Below, in pieces: positions 1-64,000 of a stretch of DNA of 64,000 bases. Source of the stretch: an uncultured Rhodospirillaceae bacterium (GTDB lineage: Bacteria > Pseudomonadota > Alphaproteobacteria > Rhodospirillales > UBA2165); assembly GCA_913020445.1 (NCBI GenBank), contig CAJWAR010000016.1:1-64000 (forward strand), read 5' to 3'. A program made the position numbers and the translations under genes. How positions within the stretch are numbered: the first letter of the stretch is position 1; each line of letters starts with the position of its first letter. The notes below the pieces were generated by a model. That model saw nothing but the letters and a program-made list of their open reading frames with translations. It was not told where the DNA came from and searched no databases.

Positions 1-115
1 CCCCATCCCAACCTTCCCCCGCCCAATAAATTGGGGAGGGAAGGGGCTTATTGTTGAAATGCATTTGATCTAATCCCCTCCCTCCTTGCGGGGGAGGGTT
101 AGGGTGGGGGGGTAA
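1..115. repeat. Inverted pair of GC-rich palindromic (REP-like) repeats
   Basis: Two C/G-run units face each other: 1-46 (CCCCATCCCAACCTTCCCCC ... GGGGAGGGAAGGGG) and 82-114 (CCCCTCCCTCCTTGCGGGGG ... GGGTGGGGG). One is close to the reverse complement of the other, and each can also fold alone. Similar units occur near 11748 and 42918. The pair lies just downstream of the minus-strand scaffold gene and could act as a terminator or mRNA end, but it has no T-run. It looks like a dispersed intergenic repeat family. Confidence 0.7.
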
Positions 116-529
116 CTACCCCAACGCCTTCAGCACTGCGTCAAACGGTAGCAGAATCGCGCCGTGGCGGGGTTTGGCGTCTTTGGCCGGAGCGAGCGCT
201 GAAAGTTGAGCCCAGTCGCCATCTGGCGCTGCCGAGCCTTCCTTGAGCATCGCTTCGACCTGATCACGCACGCTTTGAATATCGTCTTTTGATTTGCCGA
301 TAACGACGTTAGCCATCACCGAGGCGGCTGCCTGACCGAGCGCGCAGGCCTTAATCTTCTGGCTATAAGCGGTGACGACGTCATCATTGGTATTTAAGGC
401 GATTTCGATGGAACTGCCGCAGAGCGGACTGCGCAGCGAAATCTTCGCATCCGGATGTTCCAAGGCCTCCAGTCCGCCAATATTGGCAGCAAGGCGGAGC
501 ACGTCTTTATTATAAATATCGTCAATCAT
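116..529 (-). CDS. Iron-sulfur cluster scaffold protein, IscU/NifU-like
   Basis: A 137-residue protein resembling the N-terminal scaffold domain of NifU/IscU, on which Fe-S clusters are built before transfer to apoproteins in the cytoplasm. Visible are the first cysteine region (SPLCGSSIEI) and the second (KACALGQAAASVMA), which match the alphaproteobacterial short scaffold family; the third IscU cysteine is not seen. I chose the ATG at 529 (MIDDIYNK), because relatives start this way; an in-frame ATG at 571 would add 14 residues. No isc or suf genes are nearby. Its exact client or pathway is inferred only from the family. Confidence 0.8.
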   Translation of the reverse strand: MIDDIYNKDVLRLAANIGGLEALEHPDAKISLRSPLCGSSIEIALNTNDDVVTAYSQKIKACALGQAAASVMANVVIGKSKDDIQSVRDQVEAMLKEGSAAPDGDWAQLSALAPAKDAKPRHGAILLPFDAVLKALG

Positions 530-592
530 GATGGTAGGAATATAGTCGCCTAGAAGTTTGCCCGCCAGCATCTAATCCGCTAAAGCACAGAC

Positions 593-2760
<2,168 letters not shown>

Positions 2761-3459
2761 ATGATCACGATTAGAAAAAGTGAAGATCGCGGCTTAGCGG
2801 AAATGGATTGGCTCCATAGCCAACACACGTTCTCCTTTGCCGATTATAGTGACCCTGAGCAAATGGGATTTGGTAATCTCCGGGTGATCAATGAAGATCA
2901 AATTCAGCCCGGCACTGGATTTGGTACTCATGGTCATCGCGATATGGAGATTGTCTCCTATATTCTGGCAGGCGAGCTTGCTCATAAGGATGACATGGGC
3001 AACGGCTCGGTTATCCGGCCGGGCGAAATTCAGCGTATGAGCGCTGGTACCGGCGTACGCCATAGCGAGCACAATCCGTCGGAAGATACCCGCAATCGTT
3101 TTTTCCAAATCTGGATATTGCCCGAAAAAGGAGGCATTGAGCCGGGTTACGAACAAAAAGAAATCCCTGCAGGGGCGCGTGAGGGCAAGTTATTTCTCGT
3201 GGGATCGCCTGATGGCCGCGGCGACAGCGTTACCATCCACCAAGACGTTGAGCTTTATGCCAGCATTCTGTCTGACGGCGACAACGTGACCCATGAAGTG
3301 GCCCCAGGGCACGGTGTTTGGGTCCAATTAGCGTCGGGTGCCATTGACGTGAATGGCACTGCCATGGCGGTTGGTGATGGCGCCGCAATTACCGAAGAAT
3401 CTATTCTCGACATTTCAGCTTCTGAACAGAGCGAATTTCTGCTTTTCGATCTCGGCTGA
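2761..3459 (+). CDS. Pirin family bicupin protein
   Basis: A 232-residue pirin of the YhhW type, a cytoplasmic metal-binding bicupin. The four first-cupin metal ligands are present: H57 and H59 in GTHGHRDME, and H101 and E103 in RHSEHN. Bacterial YhhW can oxidise quercetin in vitro, but the natural substrate is not known, and pirins have also been described as redox-sensing regulators. The ATG follows the tgt stop with no gap and has GGAGAG just upstream, so it is co-transcribed with queA-tgt. Nothing in the context explains a link to queuosine. Confidence 0.92.
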   Translation: MITIRKSEDRGLAEMDWLHSQHTFSFADYSDPEQMGFGNLRVINEDQIQPGTGFGTHGHRDMEIVSYILAGELAHKDDMGNGSVIRPGEIQRMSAGTGVRHSEHNPSEDTRNRFFQIWILPEKGGIEPGYEQKEIPAGAREGKLFLVGSPDGRGDSVTIHQDVELYASILSDGDNVTHEVAPGHGVWVQLASGAIDVNGTAMAVGDGAAITEESILDISASEQSEFLLFDLG

Positions 3460-3539
3460 ATTATTGAATGTTTAACCTTTGCCGCGTAAGTGATACCTAA
3501 CAATAAAATTGAATTGGTGGACCGAATGGTTTTTGCGGC

Positions 3540-4514
3540 ATGATGTATTTTCTCGTAATCGGCGGCTTTGTTCTGCTCCTGGTTGGGGCAGAAATTATGC
3601 TGCGCGGCGCGGTTGGTCTGGCGGAAAAATTCGGCATTTCAAAACTCGTTGTCGGTATGACCGTAGTTGCCTTTGGCACTTCTGCTCCTGAATTACTTGT
3701 TTCATTAAATGCGGCCTTGTCCGGGTCTTCAGGTCTGGCGATCGGTAATGTCGTCGGCAGCAATGTCGCCAACATTTTGCTGGTCCTGGGTGTTGCCGGT
3801 CTGCTGATGCCGATTGCCAATGAACCGGGTGCGCTCAAGCGGGATGGCTGGATGCTGCTGGTCGGCACTGGGCTTTTTATGGCGCTCACCTATCGGGGAG
3901 AGATTGATCTAATTGGTGGTTTAGTGCTGCTTGTCTATTTCACCGGCTTTCTTGTGTATTCTTATATGCGCGAAAAACAGGGCGCCGATGCGGCCGGCGA
4001 AATGTACGAACACGAAGTTGATGATATTGAAGGCGTGCCGCATAGCCTATTGAAAATAATGACTTATTTGGTGATTGGCTTTGCCGGATTAATTTATGGC
4101 GCCGATATTCTGGTCGAAGGTGGCGTCGCCATTGCGCGAACTTTCGGCGTCGACGAAGCGGTCATCGGGTTGACGGTTATTGCCTTTGGAACCTCATTAC
4201 CGGAACTGGCGGCATCGGTTGTCGCGGCGATCCGTAAACACGCCGACGTCGCTGTCGGCAATGTCGTCGGCAGCAACATCTTTAACGTTGTCGGCATCGT
4301 CGGTGTCGTTGCAGTGATTACACCGATGGAAATTCCGGCGCGGGTGGTTAATTTTGATATTTGGATTATGGCGGCAGCAACGTTGATCCTGATGCCCTAT
4401 ATGATTGGCCGCCGCGAGCAGCTTGGCCGCCTCGAAGCCGGCTTGTTCTTCGCCGCTTATCTCATTTATATCGCCGCTATTGGTTATGGGGTCGAGACTC
4501 TAATTCCTGCATAG
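3540..4514 (+). CDS. Calcium/sodium antiporter, CaCA family (YrbG-like)
   Basis: A 324-residue inner-membrane cation antiporter with about ten hydrophobic segments arranged as two inverted halves. The two alpha-repeat signatures are plain: GTSAPELLVS near residues 48-57 with VVGSNVANI near 75, and GTSLPELAAS near 218-227 with VVGSNIFNV near 244. These carry the acidic and polar residues that bind Ca2+/Na+ in the family. A central acidic loop (EMYEHEVDDIEG, near 155) separates the halves. Two ATG codons stand in tandem at 3540 and 3543. The true substrate (Ca, Na, K or H) cannot be told from sequence. Confidence 0.92.
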   Translation: MMYFLVIGGFVLLLVGAEIMLRGAVGLAEKFGISKLVVGMTVVAFGTSAPELLVSLNAALSGSSGLAIGNVVGSNVANILLVLGVAGLLMPIANEPGALKRDGWMLLVGTGLFMALTYRGEIDLIGGLVLLVYFTGFLVYSYMREKQGADAAGEMYEHEVDDIEGVPHSLLKIMTYLVIGFAGLIYGADILVEGGVAIARTFGVDEAVIGLTVIAFGTSLPELAASVVAAIRKHADVAVGNVVGSNIFNVVGIVGVVAVITPMEIPARVVNFDIWIMAAATLILMPYMIGRREQLGRLEAGLFFAAYLIYIAAIGYGVETLIPA

Positions 4515-4564
4515 CTTTTTCGTTCGGGCTTGCCATCTCGGGGATGATCTCTCATTCTCTGCTC

Positions 4565-5335
4565 ATGAATGATGGTTCAACCGGCACAGTACTTGTCACC
4601 GGCGGCGCCAAACGGATCGGCCGCGAGATTGCTTTTGCCTTGGCCGAAGACGGTTGGCAAGTGGCAGTGCATTACAACGACTCCTCCGTGGATGCCGACA
4701 AAGTCGTGCAGGAAATTTCAGCTGCCGGCGGAACAGCAATTTCCCTGCCGGCGGACCTTACCGATGAGTCAGCCGTGGCAGCGATGATACCGGCGATCGC
4801 TGACCAGCTTGGCCCGGTTACCGGCGTCGTCAATAATGCGTCCATTTTCGAGGAAGATAGCGTTTTAAGTGCGACAAAACAGACCTGGGACAGCCATATG
4901 GCGGTTAATTTACGGGCGCCGTTCCTATTAATGCAAAGTCTGGCAGAAAATCTGCCGTCAAACGAAAAAGCCAATATTATCAATATTATAGACCAGAGAG
5001 TCGAGAACCTAACACCCCATTTTACGTCCTATACGGTGAGTAAATCAGCGCTTTGGACGTTGACTCAGACGGCGGCGGCGGCGCTTGCGCCAAACATTCG
5101 GGTAAACGCCATCGGGCCCGGTCCAACCTTACCCTCAACGCGCCAATCGGATGATCAATTTGAACGCCAAATCGAATTGACGCCCTTGCAAATTCAGGTC
5201 GACCCCAAAGAAATTTCTGCGGCAGTGAGATTTATCCTTGCCACGTCCTCAATGACAGGGCAATTGTTGTCTTTAGATTCTGGCCAGCATCTCGGCTGGG
5301 CCCAGCCCGGCCAAACAAGATTACCTGATGAGTAA
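4565..5335 (+). CDS. Short-chain dehydrogenase, FolM/pteridine-reductase-like
   Basis: A Rossmann-fold SDR of about 256 residues. The nucleotide loop reads TGGAKRIG, the TGxxxRxG form typical of FolM and pteridine reductase PTR1 rather than the TGxxxGxG of most SDRs. At the catalytic serine position it has Asp (NIIDQR) followed by YTVSK, again as in FolM/PTR1. It sits directly upstream of folB, so a dihydromonapterin or dihydrofolate reductase role in pterin metabolism is a reasonable inference. The start is uncertain: ATG 4565 gives a normal short N-terminus, and ATG 4544 is an alternative. No dedicated Shine-Dalgarno is obvious. Confidence 0.85.
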   Translation: MNDGSTGTVLVTGGAKRIGREIAFALAEDGWQVAVHYNDSSVDADKVVQEISAAGGTAISLPADLTDESAVAAMIPAIADQLGPVTGVVNNASIFEEDSVLSATKQTWDSHMAVNLRAPFLLMQSLAENLPSNEKANIINIIDQRVENLTPHFTSYTVSKSALWTLTQTAAAALAPNIRVNAIGPGPTLPSTRQSDDQFERQIELTPLQIQVDPKEISAAVRFILATSSMTGQLLSLDSGQHLGWAQPGQTRLPDE

Positions 5336-5350
5336 TTAGGAAAATTTTTT

Positions 5351-5773
5351 ATGACAAATTCTGACTCAAATGTCGTTCATGCTTTTCGCATTGCCGATGC
5401 ACATACATCGGTTCGTCACGTCTTTATCCGGGATCTGATTCTCACCGGACTTATTGGCGTCCATACCCATGAAAAGAAAAAGCCGCAGCGACTACGCATC
5501 AATCTCGATCTGGCGGTGAAAGAAACACCGACCGCGATTGAAGACCGGCTGTCCGATGTCGTCAGTTACGAGGATGTTGCCGATAGGATTCGGTCCCTGG
5601 TAACAGACGGGCATGTCAATCTAGTTGAGACACTAGCCGAGCGAGTTGCCGATATGTGCCTAAATGATGAGCGCGTGCAAGCGGCCCGGGTTCGGATTGA
5701 GAAGCTCGACATCTTTGAAGATGCCGCCAGTGCCGGTGTTGAAATCGAAAGATTTCGTTCGGAAGAAGCCTAA
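5351..5773 (+). CDS. folB: Dihydroneopterin aldolase FolB
   Basis: FolB splits 7,8-dihydroneopterin into 6-hydroxymethyl-dihydropterin and glycolaldehyde in folate synthesis. The 140-residue protein shows the family pattern: IRDLILTGLIGVHTHEK near residue 35 (substrate-binding region with Glu), DVVSYEDVADRI, and NLVETLAERVAD with the active-site Glu. It lies 15 bp after the FolM-like gene, supporting a two-gene pterin unit. The first 25 residues before the conserved core are longer than usual, so a later start is possible, but the ATG at 5351 is the only good upstream one. Confidence 0.94.
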   Translation: MTNSDSNVVHAFRIADAHTSVRHVFIRDLILTGLIGVHTHEKKKPQRLRINLDLAVKETPTAIEDRLSDVVSYEDVADRIRSLVTDGHVNLVETLAERVADMCLNDERVQAARVRIEKLDIFEDAASAGVEIERFRSEEA

Positions 5774-5918
5774 TTTTGCCAATCAGATTCTGTTACAAAT
5801 CCGCCAAGTCCTTATTTCATTTGGATTTTTTCTGATTTTTTTTAGCTTTTACCGACGGCCAATTCGTTAAGTTTTGCACAACCTGCCTTTTTTTGCCTTA
5901 TTTTATGCATTTTTAACT

Positions 5919-5937
5919 TTGTTACAGTTTGTAACAA
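5919..5937. promoter_or_regulatory. Perfect operator-like palindrome TTGTTACA-N3-TGTAACAA
   Basis: Two 8-bp arms are exact reverse complements, separated by GTT. The size and symmetry suit a dimeric repressor site in the folB-uvrC gap. No U-run follows, so it does not look like a terminator. The binding protein is not known. Confidence 0.5.
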
Positions 5938-6069
5938 CATAATGTCAATTGAATGTGGTATTCTCCATTAGAAACAATGACTTACCGAACGTGCATATTT
6001 TATGATCGAATTAAAAAAATCGAAACGGAAATTGAGGAATTCCCTCGGTGGTGAATATTTTCAACAAAG

Positions 6070-6091
6070 TTATCCACAAGATTAGTGGATA
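6070..6091. promoter_or_regulatory. DnaA-box-like inverted pair
   Basis: TTATCCACA at 6070-6078 matches the consensus DnaA box. With GTGGATA at 6085-6091 it forms a perfect inverted repeat TATCCAC-N7-GTGGATA. It lies about 70 bp upstream of uvrC in AT-rich DNA. It may be a DnaA-controlled promoter site; whether it belongs to an origin is not supported by the gene neighbourhood. Confidence 0.5.
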
Positions 6092-6146
6092 GTGTTGGGG
6101 ATATTTCGGGCGAAACTAAAATTAATTTACTAATCTGCTGGTTGAG

Positions 6147-8075
6147 ATGATCGAAACAAACGAAAATATGGATCAAGCGAGCGCCGAAACCGGTTCGGCC
6201 GTGGAGGCTTCCATGCTGGGCGTTGAAGTAATTCGTGGCCATCTCAAAACCTTGCCCGGCAGTCCCGGCGTTTATCGTATGATCAGTGACAAAGGTGATG
6301 TGCTCTATGTTGGTAAAGCCAAAAATCTAAAAAAGCGGGTAGCCAATTACACCAACCTCAATCGGCAATCAATTCGGATCAAGCGTATGATCAATATGAC
6401 ACGCTCGATGGAATTCGTGACGACCCATACCGAAGCCGAAGCTTTGCTGCTCGAAGCAAATCTGATCAAAAAATTGGTGCCCCGTTATAATATTTTGCTG
6501 CGTGACGACAAATCATTTCCGTCAATTTTAATCACCGGTGATCACGACTATCCGCAAGTGCTCAAACATCGTGGCGCTCGTAAGCGCAAAGGAGAATACT
6601 TCGGCCCGTTTGCCTCCGCCGGTGCGGTCAATCAATCACTGGCCGTTCTCCAGCGCGCCTTTCTGTTGCGCTCATGCACCGATACGGTTTTTGCCGCTCG
6701 CACGCGGCCGTGCTTGCTCTATCAGATCAAACGCTGTGCGGCGCCCTGCGTCGATATCATGGACCAATCGGATTATCTCGGTTTGGTCGATCAAGCACGG
6801 GCCTTTTTAACCGGAAAATCGGTCGCCATTCAGAAACAATTGGCGGCAGATATGCAAAAATCCAGTGATGCGCAAGAGTATGAAAAAGCGGCGGAAATCC
6901 GGGATAGAATACACGCCATGACCTCTATCCAGGCGCATCAGGATATCCATGCCGCCCAAGTTGATGAGGCGGATATCATCGGCTTGTACCAGGCCGGTGG
7001 TCAAACCTGCATTCAGGTGTTTTTCCTCCGTGCCAATTGCAATTATGGCAACCGCGCCTATTACCCGAGCCATCCATCGGATGCCGACACGGGGCAAATC
7101 CTCGAAGCTTTTATCGGCCAGTTTTATGCCAACAAAGTGCCGCCCAAACTGCTGCTGCTGAGTGAGGCCGTGCCGGAAAAAGCCGTCCTCACCCAAGCCC
7201 TGACTAATCGGGCCGAGCGCAAAGTCCGCGTCGAAATACCAAGCCGGGGCGAGAAGAAAAATCTCATTGGCCTGGCGCTGGAGAATGCCCGCAAAGCACT
7301 TGGCCGCCGCATGGCGGAAAGTGCATCACAGCGAAAACTATTGGACGCGCTGGTTGAGCCTTTTGCTTTGGAAGCACCGCCGGATCGGATCGAAGTTTAT
7401 GACAACAGCCATACCGGCGGCACCAATGCGGTCGGCGGCATGATCGTTGCCGGGCCTGAGGGCTTTATCAAAAACGCCTATCGCAAGTTTAATATCCGTA
7501 CCGTCCTGCCGGATGCTGCGCCGGGTGAAGCGCAGGCTGGTGACGATTATGCGATGATGCGGGAAGTGCTGACCCGACGATTTTCGCGGGCTTTGAAAGA
7601 AGACCCCGAACGGAATGCGGGCCAATGGCCGGACCTCATATTAATAGATGGCGGCGCCGGTCACCTTGGCGTAGCCCTCGAAGTCTTTGAAGAACTAGGT
7701 ATTAGCGACGTTAGCGTTGCTGCCATCGCCAAGGGTCCGGATCGAAACGCCGGGCGGGAGCGGTTATTTTTACCTGAGAAAAAGCCCTTTAGTTTGGACA
7801 GCCGTGATCCTGTCCTGTACTTTCTGCAAAGGTTGAGGGATGAGGCTCACCGCTTTGCGATTGGCACCCACCGGGCGCGCCGTGGTAAACGAATAGAGCG
7901 ATCTCCCTTGGATGAAATTCAAGGTGTTGGCGGAATGCGTAAAAAGGCGCTATTACACCACTTCGGTTCAGCCCGCGCCGTGGCTCAAGCTGGACTGGCA
8001 GACCTTGAATCAGTTGATGGCATCAGCCGGGCGATGGCGGTTAAAATTTACGATTGGTTCCATCCGGAAGAATAA
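6147..8075 (+). CDS. uvrC: Excinuclease ABC subunit C (UvrC)
   Basis: UvrC makes both incisions in nucleotide excision repair after UvrAB loads on damage. The 642 residues follow the family order: a GIY-YIG nuclease at about 35-115 (GVYRM and [12 protein letters not shown]), a cysteine region near 185-198 (CTDTVF ... CAAPC), a UVR motif that binds UvrB near 246 (YEKAAEIRD), an RNase H-like nuclease starting at [10 protein letters not shown] near 418, and C-terminal helix-hairpin-helix motifs ([18 protein letters not shown]). It has a 25-residue N-terminal extension before the core. pgsA follows in the same direction. Confidence 0.97.
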
Positions 8076-8109
8076 CAAGCACGTAATAGGATTTTACAGG
8101 TAATTAGCG

Positions 8110-8745
8110 ATGCTAACGAATATTCCCAACCTTCTGACGCTCTCACGCATCGCGTCCATACCGCTATTGGTGGCTACGTTCTATCTTGAATCGCCGCTCG
8201 GCAATTGGCTTGGCCTGGCGATCCTTACATTTGCCGGAATTACCGATTTTTTTGACGGCTATCTTGCGCGCGCGATGAAGCAGCAATCGGCCTTCGGTAA
8301 GTTTCTTGATCCGATTGCTGATAAATTATTGGTGTCGTCACTGATATTGATGCTGGTTGCTTTCGACCGCATTCCCGGGATCGCCATTCTGCCGGCGGTA
8401 GTCATATTGTGCCGGGAATTGCTGGTCTCGGGCTTGCGCGAATTTCTGGCTGGCGCTCAGGTCGGCGTACCGGTGAGCCGTTTGGCGCAATATAAGACAA
8501 CGCTGCAAATGCTGATGCTGGGATTCTTGATGGTCGGTCCCGCGGGGCCGATGTTTGGTCCCTTATCCACAACCGATGTCGGCGTGCTCGGTCTCTGGAT
8601 TGCAGCACTTCTGACTTTAATCACCGGCTATGACTATCTCCGCGCTGGCCTCCGTCACGTTGATGATATGGATAATCAACAAAAGGCGACGACCACAGTT
8701 ACTGATCCCGTAACTGATACAAAAGAGAATCAACCGGCGGCATGA
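8110..8745 (+). CDS. pgsA: CDP-diacylglycerol--glycerol-3-phosphate 3-phosphatidyltransferase PgsA
   Basis: PgsA makes phosphatidylglycerol phosphate in the inner membrane. Its 211 residues contain the full CDP-alcohol phosphotransferase signature: DFFDGYLAR, then eight residues, then GKFLDPIAD (residues about 47-75), with all the metal-binding aspartates. Several hydrophobic segments surround it, and the Thr/Asp-rich C-terminal tail after residue 185 is not conserved. Its stop overlaps the mobB start (ATGA), so it is in the same transcript as the molybdenum-cofactor genes. Confidence 0.96.
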   Translation: MLTNIPNLLTLSRIASIPLLVATFYLESPLGNWLGLAILTFAGITDFFDGYLARAMKQQSAFGKFLDPIADKLLVSSLILMLVAFDRIPGIAILPAVVILCRELLVSGLREFLAGAQVGVPVSRLAQYKTTLQMLMLGFLMVGPAGPMFGPLSTTDVGVLGLWIAALLTLITGYDYLRAGLRHVDDMDNQQKATTTVTDPVTDTKENQPAA

Positions 8746-9251
8746 ATATGAAGATTTTTGGTCTCGCCGGATGGAGTGGCAGTGGCAAGACGACGCTGAT
8801 CGTCAAGCTCATCCCGGAATTTGTCAGCCGTGGATTGACGGTTTCGACAATGAAACATGCTCACCATGAATTTGATATTGATGTACCGGGCAAGGATTCC
8901 TTCGAGCATCGCAAAGCCGGCGCCAGCGAAGTGATGATCTCAGCATCGCAAAGATGGGCCATGATGCACGAAGTAAAAGATGAGGACGAGCCCAGCGTTG
9001 ATGAACTCATCGCCCGGATGACTCCCGCTGACCTTTTATTGGTCGAAGGTTTTAAATGGCATTCTCACGCCAAAATGGAAATCCACCGGCCATCAATTGG
9101 CAAACCCTTGCTTCAAACTGATGATCCGGAAATAATCGCTGTCGCCAGTGACGAAGGTCTGGCCGGCTTAGCCGTACCGGTGCTGGATTTAAACGATGTT
9201 AACGGTATCGCTGATTTTATTCTTGAACGCTGTAGTTTAAAGGCGGCCTAA
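8742..9251 (+). CDS. mobB: Molybdopterin-guanine dinucleotide biosynthesis protein MobB
   Basis: A 169-residue GTP-binding accessory protein that aids attachment of GMP to molybdopterin. It has a clear P-loop (GWSGSGKTTL, residues 9-18), then STMKHAHHEFDIDVPGKDS, a family signature, and a LLVEGFKWH block near 103. The start overlaps pgsA by 4 bp, and moeA begins 3 bp after its stop. Together with moeA, moaD and moaE it forms a cofactor-assembly run. Confidence 0.95.
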   Translation: MNMKIFGLAGWSGSGKTTLIVKLIPEFVSRGLTVSTMKHAHHEFDIDVPGKDSFEHRKAGASEVMISASQRWAMMHEVKDEDEPSVDELIARMTPADLLLVEGFKWHSHAKMEIHRPSIGKPLLQTDDPEIIAVASDEGLAGLAVPVLDLNDVNGIADFILERCSLKAA

Positions 9252-9254
9252 GAT

Positions 9255-10532
9255 ATGAGTGAATTGGACGATTGCTTTAGAGCCTCTGAAGAACCGATTA
9301 CGGTTGCCGAAGCGATTGCGCGTTTTTCAGACGTGCTCGGTGGCACCGCGCAAAGTGAAAAGGTCCCGGTGCGTGAGGCATTAGGCCGCATCTTGGCGAG
9401 CGAGCTTACCGCTCAGCACGATATTCCGCCGCACGACAATTCAGCCGTCGACGGCTATGCGGTATATTTTGATGATCTCGATAAGGATGCGGAAACAAAA
9501 TTGCCGGTTACCGGTCGGATTGCCGCCGGGCATCCGTTGGATCGACCCGCCAAGCGCGGCGAGGCGGTGCAAATTTTTACCGGCGCGCCCGTTCCCGAAG
9601 GTGCAGAGGATGAAGGCCCGGATACTATCTTTATGGTCGAGGATATTAAGGTTGAAGGCGATGACGTCATTTTGCCGCCGGGGATTAAACAGCATGCCAA
9701 CCGCCGGAAAGCCGGTGAAGACATCAAAACCGGCGATGTTATTTTGAAGCCTGGGCACAAGCTCAGGCCACAAGATATTTCGATGGCGGCCTCGTTGGGC
9801 TATGCAGAAATTGAAGTTTGCCGGCGCTTGCGGGTTGCTGTTTTTTCGACCGGTGATGAAATTCAGGACGTCGGCGCACCACTTGAAGCCGGCTGTATCT
9901 ATGACGCCAATCGCTATTCAATTATTTCAATGCTGGAAAGACTGGGCTGCGACGTCACCGATGTCGGTATTTTCCCGGATATTCCCGGCGATATTCGGGC
10001 CGGTCTTTGGCAGGCGGCGGACGATCACGATCTCCTGGTGACCTCCGGTGGTGTGTCAAAAGGTGAAGAAGATCACATCAAAGCAATTGTTGAAGATCTC
10101 GGCGCACTGAATTTTTGGAATTTGGCGATTAAGCCGGGCCGGCCCATCGCGCTTGGCCATATCGAACGGGAAGGGGTGCAAGTTCCTTTTGTGGGGCTGC
10201 CGGGAAACCCGGTGGCGGTCATGGTGACCTTTTTGCGGATTGCCCGGCCGCTTATATTGCTGCTATCCGGTGCCAGCGAGCTTGAGCCCCATTTGTTTCA
10301 GGTGCCGGCGGGTTTTGATTTCAAGAAAAAACCGGGGCGCCGGGAATGGCTGCGGGCCAGGCTCGAACATGATGGTGGCGGTAAGCCGATCGCGATAAAA
10401 TATGAAGCGGATGGATCGGGCATTATTTCGTCGATGGTGGGAAGTGATGGCTTGATTGAACTGCCGGAAGAATGTGAGGGTATAACTGAAGGCGAATTGG
10501 TCGACTTTTTGCCCTTTAGTGAGGTTATGTAG
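9255..10532 (+). CDS. moeA: Molybdopterin molybdenumtransferase MoeA
   Basis: MoeA inserts molybdate into adenylylated molybdopterin. The 425-residue protein starts with the domain I/II region (PPHDNSAVDGYA, near 59-70), followed by the middle beta domain (ITGAP-like IFTGAPVPEGAED). The MoCF-biosynthesis domain has FSTGDEIQDVG near 196 and TSGGVSKGEEDH near 264, then KPGRPIALG and GLPGNPVAVMV. The domain order and length are normal. It lies between mobB (3 bp) and moaD (3 bp) in one operon. Confidence 0.96.
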   Translation: MSELDDCFRASEEPITVAEAIARFSDVLGGTAQSEKVPVREALGRILASELTAQHDIPPHDNSAVDGYAVYFDDLDKDAETKLPVTGRIAAGHPLDRPAKRGEAVQIFTGAPVPEGAEDEGPDTIFMVEDIKVEGDDVILPPGIKQHANRRKAGEDIKTGDVILKPGHKLRPQDISMAASLGYAEIEVCRRLRVAVFSTGDEIQDVGAPLEAGCIYDANRYSIISMLERLGCDVTDVGIFPDIPGDIRAGLWQAADDHDLLVTSGGVSKGEEDHIKAIVEDLGALNFWNLAIKPGRPIALGHIEREGVQVPFVGLPGNPVAVMVTFLRIARPLILLLSGASELEPHLFQVPAGFDFKKKPGRREWLRARLEHDGGGKPIAIKYEADGSGIISSMVGSDGLIELPEECEGITEGELVDFLPFSEVM

Positions 10533-10535
10533 CAT

Positions 10536-10787
10536 ATGAAAATTCTTTATTTTGCCCACTTCAGGGAAAAGGCGAACATTGCCGAGGAAGATGTCGACCT
10601 GCCGGAGGGCGTTGCCGATGTGACTGGGTTGCTCAATTGGCTCGAAAGCCGTGGCGAAGGATATGCTGATGCGTTTGCTGATCGCGATCATATCCGGGTT
10701 GCCGTTAATCAGGAACATGTCGAGTTTGATGCCGCCGTCAAAAATGGTGATGAAGTTGCCTTTTTTCCTCCGATGACAGGTGGCTGA
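10536..10787 (+). CDS. moaD: Molybdopterin synthase sulfur carrier subunit MoaD
   Basis: An 83-residue ubiquitin-fold sulfur carrier ending in the diagnostic Gly-Gly (FPPMTGG), whose terminal glycine becomes the thiocarboxylate that feeds sulfur to cyclic pyranopterin monophosphate. Early residues KILYFAHFREKA and the VAVNQEH strand fit MoaD. Its stop shares a base with the moaE start (TGATG), which favours equal translation of the two synthase subunits. Confidence 0.96.
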   Translation: MKILYFAHFREKANIAEEDVDLPEGVADVTGLLNWLESRGEGYADAFADRDHIRVAVNQEHVEFDAAVKNGDEVAFFPPMTGG

Positions 10788-11239
10788 TGACGATCAAAGT
10801 TCAAACTGAGAATTTCGACGCCGGTGCAGAAATTGCCGAGATCTCTGCGAAATCTACCAATATTGGTGGCGTCTGCAGCTTTGTCGGGCTGGTGCGCGAC
10901 TCTGATGACAATAAATCTATTACGGCGATGACCCTTGAGCACTACCCCGGCATGACCGAAAAACAATTGGCTAAAATCGAAGCGGAAGCCCGTGCGCGCT
11001 GGCCCCTGGACGATAGTCTTATTATCCATCGCTATGGAAGATTAGAGCCGGGCGATCAGATTGTCCTGGTGGTAACCGCCTCGGCCCACCGCAAGGCGGC
11101 CTTCGAGGCGTGCGAATTCTTGATCGATTGGCTTAAGACCAAAGCACCGTTCTGGAAAAGCGAAGAAACCCCGGATGGTACCAAATGGGTTGACGCTAAA
11201 GCCGCCGACGATGCCGCCGCTGATAAGTGGGAAGAGTAA
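10787..11239 (+). CDS. moaE: Molybdopterin synthase catalytic subunit MoaE
   Basis: MoaE forms the heterotetrameric molybdopterin synthase with MoaD and adds the two dithiolene sulfurs. The 150-residue sequence shows GGVCSFVGLVRD near 30, HRYGRLEPGDQIV near 85, the SAHRKAAFEACE motif near 100 and the catalytic lysines in KTKAPFWKSE near 120-130. It is the last gene of the uvrC-pgsA-mobB-moeA-moaDE run; the next gene is on the other strand. Confidence 0.96.
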   Translation: MTIKVQTENFDAGAEIAEISAKSTNIGGVCSFVGLVRDSDDNKSITAMTLEHYPGMTEKQLAKIEAEARARWPLDDSLIIHRYGRLEPGDQIVLVVTASAHRKAAFEACEFLIDWLKTKAPFWKSEETPDGTKWVDAKAADDAAADKWEE

Positions 11240-11293
11240 ATAAATAAACCGTCATGCGCTGGCCCATCCAATCTCCAGGCCGCGTATCCATCG

Positions 11294-11488
11294 TCACCCA
11301 TCTTCAATTTTGAGAACAATATTTGTCACAGCATCTATGGCACGTGCCTTTTTTGAAGTAGATGCCAGCGGAGTATCGAGCGCAGCTTGCAAGGCTTTAT
11401 CGATAGTGTTGGGATTATTAGCTACTTTTCCGTAATATATCCACACACCCTGTTTGTCTTGAATCTCAATCAATGCCTGTTTAGCCAC
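11294..11488 (-). CDS. Small conserved-looking protein, unknown function (64 aa)
   Basis: A 64-residue, mostly hydrophilic protein (MAKQALIEIQDKQGVWIYYG ...) with a predicted beta-hairpin start and a helical second half rich in Ala. Support for a real gene: a GTG start preceded at good spacing by GGAGGAAG, and a composition like coding DNA. I do not recognise a family. It lies tail-to-tail with moaE and alone on its strand, so context gives no role. Confidence 0.65.
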   Translation of the reverse strand: MAKQALIEIQDKQGVWIYYGKVANNPNTIDKALQAALDTPLASTSKKARAIDAVTNIVLKIEDG

Positions 11489-11857
11489 TGTAGTCTTCCT
11501 CCGGCAAAGTTATCCTGTTGAAACTCAGTTACTCAATTTCCTTTGTTCAGGCGACACTGTTGTCGCCGTTGAAATCTCCGTTGTACCCAAGGTGGCAGGT
11601 CAACAGGAGACAATATTTAGAGCGACTATTTTCGATCGCTTCGTCTTCAAGAGCGGACATAGAAGCCGATACCGAAACCAACTTCTTTCCGTACCCGTTG
11701 TTAAAAGTGTACTTCATCTGAGAATTACAGCCAAAGACTAAATTTAAATCACCCCCTCCCTGCCTCCCCTTCAAAGGGGAAGGGGCCTATTTAACCCTCT
11801 GTGATCTCTGCGGCCGCTGTGGTAATTTAGAGCCAGAAACCAATACGGGATACTTAA
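11489..11857. other. 369-bp intergenic region with repeats
   Basis: Open frames exist on both strands (for example 11547-11774 minus), but neither has a ribosome site, and the minus one begins inside a repeat. The recognisable content is the palindromic repeat at 11748-11789 and the dispersed unit at 11796-11828, then the short leader of the LOG-family gene. Nothing else was recognised. Confidence 0.55.
11748..11828. repeat. Composite of two dispersed repeat types
   Basis: The left part, 11748-11789, has C/G runs with a perfect hairpin CCCCTT-CA-AAGGGG and resembles the units at 1-115 and 42918-43018. The right part, 11796-11828 (CTCTGTGATCTCTGCGG then GCTGTGGTAATTT), resembles the CTCTGTG...GTGGTTAATT units at 35047-35078 and 62739-62770. 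Both lie in non-coding DNA just before the LOG-family gene. Confidence 0.55.
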
Positions 11858-12715
11858 ATGCCAAAAAAGCCAACCAAAAAAGCACCTAAAAAGTCACGCT
11901 ATCGCACAGTCAAAGCCTATAAAAACGAAGAGTTTCTCAGCTCCCGAGATGCCCGGTCGCTCCGCATTCAGGCGGAGTATTTGGAACCCGAAACCCGCTT
12001 TGAGAATTTTAACGTTAAAGACACCATCGTGTTTTTTGGCTCGGCCCGGACAAAATCCCGCCGTCAGGCAAAAAAAGCTCTGCGGGACGCACGAAGTTCT
12101 GGCGCTTCGTCGAAAGAAATTGCCAAAGCTGAACGCGATCTGAAAATGTCGCGTTATTACGAGGAGGCCCGTGAGCTGGCCAAACAATTAACCGAATGGT
12201 CGAAGGATTTAAGCGAGGAAGGTGGCGAGCACCGCTTTATTATTTGCACCGGCGGCGGCCCTGGTATTATGGAAGCCGCCAATCGCGGCGCCTCTGAAGC
12301 CAAAGGCATAAATATTGGGCTTAATATTTCGCTACCCTTTGAGCAACATGACAATCCCTATATCACCCACCATTTAGGCTTTGAGTTTCATTACTTCTTT
12401 ATGCGCAAATTCTGGTTTGTGTATTTGGCCAAAGTGATCGTCGTGTTTCCCGGCGGTTTCGGCACGTTGGATGAGTTGTTCGAAGTGATGACGCTTGATC
12501 AGACGGGTAAATTAACCAAGCCCATTAAAATTGTGCTTTATGGTGAGCACTATTGGCGGGACATCATCAATTTTGAAGCCTTGGCTGAGTACGGCACAAT
12601 CAGTCCGCAAGATCTCGATATGATGTATATTACTGATTCTATCGGCGAAGCTTTTGATTATATAACGACGGAATTGACCGAAAACGCTTTGGATCATCCA
12701 GGTGGTGTTTTGTAG
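11858..12715 (+). CDS. LOG family protein (nucleoside 5'-monophosphate phosphoribohydrolase type)
   Basis: A 285-residue Rossmann-fold protein once called lysine-decarboxylase-like. It has the LOG signature PGGFGTLDE near residue 193 and a phosphate loop GGGPGIMEAANRG near 130. Characterised relatives cut N6-modified AMP to free the base (cytokinin activation) or hydrolyse AMP/GMP. The first 60 residues are a lysine-rich extension, longer than in short LOG enzymes but common in the TIGR00730-like alphaproteobacterial branch. It stands alone between repeats and a small membrane gene. Confidence 0.9.
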   Translation: MPKKPTKKAPKKSRYRTVKAYKNEEFLSSRDARSLRIQAEYLEPETRFENFNVKDTIVFFGSARTKSRRQAKKALRDARSSGASSKEIAKAERDLKMSRYYEEARELAKQLTEWSKDLSEEGGEHRFIICTGGGPGIMEAANRGASEAKGINIGLNISLPFEQHDNPYITHHLGFEFHYFFMRKFWFVYLAKVIVVFPGGFGTLDELFEVMTLDQTGKLTKPIKIVLYGEHYWRDIINFEALAEYGTISPQDLDMMYITDSIGEAFDYITTELTENALDHPGGVL

Positions 12716-12807
12716 TGTGGTTATTTCCTGGTAATATTCCGTTTACTATTTGCTGTTAGACCGAATTATTAGATTGAGTAATTCTACTGAGATAAGGATA
12801 TAGGAAC

Positions 12808-13029
12808 GTGAGAACCTTACCGGCCAAAGCCAAACAACATATGTTTTGGGGAACTGCAGGAATAGCCCTCGGTGTTGCTGCTGTAATGCTAGGGTGGGAT
12901 TGGAAGCCAATGGTTCTCGGTTTTGGCTTTGGGATCGTTTTGTTCGGTCTGGGTATTTGGACGATCATGTCTGATCGCCGCATCGAAGACTTAAAACGCC
13001 AGGTTAAAGAACTGGATCTCGAAGAATAA
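12808..13029 (+). CDS. Small two-helix membrane protein, unknown function
   Basis: A 73-residue protein with two hydrophobic segments (about 14-30 and 35-54) and a charged, probably helical C-terminus ending LKRQVKELDLEE. The GTG start at 12808 has AAGGA upstream; an ATG at 12841 is possible but lacks a ribosome site. No family is recognised. It follows the LOG gene on the same strand after 92 bp and converges on the MBL-fold gene. Confidence 0.65.
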   Translation: MRTLPAKAKQHMFWGTAGIALGVAAVMLGWDWKPMVLGFGFGIVLFGLGIWTIMSDRRIEDLKRQVKELDLEE

Positions 13030-13040
13030 ATTCCGCCGCC

Positions 13041-13877
13041 TCAGAAATTATCCGTTAAAAACCAAACTTCCGTTTTAACCGGTAACATTGACCGGTTGAG
13101 CACAACATTGTCTTTTTCCAAGAATTTGACTTTGTATTTCTGCCCGGCAATCGAGGGGAACGCAGCTGCTTCGCCAAAGGCTGAGAGATGCATCGGCATA
13201 ATGACGCGGGGATTGATCTGGCCGATTATATGGAGCGCTTCTTCGTGGCTGAGCGTATTGACGCCATCTATCGGCACATACAGCACATCGATACGGCCGA
13301 GCTGCGCCACTTGTTCCTTACTCAGGAAATGATGCAGATGGCCGAGATGCGCCATGCAGAGGCCGCCGGCTTCATAGACGAAAACTGAATTACCGTTTAT
13401 CGCACCTTTGCCGAAATTAAAAATATTGGTCGGCAGATTATAGATACGCATATCTTTAAATCTGAGATGATGACGGGCGATACCGCCAGCCGGGTCCCAG
13501 CCGCGCAGCACGTGGGTGATTTTAGGGTCGATAAAATCCGTCCAGTGACTGGTATGAGAATTGTTCATCGTCACAATGTCGGGTATGCGATCCGGTGTTT
13601 GCAATCCGGCGTAATCGGTCGAAACCGCGACACCTTTGGGGGTTTCCATCATAAATGTCGAGTGGCCGACAAAGGTGATTTTAACGCTGCCACCCGGCAC
13701 GTCCGCCAGTTGCAGCGACGCCCGCTTTAACAGGTTGTTGTCAACCAGCCCGAGACCACAGGGAACATATTGTTTAGCCTGGGGTTTTGCTTGGGCGTAG
13801 AGCGGTGCAGCCGTTACTGCTCCAGTAAACCAGAACATGCTCAACGTGATTGTCGTAAATAGCAGGCGTAATTTCAT
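13041..13877 (-). CDS. Exported metallo-beta-lactamase-fold protein, paralogue 1
   Basis: A 278-residue protein with an N-terminal signal peptide (hydrophobic 5-20, probable cut after AAPLYAQA) and a UlaG-like MBL fold. The fold's first strand carries GHSTFMMETPKG near 71. The main metal motif, normally HxHxDH, reads NNSHTSH: the first His and the Asp are missing while two His remain. Later His-rich spots are kept (HLGHLHH near 180, MPMHLSAF near 230). It lies 14 bp after a paralogue with the same layout (13892-14764), so the two form an operon. Activity may be altered or lost; substrate is unknown. Confidence 0.85.
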   Translation of the reverse strand: MKLRLLFTTITLSMFWFTGAVTAAPLYAQAKPQAKQYVPCGLGLVDNNLLKRASLQLADVPGGSVKITFVGHSTFMMETPKGVAVSTDYAGLQTPDRIPDIVTMNNSHTSHWTDFIDPKITHVLRGWDPAGGIARHHLRFKDMRIYNLPTNIFNFGKGAINGNSVFVYEAGGLCMAHLGHLHHFLSKEQVAQLGRIDVLYVPIDGVNTLSHEEALHIIGQINPRVIMPMHLSAFGEAAAFPSIAGQKYKVKFLEKDNVVLNRSMLPVKTEVWFLTDNF

Positions 13878-13891
13878 CGCTTTGAAATTCC

Positions 13892-14764
13892 CTAAAATTG
13901 TTCGCCAAATGAGGATTTCGGGCTCATCAGAAGAACTTCGGTTTTGCGTGGTAACGTCGCACGGCTGAGGATGATCGAGCTCTTGGTCGTGCGCTTAACC
14001 GGGAAGATGCCGCTGATTTGAGCCAGGAACTCTTCGGCTGTAAACATCGCATTGAAATGCATCGGCACGATCATGCGCGGGCGAATGCCTTTAATATTAT
14101 GAATAAGCTCTTCAATACTTTGCGTCACGCGCCGGTCAATCGGCACCAGCAATACATCAATGCGGCCAATTTTTGCAAATGCTTTGGTGTCCAGAATGTG
14201 TCTGAGATGCCCCATATGGCCGACGCATATACCGCCCGACTGGACAATAAACATGGAACTGAAATTCGAAAAACTTGTACCAAAATCCTGCAGATTGGTC
14301 GGCAGATTATAAACCCGCACATCTTTGAAGGCGATATCGTGACGCGGTATGCCATGACCGATATCCCAGCCGCGCAGTGCAAATTTGATGCCGGGCTCAA
14401 TTAAGCTGGTGGAGTGATTGCCACGATCTATGTTCATGGTCGCAATGTCGGGAATAAATTTTGAACGATAATAATCATTATAATCGGTGATAACTTTAAC
14501 GCCTTGAGGCGATTCGATGAGAAAAGTCGCATGGCCGATAAAGCTCAAACGCAGGGCGCCGGCTTGCACATTAGCCAATTGAAAGGATGCTTTATGGAGC
14601 AGTGGGTTCGTGCTTGGCTGGAATTGCTGATTATGCACAAACCCAGAGCCACAGGGCGCTCGCACCGGTTTGGGAGTCGTGCCTTGGGCAAAACTGGGCG
14701 CCGATAAAAATATTGTCGAAACAATAAAAGCGAGTAATCCGAAAACGATTCTGAGCTGTTGCAT
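13892..14764 (-). CDS. Exported metallo-beta-lactamase-fold protein, paralogue 2
   Basis: A 290-residue tandem paralogue of the next gene, with a signal peptide (1-26, cut near SFAQG) and shared blocks: a PCGSGFVHN start of the mature part, GHATFLIESPQG, LRGWD, YNLPTN, a GHMGHLRH patch and MPMHF. Its HxHxDH position reads IDRGNH, keeping only one His, so it is more degraded than paralogue 1. This suggests divergence to a non-hydrolytic or differently metallated role in the periplasm. It is the promoter-proximal gene of the pair. Confidence 0.85.
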   Translation of the reverse strand: MQQLRIVFGLLAFIVSTIFLSAPSFAQGTTPKPVRAPCGSGFVHNQQFQPSTNPLLHKASFQLANVQAGALRLSFIGHATFLIESPQGVKVITDYNDYYRSKFIPDIATMNIDRGNHSTSLIEPGIKFALRGWDIGHGIPRHDIAFKDVRVYNLPTNLQDFGTSFSNFSSMFIVQSGGICVGHMGHLRHILDTKAFAKIGRIDVLLVPIDRRVTQSIEELIHNIKGIRPRMIVPMHFNAMFTAEEFLAQISGIFPVKRTTKSSIILSRATLPRKTEVLLMSPKSSFGEQF

Positions 14765-14896
14765 GATGCGTCCCCACTTAAATCATTATGTTTTTCGGTA
14801 TTTGGAAAAATTTTCCGTCAAGTTGGCGGCGACGTCAAGAGGGGAACTATCACGCCTGCGTGGTCACTGGTTAATTTCACGACAGTCGGAAATTAA

Positions 14897-15238
14897 CTAT
14901 TTGAGGATATCGCCATCAAACTGATATTTCCCAGCCGGGTCTTCAATCTCGAGGATCCAGAGATCAGGATCATATTTCTGCTGTTTTTCGAGATATTCAT
15001 GGGCCGCCGGATCGTCCATCGGTTCACCGCCGCCGGCTTGCGACCAGGCGATTTCACCCGCCATATCGCGGGTCTGCGAATAAATGCAAGACGTACCATC
15101 CAGCGCATTGAGGCGGAGAAATATCGCACCCGCGTCGGCATCGCCTTTTTTGACCACATAGGCCGCCAAATGAGCGATCGCGCAGAGACGAATTTGAGCT
15201 TGAATCCAAATGCCGGATTTGAGGCGATCCCGCTCCAT
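14897..15238 (-). CDS. DUF1491 family protein
   Basis: A 113-residue cytoplasmic protein matching DUF1491, a small family of alphaproteobacteria with no known function. Conserved features are the LKSGIWIQAQIR start, the GDADAGAIFLRLN strand and the C-terminal DPDLWILEIEDPAG. It starts 8 bp after ilvE ends, so it is probably co-transcribed with ilvE. The pairing does not show a function. Confidence 0.88.
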   Translation of the reverse strand: MERDRLKSGIWIQAQIRLCAIAHLAAYVVKKGDADAGAIFLRLNALDGTSCIYSQTRDMAGEIAWSQAGGGEPMDDPAAHEYLEKQQKYDPDLWILEIEDPAGKYQFDGDILK

Positions 15239-15246
15239 TTAGAGAA

Positions 15247-16146
15247 TTAGGCAGCCGAGGCGGCGTCTTCCGAACGGCCAACCAGTTTCTCATAGTCAGC
15301 GCGCAAATTTTTGGTGACTTCGCCGACGGTCAGTTCGAGATCATCGATTTTACCGACCGGGGTGACTTCAGCCGCTGTGCCGGTAACAAATATTTCGAGC
15401 GCATCGGGCAATTCTTCCGGCTTGATATGCCGCTCAACCAATTTGTAGCCACGTTTTTTGGCTAGCTCAATAACGGTTTGGCGGGTGATGCCATTTAAAA
15501 AGCAATCCGGCGGCGGTGTGTTAATAACATTACCGTCGGTGATCATAAAGAAATTGGCACCAGTGCCTTCAACAACATAGCCGCGCCAATCAAGCATCAA
15601 GGCATCGTCATAGCCGGCCTCTTCCGCTTCATGCTTGGACATCGTGCAGATCATATAAAGACCTGCGGACTTGGCGTGAACGGGGGCCGATTCCGGTGGC
15701 GGGCGGCGCCACTTCGAAGTTTTCAGGCTGATCCCCTTGTTGCGGGCTTCCGGCGAGAAATAAGACGGCCATTCCCAAACGGCGATGGCCAGATGGATCT
15801 TGGTTTCCTGGGCCGATACGCCCATCATTTCGCTGCCGCGCCAGGCGATCGGGCGCACATAGCCGTCGATAATATTATTAACTTCACAAGCATGGATACA
15901 GGCGGCATCGATCTCATTAGCTGAGTAGGGAATTTCAAAGCCCATAATTTCGGCTGAATTAATCAGCCGTTCGGTGTGTTCCCGGAGTTTGAATATATTA
16001 CCGGCATAAACGCGTTCCCCCTCGAACACGCTCGACGCATAATGCAGGGCATGCGTTAGCATATGTAGGTTGGCATCGCGCCACTCTACCATTTCCCCAT
16101 CGTACCAAATCAACCCGTCACGGTCGTGAAAACCCTCGCTTGGCAT
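15247..16146 (-). CDS. ilvE: Branched-chain amino acid aminotransferase IlvE
   Basis: A fold-type IV PLP aminotransferase of 299 residues that interconverts Val, Leu and Ile with their 2-oxo acids. It shows the family start (IWYDGEMVEWRDAN), the arginine and tyrosine region HALHYASSVFEGER, the PLP-lysine region VHAKSAGLYMI near 150-160, EGTGANFFMI near 193, and the phosphate-binding FLNGITRQTVIELA near 216. The rest of the pathway (ilvBNC) lies at 56.7-60.1 kb. It diverges from a MarR-type regulator across a 125-bp gap. Confidence 0.95.
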   Translation of the reverse strand: MPSEGFHDRDGLIWYDGEMVEWRDANLHMLTHALHYASSVFEGERVYAGNIFKLREHTERLINSAEIMGFEIPYSANEIDAACIHACEVNNIIDGYVRPIAWRGSEMMGVSAQETKIHLAIAVWEWPSYFSPEARNKGISLKTSKWRRPPPESAPVHAKSAGLYMICTMSKHEAEEAGYDDALMLDWRGYVVEGTGANFFMITDGNVINTPPPDCFLNGITRQTVIELAKKRGYKLVERHIKPEELPDALEIFVTGTAAEVTPVGKIDDLELTVGEVTKNLRADYEKLVGRSEDAASAA

Positions 16147-16200
16147 GTAATTATCTTCCCAGATTTTATTGTTTTACGAAATGATGTTGCTTCAAATAGC

Positions 16201-16225
16201 GTTATCTGGCATATATGTCAATAAC
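16201..16225. promoter_or_regulatory. Imperfect palindrome in the ilvE/MarR divergent gap
   Basis: GTTAT and ATAAC bracket TGGCATATATGTCA, an imperfect dyad inside the 125-bp gap between ilvE and the MarR gene. MarR proteins often bind such dyads next to their own gene. This is only a candidate site. Confidence 0.3.
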
Positions 16226-16271
16226 ACTGACTTATTTTTTTAAATTTCTCTTATTATTGAAAAGGTTCTGA

Positions 16272-16769
16272 ATGGACGCGTCAACTCTGGAGACGGCAAA
16301 AGAGAAAGCTGAAGCGGCATATTCGGATGCCGAGCTTCGCGATGCGATGGAGCTGCTTTTTTTCTCCTATCGCGATTTTATCGGCGAGCCGGACGCCATT
16401 CTCGGCGACTATGATTTTGGCCGCGCCCATCACCGCGTCGTCCATTTTGTTGGCCGCAATCCAGATATCACCGTCAGCGATTTACTTGGCATTCTGAAAA
16501 TTACCAAGCAAAGCCTGTCGCGGGTGCTAAGTCAGTTGATCCGCGAAGATTTTATTAGGCAGGAGCAGGGGCCGAAAGACCGCCGGCAACGTCTGCTATC
16601 ACTGACCGAAAAAGGCTACGCTTTGGAAGAAAAACTATCGGCCCATCAACGCAGCCGCATTGCCGAAGCGTTTGAAACCGCCGGACCGGCAGCGGTCGAC
16701 GGTTTTTACCAAGTGTTATTAAATATGATGAACAATCCGGAAGAATTTAACAGACAAGAGACATCTTAG
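16272..16769 (+). CDS. MarR family regulator (PetP-like)
   Basis: A 165-residue winged-helix protein. The DNA-binding part lies at about 75-120 (ISVSDLLGILKITKQSLSRVL-like sequence, then a wing with GPKDRRQR), and helices for dimer contact lie at both ends. A MarR gene directly before an OmpR-type response regulator matches the petP-petR pair described in Rhodobacter, where both are needed for cytochrome bc1 expression; here a kinase follows instead of pet genes nearby. The assignment to PetP is by order and resemblance only. Confidence 0.85.
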   Translation: MDASTLETAKEKAEAAYSDAELRDAMELLFFSYRDFIGEPDAILGDYDFGRAHHRVVHFVGRNPDITVSDLLGILKITKQSLSRVLSQLIREDFIRQEQGPKDRRQRLLSLTEKGYALEEKLSAHQRSRIAEAFETAGPAAVDGFYQVLLNMMNNPEEFNRQETS

Positions 16770-16786
16770 CGAAAGGCTAGGCTAAA

Positions 16787-17488
16787 GTGAGTGTAGAGAA
16801 CGCCCATATCCTCGTTATTGATGACGATGACCGTCTTCGGGATTTGCTGAAAAAATATCTCAGTGACAACGGCTTTGGCGTCACGGCAGCTGAAGACACC
16901 GCGGCGGCGCGGTCAAAAATGGCAAGTGTTGCCTTCGATCTTATTGTGCTGGATCTCATGATGCCGGGAGAGACCGGACTTGAGTTCGCGGCCTCGCTCA
17001 GACAATCGGGCAACCCAGTAAGCGATGTGCCGATCCTAATGCTGACCGCAATGGCCGAGACCGATGACCGGATAATTGGACTCGAAGCGGGTGCTGATGA
17101 TTATCTGATCAAACCGTTTGAACCGCGTGAGCTTTTGTTGCGGATTAACAGTATTCTTCGCCGAGTGCCTCGGGAAGTTGATGAGATGACGCCGACCGAG
17201 GCCCGTCTGGGCGAATTTGTGTTTGATCTGGAGCGCGAGGAATTACGTCACGGTGACGAAATGATTGGCTTAACTTCAGCTGAAACACGGCTGCTGAAAA
17301 TTCTTGCCGAAAAGCCGGGCGCCATATTCAGCCGGGAATATTTGATGAAACTGGTGGTGCCGGACGGCGGCGAGCGGACGGTTGATGTGCAGGTTAACCG
17401 GCTCAGGCGCAAGATTGAGCCGGACGCGAAACTGCCGCGCTATTTACAAACCGTGCGCGGGCAGGGCTATATTCTGCGGCCGGATTGA
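16787..17488 (+). CDS. OmpR/PhoB-type response regulator (PetR-like)
   Basis: A 233-residue two-domain regulator. The receiver has the acidic pocket IDDDD (11-15), the phospho-acceptor D56 in VLDLMMPG and the lysine in IKPFEPRE near 108. The C-terminal winged helix contains TSAETRLLKIL and RTVDVQVNRLRRKIE, as in OmpR proteins. It starts with GTG, 17 bp after the MarR gene, and the kinase that should phosphorylate it begins 9 bp later. Confidence 0.95.
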   Translation: MSVENAHILVIDDDDRLRDLLKKYLSDNGFGVTAAEDTAAARSKMASVAFDLIVLDLMMPGETGLEFAASLRQSGNPVSDVPILMLTAMAETDDRIIGLEAGADDYLIKPFEPRELLLRINSILRRVPREVDEMTPTEARLGEFVFDLEREELRHGDEMIGLTSAETRLLKILAEKPGAIFSREYLMKLVVPDGGERTVDVQVNRLRRKIEPDAKLPRYLQTVRGQGYILRPD

Positions 17489-17497
17489 TTGTAAGAC

Positions 17498-18829
17498 ATG
17501 ACAATGACGATTACTAAAGTGATTAAACGCTTTTTACCCAAAAGTCTTTTGGGGCGGTCGATTCTGATTATCGTGACGCCGCTTATCTTGCTGCAATTGG
17601 TGTCGGCCTTTGTCTTTTATGAAAGCCATTGGGATAAGGTGAGTGAGCGTTTGGCGCGGGGACTGGCCGGCGATATTGCTGCTATGGTTGATTTACTCGC
17701 TCAAAACAAAACACCTGAAGGCCGCACCGCCGTCCTTGAGCTTGCGTCAAACCGCTTTGGTCTGGAATCTCGGATTATTGATGGCGAAGTATTAGCCAAT
17801 GAAAAACTCAAGCATGTAGGCATTGGTATAATCGAAGCAGTTTTGTTGCGCTCAATGAACGAAGCGGTCAAAAAACCGTTCAAAATTGATGGCAATAAAA
17901 TCGATCGCCATGTCGTTATTTCGGTACAATTGCCGGAGGGTGTTTTGGAAATCGTCTCCAATCGCAAGCGCTTGTTCAGCTCGACCACTTATGTGTTTGT
18001 GCTCTGGATGGTCGGCACGGCGATGATCTTATTTGGCGTCGCAACGATCTTTATGCGCAATCAAGTGCGCCCGATCCGACGTCTGGCCGCAGCAGCGGAT
18101 GATTTCGGTAAAGGTCGTGACACGCCCCGCTTTAAGCCCGAAGGCGCCACCGAAGTGCGCCAGGCGGCCTCAGCCTTCATCTCAATGCGCGACCGCATCC
18201 AGCGCCAGATCGGTCAACGCACAGACATGCTGGCCGGCGTATCGCATGATCTCAGGACGCCGCTTACCCGCATGAAGCTCTTATTGGAAATGCAAGCTGA
18301 GAAGGATGGTGGTGACGAGATCAAAGAGGACATCGCCGAGATGGAGCATATGCTGGAAGCTTATTTGGCCTTCGCGCGCGGTGAAGGGGACGAAGCACCC
18401 AAAACGACGGATTTATCGGCAATGTTGAACGAAGTTGTCGGCATGGCGCGGCGCAAAGGAGCGGCTGTTGATCTTCACACTGAAGGCCAGATCGAAGTGC
18501 CGGTGAAGCCCAACGCCTTCAAACGCTGCGTTACCAATTTGGTCGAAAACGCGGATCGTTTTGCCGATCACGTGTCGGTAAGAGCCGGCCAGCGCGGTCA
18601 AGCAATTGAAATAACCATCGATGATGATGGGCCGGGCATCCCGGAAGAGTTCCGCGAAGATGCTTTTAAACCGTTTTACCGCTTGGAAGATTCCCGTAAT
18701 CCGGAAACCGGCGGAGTTGGGCTTGGTCTGTCGATTGCAAGGGATGTCATTCGCGGCCATGGCGGTGACATTGCCTTGGGAGATTCTCCTTCGGGTGGCT
18801 TGCGCGCCCGGCTGACGCTGCCTCTTTAG
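17498..18829 (+). CDS. Membrane sensor histidine kinase (EnvZ-like)
   Basis: A 443-residue kinase with two membrane segments (about 19-40 and 160-182) that bracket a periplasmic sensor of roughly 120 residues. A HAMP linker follows (RNQVRPIRRLAAAA), then the phospho-accepting His near residue 250 in GVSHDLRTPLTRMK, and an ATPase domain with N box NLVENADRF, GPGIPEEF and GVGLGLSIA. It is the third gene of the MarR-regulator-kinase operon and presumably phosphorylates the regulator. Its last 4 bp overlap csaA tail to tail. The stimulus is unknown. Confidence 0.94.
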   Translation: MTMTITKVIKRFLPKSLLGRSILIIVTPLILLQLVSAFVFYESHWDKVSERLARGLAGDIAAMVDLLAQNKTPEGRTAVLELASNRFGLESRIIDGEVLANEKLKHVGIGIIEAVLLRSMNEAVKKPFKIDGNKIDRHVVISVQLPEGVLEIVSNRKRLFSSTTYVFVLWMVGTAMILFGVATIFMRNQVRPIRRLAAAADDFGKGRDTPRFKPEGATEVRQAASAFISMRDRIQRQIGQRTDMLAGVSHDLRTPLTRMKLLLEMQAEKDGGDEIKEDIAEMEHMLEAYLAFARGEGDEAPKTTDLSAMLNEVVGMARRKGAAVDLHTEGQIEVPVKPNAFKRCVTNLVENADRFADHVSVRAGQRGQAIEITIDDDGPGIPEEFREDAFKPFYRLEDSRNPETGGVGLGLSIARDVIRGHGGDIALGDSPSGGLRARLTLPL

Positions 18830-19161
18830 AACAATTTGCCGCCGTTCGGCACGTCGTGACTGGGCGAGATTAACACCACTTCACCCGCTTCATCCGGAAA
18901 GCCCAACACCAGACACTCTGACATAAACGGTCCAATTTGCTTGGCCGGGAAATTAACCACGGCGGCGACTTGCTTACCGATGAGGCTCGCAATATCGTAA
19001 TAATGGGTGATCTGAGCGGATGATTTGCGCTCACCGAACTCGGGCCCAAAATCGACCCAGACTTTAAATGATGGATTGCGTGCTTCCGGGAATTCTTCTA
19101 CGCGAGTAATGGTGCCGACGCGGATGTCGACCTTGTTGAAGTCTTTGTAGTCTATTTCCAT
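18826..19161 (-). CDS. csaA: tRNA-binding domain protein CsaA
   Basis: A 111-residue OB-fold protein of the CsaA/tRNA_bind family. It begins with the common DFNKVDIRVGTI motif and carries ITHYYDIASLIGKQVAAVVNFP and the ending SHDVPNGGKLF typical of CsaA. Family members are dimeric, bind tRNA and have been described as export-related chaperones. It overlaps the kinase end by 4 bp and lies 12 bp after the TetR-like gene, so those two may be transcribed together. Confidence 0.93.
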   Translation of the reverse strand: MEIDYKDFNKVDIRVGTITRVEEFPEARNPSFKVWVDFGPEFGERKSSAQITHYYDIASLIGKQVAAVVNFPAKQIGPFMSECLVLGFPDEAGEVVLISPSHDVPNGGKLF

Positions 19162-19173
19162 GAGGAGTCTCTT

Positions 19174-19791
19174 TTAGGCGGCTTTGGGTTGATTATACTT
19201 TTTCGAGCGCGGAAAAATTTGGGCGAGATTTTCGATCTTAGCTAAACCGTCGTCCAAAATAGCCATGGTTTTGGCCATATCAGCGCTGTCATCTTCCAGC
19301 CAGATTTTAAAACTGCGCAAATAAACTGCTGCCAAAGCCTTGGTTTTGATGCAGCCGAGCGGTGTTTTGCTTTTTATGCCGAGCAAATTCAGTGCGGATC
19401 CCATGCTGCGCATGACAGCACTGAGGCCGCACAGGCTGGCTTTAGGATCAAACGGCACCGTTTCCCGCAAAATCGCTTTGATCGATTCTTTATGCGGCTG
19501 CAAAGTATCGAAACGCGACATCAGAATATCGAACAACTGATCACGCACAGTTTCGTTTTCGGATGCTTCGCCAAAAGCTGCCGCCACTTGATCATCAATT
19601 TGGCGATTAAAACCGTCGAGAATAGCCAATTTTGAGGTAAAATGCTGTTTGAGTTCCTCGGGCTTGAGTTTCACCGCCTCGGCGATGTCAGCCATCGTAA
19701 TTTCCGGCCACGGCCGCGCCGCCGCCAGCTTGAGCGTGACGGTGATGATTTTATCAGGTGATGCCTTTTTTGGCTTGGCTTTGCGTGCCAT
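19174..19791 (-). CDS. TetR-like / COQ9-like protein
   Basis: A 205-residue all-helical protein. The N-terminus looks like a TetR helix-turn-helix (EITMADIAEAVKLKPEELKQHF, residues about 31-52), but the rest resembles the COQ9 fold, a TetR-derived lipid-binding protein that helps ubiquinone synthesis. A basic leader (MARKAKPKKASPDK) precedes it. I cannot decide between regulator and COQ9-like role. It diverges from rpoH and is followed by csaA. Confidence 0.75.
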   Translation of the reverse strand: MARKAKPKKASPDKIITVTLKLAAARPWPEITMADIAEAVKLKPEELKQHFTSKLAILDGFNRQIDDQVAAAFGEASENETVRDQLFDILMSRFDTLQPHKESIKAILRETVPFDPKASLCGLSAVMRSMGSALNLLGIKSKTPLGCIKTKALAAVYLRSFKIWLEDDSADMAKTMAILDDGLAKIENLAQIFPRSKKYNQPKAA

Positions 19792-19928
19792 ACCGTTCCA
19801 TCCACAAAAAATATCGATTCACATGATAATATCGCTTTTTGGTGCAATACGGAAGATTTTCACAAAAAAAATTTTAATCATAGCAATTTAGCTATATGAT
19901 CAATTTTACGTTATTTGAAGGTTGAACG

Positions 19929-20768
19929 ATGGCTATAGAAGACCGGAAAATGAGTAAAATCTTCGCGTTTCTCGAAAAAGAAGAAGAACGCGAACTCGCT
20001 TTGCGTGCCGGCCAGGGTGATAAAGAGGCCACTGACCGCCTAATCACTAGCCACTTTAATTACGTGGTGAAGCTCGCTAAAGGCTATCGCCGGTCTGGCG
20101 TGCCGATGGCGGACTTGATCCAAGAAGGCATGGTTGGTCTCGCCCAAGCGGTAAAACGGTTCAACCCAGAAAAAAATGTCCGATTATCAACTTATGCGAT
20201 GTGGTGGATTAGGGCCTCGATGCAGGATCATATTGTCAGATCCTGGTCGATGGTGCGTCTTTCAACAAGTTCGGCGCAAAAATCCTTGTTTTTGAATTTA
20301 CGCCGTATGACAGCCGATCTAATCGACGGCGCCGATGCGCTGAGCGACGATATTGTCAGCCGATTGGCGGAACGCTTTGAGACCACGGCCGCTGATGTGC
20401 GTAATTTGTCACGCCGGGTGACGACCAAGGATCTTTCACTGAATGTCCAAGTGTCCGAGGATAGAAATGAAAGCTGGCTGGATCTGTTGGCCTCTGATGA
20501 ACCGACGGCGGAAGAAGTGCTGGCGGCTGAGGGCGATCGGTTGCAACTCAGCGATATCATTGCCAAAGCACTGGCCAATTTGCCCGACCGTGAACAATTT
20601 ATTATCCGCCATCGCTATTTTAGCGAAGCCAAACAGACTTTTGCGGCGATCGGTCAGGAGCTCAATTTGTCGAAGGATCGGGTGCGTCAGCTTGAAGCAC
20701 GTGCCCTGCTAACGCTCCAGGAACTGCTTGAGCCAGTGCTCCGTGGGCATCAATTGTTTTCAAAATAA
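19929..20768 (+). CDS. rpoH: RNA polymerase sigma factor RpoH (sigma-32 family)
   Basis: A 279-residue heat-shock-type sigma factor. Region 2 has SHFNYVVKLAKGY, IQEGMVGLAQAV and STYAMWWIRASM. The RpoH box follows (QKSLFLNLRR, near 117), which distinguishes it from other group 3 factors. Region 4 ends with LNLSKDRVRQLEARAL. The N-terminus is shorter than in most RpoH proteins, a common state in second copies in alphaproteobacteria. GAAGG precedes the ATG, and an imperfect dyad (ATCATAGC ... GCTATATGAT, about 19877-19901) lies upstream. Confidence 0.92.
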   Translation: MAIEDRKMSKIFAFLEKEEERELALRAGQGDKEATDRLITSHFNYVVKLAKGYRRSGVPMADLIQEGMVGLAQAVKRFNPEKNVRLSTYAMWWIRASMQDHIVRSWSMVRLSTSSAQKSLFLNLRRMTADLIDGADALSDDIVSRLAERFETTAADVRNLSRRVTTKDLSLNVQVSEDRNESWLDLLASDEPTAEEVLAAEGDRLQLSDIIAKALANLPDREQFIIRHRYFSEAKQTFAAIGQELNLSKDRVRQLEARALLTLQELLEPVLRGHQLFSK

Positions 20769-21578
20769 TTAACCCGCTAATTCTTTAGAACGTGCGACAG
20801 CTTTGGCGACAGCTTTGCTCATGAGGTCCTGCACGCCGTTCTTGCCCATCAGGACCGAAAGTGCAGCTTCGGTGGTGCCGCCGGGGCTTGAGACATTTTT
20901 GCGCAATGTCTCGGCATCGCTATCTAACTGAACCAGTAATTCGCCTGATCCCGCCACCGTGTGGATAGCGAGCTGAGTTGCTAAATCAGGGCTTAAGCCC
21001 GCCTCAATAGCGGCCTGGGTCATGGTTTCGGCAAGCAAGAAAACATAGGCGGGACCCGAGCCGGAAACCGCCGTCACCGCATCAATTAGACTTTCATCAT
21101 CAACCCAACTGGCCTCACCAACCGCCGCTAAGAGTTCGAGGCAAGTCGCTTTGGCGGTATCACTGACCTGGGCATTGCCGCAAGCGACGGTAATGCCCCG
21201 CCGTATTGCCGCCGGGGTGTTCGGCATAGCGCGAATAATCGCCGCCTTGCTGCCTAGGTTATTTTCAAAAAAAGCGATGGTTTTACCGGCGGCGATCGAA
21301 ATAAAGGTCGCACTGCCTGCATATCGTTTATAAGCCGGCGCAACATTGTCCATCATCTGCGGTTTGATGGCAAACAGCACAAAATCCGGTTCAAAGTCTG
21401 ACCCCAACTCTTCGGGCGAGTTATGAAACGTCACGCCTTGCTCGATAAAAGGAGCGGCAAAGTCCTGGAACGGCTCAACGGCGTGGACATTGGCCCCTTG
21501 AATACCTTGATCGAGCCAGCCACCCAGAAGCGCGCCGCCCATCTTGCCGCAGCCAACGAGAAGTATCTTGCTATCCAT
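20769..21578 (-). CDS. proC: Pyrroline-5-carboxylate reductase ProC
   Basis: ProC makes proline from pyrroline-5-carboxylate using NAD(P)H. Its 269 residues start with the Rossmann loop VGCGKMGGALLGGW, contain AIKPQMMDNVAP near 70, RAMPNTPA near 115, and the signature region AVSGSGPAYVFLLAE (about 165-180) with TQLAIHTVAGSGELL after it. Its start overlaps the stop of the YbjN gene by one base (TAATG), so the pair is translationally coupled. It converges on rpoH with no spare DNA. Confidence 0.96.
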   Translation of the reverse strand: MDSKILLVGCGKMGGALLGGWLDQGIQGANVHAVEPFQDFAAPFIEQGVTFHNSPEELGSDFEPDFVLFAIKPQMMDNVAPAYKRYAGSATFISIAAGKTIAFFENNLGSKAAIIRAMPNTPAAIRRGITVACGNAQVSDTAKATCLELLAAVGEASWVDDESLIDAVTAVSGSGPAYVFLLAETMTQAAIEAGLSPDLATQLAIHTVAGSGELLVQLDSDAETLRKNVSSPGGTTEAALSVLMGKNGVQDLMSKAVAKAVARSKELAG

Positions 21579-22084
21579 TAAGCCTCGCCGATCGGCTCCA
21601 AAATCGAAGCTTCAATCGCCTCTGCCGGGTCTTTGCCGCCCCAAATGACATATTGAAAGGCGGGGTAAAACTTCTCGCACTCGGTGATCGCGGTTTCGAG
21701 CAAATCTTCCACCTGTTGGGGTGAGATGCTGTCGGTGCCCCGCAAGGGGAAGGCGTGGCGATACATCGGCAAAGCTTCATCCTGCCAGATGCAGAAATGC
21801 CCAAGCCACAATTTATCGTTGACCAAGGCGAGCAGATTATTGATTGCTTTCTGCTTGCGCTCCGGTACGCGGATATCAAAAGCACAAGTGAAGTGCATGG
21901 CGCAAAATTCGTCCGACCAGGCAAAATGAAGTGAATAATCACACCATTTGCCGTTATATTCGGCCGCTATTTCTTCTTCACGCACGCGGTTCAAACGCCA
22001 TCCCTGGTTGCTGACCACCTGCTCGACAACGTCGAGTGGTGGCACTTCTGGAGTATCTTCAAGATAATAATCGACCTGAGCCAT
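21578..22084 (-). CDS. YbjN domain-containing protein
   Basis: A 168-residue protein of the YbjN family, an alpha/beta fold related to type III secretion chaperones. Visible blocks include LDVVEQVVSNQGW, CDYSLHFAWS, LALVNDKLWLGHFCIW and ITECEKFYPAFQYVIWGGKDP. I chose the ATG at 22084, which has GGAGG at good spacing; a TTG at 22102 would add six residues. E. coli YbjN affects motility and stress traits, but the mechanism is unknown. It is coupled to proC, a pairing common in alphaproteobacteria. Confidence 0.88.
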   Translation of the reverse strand: MAQVDYYLEDTPEVPPLDVVEQVVSNQGWRLNRVREEEIAAEYNGKWCDYSLHFAWSDEFCAMHFTCAFDIRVPERKQKAINNLLALVNDKLWLGHFCIWQDEALPMYRHAFPLRGTDSISPQQVEDLLETAITECEKFYPAFQYVIWGGKDPAEAIEASILEPIGEA

Positions 22085-22292
22085 GACAGAAGCCTCCGGC
22101 AATAATTGACGTCACGGATGGAGAAGTAAGAAATCCAGTTAAAATACGAACATAACTAGATGTAGTAGCCTACTCCCCCTTGAGTACTATCAGTAGCCTG
22201 CCAGAAGCGGAGTCAGCGCGCAAGAGGGATATCGCCAAACAAGTGAATTTTTCTGTGGATAAGCGCGAAACAGTATATTTAACCGAGAAAAA

Positions 22293-22613
22293 CTAACTTT
22301 TTTTGGTCTTGCCGGTGGTGCTGGACTTCTTGGTCGGTGCTTTTGCGCGCTTGGTTTTCGGTTTTTGCGTGCTTAATTTCGCTTCAAGCTTAACGATTCT
22401 CTTTTCGAGCCGTTCCTGTTCCTCGCGCGCTTTAACGGCAATTGCTTTGGCGACCTCAAATTCTTCACGCGTGACCAAATTCATGTCGCCGATAAAATTC
22501 TCAACCCGGCTCCGCACCATCTGCTCAACTTCGTCTTTCATACCCGCCACCGTGCCGGCGGCACTATTGGCGACTTTGGCGAGATCATCAAAAAAGCGAT
22601 TACGTGTTTGCAT
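22293..22613 (-). CDS. ubiK: Ubiquinone biosynthesis accessory factor UbiK
   Basis: A 106-residue protein of the UbiK/YqiC (membrane fusogenic BMFP) family, which helps assemble the ubiquinone-making complex. It opens with FFDDLAKVANSAAGTVAG and has the conserved helix VTREEFEVAK and a coiled coil at about 60-82. The final 25 residues are a Lys/Thr/Ser-rich tail. It diverges from hldD by 105 bp. Confidence 0.9.
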   Translation of the reverse strand: MQTRNRFFDDLAKVANSAAGTVAGMKDEVEQMVRSRVENFIGDMNLVTREEFEVAKAIAVKAREEQERLEKRIVKLEAKLSTQKPKTKRAKAPTKKSSTTGKTKKS

Positions 22614-22718
22614 GGCGCCATTCCTTAACAGTGGTCGTGGTTGCGAGACTTTATATATAAGCCGCTATTACGCACACCGCAACTTGCCTGCGTGACTCCG
22701 GCACCCTATAACACGTCC

Positions 22719-23705
22719 ATGATTCTCGTGACCGGCGCTGCCGGATTTATTGGCTCGAACTTAGTTTCCGTCCTGGCTCAACGTGGCGAGCGGGAAATTG
22801 CCGTTTGTGACCGGCTGGGTGACGACGATCAATGGCGTAATCTCGCCAAGCATGATTTGGCGGACGTGATTGAGCCTCAAGACCTGCTGAAATATCTTGA
22901 TGATAACATTGGTCGAATCAATACGATCTTCCATATGGGGGCAATCTCGTCGACCACCGAAACCGATATTGATCTGATCATGGATACCAATTACCGGTTA
23001 TCACTGGATATCTGGAATTGGTGCGCCGAGCATCAGGCGCCATTTATCTATGCCTCTTCAGCGGCTACTTACGGTGATGGGGAAGCAGGTTTTGATGATG
23101 ATGGCTCTTGTGATGGCTTGGCCAAGCTGCAGCCGCTGAACGCCTATGGCTGGAGCAAACATCTGTTTGATCGCCAGGTCGCCCAGATGGTTGCCGATGG
23201 CGCCAAGACCCCGCCGCAATGGGCTGGCCTGAAGTTCTTTAATGTCTATGGGCCGAATGAATATCACAAGGGTGGCCAGATGAGCGTGGTGCCGCAAATA
23301 TATGGGCAAATTGAGGAAACCGGCAAAGCTAGATTGTTTAAGTCACATCATCCGGACTTTGAAGATGGCGGCCAGATGCGGGATTTTATCTGGGTCGGTG
23401 ATTGTGTCGATGTGATGCTGTGGCTCTATGAAAATCGCGAGGTCAGCGGCCTGTTTAATTGCGGCACCGGCAAAGCACGGGCGTTTAAAGATTTGGCTGA
23501 GGCGGTTTTTGCCGCTTTAGACAAAGAGCCCGATATCGATTACATCCCGACGCCGGAAAATATCCGCGACAAATATCAGTATTTTACCGAAGCCAAGATG
23601 GCCCGCTTGCAGGCGGCCGGTTATAATGGTGGATCGACCTCATTGGAGGAGGGCGTTAAGCGCTACGTCCAGGATTACCTCGCTGCTGAGGATTCCTACA
23701 TTTAA
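22719..23705 (+). CDS. hldD: ADP-L-glycero-D-manno-heptose 6-epimerase HldD (RfaD)
   Basis: HldD flips the configuration at C6 of ADP-heptose, the sugar donor for the inner core of lipopolysaccharide. The 328-residue extended SDR has TGAAGFIGSN at the start, SSAATYGDG near 107, the YGWSK catalytic motif near 142, and FFNVYGPNEYHKG, which marks the RfaD branch. I chose ATG 22719 (MILVTGAAG) because the family starts at this strand; a longer frame from 22641 has no support. It overlaps the next gene by 4 bp, tail to tail. Confidence 0.94.
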   Translation: MILVTGAAGFIGSNLVSVLAQRGEREIAVCDRLGDDDQWRNLAKHDLADVIEPQDLLKYLDDNIGRINTIFHMGAISSTTETDIDLIMDTNYRLSLDIWNWCAEHQAPFIYASSAATYGDGEAGFDDDGSCDGLAKLQPLNAYGWSKHLFDRQVAQMVADGAKTPPQWAGLKFFNVYGPNEYHKGGQMSVVPQIYGQIEETGKARLFKSHHPDFEDGGQMRDFIWVGDCVDVMLWLYENREVSGLFNCGTGKARAFKDLAEAVFAALDKEPDIDYIPTPENIRDKYQYFTEAKMARLQAAGYNGGSTSLEEGVKRYVQDYLAAEDSYI

Positions 23706-24607
23706 TCAAAACCAGCCGCGATACAGGCTTGGCGCAATCTTTCCGTTTCACTCTCGACAAAAGCCAATGCATCTGCCGGTGATGCGCTGGGATTAACCTC
23801 TGCGGCTTGTTCGGCCAGCGTATTAATGACATCCGGCTGGGCGCAGGCTTTGTTTGCCGCGTTAAATAGCACGTCCTCAATGTCGTCAGGTATGCCAGCG
23901 GGCGCAAACAGTCCCATCCATGAGCCCGACCCGGTTGAGGTCAGCCCCAGTTCTTTCATGGTCGGGACGTATGGGTAAACATTGGTGCGCGCGGGGCAGA
24001 TGGCGGCAATGGCAAAAACATCTTCAGCCTGAATGCTTTCCAGTAGGCGAGGCCCGGTCGTGATGGTCAGGTCAATATCGCCATCCAAGATGGCTTCAAT
24101 GGCGCCTTCGGAACCGCCTTCCGGCGGTACCTCTACCAAATCAATGCCGGTTTCGTTGATAAAGGACTTGAATTCCAGCCGGTGAATGCTGCGCTCATTG
24201 ATCGCATGGTAGCGGATCGAGCCGGGATTTGCTTTGGCGGCAGCGATTAAATCATCCAAGGTCGCGACACCGAGTGACGGGTTGGCGACCAATACATTTG
24301 GCGTGTCGGCTATTTTGAGGACTGGCGTCAGGTCGGTGAGCGGGTCGATGCCGTATTCCGGCATGATATGCGGCAATAAGGCGATATTGCCGATGGTAGC
24401 CATTAACAGCGAGTAGCCATCCGCCTCAGCTTCCGCCGCGGCGCGGGGGCCGTTGGCGCCACCCTGGCCACCGGTAATATGCTCAAATACGACTTCTTGG
24501 CCTAAAGTTTCCGCTATATGCGGACCGAGTGCAAAGGCAACCCGGCTGGAAAAACCCGGCGGCCCAAACGGCAGGATGATGCGGATCGGCTTATCTGGAA
24601 AGCTCAC
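23702..24607 (-). CDS. Bug-type (TctC-like) solute-binding protein without visible signal peptide
   Basis: A 301-residue protein with the fold and motifs of tripartite tricarboxylate transporter receptors (Bug family): PIRIILPFGPPGF at the start, the GANGPRAAAEAEADGYSLL region, MATIGNIAL, and the YVPTMKELG/GLFAPAGIP blocks. Family members bind small organic acids in the periplasm. This one begins almost at the mature domain (MSFPDKPIRI) with no leader, and no membrane TctA/TctB genes are nearby. It is either an orphan with a missed export signal or a cytoplasmic derivative. Confidence 0.87.
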   Translation of the reverse strand: MSFPDKPIRIILPFGPPGFSSRVAFALGPHIAETLGQEVVFEHITGGQGGANGPRAAAEAEADGYSLLMATIGNIALLPHIMPEYGIDPLTDLTPVLKIADTPNVLVANPSLGVATLDDLIAAAKANPGSIRYHAINERSIHRLEFKSFINETGIDLVEVPPEGGSEGAIEAILDGDIDLTITTGPRLLESIQAEDVFAIAAICPARTNVYPYVPTMKELGLTSTGSGSWMGLFAPAGIPDDIEDVLFNAANKACAQPDVINTLAEQAAEVNPSASPADALAFVESETERLRQACIAAGFD

Positions 24608-24724
24608 GGATGGTCCCCTTTATGGAAATAATTATGAGGACAGCTTACTTAATTCATTAACGTTCACAATAAAATTATGCGAATTTATTTGGCCTCAGCC
24701 GCGCTTTCGGGTAGATGATCAGGC

Positions 24725-25519
24725 ATGACATTCACCATCGCCTTTCCGAACATCGATCCGATAATCTTCGCCGTCGGGCCATTTGCCGTTCGCTGGTATG
24801 CGCTCGCGTTTATCGCCGGACTGCTGATTGGCTGGAAATATATCGCCTGGTTTGTCAGCCAGCCGCCGCATGCGATGGACCGCAAAAATGTCGACGATTT
24901 TTTAGTGTGGATTACGCTAGGTGTCGTGCTGGGTGGCCGGCTGGGTTATGTCGGGTTTTATAACGCTGAGTTTTACCTATCAAATCCGCTCGCCATCTTG
25001 CAGGTTTGGCAGGGTGGTATGTCGTTTCATGGCGGTCTGATCGGTGTCATCGTTGCGGTCATATTGTTTTGCCGTCAGCGCCAGCTCAACTATTGGGCGG
25101 TCGGCGATACGGTCGCTTGTGCTGTGCCGATCGGCTTGTTTTTTGGCCGCATCGCCAATTTCATCAATGGCGAGCTGTTTGGCCGCGTGACGGACGTGCC
25201 TTGGGCAATGGTGTTTCCGCACGGTGGCTCGCTACCCCGCCATCCGAGCCAGCTTTACGAAGCGATGCTCGAAGGCCTAGTGCTGTTTATCATTTTGTAC
25301 CTGCTGTCCAAAAACGAGCGGCTACGGCTGAAGTCGGGCTTTCTCTCCGGCGTCTTTATGATTGGCTATGCAGCGGCGCGCGGTTTTGTCGAATTGTTCC
25401 GCCAGCCCGACGCTCATATCGGTTTCTTGTTCGGCAATTTCACCATGGGACAGCTGTTGTCGGTGCCGCTGGTGCTGTTGGGTCTCTATTTGATTTTCCG
25501 CCCGCAAAAAACCGCCTAA
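24725..25519 (+). CDS. lgt: Prolipoprotein diacylglyceryl transferase Lgt
   Basis: Lgt attaches diacylglycerol from phosphatidylglycerol to the lipobox cysteine of prelipoproteins, the first step of lipoprotein maturation at the inner membrane. The 264 residues hold about seven membrane segments, GGMSFHGGLIG near 99 with the essential His, and the signature GRIANFINGELFGRVTD near 141-157, then RHPSQLYEA near 172. The lipoprotein at 27482 would be a client. midA begins 9 bp later. Confidence 0.96.
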   Translation: MTFTIAFPNIDPIIFAVGPFAVRWYALAFIAGLLIGWKYIAWFVSQPPHAMDRKNVDDFLVWITLGVVLGGRLGYVGFYNAEFYLSNPLAILQVWQGGMSFHGGLIGVIVAVILFCRQRQLNYWAVGDTVACAVPIGLFFGRIANFINGELFGRVTDVPWAMVFPHGGSLPRHPSQLYEAMLEGLVLFIILYLLSKNERLRLKSGFLSGVFMIGYAAARGFVELFRQPDAHIGFLFGNFTMGQLLSVPLVLLGLYLIFRPQKTA

Positions 25520-25528
25520 TATCGCTCT

Positions 25529-26617
25529 ATGAATGAGCTGCTTGATCATCTGAAAAAACGCATTGCCGCCGAAGGGCCGCTCTCGGTCGCCGATTATATG
25601 GCCGAGGCCCTGGCCAATCCCAAGCATGGCTACTACATGACCGGTGATCCATTGGGTAAAGCAGGGGATTTCATCACCGCGCCTGAGATCAGCCAGATGT
25701 TTGGCGAGTTGATCGGTCTCTGGTGCGCGGTGGCTTGGCAGCAGATGGGCAGCCCTGAACAAATCAAGCTCATTGAAATTGGCCCCGGCCGCGGCACGCT
25801 GATGGCGGATGCGTTGCGGGCGCTGCCGATGGTGCCGGAATTTTTGGCCGCGATTGAAATTCATCTGATTGAGACCAGCCCTTCATTACAAAAACGCCAA
25901 CAGCGCAATCTCGCCAGCTTGGACGCAAACATCGTGTGGCATGAGGGCTTTGCCGATGTACCGGAAGGCCCGTTTATTCTGTTTGCCAACGAATTGTTCG
26001 ACGCCTTGCCGATCCGCCAGTTTGAAAAGTCAGTTGCCGGTTGGGGCGAGCGTAAAGTCGGCTGCGATGATGCGGGCGATCTGATCTGGCTGTTGGATCA
26101 AAGCGCTGCTATTCCGCCGGCGTTTATTCCGCCCAAATTAGCTGACGCGCCGCCAGGCAGCATTGCCGAGTTTTGCCAAATGGGCGTTACCTTGACGACA
26201 GCCATCGCCGAATCGATTGCCGAATTTGGCGGCGCGGCGCTCTTTATCGATTACGGGCATGATCAATCCAGCATCGGTGACACCCTGCAGGCTGTCAAAG
26301 ACCATCAGTTTCATGACGTCTTGCTCGATCCGGGCGACGCCGATTTAACCGCCCATGTTGATTTCGAGCGATTGGCTGAAAGCGCACGTGGAGCGGGCGC
26401 TTCTGCATTTGGCGCGATCACTCAGGCGGACTTTCTGAGACGCCTTGGCATTGAGCAGCGCGCCCAACAATTGAGGGATGCCGCCTCGACACGGCAAAAG
26501 ACAGAGATTATCTCAAGCTTAAATCGATTGATCGGCGCGGATGAAATGGGCACTTTGTTTAAAGTATTGGCGATCACCCATCCCGATCAGCCAATACCAG
26601 AAGGATTTAGCGGCTAA
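25529..26617 (+). CDS. SAM-dependent methyltransferase, MidA/NDUFAF7 family
   Basis: A 362-residue class I methyltransferase-like protein. The family start (IAAEGPLSVADYMAEALANP, 11-30) and TGDPLGKAGDFITAPEISQMFGELIG are clear; IEIGPGRGTLMADAL near 81 is the SAM loop, and ANELFDALPIRQF near 151 is the family hallmark. Human NDUFAF7 methylates an arginine of complex I; the bacterial role is not established. It lies between lgt and pgeF in one run. Confidence 0.92.
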   Translation: MNELLDHLKKRIAAEGPLSVADYMAEALANPKHGYYMTGDPLGKAGDFITAPEISQMFGELIGLWCAVAWQQMGSPEQIKLIEIGPGRGTLMADALRALPMVPEFLAAIEIHLIETSPSLQKRQQRNLASLDANIVWHEGFADVPEGPFILFANELFDALPIRQFEKSVAGWGERKVGCDDAGDLIWLLDQSAAIPPAFIPPKLADAPPGSIAEFCQMGVTLTTAIAESIAEFGGAALFIDYGHDQSSIGDTLQAVKDHQFHDVLLDPGDADLTAHVDFERLAESARGAGASAFGAITQADFLRRLGIEQRAQQLRDAASTRQKTEIISSLNRLIGADEMGTLFKVLAITHPDQPIPEGFSG

Positions 26618-26636
26618 CACGGTTCGAGCGAAACCA

Positions 26637-27404
26637 GTGATTATAATTGACGACTTAACCAGCAATCCAGCCATTCGGCATGGCTTTTTCACCCGTGAAG
26701 GCGGGGTGAGCGCCGGCCTCTATGGATCGCTCAATTGTGGCTATGGCTCGGATGATCAGCTGGAAAACGTGACAGAGAACCGAAAGCGCGTCGTCCGGGA
26801 ACTTGGCGTGCCCGATGCCGAGCTGGTTACTTGTTATCAGCAACATACGGCGACGGCACTGGTGGTCGAAGAACCGTGGTCGCCCGAAGATGCCCCGATT
26901 GCCGACGGCATGGCCACCCGCCGGCCGGGTCTGGCGCTTGGAATTCTGACCGCCGATTGCGCGCCGGTGTTATTTGCCGATGAACGCGCAGGCGTGATCG
27001 GTGCTGCGCACGGCGGCTGGCAAGGCGCGTTGGACGGTATCATAGAAGCAACACTGGAACGGATGACGGAATTGGGCGCCTCCATCGGTAACATTAAGGC
27101 GGCAATCGGCCCCTGTATTGCGCAAGATTCATACGAAGTTGGACCGGAATTTCACGAGCGTTTTATCAAAGAGTCGGCGCACAACGCTGACTACTTCCAG
27201 CCCTCGACCAAAGACGGTCATCATATGTTTGATCTTGCTGGCTTTGTGGCCACGCGATTACGGCAAGTTGGTGTCGCCGGTATCGGTCAAACCGGCTATG
27301 ATACTCTTCAAGACGAACACCTGTTTTACAGCTATCGCCGGTCGGTACTGCAAAGTGAGAAAGATTATGGCCGCGAAATTTCGGTCATCGCGCTGGCTGA
27401 GTGA
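26637..27404 (+). CDS. pgeF: Peptidoglycan editing factor PgeF (laccase domain)
   Basis: A 255-residue protein of the YfiH/PgeF family, which corrects misplaced serine in peptidoglycan precursors in E. coli and has been called polyphenol oxidase. The metal ligands are visible: His in CYQQHTATAL near 63, Cys in TADCAPVLF near 106 and His in AAHGGWQGAL near 122. I chose the GTG at 26637, 20 bp after midA, which gives the usual start (IIIDDLTSNPAIRHGFFTR); the longer frame runs back into midA. Confidence 0.92.
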   Translation: MIIIDDLTSNPAIRHGFFTREGGVSAGLYGSLNCGYGSDDQLENVTENRKRVVRELGVPDAELVTCYQQHTATALVVEEPWSPEDAPIADGMATRRPGLALGILTADCAPVLFADERAGVIGAAHGGWQGALDGIIEATLERMTELGASIGNIKAAIGPCIAQDSYEVGPEFHERFIKESAHNADYFQPSTKDGHHMFDLAGFVATRLRQVGVAGIGQTGYDTLQDEHLFYSYRRSVLQSEKDYGREISVIALAE

Positions 27405-27426
27405 TGGTCGTTCTTGAGGATGAGTG

Positions 27427-27492
27427 ATGCCGCATATTGTGATTTTGATGTTTTTCGTTTTGGCAATCATGCTGGTGACCTGTGTGGCGTAA
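27427..27492 (+). CDS. 21-residue hydrophobic ORF upstream of a lipoprotein gene
   Basis: A 21-codon frame (MPHIVILMFFVLAIMLVTCVA) with TTGAGGATGAG placed well before its ATG. Apart from one His it is hydrophobic throughout, as in small single-span membrane peptides. Its end overlaps the GTG start of the lipoprotein gene by 11 bp, so it may act as a translational coupler or be a product in its own right. It is too short for homology. Confidence 0.45.
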   Translation: MPHIVILMFFVLAIMLVTCVA

Positions 27493-28456
27493 CTTCGTTC
27501 AACTAATTGCCGTTGTGAGCTGCGCCGGCTTGCTGGCGGGTTGTGGCGGGTTGCCGAAACCGTTCGCCCATGATGGAGCGGTTAAAGGTAATCCGCTAAT
27601 TTCACTCGCCGGCGGTGGGGCAATCCGGGTTGAGATTGATCCGAGCCTGCCGGAATCGCTGGCCAAACCCTTAGCCGAGAACATGATCAAATCGCTGTGG
27701 GCGGAAAACGTACCGGCGAGTGATGAGGCTAATTTTCGCCCCCGATATATCCTTAAAGGTCAGCTTAAAATCAACTACCCATCGGTTTTTGATCCGGAGG
27801 AAGCGGAAATAATCTGGACGTTGACAGATTCCAGGGGAAATAAGCTGGATGCATTTGATCTGAGAATAGCCGGTGACCGGGCCGGCTGGTTGTTTCTCGA
27901 CCAGGAACTGTTGGCTGATTTGAGCGCTGACACCGGTAAGGAAGTTGTGCGCTTGTTATATGCGCAGCGAAAACCCAGACGGGCAGCTTTGCGCATTCCC
28001 GAAACCAGCAAAACTGTGGCGCGTGAAACGGTGAAGATATCACCTGATTCGGTTATTTTAGCCAAAATGCCGAAAATTTTTCTGGCCCAAGTCATTGGTG
28101 CCACCGGCGACGGCAATATTTCACTGCATAGAAATCTGCAGCGCGCGCTAAAAATCGCCGGTGCCGAACTTGTCGCCGAACGTCCTCAATCGGCGTTTTT
28201 GGTGAAGGGTTTTGTCAATATCAGTCCACCCTATAGTGGCTCAAATGACGTCGCCATTACCTGGCTGGTAGCGACAAAAGATGGGAAAGAACTTGGAAAA
28301 ATCACGCAAAACAACAAGGTGCCGGTCGGCGCCTTGGCGGGCCGCTGGGGTGATATAGCGCATGTCATAACGCAAGCTGCCAGCATCGGTATCATCGATG
28401 TTGTCGAGCGGCAGAGCGCTCCCAAAGACAACAAAAAACCGCTGCTCGTTCCGTGA
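27482..28456 (+). CDS. Lipoprotein of unknown function
   Basis: A 324-residue protein with a lipoprotein signal: a short basic start, a hydrophobic stretch and the lipobox LLAGC (Cys near 21), so it should be anchored to a membrane by Lgt. The mature part is mixed alpha/beta, with two similar-looking halves beginning IRVEIDPSLPESLAKPL and PKIFLAQVIGATGDGN. No known domain is recognised. The start is GTG inside the preceding 21-codon ORF. It follows pgeF and precedes prs. Confidence 0.8.
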   Translation: MWRNFVQLIAVVSCAGLLAGCGGLPKPFAHDGAVKGNPLISLAGGGAIRVEIDPSLPESLAKPLAENMIKSLWAENVPASDEANFRPRYILKGQLKINYPSVFDPEEAEIIWTLTDSRGNKLDAFDLRIAGDRAGWLFLDQELLADLSADTGKEVVRLLYAQRKPRRAALRIPETSKTVARETVKISPDSVILAKMPKIFLAQVIGATGDGNISLHRNLQRALKIAGAELVAERPQSAFLVKGFVNISPPYSGSNDVAITWLVATKDGKELGKITQNNKVPVGALAGRWGDIAHVITQAASIGIIDVVERQSAPKDNKKPLLVP

Positions 28457-28611
28457 CCGCAGCAGAATCCTGATTTAAGGAATCTATTCCGTTTACATCA
28501 ACCTGACTCACTGTTAAAAAAAATCGAGTTTCCGGTTGGAATGGTTTTGCCAAATACCATTTACTTCCATAGGGGTTTCCAGCCCGTTCTATCTAAAGGG
28601 GTCCTGCCAGG

Positions 28612-29544
28612 ATGAAAGTCCTCAGCTGTAATAGTAATCGCCCGATCGCTGAAGCGATCTCCGCCTACCTTAATCTGCCTTTGACCAGTGCCAGTATTCG
28701 CCGCTTCTCCGATATGGAGGTTTTTGTTGAGATCAACGAAAATGTCCGCGGTGAAGATGTCTTTGTCATTCAATCCACTTCCTATCCAGCCAATGATAAT
28801 CTGATGGAATTGCTGGTGACCATGGATGCATTGCGGCGCGGCTCAGCAAGGCGGATCACGGCGGTGCTACCCTATTTCGGCTATGCCCGCCAAGACCGCA
28901 AATCCGGCCCAAGAACGCCGATTTCAGCCAAATTAGTGGCTAATCTAATTACCGAGGCCGGCGCTGACCGGGTTTTAACCCTCGATCTCCATGCCGGGCA
29001 AATTCAGGGTTTCTTTGATATTCCGCTCGATAATCTATATGCGGCACCGGTGTTTTCCAAAGACATCGAAGAGAAATATAACGGCGATGATCTCATGATG
29101 ATTTCACCCGATGTCGGTGGTGTTATACGGGCCCGGGCTTTTGCTAAGCGGCTCAATACTGATCTCGCTATTATCGATAAAAGGCGGGAGCGGGCTGGTG
29201 AGTCCGAGGTTATGAACATCATCGGTGACGTCAAAGACCGCCGCTGTATCTTGATTGATGATATTGTCGATTCAGGCGGCACGCTTTGCAATGCTGCCGT
29301 CGCCTTGATGGATCAGGGCGCTAAGTCTGTTTCGGCCTATATCACCCACGGTGTTTTATCCGGTGGCGCGGTTGCCCGCATCTCGTCCTCGCCGCTCGAA
29401 TCTTTGGTGTCGACCGACAGTATTATGGCCACTGAGGCGATGCGCGTTGCCCATAATATCTCACAAATTACCATCGCCCCGTTGATTGCCGAAGCGATGC
29501 GGCGGATCAGTGACGAAAATTCCGTTTCAAGCCTGTTCGATTAA
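28612..29544 (+). CDS. prs: Ribose-phosphate pyrophosphokinase Prs
   Basis: Prs makes PRPP from ribose 5-phosphate and ATP for nucleotide, His and Trp synthesis. The 310-residue enzyme shows [20 protein letters not shown] near 35, [20 protein letters not shown] near 97, and the PRPP-binding loop [13 protein letters not shown] near 216 with its two Asp. Length and motifs are typical of class I. It has a 155-bp upstream gap that probably holds its promoter. Confidence 0.97.
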
Positions 29545-29611
29545 GCCCCTTAAACTCGACTGTCTGTGTTGACAGGGCGTCCATAAAGCTATAAATCCTC
29601 GCCTTTCCAAA

Positions 29612-29661
29612 GCGTTAAATCCGCGTGCTTGGCACCCCTGGAGGCCAAGACGTCTTAACGC
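29612..29661 (+). promoter_or_regulatory. Nested hairpin in the rplY leader
   Basis: Outer arms GCGTTAA (29612-29618) and TTAACGC (29655-29661) and inner arms CTTGGC (29628-29633) and GCCAAG (29644-29649) are perfect complements. The structure ends 21 bp before the rplY start, leaving the ribosome site GAGGAG free. Ribosomal protein genes are often self-regulated by such leaders, so an L25-binding control element is possible. Confidence 0.45.
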
Positions 29662-29681
29662 ATTAATTTGAGGAGTTTAAA

Positions 29682-30428
29682 ATGGCTGAAGCTATTGGTA
29701 TCACCGCCGAGGCGCGTGATCGGGCCGGCAAGGGGGTGGCACGAGCAACACGTCGCGAGGGCAAAGTCCCAGCGGTTATTTACGGTAATAAACAAGACGC
29801 AGTTATGATTTCCATTGATGGTAAAGAACTGACGCGTCTGATCCACAACCCCGGATTTTTTACCCATATTTTCGACATCGAAGTGTCGGGTCAGAACCAT
29901 CAGGTGCTGGCGCGTGATTTGCAGCTTGATCCGGTAACCGACAAGCCGATGCATGTCGACTTTTTGCGGTTTAGTGAAAATACCAAGATCGTGCTGGAAA
30001 TTCCAGTGGCCTTCTTTAATGAAGAAGAGTCACCCGGTCTGAAACGGGGTGGTGTGTTGAATATTGTGCGCCGTGAAATTGAATTGCGGTGCTCTCCAAT
30101 GAATATCCCGCAAGATCTGCAGATTGATCTCACCGGTATGGATATTGGTGATTCGGTACATATTTCGGCGATGAAACTGCCGGAAGGTGTCGAACCAATT
30201 ACCGATCGAGACTTTACCGTCGCCACCGTCGCTGCTCCGACCATTATGGAAGAAATAGAAGAAGAAACCGAAGACGAAGAAGGTCTCGAAGGCGAAGAAG
30301 GTCTCGAAGGCGAAGAAGGTGTTGAAGGCGAAGAAGGTGCTGAAGGCGCCGAAGAGTCTTCGGAAGGTGATGACGCCAAAGGCGAAGGCAAAGATGAAGG
30401 TAAAGGTAAAGACAAATATAAAGACTAG
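29682..30428 (+). CDS. rplY: 50S ribosomal protein L25 (Ctc form) with acidic tail
   Basis: L25 binds 5S rRNA in the large subunit. This 248-residue version is the longer two-domain Ctc type: an L25 domain (about 1-95, AEARDRAGKGVARATRR and VPAVIYGNKQDAV) followed by the TL5/Ctc beta domain (about 100-188). The last 50 residues are an acidic and Gly-rich tail encoded by an 18-bp repeat, then a Lys/Gly/Asp end. ATG is preceded by GAGGAG. pth follows 54 bp later, a common pairing. Confidence 0.95.
   Translation: MAEAIGITAEARDRAGKGVARATRREGKVPAVIYGNKQDAVMISIDGKELTRLIHNPGFFTHIFDIEVSGQNHQVLARDLQLDPVTDKPMHVDFLRFSENTKIVLEIPVAFFNEEESPGLKRGGVLNIVRREIELRCSPMNIPQDLQIDLTGMDIGDSVHISAMKLPEGVEPITDRDFTVATVAAPTIMEEIEEETEDEEGLEGEEGLEGEEGVEGEEGAEGAEESSEGDDAKGEGKDEGKGKDKYKD
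30270..30350 (+). repeat. 18-bp coding tandem repeat in rplY
   Basis: Four near-identical 18-bp units begin at 30270, 30288, 30306 and 30324 (GAAGGCGAAGAAGGTCTC type), plus a partial unit. They encode repeats of Glu-Gly-Glu-Glu-Gly-X. Multiples of 18 bp preserve the frame, so unit number can change without breaking the gene. Confidence 0.85.
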
Positions 30429-30482
30429 CATCTCCGTATCATATCGAGGTGCGCCTGTTGAAAAAAATACGGGAGAGTTCTC

Positions 30483-31088
30483 ATGTACCTTCTGGTTGGA
30501 CTCGGTAATCCCGGCTCAGACTATGCAGGTAATCGTCACAATATAGGTTTCATGGCGGTGGATGATATCCATCGCCATTATTCCTTTGCACCCTTTCGCG
30601 CGAAATTTCAGGGCGAAGTGGCGGACGGCACAATCGCGCAAGAAAAAGTCCTCATTCTCAAACCGGCCACTTTTATGAACGAATCCGGCCGCTCGGTTGC
30701 TGAAGCCACGCGATTTTACAAAATTGAGCCTGAAAACGTCATAGTCCTTCATGATGAGCTTGATCTGGCCCCAGGGAAAATCCGCGCCAAAAAAGGCGGC
30801 GGGCTGGCTGGTCACAACGGGCTCAAAAGCATTGCCGCACATATTGGCCCGGAATTTCATCGGGTGCGCATCGGCATCGGTCACCCCGGTGATAAAGACC
30901 GTGTCACCGGTCATGTCTTAAAAGATTTCTCCAAATCCGATCAGGATTGGGTAACGCCGCTGCTGGATGCGATGACAGTAAGTATTGATAAGCTAATCGA
31001 TGGTGATGATGCCGGTTTTGCCACCAAGGTCGCTTTGATTCTTAACCCGCCAAAAGAAAAAGAAGATAATAAGGAAAATAACGAGTAA
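30483..31088 (+). CDS. pth: Peptidyl-tRNA hydrolase Pth
   Basis: Pth frees tRNA from peptidyl-tRNAs that drop off ribosomes. The 201 residues carry [18 protein letters not shown] near the start with the catalytic His, [16 protein letters not shown] near 61, and [25 protein letters not shown]-type residues near 92-115. The ending is a charged tail. Its stop shares a base with the ychF start (TAATG), the usual pth-ychF coupling. Confidence 0.97.
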
Positions 31089-32188
31089 TGGGATTTAATT
31101 GCGGTATCGTTGGTCTGCCGAATGTCGGTAAATCCACTCTCTTTAATGCCTTAACGGAAACCATCGCAGCCGAAGCGGCGAATTATCCGTTCTGCACCAT
31201 CGAGCCTAATACCGGCCGGGTCAATGTGCCCGATAGCCGCTTGGATGAGATCGGCGAAATCGCCAAATCCGCCCAGATCGTGCCGACCTATATCGAGTTT
31301 GTCGACATCGCCGGCCTTGTTAAAGGCGCCAGCAAAGGCGAAGGTCTCGGCAATCAGTTTCTGGCTAATATCCGGGAAACCGATGCGATCCTCCATGTGC
31401 TGCGCTGTTTTGAAGACGCAGATGTCACCCATGTAGATGAAATCATTGACCCGATCCGTGATGCTGAAACCGTAGAAACCGAGCTCATGCTGGCGGACCT
31501 CGAAAGCCTCGAAAAACGGGTTGAGCCGTTGACCAAAAAGGCGCGGGGCAATGACAAGGATGCGGTTCAGCAGCTCGATATCATTGAACGCGTGTTGGCA
31601 GCTTTGCGGAAGGGCAATCCGGCCCGCACCGTCAATATTTCTGCCGATGATCAACGGCTCTTTCAAATGCTGCAATTGCTGACGTCGAAGCCGGTGCTTT
31701 ATGTTTGCAATGTCGATGAAGGGGATGCGGCGAGCGGTAATGACTTTACCGTGCGCGTCGATGAATATGCCGAGGAAAATGGGGCGGGCTCCATTGTCAT
31801 TTCGGCCAAAATCGAAGCCGAAGTTGTCCAACTGACCGATGAAGCCGAACGCCAGGGATTCCTGGCAGCTCTGGGTCTTGAGGAAACCGGTCTCGCGCGC
31901 TTGATCCGGGCGGGCTACCAGCTTTTAGGCCTGATCACCTATTTCACGGCGGGCCCGAAAGAAGCCCGCGCCTGGACCGTCGAAACTGCGACCAAAGCGC
32001 CGCAAGCCGCCGGTGTCATTCACACGGATTTTGAGAAGGGCTTCATCTGCGCCGAGACCATTGCCTATGATGATTTTACCGGTCTTGGCGGCGAGCTGCC
32101 GTGCAAAGACGCCGGTAAAATGCGCCTGGAAGGCCGCGACTACATCGTTAAAGACGGCGACGTAATTCTATTTCGTTTTAATGTTTAA
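31088..32188 (+). CDS. ychF: Redox-regulated ATPase YchF (Obg family)
   Basis: A 366-residue P-loop protein that, unlike other Obg proteins, prefers ATP and associates with ribosomes under stress. It has GLPNVGKSTLFNALT (8-22), DIAGLVKGASKGEGLGNQFL near 74, the altered specificity motif NVDEGD near 203 in place of NKxD, and the C-terminal TGS-like domain with TYFTAGPKEARAWT near 280. It ends in a perfect 17-bp palindrome. Confidence 0.96.
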   Translation: MGFNCGIVGLPNVGKSTLFNALTETIAAEAANYPFCTIEPNTGRVNVPDSRLDEIGEIAKSAQIVPTYIEFVDIAGLVKGASKGEGLGNQFLANIRETDAILHVLRCFEDADVTHVDEIIDPIRDAETVETELMLADLESLEKRVEPLTKKARGNDKDAVQQLDIIERVLAALRKGNPARTVNISADDQRLFQMLQLLTSKPVLYVCNVDEGDAASGNDFTVRVDEYAEENGAGSIVISAKIEAEVVQLTDEAERQGFLAALGLEETGLARLIRAGYQLLGLITYFTAGPKEARAWTVETATKAPQAAGVIHTDFEKGFICAETIAYDDFTGLGGELPCKDAGKMRLEGRDYIVKDGDVILFRFNV

Positions 32189-32222
32189 TTGTAATAAAGG
32201 TTCCAGGAACCTTTATTACAAT
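32188..32222. terminator. Perfect 17-bp palindrome between convergent ychF and lysE-type genes
   Basis: Arms of 17 bp, 32188-32204 and 32206-32222, are exact reverse complements around a single A (centre 32205). The left arm starts at the last base of the ychF stop. The placement between converging genes and AT-rich outer stems suggest a bidirectional terminator, although there is no separate T-run. Confidence 0.65.
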
Positions 32223-32242
32223 GTTAACCAATTGGATGGCAA

Positions 32243-32899
32243 TTAGAGCACATTCGCCCACAGCATGGCGGCGGCGAAGAACACCAGGATTGCGCCGGTA
32301 ATCCAGGAAACGCTTTTTTGCACCCGAGGTGTGCCGAGCCAGTCCCGCGCTTTATCGGCGGCGACCACCAGCCCGGTCTGCCAGATAATGTTGATCCCAA
32401 TCAACGCAGTTCCAAGCACGGCCAATTGAGCGCCGGTATTGCCGCGCGCGATATCAACAAAGTTCGGCATCAGCGCCAGATAAAGCACGATGACCTTGGG
32501 ATTGAGCGCGTTTGAGACAAAGGCGTCCCGCCAGGCTTTATGGGCCGAGACACTGGATGGTGCGCCGGAATTACCGCCGGACGCGCCATTGTTAAAACTA
32601 AACGTTGAACTGCCGGGCAAAAACCCTTGAATACCCAGCCACGCCAGATAAATCGCGCCGGCGATGGCGACGCCTTTGAACAATGTTTCAGAAGACGCAA
32701 TGATAACAGTGATGCCGAAGATCGCCAGCAAGGTGTGAAAGACCAGGCCCAACTGAACGCCGGCCATGGTCGCCATGCCGATACGGTTGCCGGAACTCAT
32801 CGTATAGCGGATGATAATAATGGTATCCGGCCCGGGCGAGAGCACGATGGCGGCAGCGGCGACCAAAAAGGCGGAGAGGACAGAAAGTTCTAGAGGCAT
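32243..32899 (-). CDS. LysE family amino acid exporter
   Basis: A 218-residue inner-membrane protein with about six hydrophobic segments. The family hallmark SPGPDTIIIIRYTMSSGNRIG lies near 20-40. Members export basic or neutral amino acids, homoserine or related compounds; the substrate cannot be inferred. I chose the ATG at 32899 (MPLELSVLSAFLVA) because the hydrophobic core starts there; the longer frame adds 63 unrelated residues. It diverges from the crotonase-like gene. Confidence 0.9.
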   Translation of the reverse strand: MPLELSVLSAFLVAAAAIVLSPGPDTIIIIRYTMSSGNRIGMATMAGVQLGLVFHTLLAIFGITVIIASSETLFKGVAIAGAIYLAWLGIQGFLPGSSTFSFNNGASGGNSGAPSSVSAHKAWRDAFVSNALNPKVIVLYLALMPNFVDIARGNTGAQLAVLGTALIGINIIWQTGLVVAADKARDWLGTPRVQKSVSWITGAILVFFAAAMLWANVL

Positions 32900-32996
32900 G
32901 ATGGGGAGGAAGTAGGCGGCAGGGGCAGAGATGTCAATAATATTGCACACTTCATTTTCATCCCTCATAACATTGTTGAAATGTTGGGGAGATAAA

Positions 32997-33794
32997 ATGC
33001 CAGATACAGATGTCATTCTCGTCGAGCGCGACGGCGTGGTCGCGACGGTGATCTTAAACCGGCCGGAAAAGCTCAATGCGCTGACCAAAGAAATGTGGGG
33101 CCGCGTTGGTGAGATTTTCCGCGAGCTCGATCAGGACGAAAATCTCCGCTGCATTGTCTTAAGGGGCGCCGGTGATAAGGCGGTCGGGCCGGGTGCCGAT
33201 ATTTCCGAATTCGCCACTGAGCGAAACAATTCAGAGCAGGCGGCAGAGTATGGCGCGCTGATGCACGCTTCCATGCAGGCGATCCGAGATTGCCGCCATC
33301 CGGTGATTGCGCGTATTCGGGGACTCTGTGTCGGCGGTGCGCTGGAGCTCGCCTTGATGTGCGATATGCGGATTTGCGGTGAGAACTCGAAATTCGGTGT
33401 GCCGATCAATCGGCTGGGTCTCGTCATGGCGTACCCGGAAATTGAAGCGCTGGTGAGTTTGGTTGGTCCCTCAGTGGCGCTTGAGATTCTCTACGAGGCC
33501 CGGGTCTTCGGTGCTGAGGAGGCTCACGAAAAAGGGCTGGTTAATCGCGTTGTCCCGGATGAAGAGGTCGATGCGGCGGTCGCTAAGACAGTTGATAAAA
33601 TTTGCGCCGGGGCACCTTTGGTTAATCGCTGGCATAAAAAGTTCGTCTATAAAGTGGTCAATGGAATCCGCCCGCCGCAACTGCTCTCGCAACAGGACGA
33701 GGCAGAAGGCTTTGCCTGTTTCGATACCGAAGATTATCAGGAGGGCGTGAGAGCCTTCTTGGCTAAAGATAAGCCCGACTTTAAAGGAAAATAA
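32997..33794 (+). CDS. Enoyl-CoA hydratase/isomerase (crotonase) family protein
   Basis: A 265-residue crotonase-fold protein. The CoA-binding loop GPGADISEF near 62 and the oxyanion-hole region GGALELALMCDMRIC near 112 are clear. In the following active-site region it has GVPINRLGLVM rather than the GxPE pattern that carries the hydratase Glu, so hydration is doubtful. I chose ATG 32997, preceded by GGGGAGAT. It is 2 bp from a family III CoA-transferase, suggesting a small acyl-CoA catabolic unit. Confidence 0.88.
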   Translation: MPDTDVILVERDGVVATVILNRPEKLNALTKEMWGRVGEIFRELDQDENLRCIVLRGAGDKAVGPGADISEFATERNNSEQAAEYGALMHASMQAIRDCRHPVIARIRGLCVGGALELALMCDMRICGENSKFGVPINRLGLVMAYPEIEALVSLVGPSVALEILYEARVFGAEEAHEKGLVNRVVPDEEVDAAVAKTVDKICAGAPLVNRWHKKFVYKVVNGIRPPQLLSQQDEAEGFACFDTEDYQEGVRAFLAKDKPDFKGK

Positions 33795-33796
33795 AC

Positions 33797-35008
33797 GTGT
33801 CCCAAGAACCGAAAACTCTGCTCACCGGTGTGCGGGTGATTGAAATGAGCCACGTCATGGCGGCGCCGACAACCGGGCTGATGCTGGCCGATATGGGCGC
33901 CGATGTGATCAAGGTCGAGCGTCTGCCGATGGGAGATGATGTGCGCAGATTGGCACCTTATGTTGATGACGAATCAGCCCCTTTTGCGATGATGAACCGC
34001 AACAAACGCAGCATCGGGCTTAATCTGAAAACCGACGCAGGCAAGGCAGCGCTTAAAAAATTGGTCGAAGGTGCGGATGTTTTTATCGAAAACTACCGCC
34101 AGGGCGCGATGGAATATTACGGCGTCGGCTATGAGCAGGTGAAGGAAAATTGTCCGGGACTGATTTACTGCTCGATCTCAGGCTATGGGCGCACAGGGCC
34201 TTATGCAGAGAAGGGCGGCTTTGATCTGGTTGCGCAAGGTATGAGCGGCCTGATGAGCATCACCGGTGAAAGTGCTGAGCGCCCGCCAGTTAAAGTCGGC
34301 GCGCCCGTAACAGATATAACGGCGGGAACCTTGGGCGCGATGGGTATCTTAGGGGCGCTTTTTCACAAAGCTCAAACAGGAGAGGGCCAGTTTGTCGACA
34401 CCTCGCTGTTTGAGGCCGGCATCATGCACACCTATTGGCAGTCGGCGATCTTTATGGCGTCAGGGGAACTGCCGGTCGCGATGGGCTCGGCGCATCCTTT
34501 GATGGCGCCTTACCAAGCGTTTCAGACCAGCGATGGCTGGCTCAATATCGGCTCGGCCAATCAGGGACTTTGGCACAAGCTGACAGCCTTGCTGGGTGTG
34601 CCCGAACTCGCCGACGACGCGCGCTTCCGGGAGCCCAAAGACCGCATGGACAATCTGGCTGAGCTGGTCGAAGAACTCTCTGTCTTTTTCAAGACCGACA
34701 CAACTGATGCCTGGCAGCAAAAACTTGAAGACGCCGGCATCCCAGCAGGACCGGTACTGAACATCGATCAAATGACGTCAAATGAGCAAACTTTGGCGCG
34801 CGAAATGGTACAGGATGTCGGCTCATCGGACGGCAGCTCATTGCGCGTGCTCGGGCATCCGGTTAAATATTCCGCGACCCCCGCATCAATCCAGCGCCGC
34901 GCCCCCGGTTTGGGAGAACATACCGAGGAAGTGCTCGAAGAATTTGGCTTTTCTGATGATGAGATTGCTGAGTTGTCGAAAGAATTAAATAACCACAAAG
35001 GGCACTAA
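33797..35008 (+). CDS. Family III CoA-transferase (CaiB/BaiF)
   Basis: A 403-residue CoA-transferase with GTG start and AAAGGA upstream. Motifs: VIEMSHVMAAPTTGLMLADMGADVIKVE near the start, MNRNKRSIGLNLK near 68, and the catalytic Asp in GGFDLVAQGMSG near 140. It moves CoA between carboxylic acids, as in carnitine, formate/oxalate or succinyl-CoA-dependent pathways; the substrate is unknown. Its last residues (NNHKGH) and stop are encoded inside a dispersed repeat that recurs inverted at 35047-35078. Confidence 0.9.
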   Translation: MSQEPKTLLTGVRVIEMSHVMAAPTTGLMLADMGADVIKVERLPMGDDVRRLAPYVDDESAPFAMMNRNKRSIGLNLKTDAGKAALKKLVEGADVFIENYRQGAMEYYGVGYEQVKENCPGLIYCSISGYGRTGPYAEKGGFDLVAQGMSGLMSITGESAERPPVKVGAPVTDITAGTLGAMGILGALFHKAQTGEGQFVDTSLFEAGIMHTYWQSAIFMASGELPVAMGSAHPLMAPYQAFQTSDGWLNIGSANQGLWHKLTALLGVPELADDARFREPKDRMDNLAELVEELSVFFKTDTTDAWQQKLEDAGIPAGPVLNIDQMTSNEQTLAREMVQDVGSSDGSSLRVLGHPVKYSATPASIQRRAPGLGEHTEEVLEEFGFSDDEIAELSKELNNHKGH

Positions 35009-35078
35009 GTTCACAAAGAAAAACAAGTAAGCTATTGATTTTATTACCTTTGTGGTCTTTGTGTTCTTCGTGGTTAAA
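34989..35078. repeat. Inverted pair of dispersed repeats forming a long hairpin
   Basis: The unit at 34989-35018 (AACCACAAAGGGCACTAAG...) is largely the reverse complement of 35047-35077 (CCTTTGTGGTCTTTGTGTTC...). About 28 bp separate them. They lie between convergent CoA-transferase and thioredoxin-fold genes and could terminate both transcripts. A similar unit is at 62739-62770, and a partial one at 11796. Confidence 0.7.
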
Positions 35079-35801
35079 TTATTCTGCTGCCTCTTTCGGT
35101 TCGCTGCCGCCACCGATTTTGTTTCTAAAATTAGCCCAATCAGCTTTGAGGTGGGCGATGGTGATCATTGGCAGTGCGATCAGGAGATCCCAGAGCGCAT
35201 CCCAGCCACCGCGCAAGACCACCGGGATCATAATCCAGGGCGCTGCTGTAATAATCGCCATATATTCCTTGGTATGGAGCTTGTCGCGGTTGGCGAGCAC
35301 TTTGTCGATATTTTTTGGGAAGGCCCAATTACAGCGGTAGATCACCTTGCCGTCCGGGCTGATGACATAGACCATATTTGGCAGCTCGCCATAGGCTTTG
35401 TGCATTTCGCCGTCCAGATTATCGATCAGGATTTTGCGCGGCTCACCGTAGAACTCGCGAAGTTTTTCCGCCATTTCCAGTTTTTGCTGATCGCTTTCAT
35501 GGGGGCCGAGGCGGGCGCCGGGATGGGCTTCCCGTACATAGATCAACAGAAACTCGACATCCGGATATTTGGCCTGAAGCTTTTTGATGCCCGAGATGTT
35601 TTTGACATACATCGAGCAGGTGATAGAGCCGGTTTCCAGCACCACCCACTTGCCGCGATATTGTTCGAGCGACACTTCCTTGCCGTCTTGGTCCCGGACC
35701 GTGAAGTCTTCGGCAATCTCACCGGCCTTGGCGCCTGGAAAAACCCCAAGCTCGTATTCCGACATTTTATAGCGTTTGTAGTTGTAGGTGGTCTTGGCCA
35801 T
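35079..35801 (-). CDS. Deiodinase-like thioredoxin-fold (redoxin) protein
   Basis: A 240-residue protein with a redoxin core (about 26-170). The active-site region ETGSITCSMYVKN near 61 resembles the iodothyronine-deiodinase/redoxin loop, with Cys where deiodinases have selenocysteine. Later blocks are LLIYVREAHPGARLGPH near 84 and NMVYVISPDGKVIYRC near 147. The C-terminal 60 residues hold a hydrophobic stretch (IITAAPWIMIPVVL) that may sit in the membrane. Function is unknown; peroxidase or reductase activity is inference. It converges on the CoA-transferase. Confidence 0.8.
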   Translation of the reverse strand: MAKTTYNYKRYKMSEYELGVFPGAKAGEIAEDFTVRDQDGKEVSLEQYRGKWVVLETGSITCSMYVKNISGIKKLQAKYPDVEFLLIYVREAHPGARLGPHESDQQKLEMAEKLREFYGEPRKILIDNLDGEMHKAYGELPNMVYVISPDGKVIYRCNWAFPKNIDKVLANRDKLHTKEYMAIITAAPWIMIPVVLRGGWDALWDLLIALPMITIAHLKADWANFRNKIGGGSEPKEAAE

Positions 35802-35908
35802 TTAGAAATTCCCGAAAAGATTTTTTTCCTTATATCAGAAAAAAAGGCGAGTGATAGGCCCGCGGGGATTAACCTATGGTCACGTTTGGGTGAAGGTAGG
35901 GGTATGGA

Positions 35909-36583
35909 TTATTTGTTCTGGCCAAATTTTCGGATGGTTTCCGTAAGCAAATGAACATTTGTAGAAGGATTGCCTCCTGGGTCGCGTTCATCGCGCCTAT
36001 TACGGATAGACAACCTGCCCCGTCGAACTGCATCGTTATAGTTAGGTTTTATTAATTCATACGAAAACATTTTATTTCTTCGTGGATCATATTTCTGATC
36101 GTGCGAATTGTATTGCCGCCCTGCATGACGAGTAGAAATGTGAGCATCCTGATCTTGAAAATGAAAAAGACCCCATAGTTCGAAGCATGGATTGGAAATA
36201 CCCAATTTTATGCCATTCGCTCGGGCTAATTGTTTAGCAGTGTTAGTTCGATCAGCGTCATGTTCATCATCGAATAAACACCAAACCTGATCGTATGCAA
36301 TGTAACTGTCACCCAGCTCTTCGGCTTCTTTTATCGCTTCATTTATTTTATCTATCGCCGTTTCCACGAGAGTTTGTGGGTCCGTTCCTAACCCGATAGA
36401 TTTCACGTCTACCAGTCCATTTCGAACGTCGGGATCGATGCTAAAGTTATTAATATAGTTAGGTTCAGTTCTGGTGCCTTCGCATATCACCAATATACGA
36501 GGAATAGGTTCTCGTGATGGACGGCTACGCTGCCGCGACTTTCTTTTTCTTCGGCTTTCTTTTTTTCTTCTTGGGGCCATCAA
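35909..36583 (-). CDS. RloB-like protein (Toprim-type partner of RloA)
   Basis: A 224-residue protein of the RloB family. Visible are ILVICEGTRTEPNYIN near 30 (a Toprim-like acidic Glu motif), VWCLFDDEHDAD near 100 (the DxD-type motif), and SNPCFELWGLFHF near 131, all RloB hallmarks. RloB proteins occur beside AAA-family ATPases and are the second component of AbiL-type phage defence. The first 25 residues are Arg/Lys-rich. Its start overlaps rloA by 59 bp. DNA here is clearly AT-rich compared with neighbours. Confidence 0.88.
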   Translation of the reverse strand: MMAPRRKKESRRKRKSRQRSRPSREPIPRILVICEGTRTEPNYINNFSIDPDVRNGLVDVKSIGLGTDPQTLVETAIDKINEAIKEAEELGDSYIAYDQVWCLFDDEHDADRTNTAKQLARANGIKLGISNPCFELWGLFHFQDQDAHISTRHAGRQYNSHDQKYDPRRNKMFSYELIKPNYNDAVRRGRLSIRNRRDERDPGGNPSTNVHLLTETIRKFGQNK

Positions 36584-37886
36584 ATATTTCTAATTGATTT
36601 AATTTCTCGAATTCTCCAAGGAATGGTATAGCACCAAAGCGCCCTTGCAAATAGCCGCGTTCCAAATTTTCAGTGTCGCGTGGTTTAAAGTCTGTTAGGG
36701 GGTACAAATGGCTGGCACCTTTTTGGTCTTTTTCAGTAAACCAAATCTCATCACGTCTTAAATTGCCAGCTCCCAAGATATTTGCACTGTGTGTTGTAAA
36801 CATTAATTGGGCACTATTTGTATTAATTTTCTTTGAGGTGAATAAACGTACAAGATTATTTGCGATATGAGGATGCAAACTTCTCTCAATCTCATCTATT
36901 ATTAAAAGAGAACCGGTACTTAAAGTTGATGCTATTGATCCAATTAAGGAGAAATATTCTCGCGTGCCATTTGACTCTTCCGATATCTCCAAAATAAAAT
37001 TTCTACTTTTATTTCCAGTACTATGCTCGAACAAAACTTTGTATTCTGGAAAATCTATACCATTTTCTGGAAATTTAAATTTGTCATCGTTATCTACGCC
37101 AAAACTCCTCAGTGCATTCGAAATATTAGCGTATTGTTCTTGGCTAATTTTGTTTTCTCTCTTTTCTACTCTAATTCCCGAGATGCCAAAATCCGCCGCC
37201 TTAAGTAATTCCGAAACGGGTATGTCTTCCCCATTTTCTTGAATATTCATCGATGTAGTTCTAATCCTTAGTTCTCTATCTTCCTCAGATGCAAAATTAA
37301 AATTGCTCATAAACCAGTTGGAAATAGACAAAAGTAACTCATGATTGTTCTGAGAAGCAGTAGACAGGAATAAACTTCCAGACCCTGTTATTTTTCCAAT
37401 TGTATTGTTTGGGCCTTTAAGGTCTCTACCAAACTTAAAAGTCGATTTTTTACCTACATTTCTTTCAAATAAAACCTTCTTTTTTGTGTTTGGGTAGGAA
37501 TATAACCACTCTTCAATAAATTTGATTTTGGTGATAACAAATCCATATTGATATCTTACATTTTTAAATATGAACTCTATTTCAAAGTAGGATGGCTTTT
37601 TTGATGACCCACCCCCCAAATATGGATGTACGGGCAGAGGGGATCCTTCTTTCCAATCGGAATAGGATTCCATAATTGCTTTTATCATATATTTGAGTGC
37701 CGCAATTAAATTTGATTTGCCCGAGGCATTTGCCCCGTAAACCGCTGCAATGGGCAAAATCCCGTTTTTAAATCCTGGGCATTTCAGCACATAGGAATCG
37801 TTATTTTTTATCGGCGAGGCGACAAAGGATAGCTCCTGATCATCCTTGAAGGAGCGATAATTACCTGTGCGGAACGAAATTAACAT
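36525..37886 (-). CDS. RloA-like AAA ATPase (abortive-infection type)
   Basis: A 453-residue ABC/SMC-like ATPase of the AAA_15/AAA_21 type. The N-terminus (ISFRTGNYRSFKDDQELSF) leads to a Walker A YGANASGKSN near 46-55. The C-terminal half has Walker B LLIIDEIERSLHP near 325 and the His switch FTTHSANIL near 365, with a coil-like insert between them. The tail is Lys-rich (KKKKRKPKKKK). I chose ATG 37886; a GTG at 37910 is possible. With the RloB gene it forms a two-gene unit resembling AbiL, related in logic to other ATPase-Toprim defence pairs. AT-rich composition suggests recent transfer. Confidence 0.88.
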   Translation of the reverse strand: MLISFRTGNYRSFKDDQELSFVASPIKNNDSYVLKCPGFKNGILPIAAVYGANASGKSNLIAALKYMIKAIMESYSDWKEGSPLPVHPYLGGGSSKKPSYFEIEFIFKNVRYQYGFVITKIKFIEEWLYSYPNTKKKVLFERNVGKKSTFKFGRDLKGPNNTIGKITGSGSLFLSTASQNNHELLLSISNWFMSNFNFASEEDRELRIRTTSMNIQENGEDIPVSELLKAADFGISGIRVEKRENKISQEQYANISNALRSFGVDNDDKFKFPENGIDFPEYKVLFEHSTGNKSRNFILEISEESNGTREYFSLIGSIASTLSTGSLLIIDEIERSLHPHIANNLVRLFTSKKINTNSAQLMFTTHSANILGAGNLRRDEIWFTEKDQKGASHLYPLTDFKPRDTENLERGYLQGRFGAIPFLGEFEKLNQLEIFDGPKKKKRKPKKKKVAAA

Positions 37887-38038
37887 GTCTAATATATACC
37901 TATTTTGCACACTTAAACGCGCAAAACCCTAATATTTTACTAAATAGTGGAGAAAAACAGGACTTTACGCAACGATTTTGTTACTAGATAGTTTAAGTAG
38001 TGAGGAAATAGGTCTTATGCAACTAAAAAAGTTAGCGC

Positions 38039-39658
38039 CTACTTCGCCCGGAACTCTTCAAAGAAGTCGTTGCCTTTGTCATCAACAACGATGAAAGCCG
38101 GGAAGTCTTCGACGTCAATTTTCCAGATCGCTTCCATGCCGAGCTCTTCATATTCGAGGACCTCGATCTTTTTAATGCAATCTTGGGCTAGCCGGGCGGC
38201 CGGGCCGCCGATCGAGCCGAGATAAAAGCCGCCGTGTTTTTTGCAGGCATCGGTGACCGCTTGCGAGCGGTTGCCTTTGGCCAGCATCACCATCGAGCCG
38301 CCATTGGCTTGAAAGAGATCAACGTAGCTATCCATGCGGCCGGCGGTGGTCGGACCGAAGGAGCCTGATGCCATACCCTCGGGCGTTTTGGCCGGCCCTG
38401 CGTAATAAACCGCATGGTCTTTGGCATATTGCGGCAGACCTTCGCCGCTATCTATGCGTTCTTTAAGTTTTGCATGGGCGATATCGCGGGCGACAATCAT
38501 AGAGCCGCTTAGCGACAGCCGTGTTCTGATCGGGTGTTTGGAAAGTTCAGCCCTGACATCATCCATCGGCTGATTGAGATCAATTTTGACCACATCCTCG
38601 TCGAGATGTTCGTCGGTCACATCGGGCAGGAAGCGGGCCGGATTGGTGTCGAGCTCTTCCAGGAAAATACCGTCCTTGGTGATTTTACCCAATACCTGGC
38701 GATCTGCCGAGCACGATACACCGATGCCGACCGGACACGATGCGCCGTGGCGGGGCAGACGAATAACCCGGACATCGTGGCAGAAATACTTGCCGCCAAA
38801 CTGCGCCCCCATACCAATATCCTGGGTCAGCTTGTGAATGTCTTTTTCCAATTCAAGATCGCGGAAAATCTGGCCGTGCTCATTGCCTTTGGCCGGCAGA
38901 TTATCGAGGTAATGGGCCGAGGCATATTTAACCATCTTGAGGTTGAACTCGGCCGAAGTGCCACCAATGACAATCGCCAGATGATAGGGCGGGCAGGCGG
39001 CGGTGCCGATATTGCGAATCTCTTTGTCCAAGAACGCCATCAGGCTTTCCGGGTTCAGGACCGCCCGGGTTTTCTGATGAAGCATGGTTTTGTTGGCCGA
39101 GCCGCCCCCTTTGGCGACAAACATAAATTTATAGGCAGCACCCTTATCGGCATAGACCTCAATCTGGGCCGGCAGATTATCGCCGGTATTTACTTCGTCA
39201 TACATTGACAGCGGCGCCAATTGGCTAAAGCGTAAATTATCGGTTTCGTACGTGCGTTTAACGCCTTCTGAGATGGCGGCTTCATCATCACCATCGACCC
39301 AGACCTGCTCACCCTTTTTGCCCATGATAATAGCCGTGCCGGTATCCTGACACATCGGCAGCACACGGCCGGACGATATATTGGCATTTTTAAGCATATC
39401 CAAGGCAACGAAGCGGTCATTATCAGAGGCTTCCGGATCATCGAGAATTTTCCGCACCTGTTCCAAATGTTCCGTCCGCAATAGATGCGAGGTATCGGAG
39501 AAACCTTGCGCGGTCAGCAGCGCAATACCTTCGGGGTCAATTTTCAAAATTTCCCTGCCGTCCACCTCAATAGTTTCGACATAGTCACTCGTCAGCAGAC
39601 GGTATTTCGTGGTGTCCTCGAAGGACGGAACCATCGGGAAATAATTGTTATCGCTCAT
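38039..39658 (-). CDS. Class I fumarate hydratase (iron-sulfur)
   Basis: A 539-residue enzyme of the FumA/FumB type, which hydrates fumarate to malate in the TCA cycle using an oxygen-sensitive 4Fe-4S cluster. Cysteine regions are [11 protein letters not shown] near 100, the [12 protein letters not shown] block near 306-320, and others in the alpha domain. The fused beta domain begins near 355, with [15 protein letters not shown] and [15 protein letters not shown]. Length is normal for the fused form. It is flanked by the AT-rich RloA/RloB pair on one side and sspB on the other. Confidence 0.96.
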
Positions 39659-39721
39659 GATATTACCTTGGGTATCATCTGATTGAATTTATAAAAGCAT
39701 AGGGGAATTATTTTCGGCGGA

Positions 39722-40351
39722 TTATTTTTTGCGAAAAGCATCGAGGGCAATGACTTCGGCGGTTTTTGGCGTCTCGTCTTCGTCTTCCTCATTGGCAGAC
39801 TCAGAAATGCTGTCTTCCTCGCCTTCGAAGTCGTCAGAAGCCAGGGCTTGCGCCGGCGCAAATGGCGATGGCGATTTGGCATCGGAAATTTGTTGATTGC
39901 CTGCCATGTCGTCGGTCAGGTCATCCTGGATGTGATCGGTAATATCGTCTTCATTATCGATATCACCTTGGACCTGCATCATCGCTTCATTAACCGCATT
40001 GACGCCAATTTGGAGACCGAAATTAACAGAAGGATCGGCAAATGACGTGACCGCATCAAATGGCACGCAGAGCCGGCTTTTCTTGCCACTGAACGACAAT
40101 GTCACCTCAAAACCCTCATCATCGATGATGAGATTTTCGAATTGGTGCTGCAACACAATTGTTATTTCTTCCGGGTATTGAGCACGCAGGAAGCCCGGAA
40201 TTTCTACGCTTTCATGGGTCGTGTTGAAATTGATAAAAAAATGGTGGTCGCCGATGGGACCATTTTCAGCCAACTGTTTTAAGGCGCGGCTTAAAACGCT
40301 GCGGAGCGCTTCATTGACCCACTGGTCATACGGAAATGTTTCTTCTGACAT
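39722..40351 (-). CDS. sspB: SspB-type ClpXP adaptor (alphaproteobacterial form)
   Basis: A 209-residue adaptor that tethers ssrA-tagged proteins to the ClpXP protease. The folded part (about 1-120) has HHFFINFNTTHESVEIP near 34 and the tag-binding region with IVLQHQFENLIID and FSGKKSRLCVPFDAV. An acidic, flexible linker follows, and a short C-terminal motif (TAEVIALDAFRKK) matches the ClpX-docking tail. I chose ATG 40351 over the TTG at 40384. It is directly downstream of ssrA on the same strand, a direct functional pairing. Confidence 0.95.
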   Translation of the reverse strand: MSEETFPYDQWVNEALRSVLSRALKQLAENGPIGDHHFFINFNTTHESVEIPGFLRAQYPEEITIVLQHQFENLIIDDEGFEVTLSFSGKKSRLCVPFDAVTSFADPSVNFGLQIGVNAVNEAMMQVQGDIDNEDDITDHIQDDLTDDMAGNQQISDAKSPSPFAPAQALASDDFEGEEDSISESANEEDEDETPKTAEVIALDAFRKK

Positions 40352-40440
40352 TTTTTCTTCTTTGTCTACTTGCGAATAACCCAACTCAATTAATAGTCAC
40401 GTATCATCCTAATTGAAATTAGGTGATTCGCCAATTTAGT

Positions 40441-40752
40441 GGAGGGCTTCTGTTGCCAGGTGCCCTCCGAACCCCGTGGTAGGTTAGCTGTTAAGCTGCT
40501 ACCGCAAATGCTTCATTATCATTAGCATTTGTAAAGTTAGCCCGATAACGGTGGTACAATGCCGGGCAAAAACTTTGCTTTTACTACGCACGTCGATCCT
40601 GTTTCGCCCCCATAACGGCCCGATAAACTCCAGAAAATTATCATCTAACTCCCTGGATTACCGGGAAATTTTGGTGGAGGCGCCGGGCACTGCCCCCGGG
40701 TCCGTTACGCTTATTCTACAAAGCGTTTATCGCCATAGCCGGTAAACCGGCA
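40441..40752 (-). ncRNA. ssrA: tmRNA, two-piece circularly permuted form (ssrA)
   Basis: Read on the minus strand. The acceptor piece comes first, about 40672-40752: GGACCCGGGGGCAGTGCCC (T-arm-like) and then GCGCCTCCACCA with encoded CCA at 40674-40672. An internal spacer (40671-40612) follows, then the coding piece starting GGGGGCGAAACAGGATCGAC at 40611. Its GGGGGCG pairs with CGCCTCC of the acceptor. The tag frame reads A-N-D-N-E-A-F-A-V-A-A-stop. The piece ends with a GGAGGGC...GCCCTCC hairpin at 40468-40441. TATATT at 40763-40758 can serve as the -10 box. Function: rescue of stalled ribosomes and degradation tagging. End points are approximate. Confidence 0.95.
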
Positions 40753-40914
40753 AATTCAATATAGTCCTATCGGAGGCTTATTGAAAGGGTACAGTCAACG
40801 TGTTTCTGTGATGATGAATGTCGATATATCGCGGCTTCGATTCAAGTCTTTGATCCGTTAGGCGCAAGCGGGTAAAGTGCAGCGGAATATGATTCAAATT
40901 AGGAACGCCCCTCC

Positions 40915-41853
40915 ATGGAATTAACACCCGAACAAAAACAAGATATCGAAGCCGCCCAATCTTCAACTTCAGAAACGAGGCGGGTGACGGTGCCGGCCCT
41001 TGAAGAAGTGTTATATGAACCGATGCCGGTTTTGGATCACGGCTTTGTCCGGGTGATTGATTATATGGGCGATGATGCGGCGATTGTGCAGGCGGCGCGC
41101 GTGTCCTACGGCAAAGGCACTAAGAAAGTTTCTGATGATGCCGGTTTGATCAATTATCTGCTGCGCCATCGCCACACCACGCCGTTTGAGATGTGCGAGA
41201 TTAAGTATCACATCAAGGTGCCGATCTTTATTGCCCGCCAATGGATCAGGCACCGCACCGCCAATGTGAACGAATATTCGGCGCGCTATTCCGTGCTTGA
41301 TCGCGAGTTCTATATTCCAAGCGCTGACCAGCTCGCCAGTCAATCGGCCCAAAATCATCAAGGCCGCGGTGATTTGCTCGAAGGCGAAGAAGCCCAGCGC
41401 GTTTTGGACATCCTCAAAGAAGATGCGACCCGCAACTATGATCACTACATCGAAATGCTCAACGAGAACGAAAACGGTGACGTCATTGATGAAAGCAATA
41501 GTGGCCTGGCGCGGGAATTGGCGCGGATGAACTTAACCCTCAACATGTATACCCAGTGGTACTGGAAAATCGATCTCCATAATCTGCTGCATTTTCTGTC
41601 ATTGCGCGCCGATGCGCACGCGCAATACGAAATTCGTGTTTATGCCGATGTCATGCTGGAAACCGTCAAGCGCTGGGTGCCGATTGCGCATAATGCCTTT
41701 ATGCAATACCGGGTCGGCGGCGTTGGCTTATCAGCGGCGGCCCTGGATATCGTCAAGAAAATGCTGGCCGGTGAGAAAGTTTCTCAGGAAGACAGCGGCA
41801 TGAGCAAACGCGAATGGCGCGAGCTCATGGCGACACTTGAGCAGGGGGAATAA
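40915..41853 (+). CDS. thyX: FAD-dependent thymidylate synthase ThyX
   Basis: ThyX makes dTMP from dUMP with methylenetetrahydrofolate and FAD, replacing ThyA. The 312-residue protein has the signature [18 protein letters not shown] near 101-118 (the RHRx7S motif), with [18 protein letters not shown] before it and [21 protein letters not shown] near 220-240, the FAD- and dUMP-binding block. Length suits alphaproteobacterial ThyX. Its last 14 codons recur 1 kb downstream (42872-42917), marking the left edge of an insertion. Confidence 0.96.
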
Positions 41854-41998
41854 AAAGTCCGTCTTAGATCACAGCGACTCGTCTTCAAGCGTGAAATCGA
41901 AAACAAAAATAAATAAACTTGCCCAATACGACCTCTGCCTCTGTTAGATGGTTGATCCGCCAAGCGTGGCTTAACTCTCACGAAATTGAGGTAATGAT

Positions 41999-42220
41999 AT
42001 GTACAGCGGATCAGTAAAAAATAACGAAAAAAAAATCGAAAATCTCGAAGAACAACTTAGTATTTACCACGGGCGGTATAAAGCCTATCAAGCTGAGTTA
42101 TGGTCTACCTCTGACCAATCTCGGAAAAGATTCATCAAATCTGAGATGGATTGGTTAGATCGGGAAATGCAAGATATTCAAAAAAGAATTTCAAAACTTA
42201 GAGCATCGAGTGGTTATTAG
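41999..42220 (+). CDS. Small coiled-coil protein in the thyX insertion
   Basis: A 73-residue, highly charged protein with heptad-like patterns over almost its whole length (NEKKIENLEEQLSIYHGRYK ... REMQDIQKRISKLRA), so probably a helical coiled coil. The start has TTGAGGTAATGAT just upstream, a good ribosome site. It is AT-rich compared with thyX. No family is recognised; it may be cargo of the element. Confidence 0.65.
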   Translation: MYSGSVKNNEKKIENLEEQLSIYHGRYKAYQAELWSTSDQSRKRFIKSEMDWLDREMQDIQKRISKLRASSGY

Positions 42221-42246
42221 ACGGTCAATTATCAGCTGAGATTAGA

Positions 42247-42801
42247 TTAGTATTTTGCAAGAATGGGTGCTGGGTTTAAAATTATTTTGTCGGCGATGTC
42301 CAGGGCAGCTAAGTATTCTTCTGCGGTTAGGTTTTTGAAGACTCGTTTTAAAGCGGAATTATTATTCTTCAAATAATTTGAACCCGCAATGATCCAGGCC
42401 GTCGCGTAAATTTCTCGGGTCCGGTCCATTGGCAGTAATCTATTTAGATGATTGCCATAATTTGACATCGCTAATCCCAGGCCAAACTCGTTCCCTTCGG
42501 AAGCATTGGATAAGGCGCGGCGATACCAAAAAATGGCTTTTGCATCATTGTCGTCTGAAATTTTATAAAGATTGCCAATATACGAAGCAACGGTGGGGTC
42601 TATCTCATAGGCTTTTTCGAACAGTTTTTCCGCACTCTCAATTCTGTCCTCGGTGTCGAGATTGAGAAGAATCTCCTCGCCTTGATTTACAAAGGGAGCA
42701 GCCTGGAGTTGCTCCGGAGTTGGCGACAACATTGTCTGCGACTTTGCATCGTTAATTCCGAAAATCACTATCGCAATGGCAATAAAGATATTGAATTTCA
42801 T
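42247..42801 (-). CDS. Exported TPR/Sel1-like protein in the thyX insertion
   Basis: A 184-residue protein with a signal peptide (hydrophobic 4-15, probable cut after AKSQ) and a helical body. The pattern IESAEKLFEKAYEIDPTVASYI and DDNDAKAIFWYRRALSNASEG looks like TPR/Sel1 helical repeats, a protein-interaction scaffold. It is convergent with the coiled-coil gene and AT-rich. Function is unknown. Confidence 0.7.
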   Translation of the reverse strand: MKFNIFIAIAIVIFGINDAKSQTMLSPTPEQLQAAPFVNQGEEILLNLDTEDRIESAEKLFEKAYEIDPTVASYIGNLYKISDDNDAKAIFWYRRALSNASEGNEFGLGLAMSNYGNHLNRLLPMDRTREIYATAWIIAGSNYLKNNNSALKRVFKNLTAEEYLAALDIADKIILNPAPILAKY

Positions 42802-42864
42802 AATTTTGCACTTATTACGATTAAATATGAGTTGTATTTATAGCACTAATCATCTGCATTGCAT

Positions 42865-42917
42865 AGCAAGAACGCGAATGGCGCGAGCTCATGGCGACCC
42901 TGGAACAGGGGGAGTAG
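42865..42917 (+). pseudogene. Detached thyX 3'-end copy
   Basis: A stub that still encodes [14 protein letters not shown]-stop in frame, identical in protein to the end of thyX but with changed third bases and a TAG stop. No start or upstream thyX sequence accompanies it. It is either the original tail, displaced when an element brought its own copy, or the remnant of a second thyX gene. Confidence 0.8.
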
Positions 42918-43018
42918 GCATTTTTCCCCTCCCTTGGCGGGAGGGGCTAGGGGAGGGTGAATGCTTAAGTCCATCCACTTTTGCCAAGCAAGTCCATGCC
43001 CCATCAAGGGAGGGGAAA
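42918..43018. repeat. GC-rich palindromic repeat pair downstream of mrp
   Basis: C/G-run units, 42924-42959 (CCCCTCCCTTGGCGGGAGGGG then TAGGGGAGGG) and an inverted short unit at 42998-43016 (CCCCATCAAGGGAGGGG), flank about 40 bp. They match the repeat type at 1-115. The pair lies 3' of mrp (minus strand), a place where such repeats often end transcripts. Confidence 0.65.
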
Positions 43019-43025
43019 TATTGTA

Positions 43026-44126
43026 TTAAATCTTCGCCCAAACCTTCTCGGCGATATCGCGGTAGCTCTTCGAATGTTCGCTTTTAGGGTCAGAAACGAC
43101 GATTGGCTGGCCGCTATCCGATGTTTCTCTGATGACGATATCCAGAGGAATTTCGCCCAAGAAATCCATACCGAGTTTTTCCGCTTCTTTGCGGGCACCG
43201 CCATGGCTGAAAATATCCGTGCGTTCACCACAATGCGGGCAGGAGAAATAACTCATGTTCTCGATCAGCCCAAACACCGGAATGTCCACTTTGGCGAACA
43301 TATTAAGGCCTTTGCGGGCGTCGGCGAGCGCAATATCCTGGGGCGTCGATACAATGATGGCGCCGGAAAGCGGCACGCGCTGGGCCAACGTCAGGTGAAT
43401 GTCGCCGGTGCCGGGCGGCAGATCGATCACCAGACAATCCAGTTCGCCCCAGGCAACATCTTTAATGAGCTGTTCTAATGCGCCGGTGGCCATTGGGCCG
43501 CGCCAGATCATCGCGGTTTCCTCTTCGATTAAAAATCCGATCGACATGCATTTGATGCCGTGGTTTTCCAGCGGCGCAATCATGCCACTGGCGGTTTGCT
43601 CAGGCTGGTCGGTAATGCCCAGCATGCGCGGGATCGAAGGGCCATAGACGTCGGCGTCTAACAAGCCGACCCGTTTGCCGTCTGCCGCCATGGCGAGCGC
43701 CAAATTAACGGCGGTGGTTGATTTGCCGACACCGCCTTTGCCGGAAGCAATAGCGACAACAGAATCAATACCCAGCAAATCCATTTTTTGGAAAGCCGCT
43801 GGTTGCTGGCTGCCAGGAGCACCGCCAGGGCCGCCCGGCGGCGGGCCGGCAGGAGCTGCTGGTTCGGGCGCGGCTTCCCGTTCAGCGGTTAGTACAGCAG
43901 TTACGGTAAGCACGCCCGGTAAGTCATGGACCGACTTTTCGGCTTCTTTACGCAACGGTTCGAGCATGGAACCACGCTCTGGATCGACTTCGATACCAAA
44001 GGCGACATGGCCATCTTTTAATTGAAGGCCTGAAATCATGCCTAATTCGACAATATTTTGATCCTTATCAGTATCTTTTACGCTTTTTAGCGCTTCTAGG
44101 ACTTGCTCAGCGGTGATCTCCGCCAT
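43026..44126 (-). CDS. Mrp/ApbC family iron-sulfur carrier ATPase
   Basis: A 366-residue P-loop protein that binds and delivers Fe-S clusters. The N-terminal DUF59/MIP18-like domain (about 1-90, LKSVKDTDKDQNIVELGMI) is followed by a Pro/Gly/Ala-rich linker. The deviant Walker A SGKGGVGKSTTAVNLA is near 133, DLPPGTGDIHLTLAQ near 238, and the cluster-binding CxxC in SCPHCGERTDIF near 295. It diverges from hflK. Its job in this organism is inferred from the family. Confidence 0.95.
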   Translation of the reverse strand: MAEITAEQVLEALKSVKDTDKDQNIVELGMISGLQLKDGHVAFGIEVDPERGSMLEPLRKEAEKSVHDLPGVLTVTAVLTAEREAAPEPAAPAGPPPGGPGGAPGSQQPAAFQKMDLLGIDSVVAIASGKGGVGKSTTAVNLALAMAADGKRVGLLDADVYGPSIPRMLGITDQPEQTASGMIAPLENHGIKCMSIGFLIEEETAMIWRGPMATGALEQLIKDVAWGELDCLVIDLPPGTGDIHLTLAQRVPLSGAIIVSTPQDIALADARKGLNMFAKVDIPVFGLIENMSYFSCPHCGERTDIFSHGGARKEAEKLGMDFLGEIPLDIVIRETSDSGQPIVVSDPKSEHSKSYRDIAEKVWAKI

Positions 44127-44315
44127 ATCTAAGTCTCCTAATGGTTAAACATATCTTGAATAAATAACCACTCAATGCGGTAAATCAAACGTGAGACTCC
44201 GTTGCAAGCGTGGTAAAGCTGTCATATAAGGCAGGGAATGAATTTGCAAACGGCGAAAGCCGATAATTTCCGGTTTTTTAATTTGCCGGAATTTTACTAG
44301 ATAAGGAAAAAAGCT

Positions 44316-45431
44316 ATGGCGTGGGATACCCAACGCGGAGGCCCTTGGGGCGGATCAGGCGGCGGCGGTGGACAAGGACCTTGGGGCGGCGGTGGCGGCC
44401 CATCTGGTCAGCAACCACCAGACATTGAAGAGATGCTGCGACGCAGCCAGGATAAGTTTAAAAAATTTATTCCGAGCGGCGGCGGCGGCGCGCGCCGGAT
44501 TGTTTTATTAGTCTTGGCGGCGATTGTCGTTTGGCTCGGCACCGGTTTTTACCGGGTGCAGCCAAGTGAGCAAGGTGTCGAGCTGTTGTTCGGCAAGTTT
44601 GTCCAAATGACAACCCCGGGTCTGAACTATTGGTTCCCGGGACCGATCGGGCAGGTGTTTACGCCGGATGTAACCAACACCAATATCACCAGCGTTGGCT
44701 TTAGAAGTATCGGTGCCAGTGGTTCACACAGTTCCTCCGTGCGGGACGTTTCCGAAGAAAGCCTGATGCTGACCGGTGATCAAAATATCATCGATATCGA
44801 TTATCAGGTCCAATGGCGGATAAAAAATGCCGCCAATTTCCTGTTTAATATCCGCAATCCTGAAGCGACTGTAAAACTGGCTTCGGAAAGCGCCATTCGC
44901 GAGATCGTCGGCCAGAACACGCTGGAAGATGCGCTCGCCAAACAACGTCAACAGGTTGAAAGCAAAACCCATGACTTGTTGCAGAAAATTCTCGATAGCT
45001 ATGGCGCCGGTGTCTTTATCGATTCCGTCAAGCTGCAAAAAGTGGAGCCGCCGCAACAGGTGATTGATGCCTTCAACGATGTGCAGCGGGCCAAGCAGGA
45101 CCGTGAGCGCCAACAGAACGAAGCGCAAGCCTATGCCAACGACATTCTTCCGAAGGCTAAGGGTGAAGCCGAACGGATGATCCAGGAAGCAACAGCCTAC
45201 AAAGAAAAATTGACCCGGGAAGCCGAAGGTGAAGCCAAACGCTTCCTCTCGGTTTACGAGGCCTATAAGGGCGGCAAGGAAGTCACCCGGACGCGCCTGT
45301 TTCTCGAGCGCATGCAGCAGGTTTTAAAAGATTCTGAAAAAGTTATTATTGATAAAGGCCAAGGTGGACCGGGTGTGGTGCCCTATCTACCCCTCCCTGA
45401 AATTCAAAAACGCAGCGGAGGAGCAAACTAA
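44316..45431 (+). CDS. hflK: FtsH modulator HflK (SPFH family)
   Basis: HflK with HflC forms a large inner-membrane ring that encloses FtsH and limits its proteolysis. The 371-residue protein starts with a Gly/Trp-rich cytoplasmic region (WGGSGGGGG), has a membrane segment near 68-85 (RRIVLLVLAAIVVWLG), then the SPFH/band 7 domain (about 90-260) and a long charged helix (KAKGEAERMIQEATAYKEK). Its stop shares a base with the hflC start (TAATG). Confidence 0.96.
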   Translation: MAWDTQRGGPWGGSGGGGGQGPWGGGGGPSGQQPPDIEEMLRRSQDKFKKFIPSGGGGARRIVLLVLAAIVVWLGTGFYRVQPSEQGVELLFGKFVQMTTPGLNYWFPGPIGQVFTPDVTNTNITSVGFRSIGASGSHSSSVRDVSEESLMLTGDQNIIDIDYQVQWRIKNAANFLFNIRNPEATVKLASESAIREIVGQNTLEDALAKQRQQVESKTHDLLQKILDSYGAGVFIDSVKLQKVEPPQQVIDAFNDVQRAKQDRERQQNEAQAYANDILPKAKGEAERMIQEATAYKEKLTREAEGEAKRFLSVYEAYKGGKEVTRTRLFLERMQQVLKDSEKVIIDKGQGGPGVVPYLPLPEIQKRSGGAN

Positions 45432-46309
45432 TGAGTAAAGCTGTTTTAGCCGTTATCGGTGTCGTCGTCGTTGTTGCCGGTATTGTTGTCTCAAGTGCGC
45501 TTTTTACAGTGCATCAAACCCAGCAGGCCTTGGTGTTGCAGTTTGGTAATCCCATTCGGGCGGAAACTGAGCCGGGCCTCAAGTTTAAACTGCCGTTTGT
45601 GCAAAATGTCACCTTCTTTGATCGCCGTATCCTGGATCTTGATCCGCCGGCGCAAGAAATTATTTTGAACGATCAAAAGCGCATCAATGTTGATTCTTTT
45701 GTGCGTTATAAAATCACCGATCCTCTGGAATTTCGTAAAACCGCGCAAACGGATGCTAACTTCCGCCAAATCTTTGGCGGCCGGTTGAACGCTGCGGTGC
45801 GTTCCGAAGTGGGTAAAGTACTGCTCGGAGACATGTTGTCGAATAAACGCGACGACGTCATGCAGCGGATTACTGAACAGTTGAAGGTCCAGGCGCCACA
45901 ATTTGGTATCGTAGTTGTTGATGTGCGCATCGGGCGGACCGATCTGCCGGAAACCACGTCACAGTCGGTCTACAATCGAATGCGCTCTCAACGTATTGCC
46001 GAGGCCGCTAAGTTGCGTGCACAAGGTGCCGAACTTAAAGTCAAAACCCAGGCCGAGGCAGATCGTGATCGGACGATTATTCTCGCCGAAGCACAGAAAA
46101 CATCTCAGATTCTGCGCGGTCAAGGCGAAGGGGCGAAAACAACTATCCTGAATGAAGCGTTTGGTCAGGATAAGGAATTTTTTGAATTTTATCGCTCCAT
46201 GGAGGCCTATAACGAAGCCTTCGGTGAAGGCACAACCATGGTGTTGAGCCCGGATTCCGATTTCTTCAAATTCTTTGGTGATATCGGCGGTAGGAAACCG
46301 GCGAAGTAA
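45431..46309 (+). CDS. hflC: FtsH modulator HflC (SPFH family)
   Basis: The 292-residue partner of HflK. A single N-terminal membrane helix (about 4-24) is followed by the SPFH domain (VHQTQQALVLQFGNPIRAE, near 28) and the DVRIGRTDLPETTSQSVYNRMRSQR block near 160-180, characteristic of HflC. The end contains the long helix and a FFEFYRSMEAYNEAF motif. It is the middle gene of the hflK-hflC-DUF2065-degP series. Confidence 0.96.
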   Translation: MSKAVLAVIGVVVVVAGIVVSSALFTVHQTQQALVLQFGNPIRAETEPGLKFKLPFVQNVTFFDRRILDLDPPAQEIILNDQKRINVDSFVRYKITDPLEFRKTAQTDANFRQIFGGRLNAAVRSEVGKVLLGDMLSNKRDDVMQRITEQLKVQAPQFGIVVVDVRIGRTDLPETTSQSVYNRMRSQRIAEAAKLRAQGAELKVKTQAEADRDRTIILAEAQKTSQILRGQGEGAKTTILNEAFGQDKEFFEFYRSMEAYNEAFGEGTTMVLSPDSDFFKFFGDIGGRKPAK

Positions 46310-46311
46310 GG

Positions 46312-46503
46312 GTGGGGGTGACTGATCTTCTCACCGCGCTCGCTTTGGCCATCGCGCTGGAAGGTGCGCTTTATGCGCTCTTTCCGGAAGCGATGAAGAA
46401 ATTTATGGTCCAGGTGCTGAATCAGCCTGATTCCCTATTACGGCGGGCGGGATTGACCGCAGCGATTGCCGGCGTGGCGCTCATTTGGCTGATACGGGGT
46501 TGA
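46312..46503 (+). CDS. DUF2065 family small membrane protein
   Basis: A 63-residue protein with two hydrophobic segments (about 5-22 and 45-61) and a basic hinge (EAMKKFMVQVLNQPDSLLRRAG), matching DUF2065, which is typically found right after hflC. The GTG start at 46312 lies 2 bp after hflC; a second GTG at 46318 is also usable. Function is unknown but likely connected with the HflKC complex. Confidence 0.85.
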   Translation: MGVTDLLTALALAIALEGALYALFPEAMKKFMVQVLNQPDSLLRRAGLTAAIAGVALIWLIRG

Positions 46504-46629
46504 AGTTCACGCAGAATTTATAAGGCTTAATGGCGTATTCACCCTGTTTTTGCCGTAAATAGGTCTATATAAATGCAAATGATCTTTCGCTTCAGAGAAG
46601 CAATCGTAATTTGATCGGAGAAATTCAGA

Positions 46630-48090
46630 GTGACGCGTTATTTCAATAATCGGTTTCCTATATATATCGTTGCCATTTTGCTGGCGCTTGTTTTTATTGC
46701 TTCCAGCGCGATGGCGCGTTCGGCACCGGAAAGTTTTGCCGATCTGGCGGAAAAACTGCTGCCGGCAGTGGTTAATATTTCAACTTCGGCGGCGGCTAAA
46801 AAAAGCGGCAAAACACCGGAACTTCCTCAATTTCCTCCCGGCTCACCGTTTGAAGATTTTTTCCGCGATTTTTTTGATCGCAACCGGCCCCAGCAGCAGC
46901 GGAAATCAACCTCACTTGGATCAGGTTTTATTATCAATAAAAAGGGCATTGTGATTACCAATAATCATGTCATCCAGGATGCCGATGAAATTACGGTAAT
47001 TTTACAAAATAATGAAACTCTCAAGGCCGAAATTATTGGCCGTGATCCAAAAACAGATATTGCCGTTCTCCGGGTCAAACCAAAAGGCGATTTGCCGGCT
47101 GTTAGTATGGGTGATTCAGATAAAATCCGCGTTGGCGACTGGGTGGTTGCGATTGGCAATCCGTTTGGTCTTGGTGGCTCGGTGACGGCCGGCATCGTTT
47201 CGGCGCGGGGGCGGAATATAAACTCCGGGCCTTATGACGATTTTATCCAAACTGATGCGTCGATTAACCGGGGCAATTCCGGCGGACCCTTGTTTAATAT
47301 GGCCGGTGAAGTGATCGGTATTAACACGGCTATCTTCTCGCCATCCGGCGGCAGCATCGGTATCGGATTTTCAATTCCATCTAAGATCGCCAATGGCATT
47401 ATCGGACAATTGATTAAGTTTGGTAAAACCCGCCGCGGTTGGCTCGGCGTTCGTATTCAAAAAGTTACCGACGAAATCGCCGAGAGCTTGGGCCTTGAAA
47501 AAGCTGAAGGTGCGTTGGTGGCTAGCGTTACTGAAAACAGTCCGGCGGCGAAAGGTGGCATTAAAGCGGGCGACGTGATCCTTAAATTTAATAATCGCGA
47601 CGTTAAAGAAATGCGTAGCCTGCCAAAAATTGTTGCCGAGACCGAAATTGATAAAAATGTCGACGTCGAAATCTGGCGTGATGGTAAAAAAGGTACGACT
47701 CAAGTCAGTGTCGGAGAGCTGGATGAGGAACTCGTCGCCAAAACCAGCAGTGGTGAAACCGGCGAAGGCGGTAAAGACGAAGAGCTAAAAGTAACCACTT
47801 TAGGTTTGAGCGTTGGCCAGCTGAACACCAGCACTCGCAAGCGTTTTAACCTTAAGAAAAAAACTAAAGGCGTGGTTATTGTGAGCGTTGACAAAGACGG
47901 CGCGGCGGCTGAAAAAGGCATAAAGGCTGGCGATGTTATTGTTGAAGTTAGCCAAAATGAAGTCACGTCTCCCAAAGAAGTGCAAAAGCGTGTTGCCGAT
48001 GCCAAATCTTCTGGCCGGAAATCGGTGTTACTCTTGATCGAAGGGCAAGCGGGATTGCGCTTTGTTGCTCTACGTCTCACCAAGAAATAA
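46630..48090 (+). CDS. Periplasmic serine protease DegP/HtrA (Do family)
   Basis: A 486-residue envelope protease and chaperone. It has a signal peptide (to about 29, AMARSAPE), a trypsin-like domain with the triad His near 112 (TNNHVIQD), Asp near 142 (KTDIAVL) and Ser near 217 (GNSGGPLF), then two PDZ domains (about 265-355 and 385-480). The start is GTG. It degrades or refolds damaged envelope proteins. The hairpin at 48111 ends its transcript. Its order after hflKC is conserved in alphaproteobacteria. Confidence 0.95.
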   Translation: MTRYFNNRFPIYIVAILLALVFIASSAMARSAPESFADLAEKLLPAVVNISTSAAAKKSGKTPELPQFPPGSPFEDFFRDFFDRNRPQQQRKSTSLGSGFIINKKGIVITNNHVIQDADEITVILQNNETLKAEIIGRDPKTDIAVLRVKPKGDLPAVSMGDSDKIRVGDWVVAIGNPFGLGGSVTAGIVSARGRNINSGPYDDFIQTDASINRGNSGGPLFNMAGEVIGINTAIFSPSGGSIGIGFSIPSKIANGIIGQLIKFGKTRRGWLGVRIQKVTDEIAESLGLEKAEGALVASVTENSPAAKGGIKAGDVILKFNNRDVKEMRSLPKIVAETEIDKNVDVEIWRDGKKGTTQVSVGELDEELVAKTSSGETGEGGKDEELKVTTLGLSVGQLNTSTRKRFNLKKKTKGVVIVSVDKDGAAAEKGIKAGDVIVEVSQNEVTSPKEVQKRVADAKSSGRKSVLLLIEGQAGLRFVALRLTKK

Positions 48091-48110
48091 GACGCACTTT
48101 TTTGAATGCG

Positions 48111-48140
48111 AAAAGCGGCATCTTCGGGTGCCGTTTTTTT
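48111..48140 (+). terminator. Rho-independent terminator after degP
   Basis: AAAAGCGGCATC-TTC-GGGTGCCGTTTTTTT forms a stem with pairs CGGCA/TGCCG extended by A/T pairs and ends in a seven-T run. It starts 20 bp after the degP stop. Confidence 0.9.
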
Positions 48141-48226
48141 GATTAAGATCAAGGACTGGTATAATAGTGGAAACTAATATTTAATTAGTCACAATTTCAT
48201 ATAAATAAAGGGAGGTTTTTCCAAAA

Positions 48227-49594
48227 ATGAGTGACACCGTAAAATACCTACTTGAAGAAGATAGGATGCCAAAAAATTGGTACAATATTGCTGCCGATTT
48301 GCCGGAGCCATTGGCGCCGGTTATGCATCCGGGTACCGGCCAGCCGATTGGTCCAGAAGATTTAGCGCCGTTATTTCCAATGGCGCTTATCATGCAGGAA
48401 GTCAGTACCGAGCGGGAAATTGAAATTCCTGAACCGGTGCGTGATGTTTATCGCCAATGGCGGCCATCACCGCTATTTCGGGCTCGGCGCCTCGAGAAAG
48501 CTCTCGATACGCCAGCGCGGATTTATTACAAATATGAGGGCGTGAGCCCGGCTGGTAGCCATAAACCAAATACAGCCATCGCTCAGGCGTTCTACAATAA
48601 AGAAGAAGGCGTCCGCCGTCTCACTACAGAGACCGGTGCCGGCCAATGGGGATCTTCGATTGCCTTTGCCGGCGCATTGTTCGGTCTCGAAGTTGACGTT
48701 TACATGGTAAAAGTCAGCTATCAGCAAAAACCCTATCGTCGTGCATTAATGGAAACCTACGGTGCGCGTTGTGTAGCTTCGCCTAGTACAGAAACCAATT
48801 CTGGCCGTACCATCCTTGAGCAAGATCCGGACTCAACCGGAAGTCTCGGTATTGCTATTTCCGAGGCGGTCGAGATTGCTGCCACCAATGACGATACCAA
48901 ATACTCGCTTGGTAGTGTGCTTAATCATGTTCTGACCCATCAAACCATTATTGGTCAGGAAGCCATTATGCAGCTTGAAATGGCAGATGATTATCCGGAT
49001 ATCTTGGTTGGTTGTGCTGGCGGCGGCAGTAACTTTGCTGGTCTCGCCTTTCCATTCCTCGGTGAACAGTTCCGGGGTGGTAAAGCTGTGCGGGCTATCG
49101 CTGTTGAACCGACCGCTTGTCCGACGCTCACCAAAGGACAGTATGCCTATGATTTCGGTGATACGGGTCATCTGACGCCATTGGTTAAAATGCACACCCT
49201 CGGCTCAGCCTTCGTGCCGCCAGGAATTCATGCTGGTGGTTTGCGTTATCACGGCATGGCGCCGTTGGTTAGTCATTTGGTGGAATTGGATGCGATGGAA
49301 GCCCGCGCTTATGATCAGACGGAATGCTTCAAGGCAGCCGTTGATTTCGCTCGCTGTGAGGGCATTGTTCCGGCACCCGAATCGAGCCATGCGGTCAGAG
49401 GCGCAATTGCCGAAGCGCTGGCCTGTAAGGAAGAAGGGCAATCGCGCTCCATCCTGTTTAATTTATCCGGACACGGACATTTCGATATGCAGGCTTATAC
49501 CGACTACTTTGCCGGTAATCTCGAAGATGTTCAGTACGATCAAGGTAAATTGGATGCTGCACTCGCCGAACTTCCGGAGATTGCTGCCGAATAA
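48227..49594 (+). CDS. TrpB-like PLP enzyme (TrpB2 type)
   Basis: A 455-residue fold-type II PLP enzyme of the TrpB2 subfamily, which is longer than standard TrpB. The PLP lysine lies in [10 protein letters not shown] near 110, and [12 protein letters not shown] near 264 is the phosphate-binding loop. [18 protein letters not shown] near 129 has the catalytic-Glu region. TrpB2 enzymes can condense indole with serine without TrpA. No trpA is nearby. A stem-loop and a terminator follow the stop. Confidence 0.92.
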
Positions 49595-49599
49595 TTTAA

Positions 49600-49633
49600 C
49601 TACCAGCCAATTACCGGTTTAATTTGGCTGGTA
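49600..49633. terminator. Stem-loop after the TrpB2-type gene
   Basis: TACCAGCCAA (49601-49610) and TTGGCTGGTA (49624-49633) are perfect 10-bp arms. There is no clean T-run after it, so it may be an mRNA-end stabiliser in front of the terminator at 49646. Confidence 0.6.
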
Positions 49634-49645
49634 AGCTTGCTAAAT

Positions 49646-49695
49646 AAGGCTGTCGATTGATCACTACGAGGATCAAGCGGCAGCCTTTTCTTTTG
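49646..49695 (+). terminator. Rho-independent terminator
   Basis: AAGGCTG...CAGCCTT arms with an inner GATC/GATC pairing enclose about 30 bp and are followed by TTCTTTT. It separates the TrpB2-type gene from the DUF1015 gene. Confidence 0.8.
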
Positions 49696-49708
49696 GTAGG
49701 ATATTTTA

Positions 49709-50980
49709 GTGAGTAAACCCACACAAAATTCGCGGCAAAATCATATCGTGCAGCCGTTTGCGGCACTTCGCCCGATTCCCGACTTAGCTCAAGAAGTTGT
49801 CGCGCTGCCCTATGATGTGGTGAACACCAAAGAAGCCCAGGCTTTGGCGGAAGAAAAGCCATGGAGCTTTCTTCATATTTCTAAGCCTGAAATCGATTTG
49901 CCGGAAGGTACGGACGTCTATTCCGATGAGGTTTACTTAAAAGCATCTGAGAATATCAAGCACATGGTGGATGAAGGTGTGCTCCGGCAAGACCCGGATG
50001 ACTATTATTATATCTACCGGGTTCAGATGGGTGATCATATCCAAACCGGTATTGTCGGAGCAGGTTCGGTAGCGGCCTATGAAACCAATCTTATTCGCCG
50101 CCACGAATTTACCCGGCCGGATAAAGAAACTGACCGGGTCCGCCAGATTGATGCGGTCAACGCGCAAACAGGTCCGATCTTCACCACCCATAAGCCTGAT
50201 GTCTTGCTGGCCGAAGTAATTCAGAAAACAATTAAGGGTGCCGCTGATTATCATGTCATCGGTGAAGGCAAGGTCGAGCATACACTTTGGGTGGTGACAG
50301 AACCCGAAGACATTGCCAAAATTACTCAAGGTTTTGACCGGGTGAAAGTCATTTATATCGCCGATGGCCATCACCGTACTGCGGCAGCTTCGAGAATTGC
50401 CGAAGCCAGAAAAGCGGCTAATCCCAATCACACTGGCACCGAACCTTATAACTTTTTCCTGATCGTTAGTTTCCCAGAATCTGAAGTCCGGATTCTCGAC
50501 TACAATCGCGTGGTTAAAGATTTAAACGGGCTTTCAGAAACGGAATTTATAGCAAAAATTGGTGCTAATTTTATCGTCGAAGAGGTCGATAAATCAGCTA
50601 AACCGACAGACCGAAATACTTTTGGCATGTATCTGGCAGGTAAATGGTACTCCTTAGCGTTAAAGGAACCGGCTCCATCAGACGGCTCGATAGTTGACCG
50701 GCTGGATATCTCGCTATTGACGTCGCGTCTGCTTGAGCCGATTTTAAGTATCGGTGACCCGCGCATTGACCCGCGGATTGATTTTATTGGCGGCAGCCGC
50801 GGGATGATTGAGCTTGAGAAACGTGTTGATAGTGGTGAATGGGCGGTTGCCTTCGCGCTGTTCCCAACCAGCATCATAGAACTTATGTCAGTTGCGGACG
50901 CGGAAGAAATCATGCCGCCAAAAAGTACCTGGTTTGAACCCAAACTGGCAGATGGTATGATTTCCTTGCTGTTGGATTAA
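49709..50980 (+). CDS. DUF1015 family protein
   Basis: A 423-residue protein of the DUF1015 family, which has no settled function here. Family blocks are FAALRPIPDLAQEVVALPYDVVN near 19, RRHEFTRPDKETDR near 130, TGPIFTTHKPDV near 152, and YIADGHHRTAAASRIAEA near 213, the last resembling a ParB-type nucleotide motif. The start is GTG. It is followed 15 bp later by a GNAT acetyltransferase, suggesting one operon. Confidence 0.9.
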   Translation: MSKPTQNSRQNHIVQPFAALRPIPDLAQEVVALPYDVVNTKEAQALAEEKPWSFLHISKPEIDLPEGTDVYSDEVYLKASENIKHMVDEGVLRQDPDDYYYIYRVQMGDHIQTGIVGAGSVAAYETNLIRRHEFTRPDKETDRVRQIDAVNAQTGPIFTTHKPDVLLAEVIQKTIKGAADYHVIGEGKVEHTLWVVTEPEDIAKITQGFDRVKVIYIADGHHRTAAASRIAEARKAANPNHTGTEPYNFFLIVSFPESEVRILDYNRVVKDLNGLSETEFIAKIGANFIVEEVDKSAKPTDRNTFGMYLAGKWYSLALKEPAPSDGSIVDRLDISLLTSRLLEPILSIGDPRIDPRIDFIGGSRGMIELEKRVDSGEWAVAFALFPTSIIELMSVADAEEIMPPKSTWFEPKLADGMISLLLD

Positions 50981-50995
50981 AGTGACGAGGGGGCT

Positions 50996-51430
50996 ATGGC
51001 GAATTCGGTTATTATAAAATTTTGTGAAGATGATGATCAAATTACGGCGGCTTATCCGATCATGGCGCAATTGCGGCCGCATTTGGATGAAGCTGAGTTT
51101 TTTGCGCAAATACGCCGGCTCATGCAATCGGGGTACCGAATGGTATCGGCGAATATTGGTGACGAAGTTGTCGGCGTGATGGGCTACCGTTTCCTCGAAG
51201 ATTTAGCCCGCGGGCGCACACTTTACGTTGATGATCTCGTGGTTAATGAAAGTAATCGTGACCAGGGCATCGGCGAATCATTGATGAAAGTAGCGGAGAT
51301 GGAAGCTGAACGCCGTGACTGTGAAACTCTCCGCCTATGCAGCGGATTACAGCGTGAACCGGCTCATCGTTTTTATGAGGGAATTGGCATGGAAAAGTCG
51401 AGCTATGCCTTTGTTAAAAAATTAATCTAA
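50996..51430 (+). CDS. GNAT family N-acetyltransferase
   Basis: A 144-residue acetyl-CoA-dependent transferase. The acetyl-CoA loop region is NRDQGIGESLMKVAE near 85-98 (Q/RxxGxG/A form), preceded by LYVDDLVV, the central strand, and followed by LCSGLQREPAHRFYEGIG. The substrate is unknown. AGGGGGC precedes the ATG. It is the last gene before the MITE-like element. Confidence 0.92.
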   Translation: MANSVIIKFCEDDDQITAAYPIMAQLRPHLDEAEFFAQIRRLMQSGYRMVSANIGDEVVGVMGYRFLEDLARGRTLYVDDLVVNESNRDQGIGESLMKVAEMEAERRDCETLRLCSGLQREPAHRFYEGIGMEKSSYAFVKKLI

Positions 51431-51490
51431 ATTTGTTATTCAAATTTCCTGATATAACTGCGCGAGGCTATGGGGGGAAATTTAGAATCT

Positions 51491-51751
51491 AGAGCATGTT
51501 TAAAGAATACGAAGCTACTGAGATCACTATTGCGCCCTTCCCGTTAGGAGAGGACGCTCCGGCGATACCGACTATCGTCAAGGGTTCTCGACAACACGGG
51601 AAGGGCGCAATAGCGACCGCAGGCGCCGATTCTGGCCCGTTGAGCAGCGTCTTGTCACGCTTGCGATGCGCAGGCATTGCGGTGCGCAACACTCCTTGTC
51701 AACGAACCGGAAGCGACGTCTCAGCGGTTCCGTATTCTTTAAATATGCTCT
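51491..51751. mobile_element. 261-bp MITE-like element with terminal inverted repeats
   Basis: Ends: AGAGCATGTTTAAAGAATAC(G) at 51491-51511 and its near-complement CGTATTCTTTAAATATGCTC(T) at 51731-51751, 20 of 21 matching, with weaker similarity extending inward. Inside, ATTGCGCCCTTCCCG (about 51529-51543) and CGGGAAGGGCGCAAT (51598-51612) form a perfect 15-bp inverted repeat. No transposase is encoded and frames through it lack ribosome sites. No clear target-site duplication was found. It ends 4 bp before the flippase ATG. Confidence 0.75.
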
Positions 51752-51755
51752 GACA

Positions 51756-53180
51756 ATGACATTTACCTCAACCATTTTACGCAACATCAAAATTCTGACG
51801 GCGGCGCAAATTATTGCGTCGGTTGCCGGCCTTTTTTCTTCTGCGTTGTTGGCGCGTGCACTTGGCACCGATGGCTTTGGCGTGCTTGGCTTTGGCACAG
51901 CCTTTTTGTCACTGTTGGGGATTGCCGCGAGCCTTAGCACGGATACGTATGGCACGCGGCAAATTGCTCGAAATCCTATTGAAGCCGGAACCATAGCCAG
52001 TCCAATTTTAGGCCTTCGGCTGACATTATCTGTTCTCGCTTATGCCGTGTTTATCGTCATTGTTCTGACATTGGATCGCAATCAAACTGAAAAGACCGTA
52101 TTGCTGGTGCAAGCGGGCGGGATTTTTGTCTCTGTTTTTATTCTCGATTTTGTTTTCCAAGGTTTGGAAAGGATGGGGATAAATGGCCTGCGTCAAATTT
52201 CTACCGCACTGATAACGCTTATTTGTATCTATTTGTTTGTGCGGGCGCCTGACGATCTCTTAACGGCGGCAATTATTCCGGTTGCAGCCGGATCCATCGC
52301 CGTTGGCGTTATTTGGTTTTATGCCCGGTCCAACATTAACGGTATCAAGCTTTCCTTCGCGCGCGATCGCTGGCGGCAAATATTAGCGGTTTCGTTACCG
52401 ATGGCGGTTTCCGGCGTTATGCACACAATTATTTTTAATACCGATGCCGTTATGCTCGGGTTGATGTCGACCAATGAGCAAACCGGCTTGTATGTCAGTG
52501 CGTTTAAGATTGTCGGTTTAACGATGATTCCGGCGGGTCTCCTGATTGCGCCGTTCTTTCCTAGCCTGTCAGCCGGCTGGGAGGATCAACAAACGCGCTT
52601 TGATCGCAGCAGAACATTTGCCATATCGGTTTTGATTGTAAGCCTGCCCTTGGTCGTCTTTATCGCCATCTATCCGGAACTTATTTTACGAACTTTATTT
52701 GGCCAGGCTTATTCGGGAGCGGGAACCACGCTGCTTATTTTGATGGCCAGTATGGCGGTTATGCATCTGCGCATTATTTACGGCCACCCCCTGGTGGCCT
52801 GGAATGAGGAGCGGTTCCACATGGTAGCGACCCTCATCGGCGCTGCCTTAAACGTCATGCTGAATTTCATCCTGATCCCAGATTACGGCATTGTCGGTGC
52901 TGCCTATGCCTCGCTCATTGGTCATGCGGTAATATCAATTCTGATAGCCTATAAATTTTATACTAAAGCATCGACCATGCATGTTAGCGTCATCGGCCGG
53001 GCCGGCCTATGTATGGCGGCAGCCGCCGCCGGTGTCTGGTGGCTGTCGATCAATTATGGCGACAGCTTCGAGCAATCTTTTTATACGCTTATCGTAAATG
53101 GGATTATTTTTGGCGGTATCTACGTGGCGATGATCACTTTGGTGTTCCGGCCTAATCTGAAGCAAATATTAAAACCCTGA
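51756..53180 (+). CDS. Polysaccharide/oligosaccharide flippase (MOP superfamily)
   Basis: A 474-residue integral membrane protein with about 12-14 hydrophobic segments. The start (ILRNIKILTAAQIIASVAGL) and GTDGFGVLGFGTAFLSL near 35 match the Wzx/RfbX flippase pattern, which moves lipid-linked sugars across the inner membrane. I chose ATG 51756; a longer frame runs back into the MITE-like element and is not credible. No glycosyltransferase genes are nearby, so its substrate is unknown. The element may supply or disrupt its leader. Confidence 0.88.
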   Translation: MTFTSTILRNIKILTAAQIIASVAGLFSSALLARALGTDGFGVLGFGTAFLSLLGIAASLSTDTYGTRQIARNPIEAGTIASPILGLRLTLSVLAYAVFIVIVLTLDRNQTEKTVLLVQAGGIFVSVFILDFVFQGLERMGINGLRQISTALITLICIYLFVRAPDDLLTAAIIPVAAGSIAVGVIWFYARSNINGIKLSFARDRWRQILAVSLPMAVSGVMHTIIFNTDAVMLGLMSTNEQTGLYVSAFKIVGLTMIPAGLLIAPFFPSLSAGWEDQQTRFDRSRTFAISVLIVSLPLVVFIAIYPELILRTLFGQAYSGAGTTLLILMASMAVMHLRIIYGHPLVAWNEERFHMVATLIGAALNVMLNFILIPDYGIVGAAYASLIGHAVISILIAYKFYTKASTMHVSVIGRAGLCMAAAAAGVWWLSINYGDSFEQSFYTLIVNGIIFGGIYVAMITLVFRPNLKQILKP

Positions 53181-53375
53181 CACCGATCTCAGATTCAATC
53201 CTATTCCGCGTTACGAATTTTAACTTTGCAAATTAATTCGCCTTACCTTAGTAATTTACTGGGTTTTTCACATTATCTAATAAAAAACGGTGGAGAATGG
53301 TTGATTCCTGAGCAGAATATCTTCAATAATTATATCGTTGAAAGTAAACGAAGCGATGATTGCGAGCAGATTTGA

Positions 53376-54500
53376 GTGAGTAATTTATTCAACATAAATG
53401 ATTCGAAGAAATTTTTTTCTTTCAATTTTATCGGCGATGAGACTTACATCGAAGATATTCGAGCGAAAATTAGCAATGCTTTCTTATTCATTGTTTCTTT
53501 TTTGTTGATACCAGCAGTCGCTGGTCTAATTTATCGCGGCATAGATATTGGCTGGAAAACCGTTCAAGTTTCAACCTTGGCGATTATGGTTTTTTGGTGG
53601 CTGGTTGCCCTGTTTCGCAATAAGGTATCTCACCAAGTTAGATCCTACGTCACAGTCACCTGCCTTTATTGTATTTCAACAACTGGGTTGATTAATTTGG
53701 GTCTGCTCAGTATGGGCATACCCGGCTATATTGCGTGCTGTATATTAACCGCAATTTTTCTTGGTGTAGATAAATCCCTTGTTGCCGCAGCAATTTGTTT
53801 CGGCAGTATCGTTGCTATTGGCTATGGCATCTCATCGGAAATTATCCCAATCACCATCAATGCTGATATTTTTAATATGAGTAAAGGTGCCTGGACAGCT
53901 ACCTCTATCATATTTTTTGTTGTCATGGGTTCGTTGATTCTTTGTCTTGCCGGCTTTACCGGAGCCCTAATGTCCCTGATTGGCAAAGTACAAGAACAAA
54001 GCGCCGAAATAGTGGAAAGTCACGATCGCCTGGAAGAATTGGTTAACGAAAGAACCGGGGAACTGACCAGAGAAATCGAAGTCCGGAAGGCGCGTGAAAA
54101 AGAAATCGAACAGAGTGAAGAGCGGTTTAAAAGTTTTACCGAGATTGCCGCAGACAGATATTGGGAGACCGATGAAAATCATAATATTTCATTTGCTCCT
54201 GTATTGACCAAGCAAACCAATAAACTGGGCATTGAAGTGATTGGCAAAAAGGCGTGGGAAACCGAATTGGTACTGTCTGATGAAGACAAAAAATCGTTGA
54301 TTGAAAAATTTGAGAGTAAAGAAGACTTTAAAGGTCTGCAGATATGCTGGCGATTGCCGACAGGAGAAAATTTATATCGTCGATTGTCAGGTGTGCCGTT
54401 TCGAGACAGCAACGGTAAGTTCGCGGGATTTAGATTAATTGGTATTGTGGAATCTGCTGATAGCATGCGAAGCGATATTCCTGAAGGCCAAATTTCCTAA
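53376..54500 (+). CDS. Membrane PAS sensor protein without output domain
   Basis: A 374-residue protein with GTG start. Five or six hydrophobic segments span about 33-200, a coiled coil runs over about 205-250 (ESHDRLEELVNERTGELTREIE), and a single PAS-like domain spans about 255-365 (FTEIAADRYWETDENHNISF). It stops after the PAS domain: no histidine-kinase, GGDEF or EAL domain follows. The PAS motif closely resembles that of the kinase at 60475 (AAADRFWET). It may be a truncated kinase or an accessory sensor. Confidence 0.75.
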   Translation: MSNLFNINDSKKFFSFNFIGDETYIEDIRAKISNAFLFIVSFLLIPAVAGLIYRGIDIGWKTVQVSTLAIMVFWWLVALFRNKVSHQVRSYVTVTCLYCISTTGLINLGLLSMGIPGYIACCILTAIFLGVDKSLVAAAICFGSIVAIGYGISSEIIPITINADIFNMSKGAWTATSIIFFVVMGSLILCLAGFTGALMSLIGKVQEQSAEIVESHDRLEELVNERTGELTREIEVRKAREKEIEQSEERFKSFTEIAADRYWETDENHNISFAPVLTKQTNKLGIEVIGKKAWETELVLSDEDKKSLIEKFESKEDFKGLQICWRLPTGENLYRRLSGVPFRDSNGKFAGFRLIGIVESADSMRSDIPEGQIS

Positions 54501-54594
54501 TTAACAGCTAATCCAGGTTTGACCAGCATCAAAGACGCCTGAATGGCTATTGATCATATTTGCCTCCAAACAAGTTGAAATTGAGGATGCTTTG

Positions 54595-55596
54595 ATGTCC
54601 AAGCCAGATAAGGAACCGATTAACGACATTGCCCATCTTGGGCATGTTGAATTATTAACCCCAAAACCGGATGAAAGCTTATGGTATTTTGCTGACATTC
54701 TCGGTATGGAAAATGTCCACCAGGAAGGCCGTTCGGTTTATCTGCGGGGCTATGGCGATTATGCCACAACAACGCTCAAGCTAACCGAGGCAGACGATGC
54801 AGGCGTTGGTCACATCTCGTGGCGCGCCGTGAGCCCGCAAGCCTTGGAGCGCCGCGTTCAGGCCATCGAAGCAAGTGGTCTCGGCATCGGCTGGACGAAT
54901 GGCGATTTTGGCCACGGTAGAAGCTATCAATTTAATGACCCGGATGGTCATCTGCTGGAAATTTATTACGATGAGCAGAAATATGAGCCACCGGCAGAAT
55001 TGCAATCAACCTTAATGAACTTACCAATGAAATACCCGAAAGATGGCATTGGCGCGAGGCGGACTGATCATCTGGCACTACTGTGTCAGGATGTGGAAAA
55101 GAACCGGACCTTCGCTCAGGAAGTTCTTGGCCTCAAATTGCGTGAACAAGTTATGTTCGATGAAGGGGCGACCGAGATCGGCTCCTGGATGAGTTCGTCG
55201 GCGGTTCATCATGAAATGGCGTATGTGGTCGATGTCAAAGGGCTGAGCGGCCGGCTGCATCATTTCTCGATGTGGGTGGATGACAAAGCTGAAGTGCTGC
55301 GGGCTGCTGATATCATGATGGAACACGGCATCAAAATCGAGGCTGGCCCCTCCAAGCATAATAACAGCCAGGCGTTTTATTTGTATTCCTATGAGCCGGG
55401 AGGTAACCGCGTTGAAATTTATACCAGCGGCTTTTTTGTGTTGGCTCCGGATTTCGAGCCGGTGGTTTGGGATGAAGAAGCCCGCGGTACCGGCGTCTAT
55501 TGGGGCGCGGCATTACCTGAAAGTTTTCTCAATTACGCGACACCGGATATTGAAGCTGCGACCTCTGACACTACGCCGATGGTCGATCCGCTTTAA
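54595..55596 (+). CDS. VOC-family extradiol dioxygenase-like protein
   Basis: A 333-residue vicinal-oxygen-chelate protein with two tandem halves. Likely iron ligands are in the second half, in RTDHLALL near 157, LHHFSMWVDD near 222 and GGNRVEIYTSGFF near 268, as in catechol 2,3-dioxygenases. These enzymes cleave aromatic diols next to the hydroxyls. The ATG at 54595 has GAGGATG upstream; the frame opens earlier at 54550 but without a ribosome site. No other aromatic-degradation genes lie nearby. Confidence 0.88.
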   Translation: MSKPDKEPINDIAHLGHVELLTPKPDESLWYFADILGMENVHQEGRSVYLRGYGDYATTTLKLTEADDAGVGHISWRAVSPQALERRVQAIEASGLGIGWTNGDFGHGRSYQFNDPDGHLLEIYYDEQKYEPPAELQSTLMNLPMKYPKDGIGARRTDHLALLCQDVEKNRTFAQEVLGLKLREQVMFDEGATEIGSWMSSSAVHHEMAYVVDVKGLSGRLHHFSMWVDDKAEVLRAADIMMEHGIKIEAGPSKHNNSQAFYLYSYEPGGNRVEIYTSGFFVLAPDFEPVVWDEEARGTGVYWGAALPESFLNYATPDIEAATSDTTPMVDPL

Positions 55597-55640
55597 GTGT
55601 TAATCAGTGACAGTCACCTAATTAGGATTATGATCTCATC

Positions 55641-56576
55641 ATGAGTTCTAATCCTCAAAACCCCATCCTGGTCGTCGCCGGGCCGACGGCGAGTGGTAAG
55701 TCGGGACTCGCGCTTGCGGCGGCTGAAAAATATAACGGCGTCATCATCAATTGCGATTCGATGCAGGTCTATCGCGAACTGCGCTTGCTCACCGCCCGGC
55801 CTTCGGCAGAAGACGAGGCAAAAGCACCCCATAAGCTCTATGGCGTGATCCCAGCTGAGGAGGCGTGCTCGGCCGGCATTTGGCGTGAGCTTGCAGTGGC
55901 AGAAATTGAGAATTCCTGGAAGTCAGGCAAATTGCCGATCATCACTGGCGGCACTGGGCTCTATATCAAAGCACTGATGGAAGGCCTGACAAACATTCCC
56001 GACATCCCGCCGGAGATCAGAGAAGAAGTCACCGCACGCCGGGATGAAATCGGGCCTGAGGCGTTTCATCAGGAGCTCGCCAAGTTTGACCCGGTTTCTG
56101 CCGAGCGTCTCAATCCGACCGACAGCCAGCGCGTGATCCGCGCCTATGAGGTTTATCTCGGCACCGAACGCTCACTTACTGATTGGCACCAGGATGCACC
56201 GACAACGCCGCCACTTGAAGCTAATTATCAAAGCATTATATTCGAGCCGCCCCGCGACGAGCTCTACGCCAAATGTGAGGCTCGATTTGACGGGATGATC
56301 GAAAACGGTGCATTGGACGAAGTACGGTCACTGAAGGCTTTAAATCTCGATCCCGGTTTGCCGGCGATGAAGGCCTTGGGCGTGCCCGAATTGATTGCCC
56401 ATCTGCGTGATGAAATGACCATGGAAGAGGCCGTAAGTGCGGCAAAACAGGCAACTAGACGCTACGCAAAACGGCAAATGACGTGGTTTCGTGGTCAAAT
56501 AGTTCAAAAACATAGGGTAAATGCGCAATATTCGGAAAGATTATTGCCGGAAATCTTTGCAAAAATTGTCATTTAA
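55641..56576 (+). CDS. miaA: tRNA dimethylallyltransferase MiaA
   Basis: MiaA adds an isoprenyl group to N6 of adenosine 37 in tRNAs that read UNN codons. The 311-residue protein has the P-loop GPTASGKSGLALAAA (11-25), DSMQVYREL near 37 and TGGTGLYIKALMEGL near 97, and it ends with the ATRRYAKRQMTWFRG block near 272-286. All are family standards. The ilv leader begins right after its stop. Confidence 0.96.
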   Translation: MSSNPQNPILVVAGPTASGKSGLALAAAEKYNGVIINCDSMQVYRELRLLTARPSAEDEAKAPHKLYGVIPAEEACSAGIWRELAVAEIENSWKSGKLPIITGGTGLYIKALMEGLTNIPDIPPEIREEVTARRDEIGPEAFHQELAKFDPVSAERLNPTDSQRVIRAYEVYLGTERSLTDWHQDAPTTPPLEANYQSIIFEPPRDELYAKCEARFDGMIENGALDEVRSLKALNLDPGLPAMKALGVPELIAHLRDEMTMEEAVSAAKQATRRYAKRQMTWFRGQIVQKHRVNAQYSERLLPEIFAKIVI

Positions 56577-56579
56577 GTG

Positions 56580-56744
56580 TTGACGCGGTATCGCTAAAGG
56601 TATAGTTTCCGCCGAATTGCGCCACATTAGGCCGTCCACCTGGGTAATTCCCAGGAATTTTGGGGGACCTGGTGGCGCTCTGTTTTTCTAAAATACAGAA
56701 TTTTAACGTGAAGGCGCCACTTGGCGCGACCATGGAGAAGGAAA
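56580..56744 (+). promoter_or_regulatory. Promoter and attenuator-like leader of ilvBNC
   Basis: A TATAGT -10 box (56601-56606) with TTGACG or TGTTGA upstream is the candidate promoter. The leader has GCGCCAC (56619-56625), GTGGCGC (56672-56678) followed by TCTGTTTTTCT, and GGCGCCAC (56713-56720). Segments 1 and 2 can form a terminator, while 2 and 3 are alternative partners; segment 3 also folds with TGGCGC at 56722-56727. CCTGGG-TAATT-CCCAGG is an inner hairpin. No obvious leader peptide was found. Confidence 0.55.
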
Positions 56745-58505
56745 ATGTCGAGTAACCGATACACTGGCGGAGAGATCATTCTGAAAGCTTTGGCGGATCA
56801 GGATGTGGAAGTCGTGTTTGGCTATCCCGGTGGTGTGACTCTTCCCCTCTATAACGACCTTTATAAGCAAAACCGGCTGCGCCATGTTCTGGTTGGCCAT
56901 GAACAAGGCGGTGTTCATGCTGCTGAAGGCTATGCGCGTTCGACCGGCAAAACCGGTGTGGCGATGGCGACGTCTGGCCCGGGTGCGACCAATACGGTGA
57001 CCGGCCTGGTTGACGCCTTGATGGACAGCATTCCAATTGTTTGCATTACCGGTCAGGTAACCAGCCAATTGATCGGTAATGATGCCTTTCAGGAAGCCGA
57101 TACGACCGGCATTACCCGTCCGGCGACCAAACATAATTATCTGGTTCAATCGACTGAGGATTTGGCGCGCATTATCCATGAAGCATTCTATATTGCATCG
57201 CACGGACGGCCTGGTCCGGTGCTGATCGATATCCCGAAAGATATAATCATGGGAATGGGCGAATATGTTGGTCAGGAAGGCATTGAGCCCCGCAACTATA
57301 AGCCACAAATCAATGGTGATCGGGAAGCGATCGAGGAGGCTGTTGACATGATAGCCTCGGCCGAACGGCCGATCATATATGCCGGCGGCGGCGTCATAAA
57401 TTCCGGCCCGGAAGCATCTGAATTATTGACCAAGCTGGTCAAAATGACAGGTTTTCCCTGCACGACAACGCTGATGGCATTGGGCGCTTATCCAACAACC
57501 GATAAGCAATTCCTTGGCATGCCCGGCATGCACGGCACCTATGAAGCCAATCTCGCGATGTACGGTTGCGATCTTATGGTCAATATTGGCGCACGCTTTG
57601 ATGACCGGGTAACCGGCAATACGGATTTGTTTTCACCAGGGTCGCAAAAGATCCATGTTGATATCGATCCGTCATCGATCAATAAAAACATCGCCGTTGA
57701 TCTCGCCATCGTGGGCGATGCGGGCAGCGTGCTCAATGATATCATCACAGTTTGGAATGAGAAACAGCCGAAGGTTAACTACAAGGCCGTTGAAGATTGG
57801 TGGGCGACTATTGAAAAATGGCGTGCGGTTGAATGTCTCGGTTTCGAACAGGACAAGAAAGCCGACATTAAGCCGCAATATGCGTTGTCCCGTCTGAGCG
57901 AAATATTGAACAGTGATGATTATTACGTCACCACGGATGTCGGCCAGCACCAAATGTGGGCAGCGCAATATATTCAATTTGATGAGCCCAACCGCTGGAT
58001 GACGTCAGGTGGTCTCGGCACCATGGGCTACGGTATTCCGGCGGCGATGGGTGTGCAAATCGCGCACCCGGACTCGACGGTGGTTTGCGTTACCTCCGAA
58101 GGCTCAATGATGATGAATGTTCAGGAAATGGCGACCATCGCCAAAGAAGGCTTGGCGGTTAAGATCCTCTGCCTGAACAACAAAGTCTTGGGCATGATCC
58201 GCCAATGGCAAGAGCTGTTCCATGAGAATAACGAGTCTGAAAGCGATTTGAGCCGCGGACCCAATTTCAACAAATTGGCGGAAGCCATGGGCTTTACCGC
58301 ATTGACTTGTGATAAAGCAGAAGATGTTGATGCCTCGATCAAGCAGATGCTGGAGACCGATGGTCCGGTTTTCTTACTTATGGCGACAAATCGTGGCGAA
58401 AACGTGTTCCCGATGATCCCGGCAGGTAAGGCGCATAATGAAATTGTCCTCGGACCCAACCAGAAAATGGGGACCGTTGATGATAAAGACAATGTCATGG
58501 CTTAA
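56745..58505 (+). CDS. ilvB: Acetolactate synthase large subunit
   Basis: The catalytic subunit of acetohydroxyacid synthase: it joins two pyruvates, or pyruvate and 2-oxobutyrate, using thiamine diphosphate, FAD and Mg2+. The 586 residues include [12 protein letters not shown] near 27, [14 protein letters not shown] with the ThDP-activating Glu near 53, ATSGPGATN near 77, and the ThDP domain's [15 protein letters not shown] near 424. I chose ATG 56745, with GGAGAAGG upstream, over one at 56721. It heads the ilvB-ilvN-ilvC operon. Confidence 0.97.
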
Positions 58506-58532
58506 GCCTGTACCAATTCGGAGTAAATTGAA

Positions 58533-59039
58533 GTGAACAATATGTTTAACAATAGTGTGCAGGACCATACCTTCTCGATCCTGGTGGAGAACGAGCCGGG
58601 CGTGTTGGCGCGCGTCATCGGCCTGCTGTCGGGCCGGGGCTACAATATCGACAGCTTGACGGTGGCTGAAGTGGATGATGCCGGGCATCTATCCAAGATC
58701 ACCATCGTTAGCTCGGGTACGCAAATGGTGCTGGAGCAAATCCGCGCTCAGCTTGAACGCTTGGTGCCGGTACGTGCCGTCTCGGACCTAACGGTCGATG
58801 GTCCATCGGTCGAGCGTGAACTCGCTTTGATTAAAGTCGCTGGGGAAGGTGAATCTCTGAGAATCGCCGATATATTCCGAGCCCATGTTGTCGACAGTAC
58901 CAATTCATCATTTGTTTTTGAGATTGTCGGCAGCACCGAAAAGCTGGACGCTTTCATTGAACTGATGAAGCCGCTCGGTCTGGTAGATGTATCACGCACT
59001 GGCGTGGTCGCTATTGCGCGCGGCCCAGAAGCCATTTGA
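58533..59039 (+). CDS. ilvN: Acetolactate synthase small subunit
   Basis: The regulatory subunit that activates the large subunit and gives valine feedback inhibition. The 168-residue protein has an N-terminal ACT domain (about 10-85: FSILVENEPGVLARVIGLLSGRGYNI) and a second ferredoxin-like half with LDAFIELMKPLGLVDVSRTGVVAIARG at the end. It starts with GTG 28 bp after ilvB; an ATG three codons in is an alternative. The name ilvH is equally used. Confidence 0.96.
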   Translation: MNNMFNNSVQDHTFSILVENEPGVLARVIGLLSGRGYNIDSLTVAEVDDAGHLSKITIVSSGTQMVLEQIRAQLERLVPVRAVSDLTVDGPSVERELALIKVAGEGESLRIADIFRAHVVDSTNSSFVFEIVGSTEKLDAFIELMKPLGLVDVSRTGVVAIARGPEAI

Positions 59040-59093
59040 AGCTATTTGAACTAATTTGACGAACTGAAATTAAACGTAATTGTGGGGATATAA

Positions 59094-60116
<1,023 letters not shown>

Positions 60117-60136
60117 AACCAAACAATTTTATTAAG

Positions 60137-60170
60137 AGCGCTCCTGCAGAAATGCCGGGGCGCTTTTATT
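60137..60170 (+). terminator. Rho-independent terminator after ilvC
   Basis: AGCGCTCC and GGGGCGCT form the stem with a 12-base loop, followed by TTTTATTTAT. It starts 20 bp after the ilvC stop. Confidence 0.85.
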
Positions 60171-60474
60171 TATATGATCAAACCATTGAGAACATTGAGG
60201 GGATGCGGAAAAGTATTATTTTCAGCGCACCCGAACCATGTCTGCTTTTTGCCATGTGTGGACATTGGATATCTAATTTAAAAGAGCGAAAGCGGTTGGC
60301 TTAGGCATGCTACGGAAAAAAAATATATGCTACACCGCGACCGTAATTATATTAAACGCCTCTTTTAATACTTTCCAACCAACCCCACATATATTGGTAT
60401 GAATAAATACGCAATTAATAGCATGGCCTAAACTGAAACCATTCTGATAACATGACGGGCAAGGTTGCCAAAAT
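60171..60474. other. 304-bp intergenic region before the three-PAS kinase
   Basis: AT-rich, with no credible open frame, no tRNA fold and no strong palindrome. It presumably holds the promoter of the kinase gene. I see nothing else in it. Confidence 0.5.
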
Positions 60475-62724
60475 ATGATTTTTGACTCGATCCTCATAAT
60501 GACCGTCATCGATGGTCTTATTCTCGGTTTAGTTTTGGCCGGTTTCGGATTTGCAATTTACCGCCGACGCGAAATCAAATTCGGCAGCGCAATCCTCGGA
60601 ACCTTTCTCGTTGGAATGGGGCTTCTTACGGTTGGCGGTGTTCATATCTACCATCTCGCTTTGATGCATATTTTCCCACTGTTCATGCTGAAGAATGAAG
60701 CGATGGAACTTATGCGCGAACTCCACCTGACTCAAAGCTGGATCTTGAACTTGATCGCGATGGGATTGATCGTTGGCGGGTTCATTGTGTTGATCTCACG
60801 GTTGATGTCCAGCACTCTGACAACGGAGGCCAGCGAGCAGCGTTTTCGGGATCTTTCTACTGCGGCGGCAGATCGATTTTGGGAAACCAATTCTGAATTT
60901 CAGTATATTTATGTGTCCGACCCTAAAAAAAATCTGACTAACCCAACTTCAAATTTACTCGGAAGAACGCCCTGGGGGGTTGTCGGCTCCGATGAAAGTC
61001 TTCCCGGCCTCATTGAACTAAAACAAAAATTTGAAAAACACTTACCTGTTGATGATTTGAATTATTATTGGACCGATTCGTCCGGCAAAGCAGCCCATAT
61101 CGCCGTATCGGCAATACCCTACACCGATGAAAATGGCACGTTTAAAGGTTATCGCGGTGTTTCAATCGACAAAACACCTGAAGTAAAGGCGCAGCAAAAT
61201 TACCGTCAACTTTTTGAACAAGCCAATGATGGCATACTGCTTCGGACGATTGATACGAGGATAATGCTCGACTGCAACAAAGTATTTCTTGCCAATCTTG
61301 GCTACACAAAAGAAGAAATAATTGGCGAATCCATTAGAAAATTTTCGCCAATGCCACATGTGCCTGCTAGGGATCTTCGTATAGCTAATCTTACTCCGGG
61401 CGATAGTGATGCGGTTGAGCGAATTCATCGCCGAAAAGACGGTACCGAATTTCCGGTGGAAATAAGCAGTTCGGCGGTCATCGTGGATGGTCAAAGGGTG
61501 ATGCTATCAGTTATACGCGACATCACAGCGCGTAAACGTAACGAAATGGCCTTGCGGGAAAGCGAGGATCGTTTTCGCGCTTTTGCCGAGACGTCTTCGG
61601 ACTGGTTCTGGGAAATGGATGAAAACCTGCGTTCCAAATTCCAGTCGGATCGTTTTTTTGAGATCAGCGGACTCGCTCGAGGGGATTTGATCGGAAAGTT
61701 AAGGCAGGAATCCGGCCTCGACAAGGATGATGAACAGGTGCGGCGGAATATCGAAGATTTGAATGCCCATCGTCCGTTTAGAAATTTCGAGCATTCTCGA
61801 GTTCATCCTGAAGGTAACGTTGTCCATATGTCTACATCCGGCATGCCGGTTTTCGATGAAGACGGCGTGTTTAAGGGTTACCGCGGTACCGGCACCGACA
61901 TCACCGAGCGCAAAAAAGCCGAAGAATTGCTGCGAAGCATCAATGAACAGCTCGAGCAAAGAGTTCAAGCACGCACCCAGGAACTGGTTGCCGCCAAGTT
62001 AGTTGCGGAAACAGCCAACCGCACAAAGACCGAATTCTTGGCAAATATGAGCCATGAATTGAGAACGCCCTTGAACGCCATCATCGGATTTTCTGAAACG
62101 CTGTCTGAAAAAATATTTGGCGCGCTGCAAAACAAAAAACAGGAAGAATATATTGATAATATTCACCAGTCTGGCCAGCACCTGCTTAACCTGATTAACG
62201 ATATTCTCGATGTCTCGGCAATCGAAGCCGAGAAATTGGAACTGAATAAAACAGACGTCAACATTGATGATACCGTTGCGGCCTCGTTGCTTTTGATAAA
62301 ATCCAGAGCCGAGCAAGGTGGCGTTGAACTCATCAACAGCCTGAACCAAGGTCACCTCGTCATTCGCGCTGATGAACGGCGGATGAAGCAAGCTTTGGTC
62401 AACCTTTTGTCTAACGCCGTTAAATTCACCAATATAGGTGGTTCGGTCACGGTCGGTGTGGAAGACAATGATGACGGATCATCAATTATTATTGCCGATA
62501 CCGGTATTGGCATGAACGCCAGTGAGATCGCCCAGGCGATGGAACCTTTTGGCCAAATCCATCGTGATGACGAGGATGATCATGAGGGAACTGGTCTCGG
62601 TTTGCCGTTGACCAAAAAGCTTGTCGAGGCGCAGGGCTGCAAACTACTGATTGAGAGCGAACCGCTAATCGGGACCACAGTAAAAATCGATATTCCAGAA
62701 GATAAAGTTATAAGGTCAATTTAG
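60475..62724 (+). CDS. Multi-PAS hybrid-free sensor histidine kinase
   Basis: A 749-residue sensor kinase. Three hydrophobic segments (about 10-30, 40-58 and 92-112) are followed by three PAS domains (about 120-235, 245-360 and 365-480; motifs [21 protein letters not shown] and DWFWEMDEN). A coiled coil leads to the kinase core with the His near 526 ([19 protein letters not shown]), N box [11 protein letters not shown] near 643, and ADTGIGM and [11 protein letters not shown]. There is no receiver domain and no adjacent response regulator, so its partner lies elsewhere. Confidence 0.92.
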
Positions 62725-62738
62725 GCATCCCTCCAATT

Positions 62739-62770
62739 CTCTGTGTCCTTCATGATCTCTGTGGTTAATT
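62739..62770. repeat. Dispersed CTCTGTG...GTGGTTAATT repeat unit
   Basis: The unit CTCTGTGTCCTTCATGATCT then CTGTGGTTAATT resembles 35047-35077 and part of 11796-11828. It lies just before arfB, in non-coding DNA. Confidence 0.6.
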
Positions 62771-62795
62771 TCTTCTCTCATGCTAAGCTCCGCCG

Positions 62796-63218
62796 ATGAT
62801 TGAAGTCACCCCCGCCATTCGCCTGTCCGAAGACGAGATTGAGGAGCAGTTCATCCGCTCGCCGGGCTCCGGTGGCCAGAAGGTCAATAAAACTGCGACG
62901 GCCGTACAGTTACGCTTCAATGCCAGGAAAAGCCCGGCGCTCTCCAACGCAGTGTTTCTTCGCTTGAAGCCCTTAGCGGGTCAGCGCATGACAAAAGAGG
63001 GTGTTATTGTGATCGCCGCTCATCGTTTCGCCACCCAGGAGCAAAATCGCCGGGACGCGCTGGATCGGCTGGTTGAGCTCATCCGCCAAGCCGCCGAACC
63101 GCCAAAGTTCCGCCGTAAAACCAAACCCACCAAAGCCTCCAAACAGCGCCGGCTTGATGGCAAACACCGCAAAAGTGACGTCAAGAAGGGCAGGGGCCGG
63201 CTCCGTCAGTTCGATTGA
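62796..63218 (+). CDS. arfB: Alternative ribosome-rescue factor ArfB
   Basis: ArfB (YaeJ) releases peptides from ribosomes stalled at mRNA ends by itself, through a release-factor GGQ domain. The 140-residue protein has GSGGQKVNKTATAVQLRF near 24-41 and the basic C-terminal tail (KRRLDGKHRKSDVKKGRG-like) that enters the empty mRNA channel. It backs up the tmRNA encoded at 40.4-40.8 kb. Confidence 0.94.
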   Translation: MIEVTPAIRLSEDEIEEQFIRSPGSGGQKVNKTATAVQLRFNARKSPALSNAVFLRLKPLAGQRMTKEGVIVIAAHRFATQEQNRRDALDRLVELIRQAAEPPKFRRKTKPTKASKQRRLDGKHRKSDVKKGRGRLRQFD

Positions 63219-63377
63219 TTGTAATAAGTTAACCCGGGTTGCATTAATTCATTAATAGAACCAACGCCTTAGACCAAAATCTATCAATTTATCGCATAAT
63301 ATGGTATGTTCTCACCAGTGAAGTTAGAGGTGCCTCTTAACCCACCTGCCGCGCGGCGTGTTTGATAGGAGGTAGTG

Positions 63378-63491
63378 ATGACTGAAGACGATAAAAAAAC
63401 CTACATTTGGACGGTAGGTCTTGTTGGTGCGTTGGTGATCATTATGGCAATTGCCTTTGCCACCGGATTAATCCCAACAACCGTCTCCTAA
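63378..63491 (+). CDS. 37-residue single-span membrane protein
   Basis: MTEDDKKTYIWTVGLVGALV then a further hydrophobic run ending TGLIPTTVS. An acidic/basic N-terminus precedes one membrane helix of about 21 residues. TAGGAGGTAGTG stands ideally before the ATG, and a terminator follows at 63522, so it is a complete one-gene unit. No family is recognised. Small proteins of this shape often join respiratory or transport complexes, but there is no evidence for that here. Confidence 0.75.
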   Translation: MTEDDKKTYIWTVGLVGALVIIMAIAFATGLIPTTVS

Positions 63492-63521
63492 CGATTGAAA
63501 GAACCCAAAATAGTATTCTTT

Positions 63522-63562
63522 GGGCGTCGCTGGTTCCACCCAATAGCGGCGCCCGTTCTTTT
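63522..63562 (+). terminator. Rho-independent terminator after the 37-residue gene
   Basis: GGGCGTCGCT (63522-63531) pairs with AGCGGCGCCC (63545-63554) with one mismatch and is followed by GTTCTTTT. Confidence 0.8.
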
Positions 63563-63638
63563 GAATTGATACTGGAAATCTTGCCCTAAATCCTCATATA
63601 TAGGACGAGAAATCAGATTTATTGCACGGGAGAGGGTT

Positions 63639-64000
63639 ATGCAGATCATCCGTTCAGCAATTATCGTCCTACTAGCGGGCACCTGGTTTGCCGGTTCGGT
63701 TCAAACGGTCGAGGCCCAGGGACGGGCCGAGATGGCAATCCAGAAAAATGATAAGGACGGCGACGGCAAGGTCTCGATCGACGAGTGGCGTAAGCGGCGC
63801 GGTATTTTCCGGCGGCTTGATACCGATGAAGATGGTTATGTTACGCTCAAAGAATTTCGTCAAAGATTTGGTGAAACTGAGGCGGCCCGGGAAGCTGACA
63901 AAAAAGCCGTGGAGGCGAGCACCCTTGAGGGTCTAACGACGGCGAGTGCGGTCGACCGCGAAACCCTGTGTGCGATTGCGCGTGGGCGGTCCTGTAGTAT
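63639..64000 (+). CDS. Exported EF-hand protein, truncated by the window end
   Basis: At least 120 residues, open at the right edge. A signal peptide (MQIIRSAIIVLLAGTWFAG, probable cut after VEA-Q) is followed by two EF-hand loops, DKDGDGKVSIDEW (near 37-49) and DTDEDGYVTLKEF (near 59-71), which have the Ca2+-binding acidic positions. The region after them is Ala/Glu-rich, then a Cys-containing part (CAIARGRSCS). It has GGGAGAGGG before the ATG. Probably a periplasmic calcium-binding protein; the rest cannot be judged. Confidence 0.8.
   Translation, partial: MQIIRSAIIVLLAGTWFAGSVQTVEAQGRAEMAIQKNDKDGDGKVSIDEWRKRRGIFRRLDTDEDGYVTLKEFRQRFGETEAAREADKKAVEASTLEGLTTASAVDRETLCAIARGRSCS

Follow-up and report, generated by a model that had tools for sequence, protein, structure and literature searches.

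What is a pair of AT-rich genes doing among the housekeeping genes of an uncultured Rhodospirillaceae bacterium? In the window (the whole stretch of DNA analysed, 64,000 nucleotides long), a reading made from the sequence only had pointed to an AAA ATPase gene and an rloB gene, co-directional and overlapping, and had proposed an AbiL-type defence system. Both frames were found on the minus strand: abiLi (rloA-like), encoding an ABC/AAA ATPase of 453 aa (36525..37886, ATG at 37886, stop at 36525), and abiLii, or rloB, encoding a predicted Toprim-type nuclease of 223 aa (35909..36580, stop at 35909). Each is single-copy in the source genome. Our best explanation, to which we give a probability of about 0.65, is that the two genes form a horizontally acquired AbiL-type abortive-infection cassette, similar to a toxin-antitoxin system.

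Composition and insertion site

The cassette extends approximately from 35897 to 38037, as judged from three congeners (L003, L004 and L005) and from composition, its lower edge being estimated to ∼15 bp. The sharp difference in composition from the flanks, noted at first reading, is confirmed: with 38.1% GC against a window mean of 50.2% (sd 3.1), the cassette has the most extreme composition of the window, no other 2.1 kb being as AT-rich, and the GC3 values of its genes, 0.346 and 0.356, are the two lowest among 49 long ORFs (mean 0.549). The third-lowest GC3 (0.403) was found at 53376-54500 (plus strand), in a gene with a weak MASE11 membrane-domain match, located directly downstream of a polysaccharide-biosynthesis (flippase-like) gene; this is possibly another acquired segment.

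The neighbours of the cassette are the fumarase gene on one side, and a deiodinase/redoxin-like gene on the other. The latter, initially taken for a redoxin gene (35079-35801, minus strand), has T4_deiodinase as best Pfam match (8.1e-12), then AhpC-TSA, and contains a Cys-containing SITCSMY motif; its product is a bacterial deiodinase-like protein, whose gene adjoins fumarase in the genus. The fumarase-redoxin interval had been singled out as a place where relatives might carry something else, and they hold other genes there, or nothing. A glyoxalase-family gene on the opposite strand is present in L004, a 118-aa lipoprotein-like frame in L005, and the interval measures ∼126 bp, partly unsequenced, in L006, while L003 has neither the cassette nor the redoxin gene. 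The L005 interval also contains a palindromic intergenic repeat (CGTCATCCTGGACTTGATCCAGGATCC ... TCTGGCCTTCGCCAGAATGACG, at 3160-3260).

Both flanks of the cassette align to L004, with the fumarase stop at one edge and the redoxin leader at the other. This leader includes a terminator-like hairpin with its T-run, beyond the cassette edge (35840..35863, minus strand), which belongs to the old site since L004 has the hairpin without the cassette. Among the 24 genomes of the family that were searched, RloB was found in the source genome only, and at the level of the class it was detected in 18 of 385 genomes. Because RloB is absent from the other family genomes and the contents of the site vary, we consider the pair as a recently gained two-gene unit; judged from sequence, the cassette is horizontally acquired. 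The closest RloB among the matches listed, with 49% identity, comes from an Acidobacteria bin, and a tree of AbiLi proteins places ours, with weak support, near acidobacterial and planctomycete proteins and not with the proteobacterial group. A DNA comparison with E. coli genomes gave no match.

The edges of the cassette were inspected for mobile-element hallmarks, and displayed short chance-like repeats only, a convincing att site being absent. A permuted two-piece alphaproteobacterial tmRNA gene is found at 40438-40790 (minus strand), adjoining sspB; SspB acts on tmRNA-tagged proteins. This tmRNA gene was discarded as the insertion point because 2.4 kb, including sspB and fumarase, separate it from the cassette.

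Assignment to AbiL and pairing of the two genes

Searches with defence models gave clear answers for both proteins. Against PADLOC, the ATPase matched the AbiLi model PDLC02335 at 2.9e-100, at the top of 84 matching models, and RloB matched a sole model, AbiLii PDLC02337, at 1.6e-26. The Pfam matches are AAA_21 for AbiLi (4.4e-41), and the RloB family, above cut-off and without any other family, for RloB (6.5e-34). The genes have the PADLOC layout for AbiL, adjacent and co-directional with the ATPase first, and the order is the same in relatives. The two models give lower scores to a Lactococcus prophage pair that carries an annotation of abortive phage resistance (4.4e-76 for AbiLi, 4.7e-18 for AbiLii); its AbiLi is 28% identical to ours over most of the length, and its AbiLii has acidic and aromatic positions in common with our RloB. 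Klebsiella provides two further cases of the ATPase-then-RloB order, one on a phage and one on a mobilizable plasmid of 5.2 kb. Together with these annotated AbiL-like pairs and the patchy, variable insertion site, the PADLOC and Pfam profiles bear out the AbiL-type layout proposed at first, and we regard the identification of the cassette as AbiL as nearly certain. It is an ordinary further member of an already described family, not a variant. Like the Lactococcus type, it keeps the acidic motif set, and AbiL pairs are known from prophages and plasmids; it differs from it by an identity of ∼25-28% to the Lactococcus prophage pair, a stand-alone chromosomal site, a longer overlap and a Lys-rich AbiLi tail of its own.

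To ask how strictly the two genes go together, relatives were collected by RloB patterns alone. The genome scan gave 80 loci among the matches listed, with at least 516 relatives confirmed, and the viral scan gave 16 loci. In 91 of these 96 loci, AbiLi was directly upstream of RloB and at the expected spacing; as for the 5 exceptions, one locus (L112) starts at a contig end, and four have broken or mis-assigned frames. Pairwise distances of AbiLi and RloB were strongly correlated over 78 pairs (Mantel r = 0.879), a value reached by none of 2000 permutations (≤0.13). This placement and this correlation indicate that AbiLi and RloB work together. No third neighbour was conserved, as no Pfam family occurred in more than 2 of the 119 flanking ORFs; a third partner or a defence-island setting was rejected, the flanks being heterogeneous with few matches to defence models by raw count. 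Given the strict pairing, the correlated distances and the absence of a recurring third gene, AbiLi-RloB is a self-contained unit. In some genomes, AbiL-like pairs occur two or three times, in divergent form (L067 and L078 in one MAG, L023 and L040 in G061, L025, L039 and L043 in G396). On the 5.2-kb mobilizable ColRNAI plasmid (L143, NC_016979.1), the ATPase and RloB pair, at 2728-4696 with an 8-bp overlap, takes up much of the molecule, and the plasmid recurs across many records of Klebsiella and E. coli.

Could such a pair be a classical toxin-antitoxin, or addiction, module, maintaining itself through an AbiLi that merely neutralises RloB, with phage defence as an incidental effect? Pairs of an AAA protein with an RloB or Toprim protein have indeed been placed in a toxin-antitoxin network, with neutralisation by the AAA protein tested (PMC10440598), and carriage by small mobilizable Klebsiella plasmids is in keeping with that role. 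However, Lactococcus AbiL was described as a phage abortive infection system, as cited in that same paper, and cargo copies reside in a Lactococcus prophage, beside the lysin gene, and in a Klebsiella Peduoviridae phage. We therefore hold pure addiction to be rather unlikely.

Membership in three other known systems was also considered. PARIS resembles the abortive-infection cassette in having a separate ABC ATPase and a Toprim effector, but the AriA profile matches AbiLi at generic AAA_21 coordinates, and RloB matches AbiLii alone and no AriB model (PADLOC, Pfam), so that PARIS was set aside. OLD and GajA of Gabija combine a Rad50-like ATPase with Toprim chemistry, and 6nk8 and 6p74 are among our structural matches; OLD, however, carries the two parts on a single polypeptide, and the partner of GajA is a helicase. 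The present cassette consists of two separate genes, with fumarase and the deiodinase/redoxin-like gene as neighbours, and both the GajA fusion and the GajB helicase are absent, which excludes Gabija. Finally, PtuA, the ATPase of Septu and of the retron PtuA-PtuB pair, is the closest solved sequence relative of AbiLi, but its partner PtuB is an HNH nuclease, and RloB, the partner here, has no HNH match in Pfam.

Motifs, predicted structures and the gene overlap

The Walker A, Walker B and His switch attributed to the ATPase are all present. In AbiLi, Walker A (GANASGKS, aa 51-58), the signature (ESNGT, 304-308), Walker B (LLIIDE, 327-332) and the switch His366 are invariant or nearly so across 80 relatives. 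The predicted structure (pLDDT 90.2) is similar to Rad50 (Z 20.9), SMC heads and PtuA (Z ∼18), and OLD 6p74 came out among its Foldseek matches.

For RloB, nine residues are invariant in 82 aligned sequences (E34, G35, E39, D104, S129, E134, W136, H140 and A184), and E34, E39, D104, E106 and E134 are putative metal ligands. In the predicted structure (mean pLDDT 93.9), E34 comes directly after strand 1 (28-33), D104 ends strand 3 (98-104), and E134 begins the helix after strand 4. The model supports a Toprim order of strands and motifs, with a conserved Glu following strand 1 and acids of the DxD type at strand 3, the second of which would be E106. The Toprim region of Burkholderia OLD (6nk8) aligned to the model over 151 residues, more than any other entry listed, with Z 8.2, a score tied (Z ∼8) with unrelated Rossmann-like folds including lumazine synthases. 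Foldseek gave no match below 0.001 with the RloB model, and the RloB profile gave chance matches only against solved structures. As solved structures provide no sequence match, and unrelated Rossmann-like folds score as well as Toprim, the nuclease activity is called predicted here. HHPred links RloB to OLD Toprim (PMC10440598), and the metal ligands of Burkholderia OLD are E400/E404, D455/D457 and T506/E508 (PMC6755086). The RloB residues E34/E39, D104/E106 and S129/E134 follow the same order, from which we infer a putative correspondence. The Toprim-like acidic motifs of the sequence-only reading are thus upheld by topology and motif order, and left undecided by the fold match.

At the second motif, RloB reads FDDEH, in contrast to the FDVDxH of most relatives, the second acid, E106, being shifted by one residue. 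Such a shift, like the long overlap, might be taken as a sign of degeneration in a decayed or silent acquisition, all the more as the region preceding abiLi showed no promoter-like site, and rloB lacks a clear ribosome-binding site. Yet both frames are intact, the invariant residues are all kept, the models are of high confidence, and a DxE pair is also found elsewhere, as YDQEH in a plasmid RloB and as FDVE in an actinobacterial/acidobacterial branch, which makes decay very improbable.

The overlap (36525..36580, minus strand) was first given as 59 bp. This holds if rloB starts at TTG 36583; from the adjacent candidate, ATG 36580, it is 56 bp. The rloB gene is in the +1 frame relative to abiLi, and its next in-frame standard start codon is inside the conserved core, so the overlap is unavoidable with standard starts. 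In relatives, overlaps of 1-23 bp are common, one actinobacterial locus has 56 bp, and a single case out of 84 has a shorter distance between the AbiLi stop and the RloB core.

Within the overlap, one frame encodes the basic leader of RloB, and another the Lys-rich tail of AbiLi. The two charged ends noticed at first, in different frames, do exist, but only that of RloB is a feature of the family: the leader is basic across 83 relatives (median 35% K/R, median net charge +8), and hence a family trait. AbiLi proteins of relatives usually end ∼15 residues past a conserved GA[IV]P motif, and a tail with a net charge of +3 or more was found in 0 of 83, so that the Lys-rich tail is confined to this locus. 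The tail is modelled as disordered, with block means of confidence dropping from 69 to 38. Translated in the AbiLi frame, the RloB leader DNA gives exactly GPKKKKRKPKKKKVAAA. The tail is best explained as a by-product of the overlap, AbiLi having been extended into the A-rich DNA of the RloB leader, and its earlier interpretation as a nucleic-acid-binding feature falls. A programmed frameshift or fusion was rejected too: the frames of RloB relative to AbiLi are distributed as 38, 37 and 16 among 91 relatives, and just 6 of these 91 have an A/T run of at least 7 near the junction. We find it very doubtful that the tail is now functional, for instance in tethering AbiLi to nucleic acid or to RloB, or that slippage on the A7 run yields some AbiLi-RloB fusion.

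Proposed mode of action

By analogy with better-known systems, the abortive-infection cassette would probably act as a sensor ATPase releasing a Toprim nuclease. AbiLi would assemble into an ATP-dependent oligomer, sensing a phage-derived signal, and would hold RloB (AbiLii) inactive before infection. Upon infection, RloB would be released or activated, and would cleave nucleic acid through a two-metal Toprim site, leading to growth arrest of both host and phage. The substrate may be tRNA, which AriB cuts, or DNA, the target of OLD and GajA, and the basic N-terminal leader of RloB probably helps to bind nucleic acid or the ATPase. The control of a Toprim nuclease by a sensor ATPase is proposed on the basis of PARIS, where a hexamer of the AriA ATPase sequesters AriB, a Toprim tRNase (PMC12409363), of the toxin-antitoxin network mentioned above, and of structural likeness. 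The ATPase motifs and the predicted acidic site of RloB are intact in the cassette.

A different outcome would be expected if AbiLi and RloB formed a constitutive ATPase-Toprim restriction complex that, like OLD or Gabija, cleaves the DNA of the phage directly and involves no abortive infection. The best nuclease likeness of the RloB model is indeed to the Toprim region of a DNA-cutting OLD enzyme, and AbiLi resembles Rad50 and OLD heads. However, PARIS, the closest two-gene system with a separate ATPase and Toprim protein, works by effector release, and the name AbiL itself derives from abortive infection; we judge the restriction complex improbable.

In this bacterium, AbiL is a bare two-gene unit dropped among housekeeping genes, with no mobility genes visible. 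The origin of the AbiLi tail shows that overprinting can yield a striking, probably neutral charged tail, and calls for caution when inferring function from sequence. In the literature searched, we found no mechanistic study of AbiL itself, and no report of its substrate or trigger, so any member of the family is useful for testing, and the present cassette supplies candidate residues for it.
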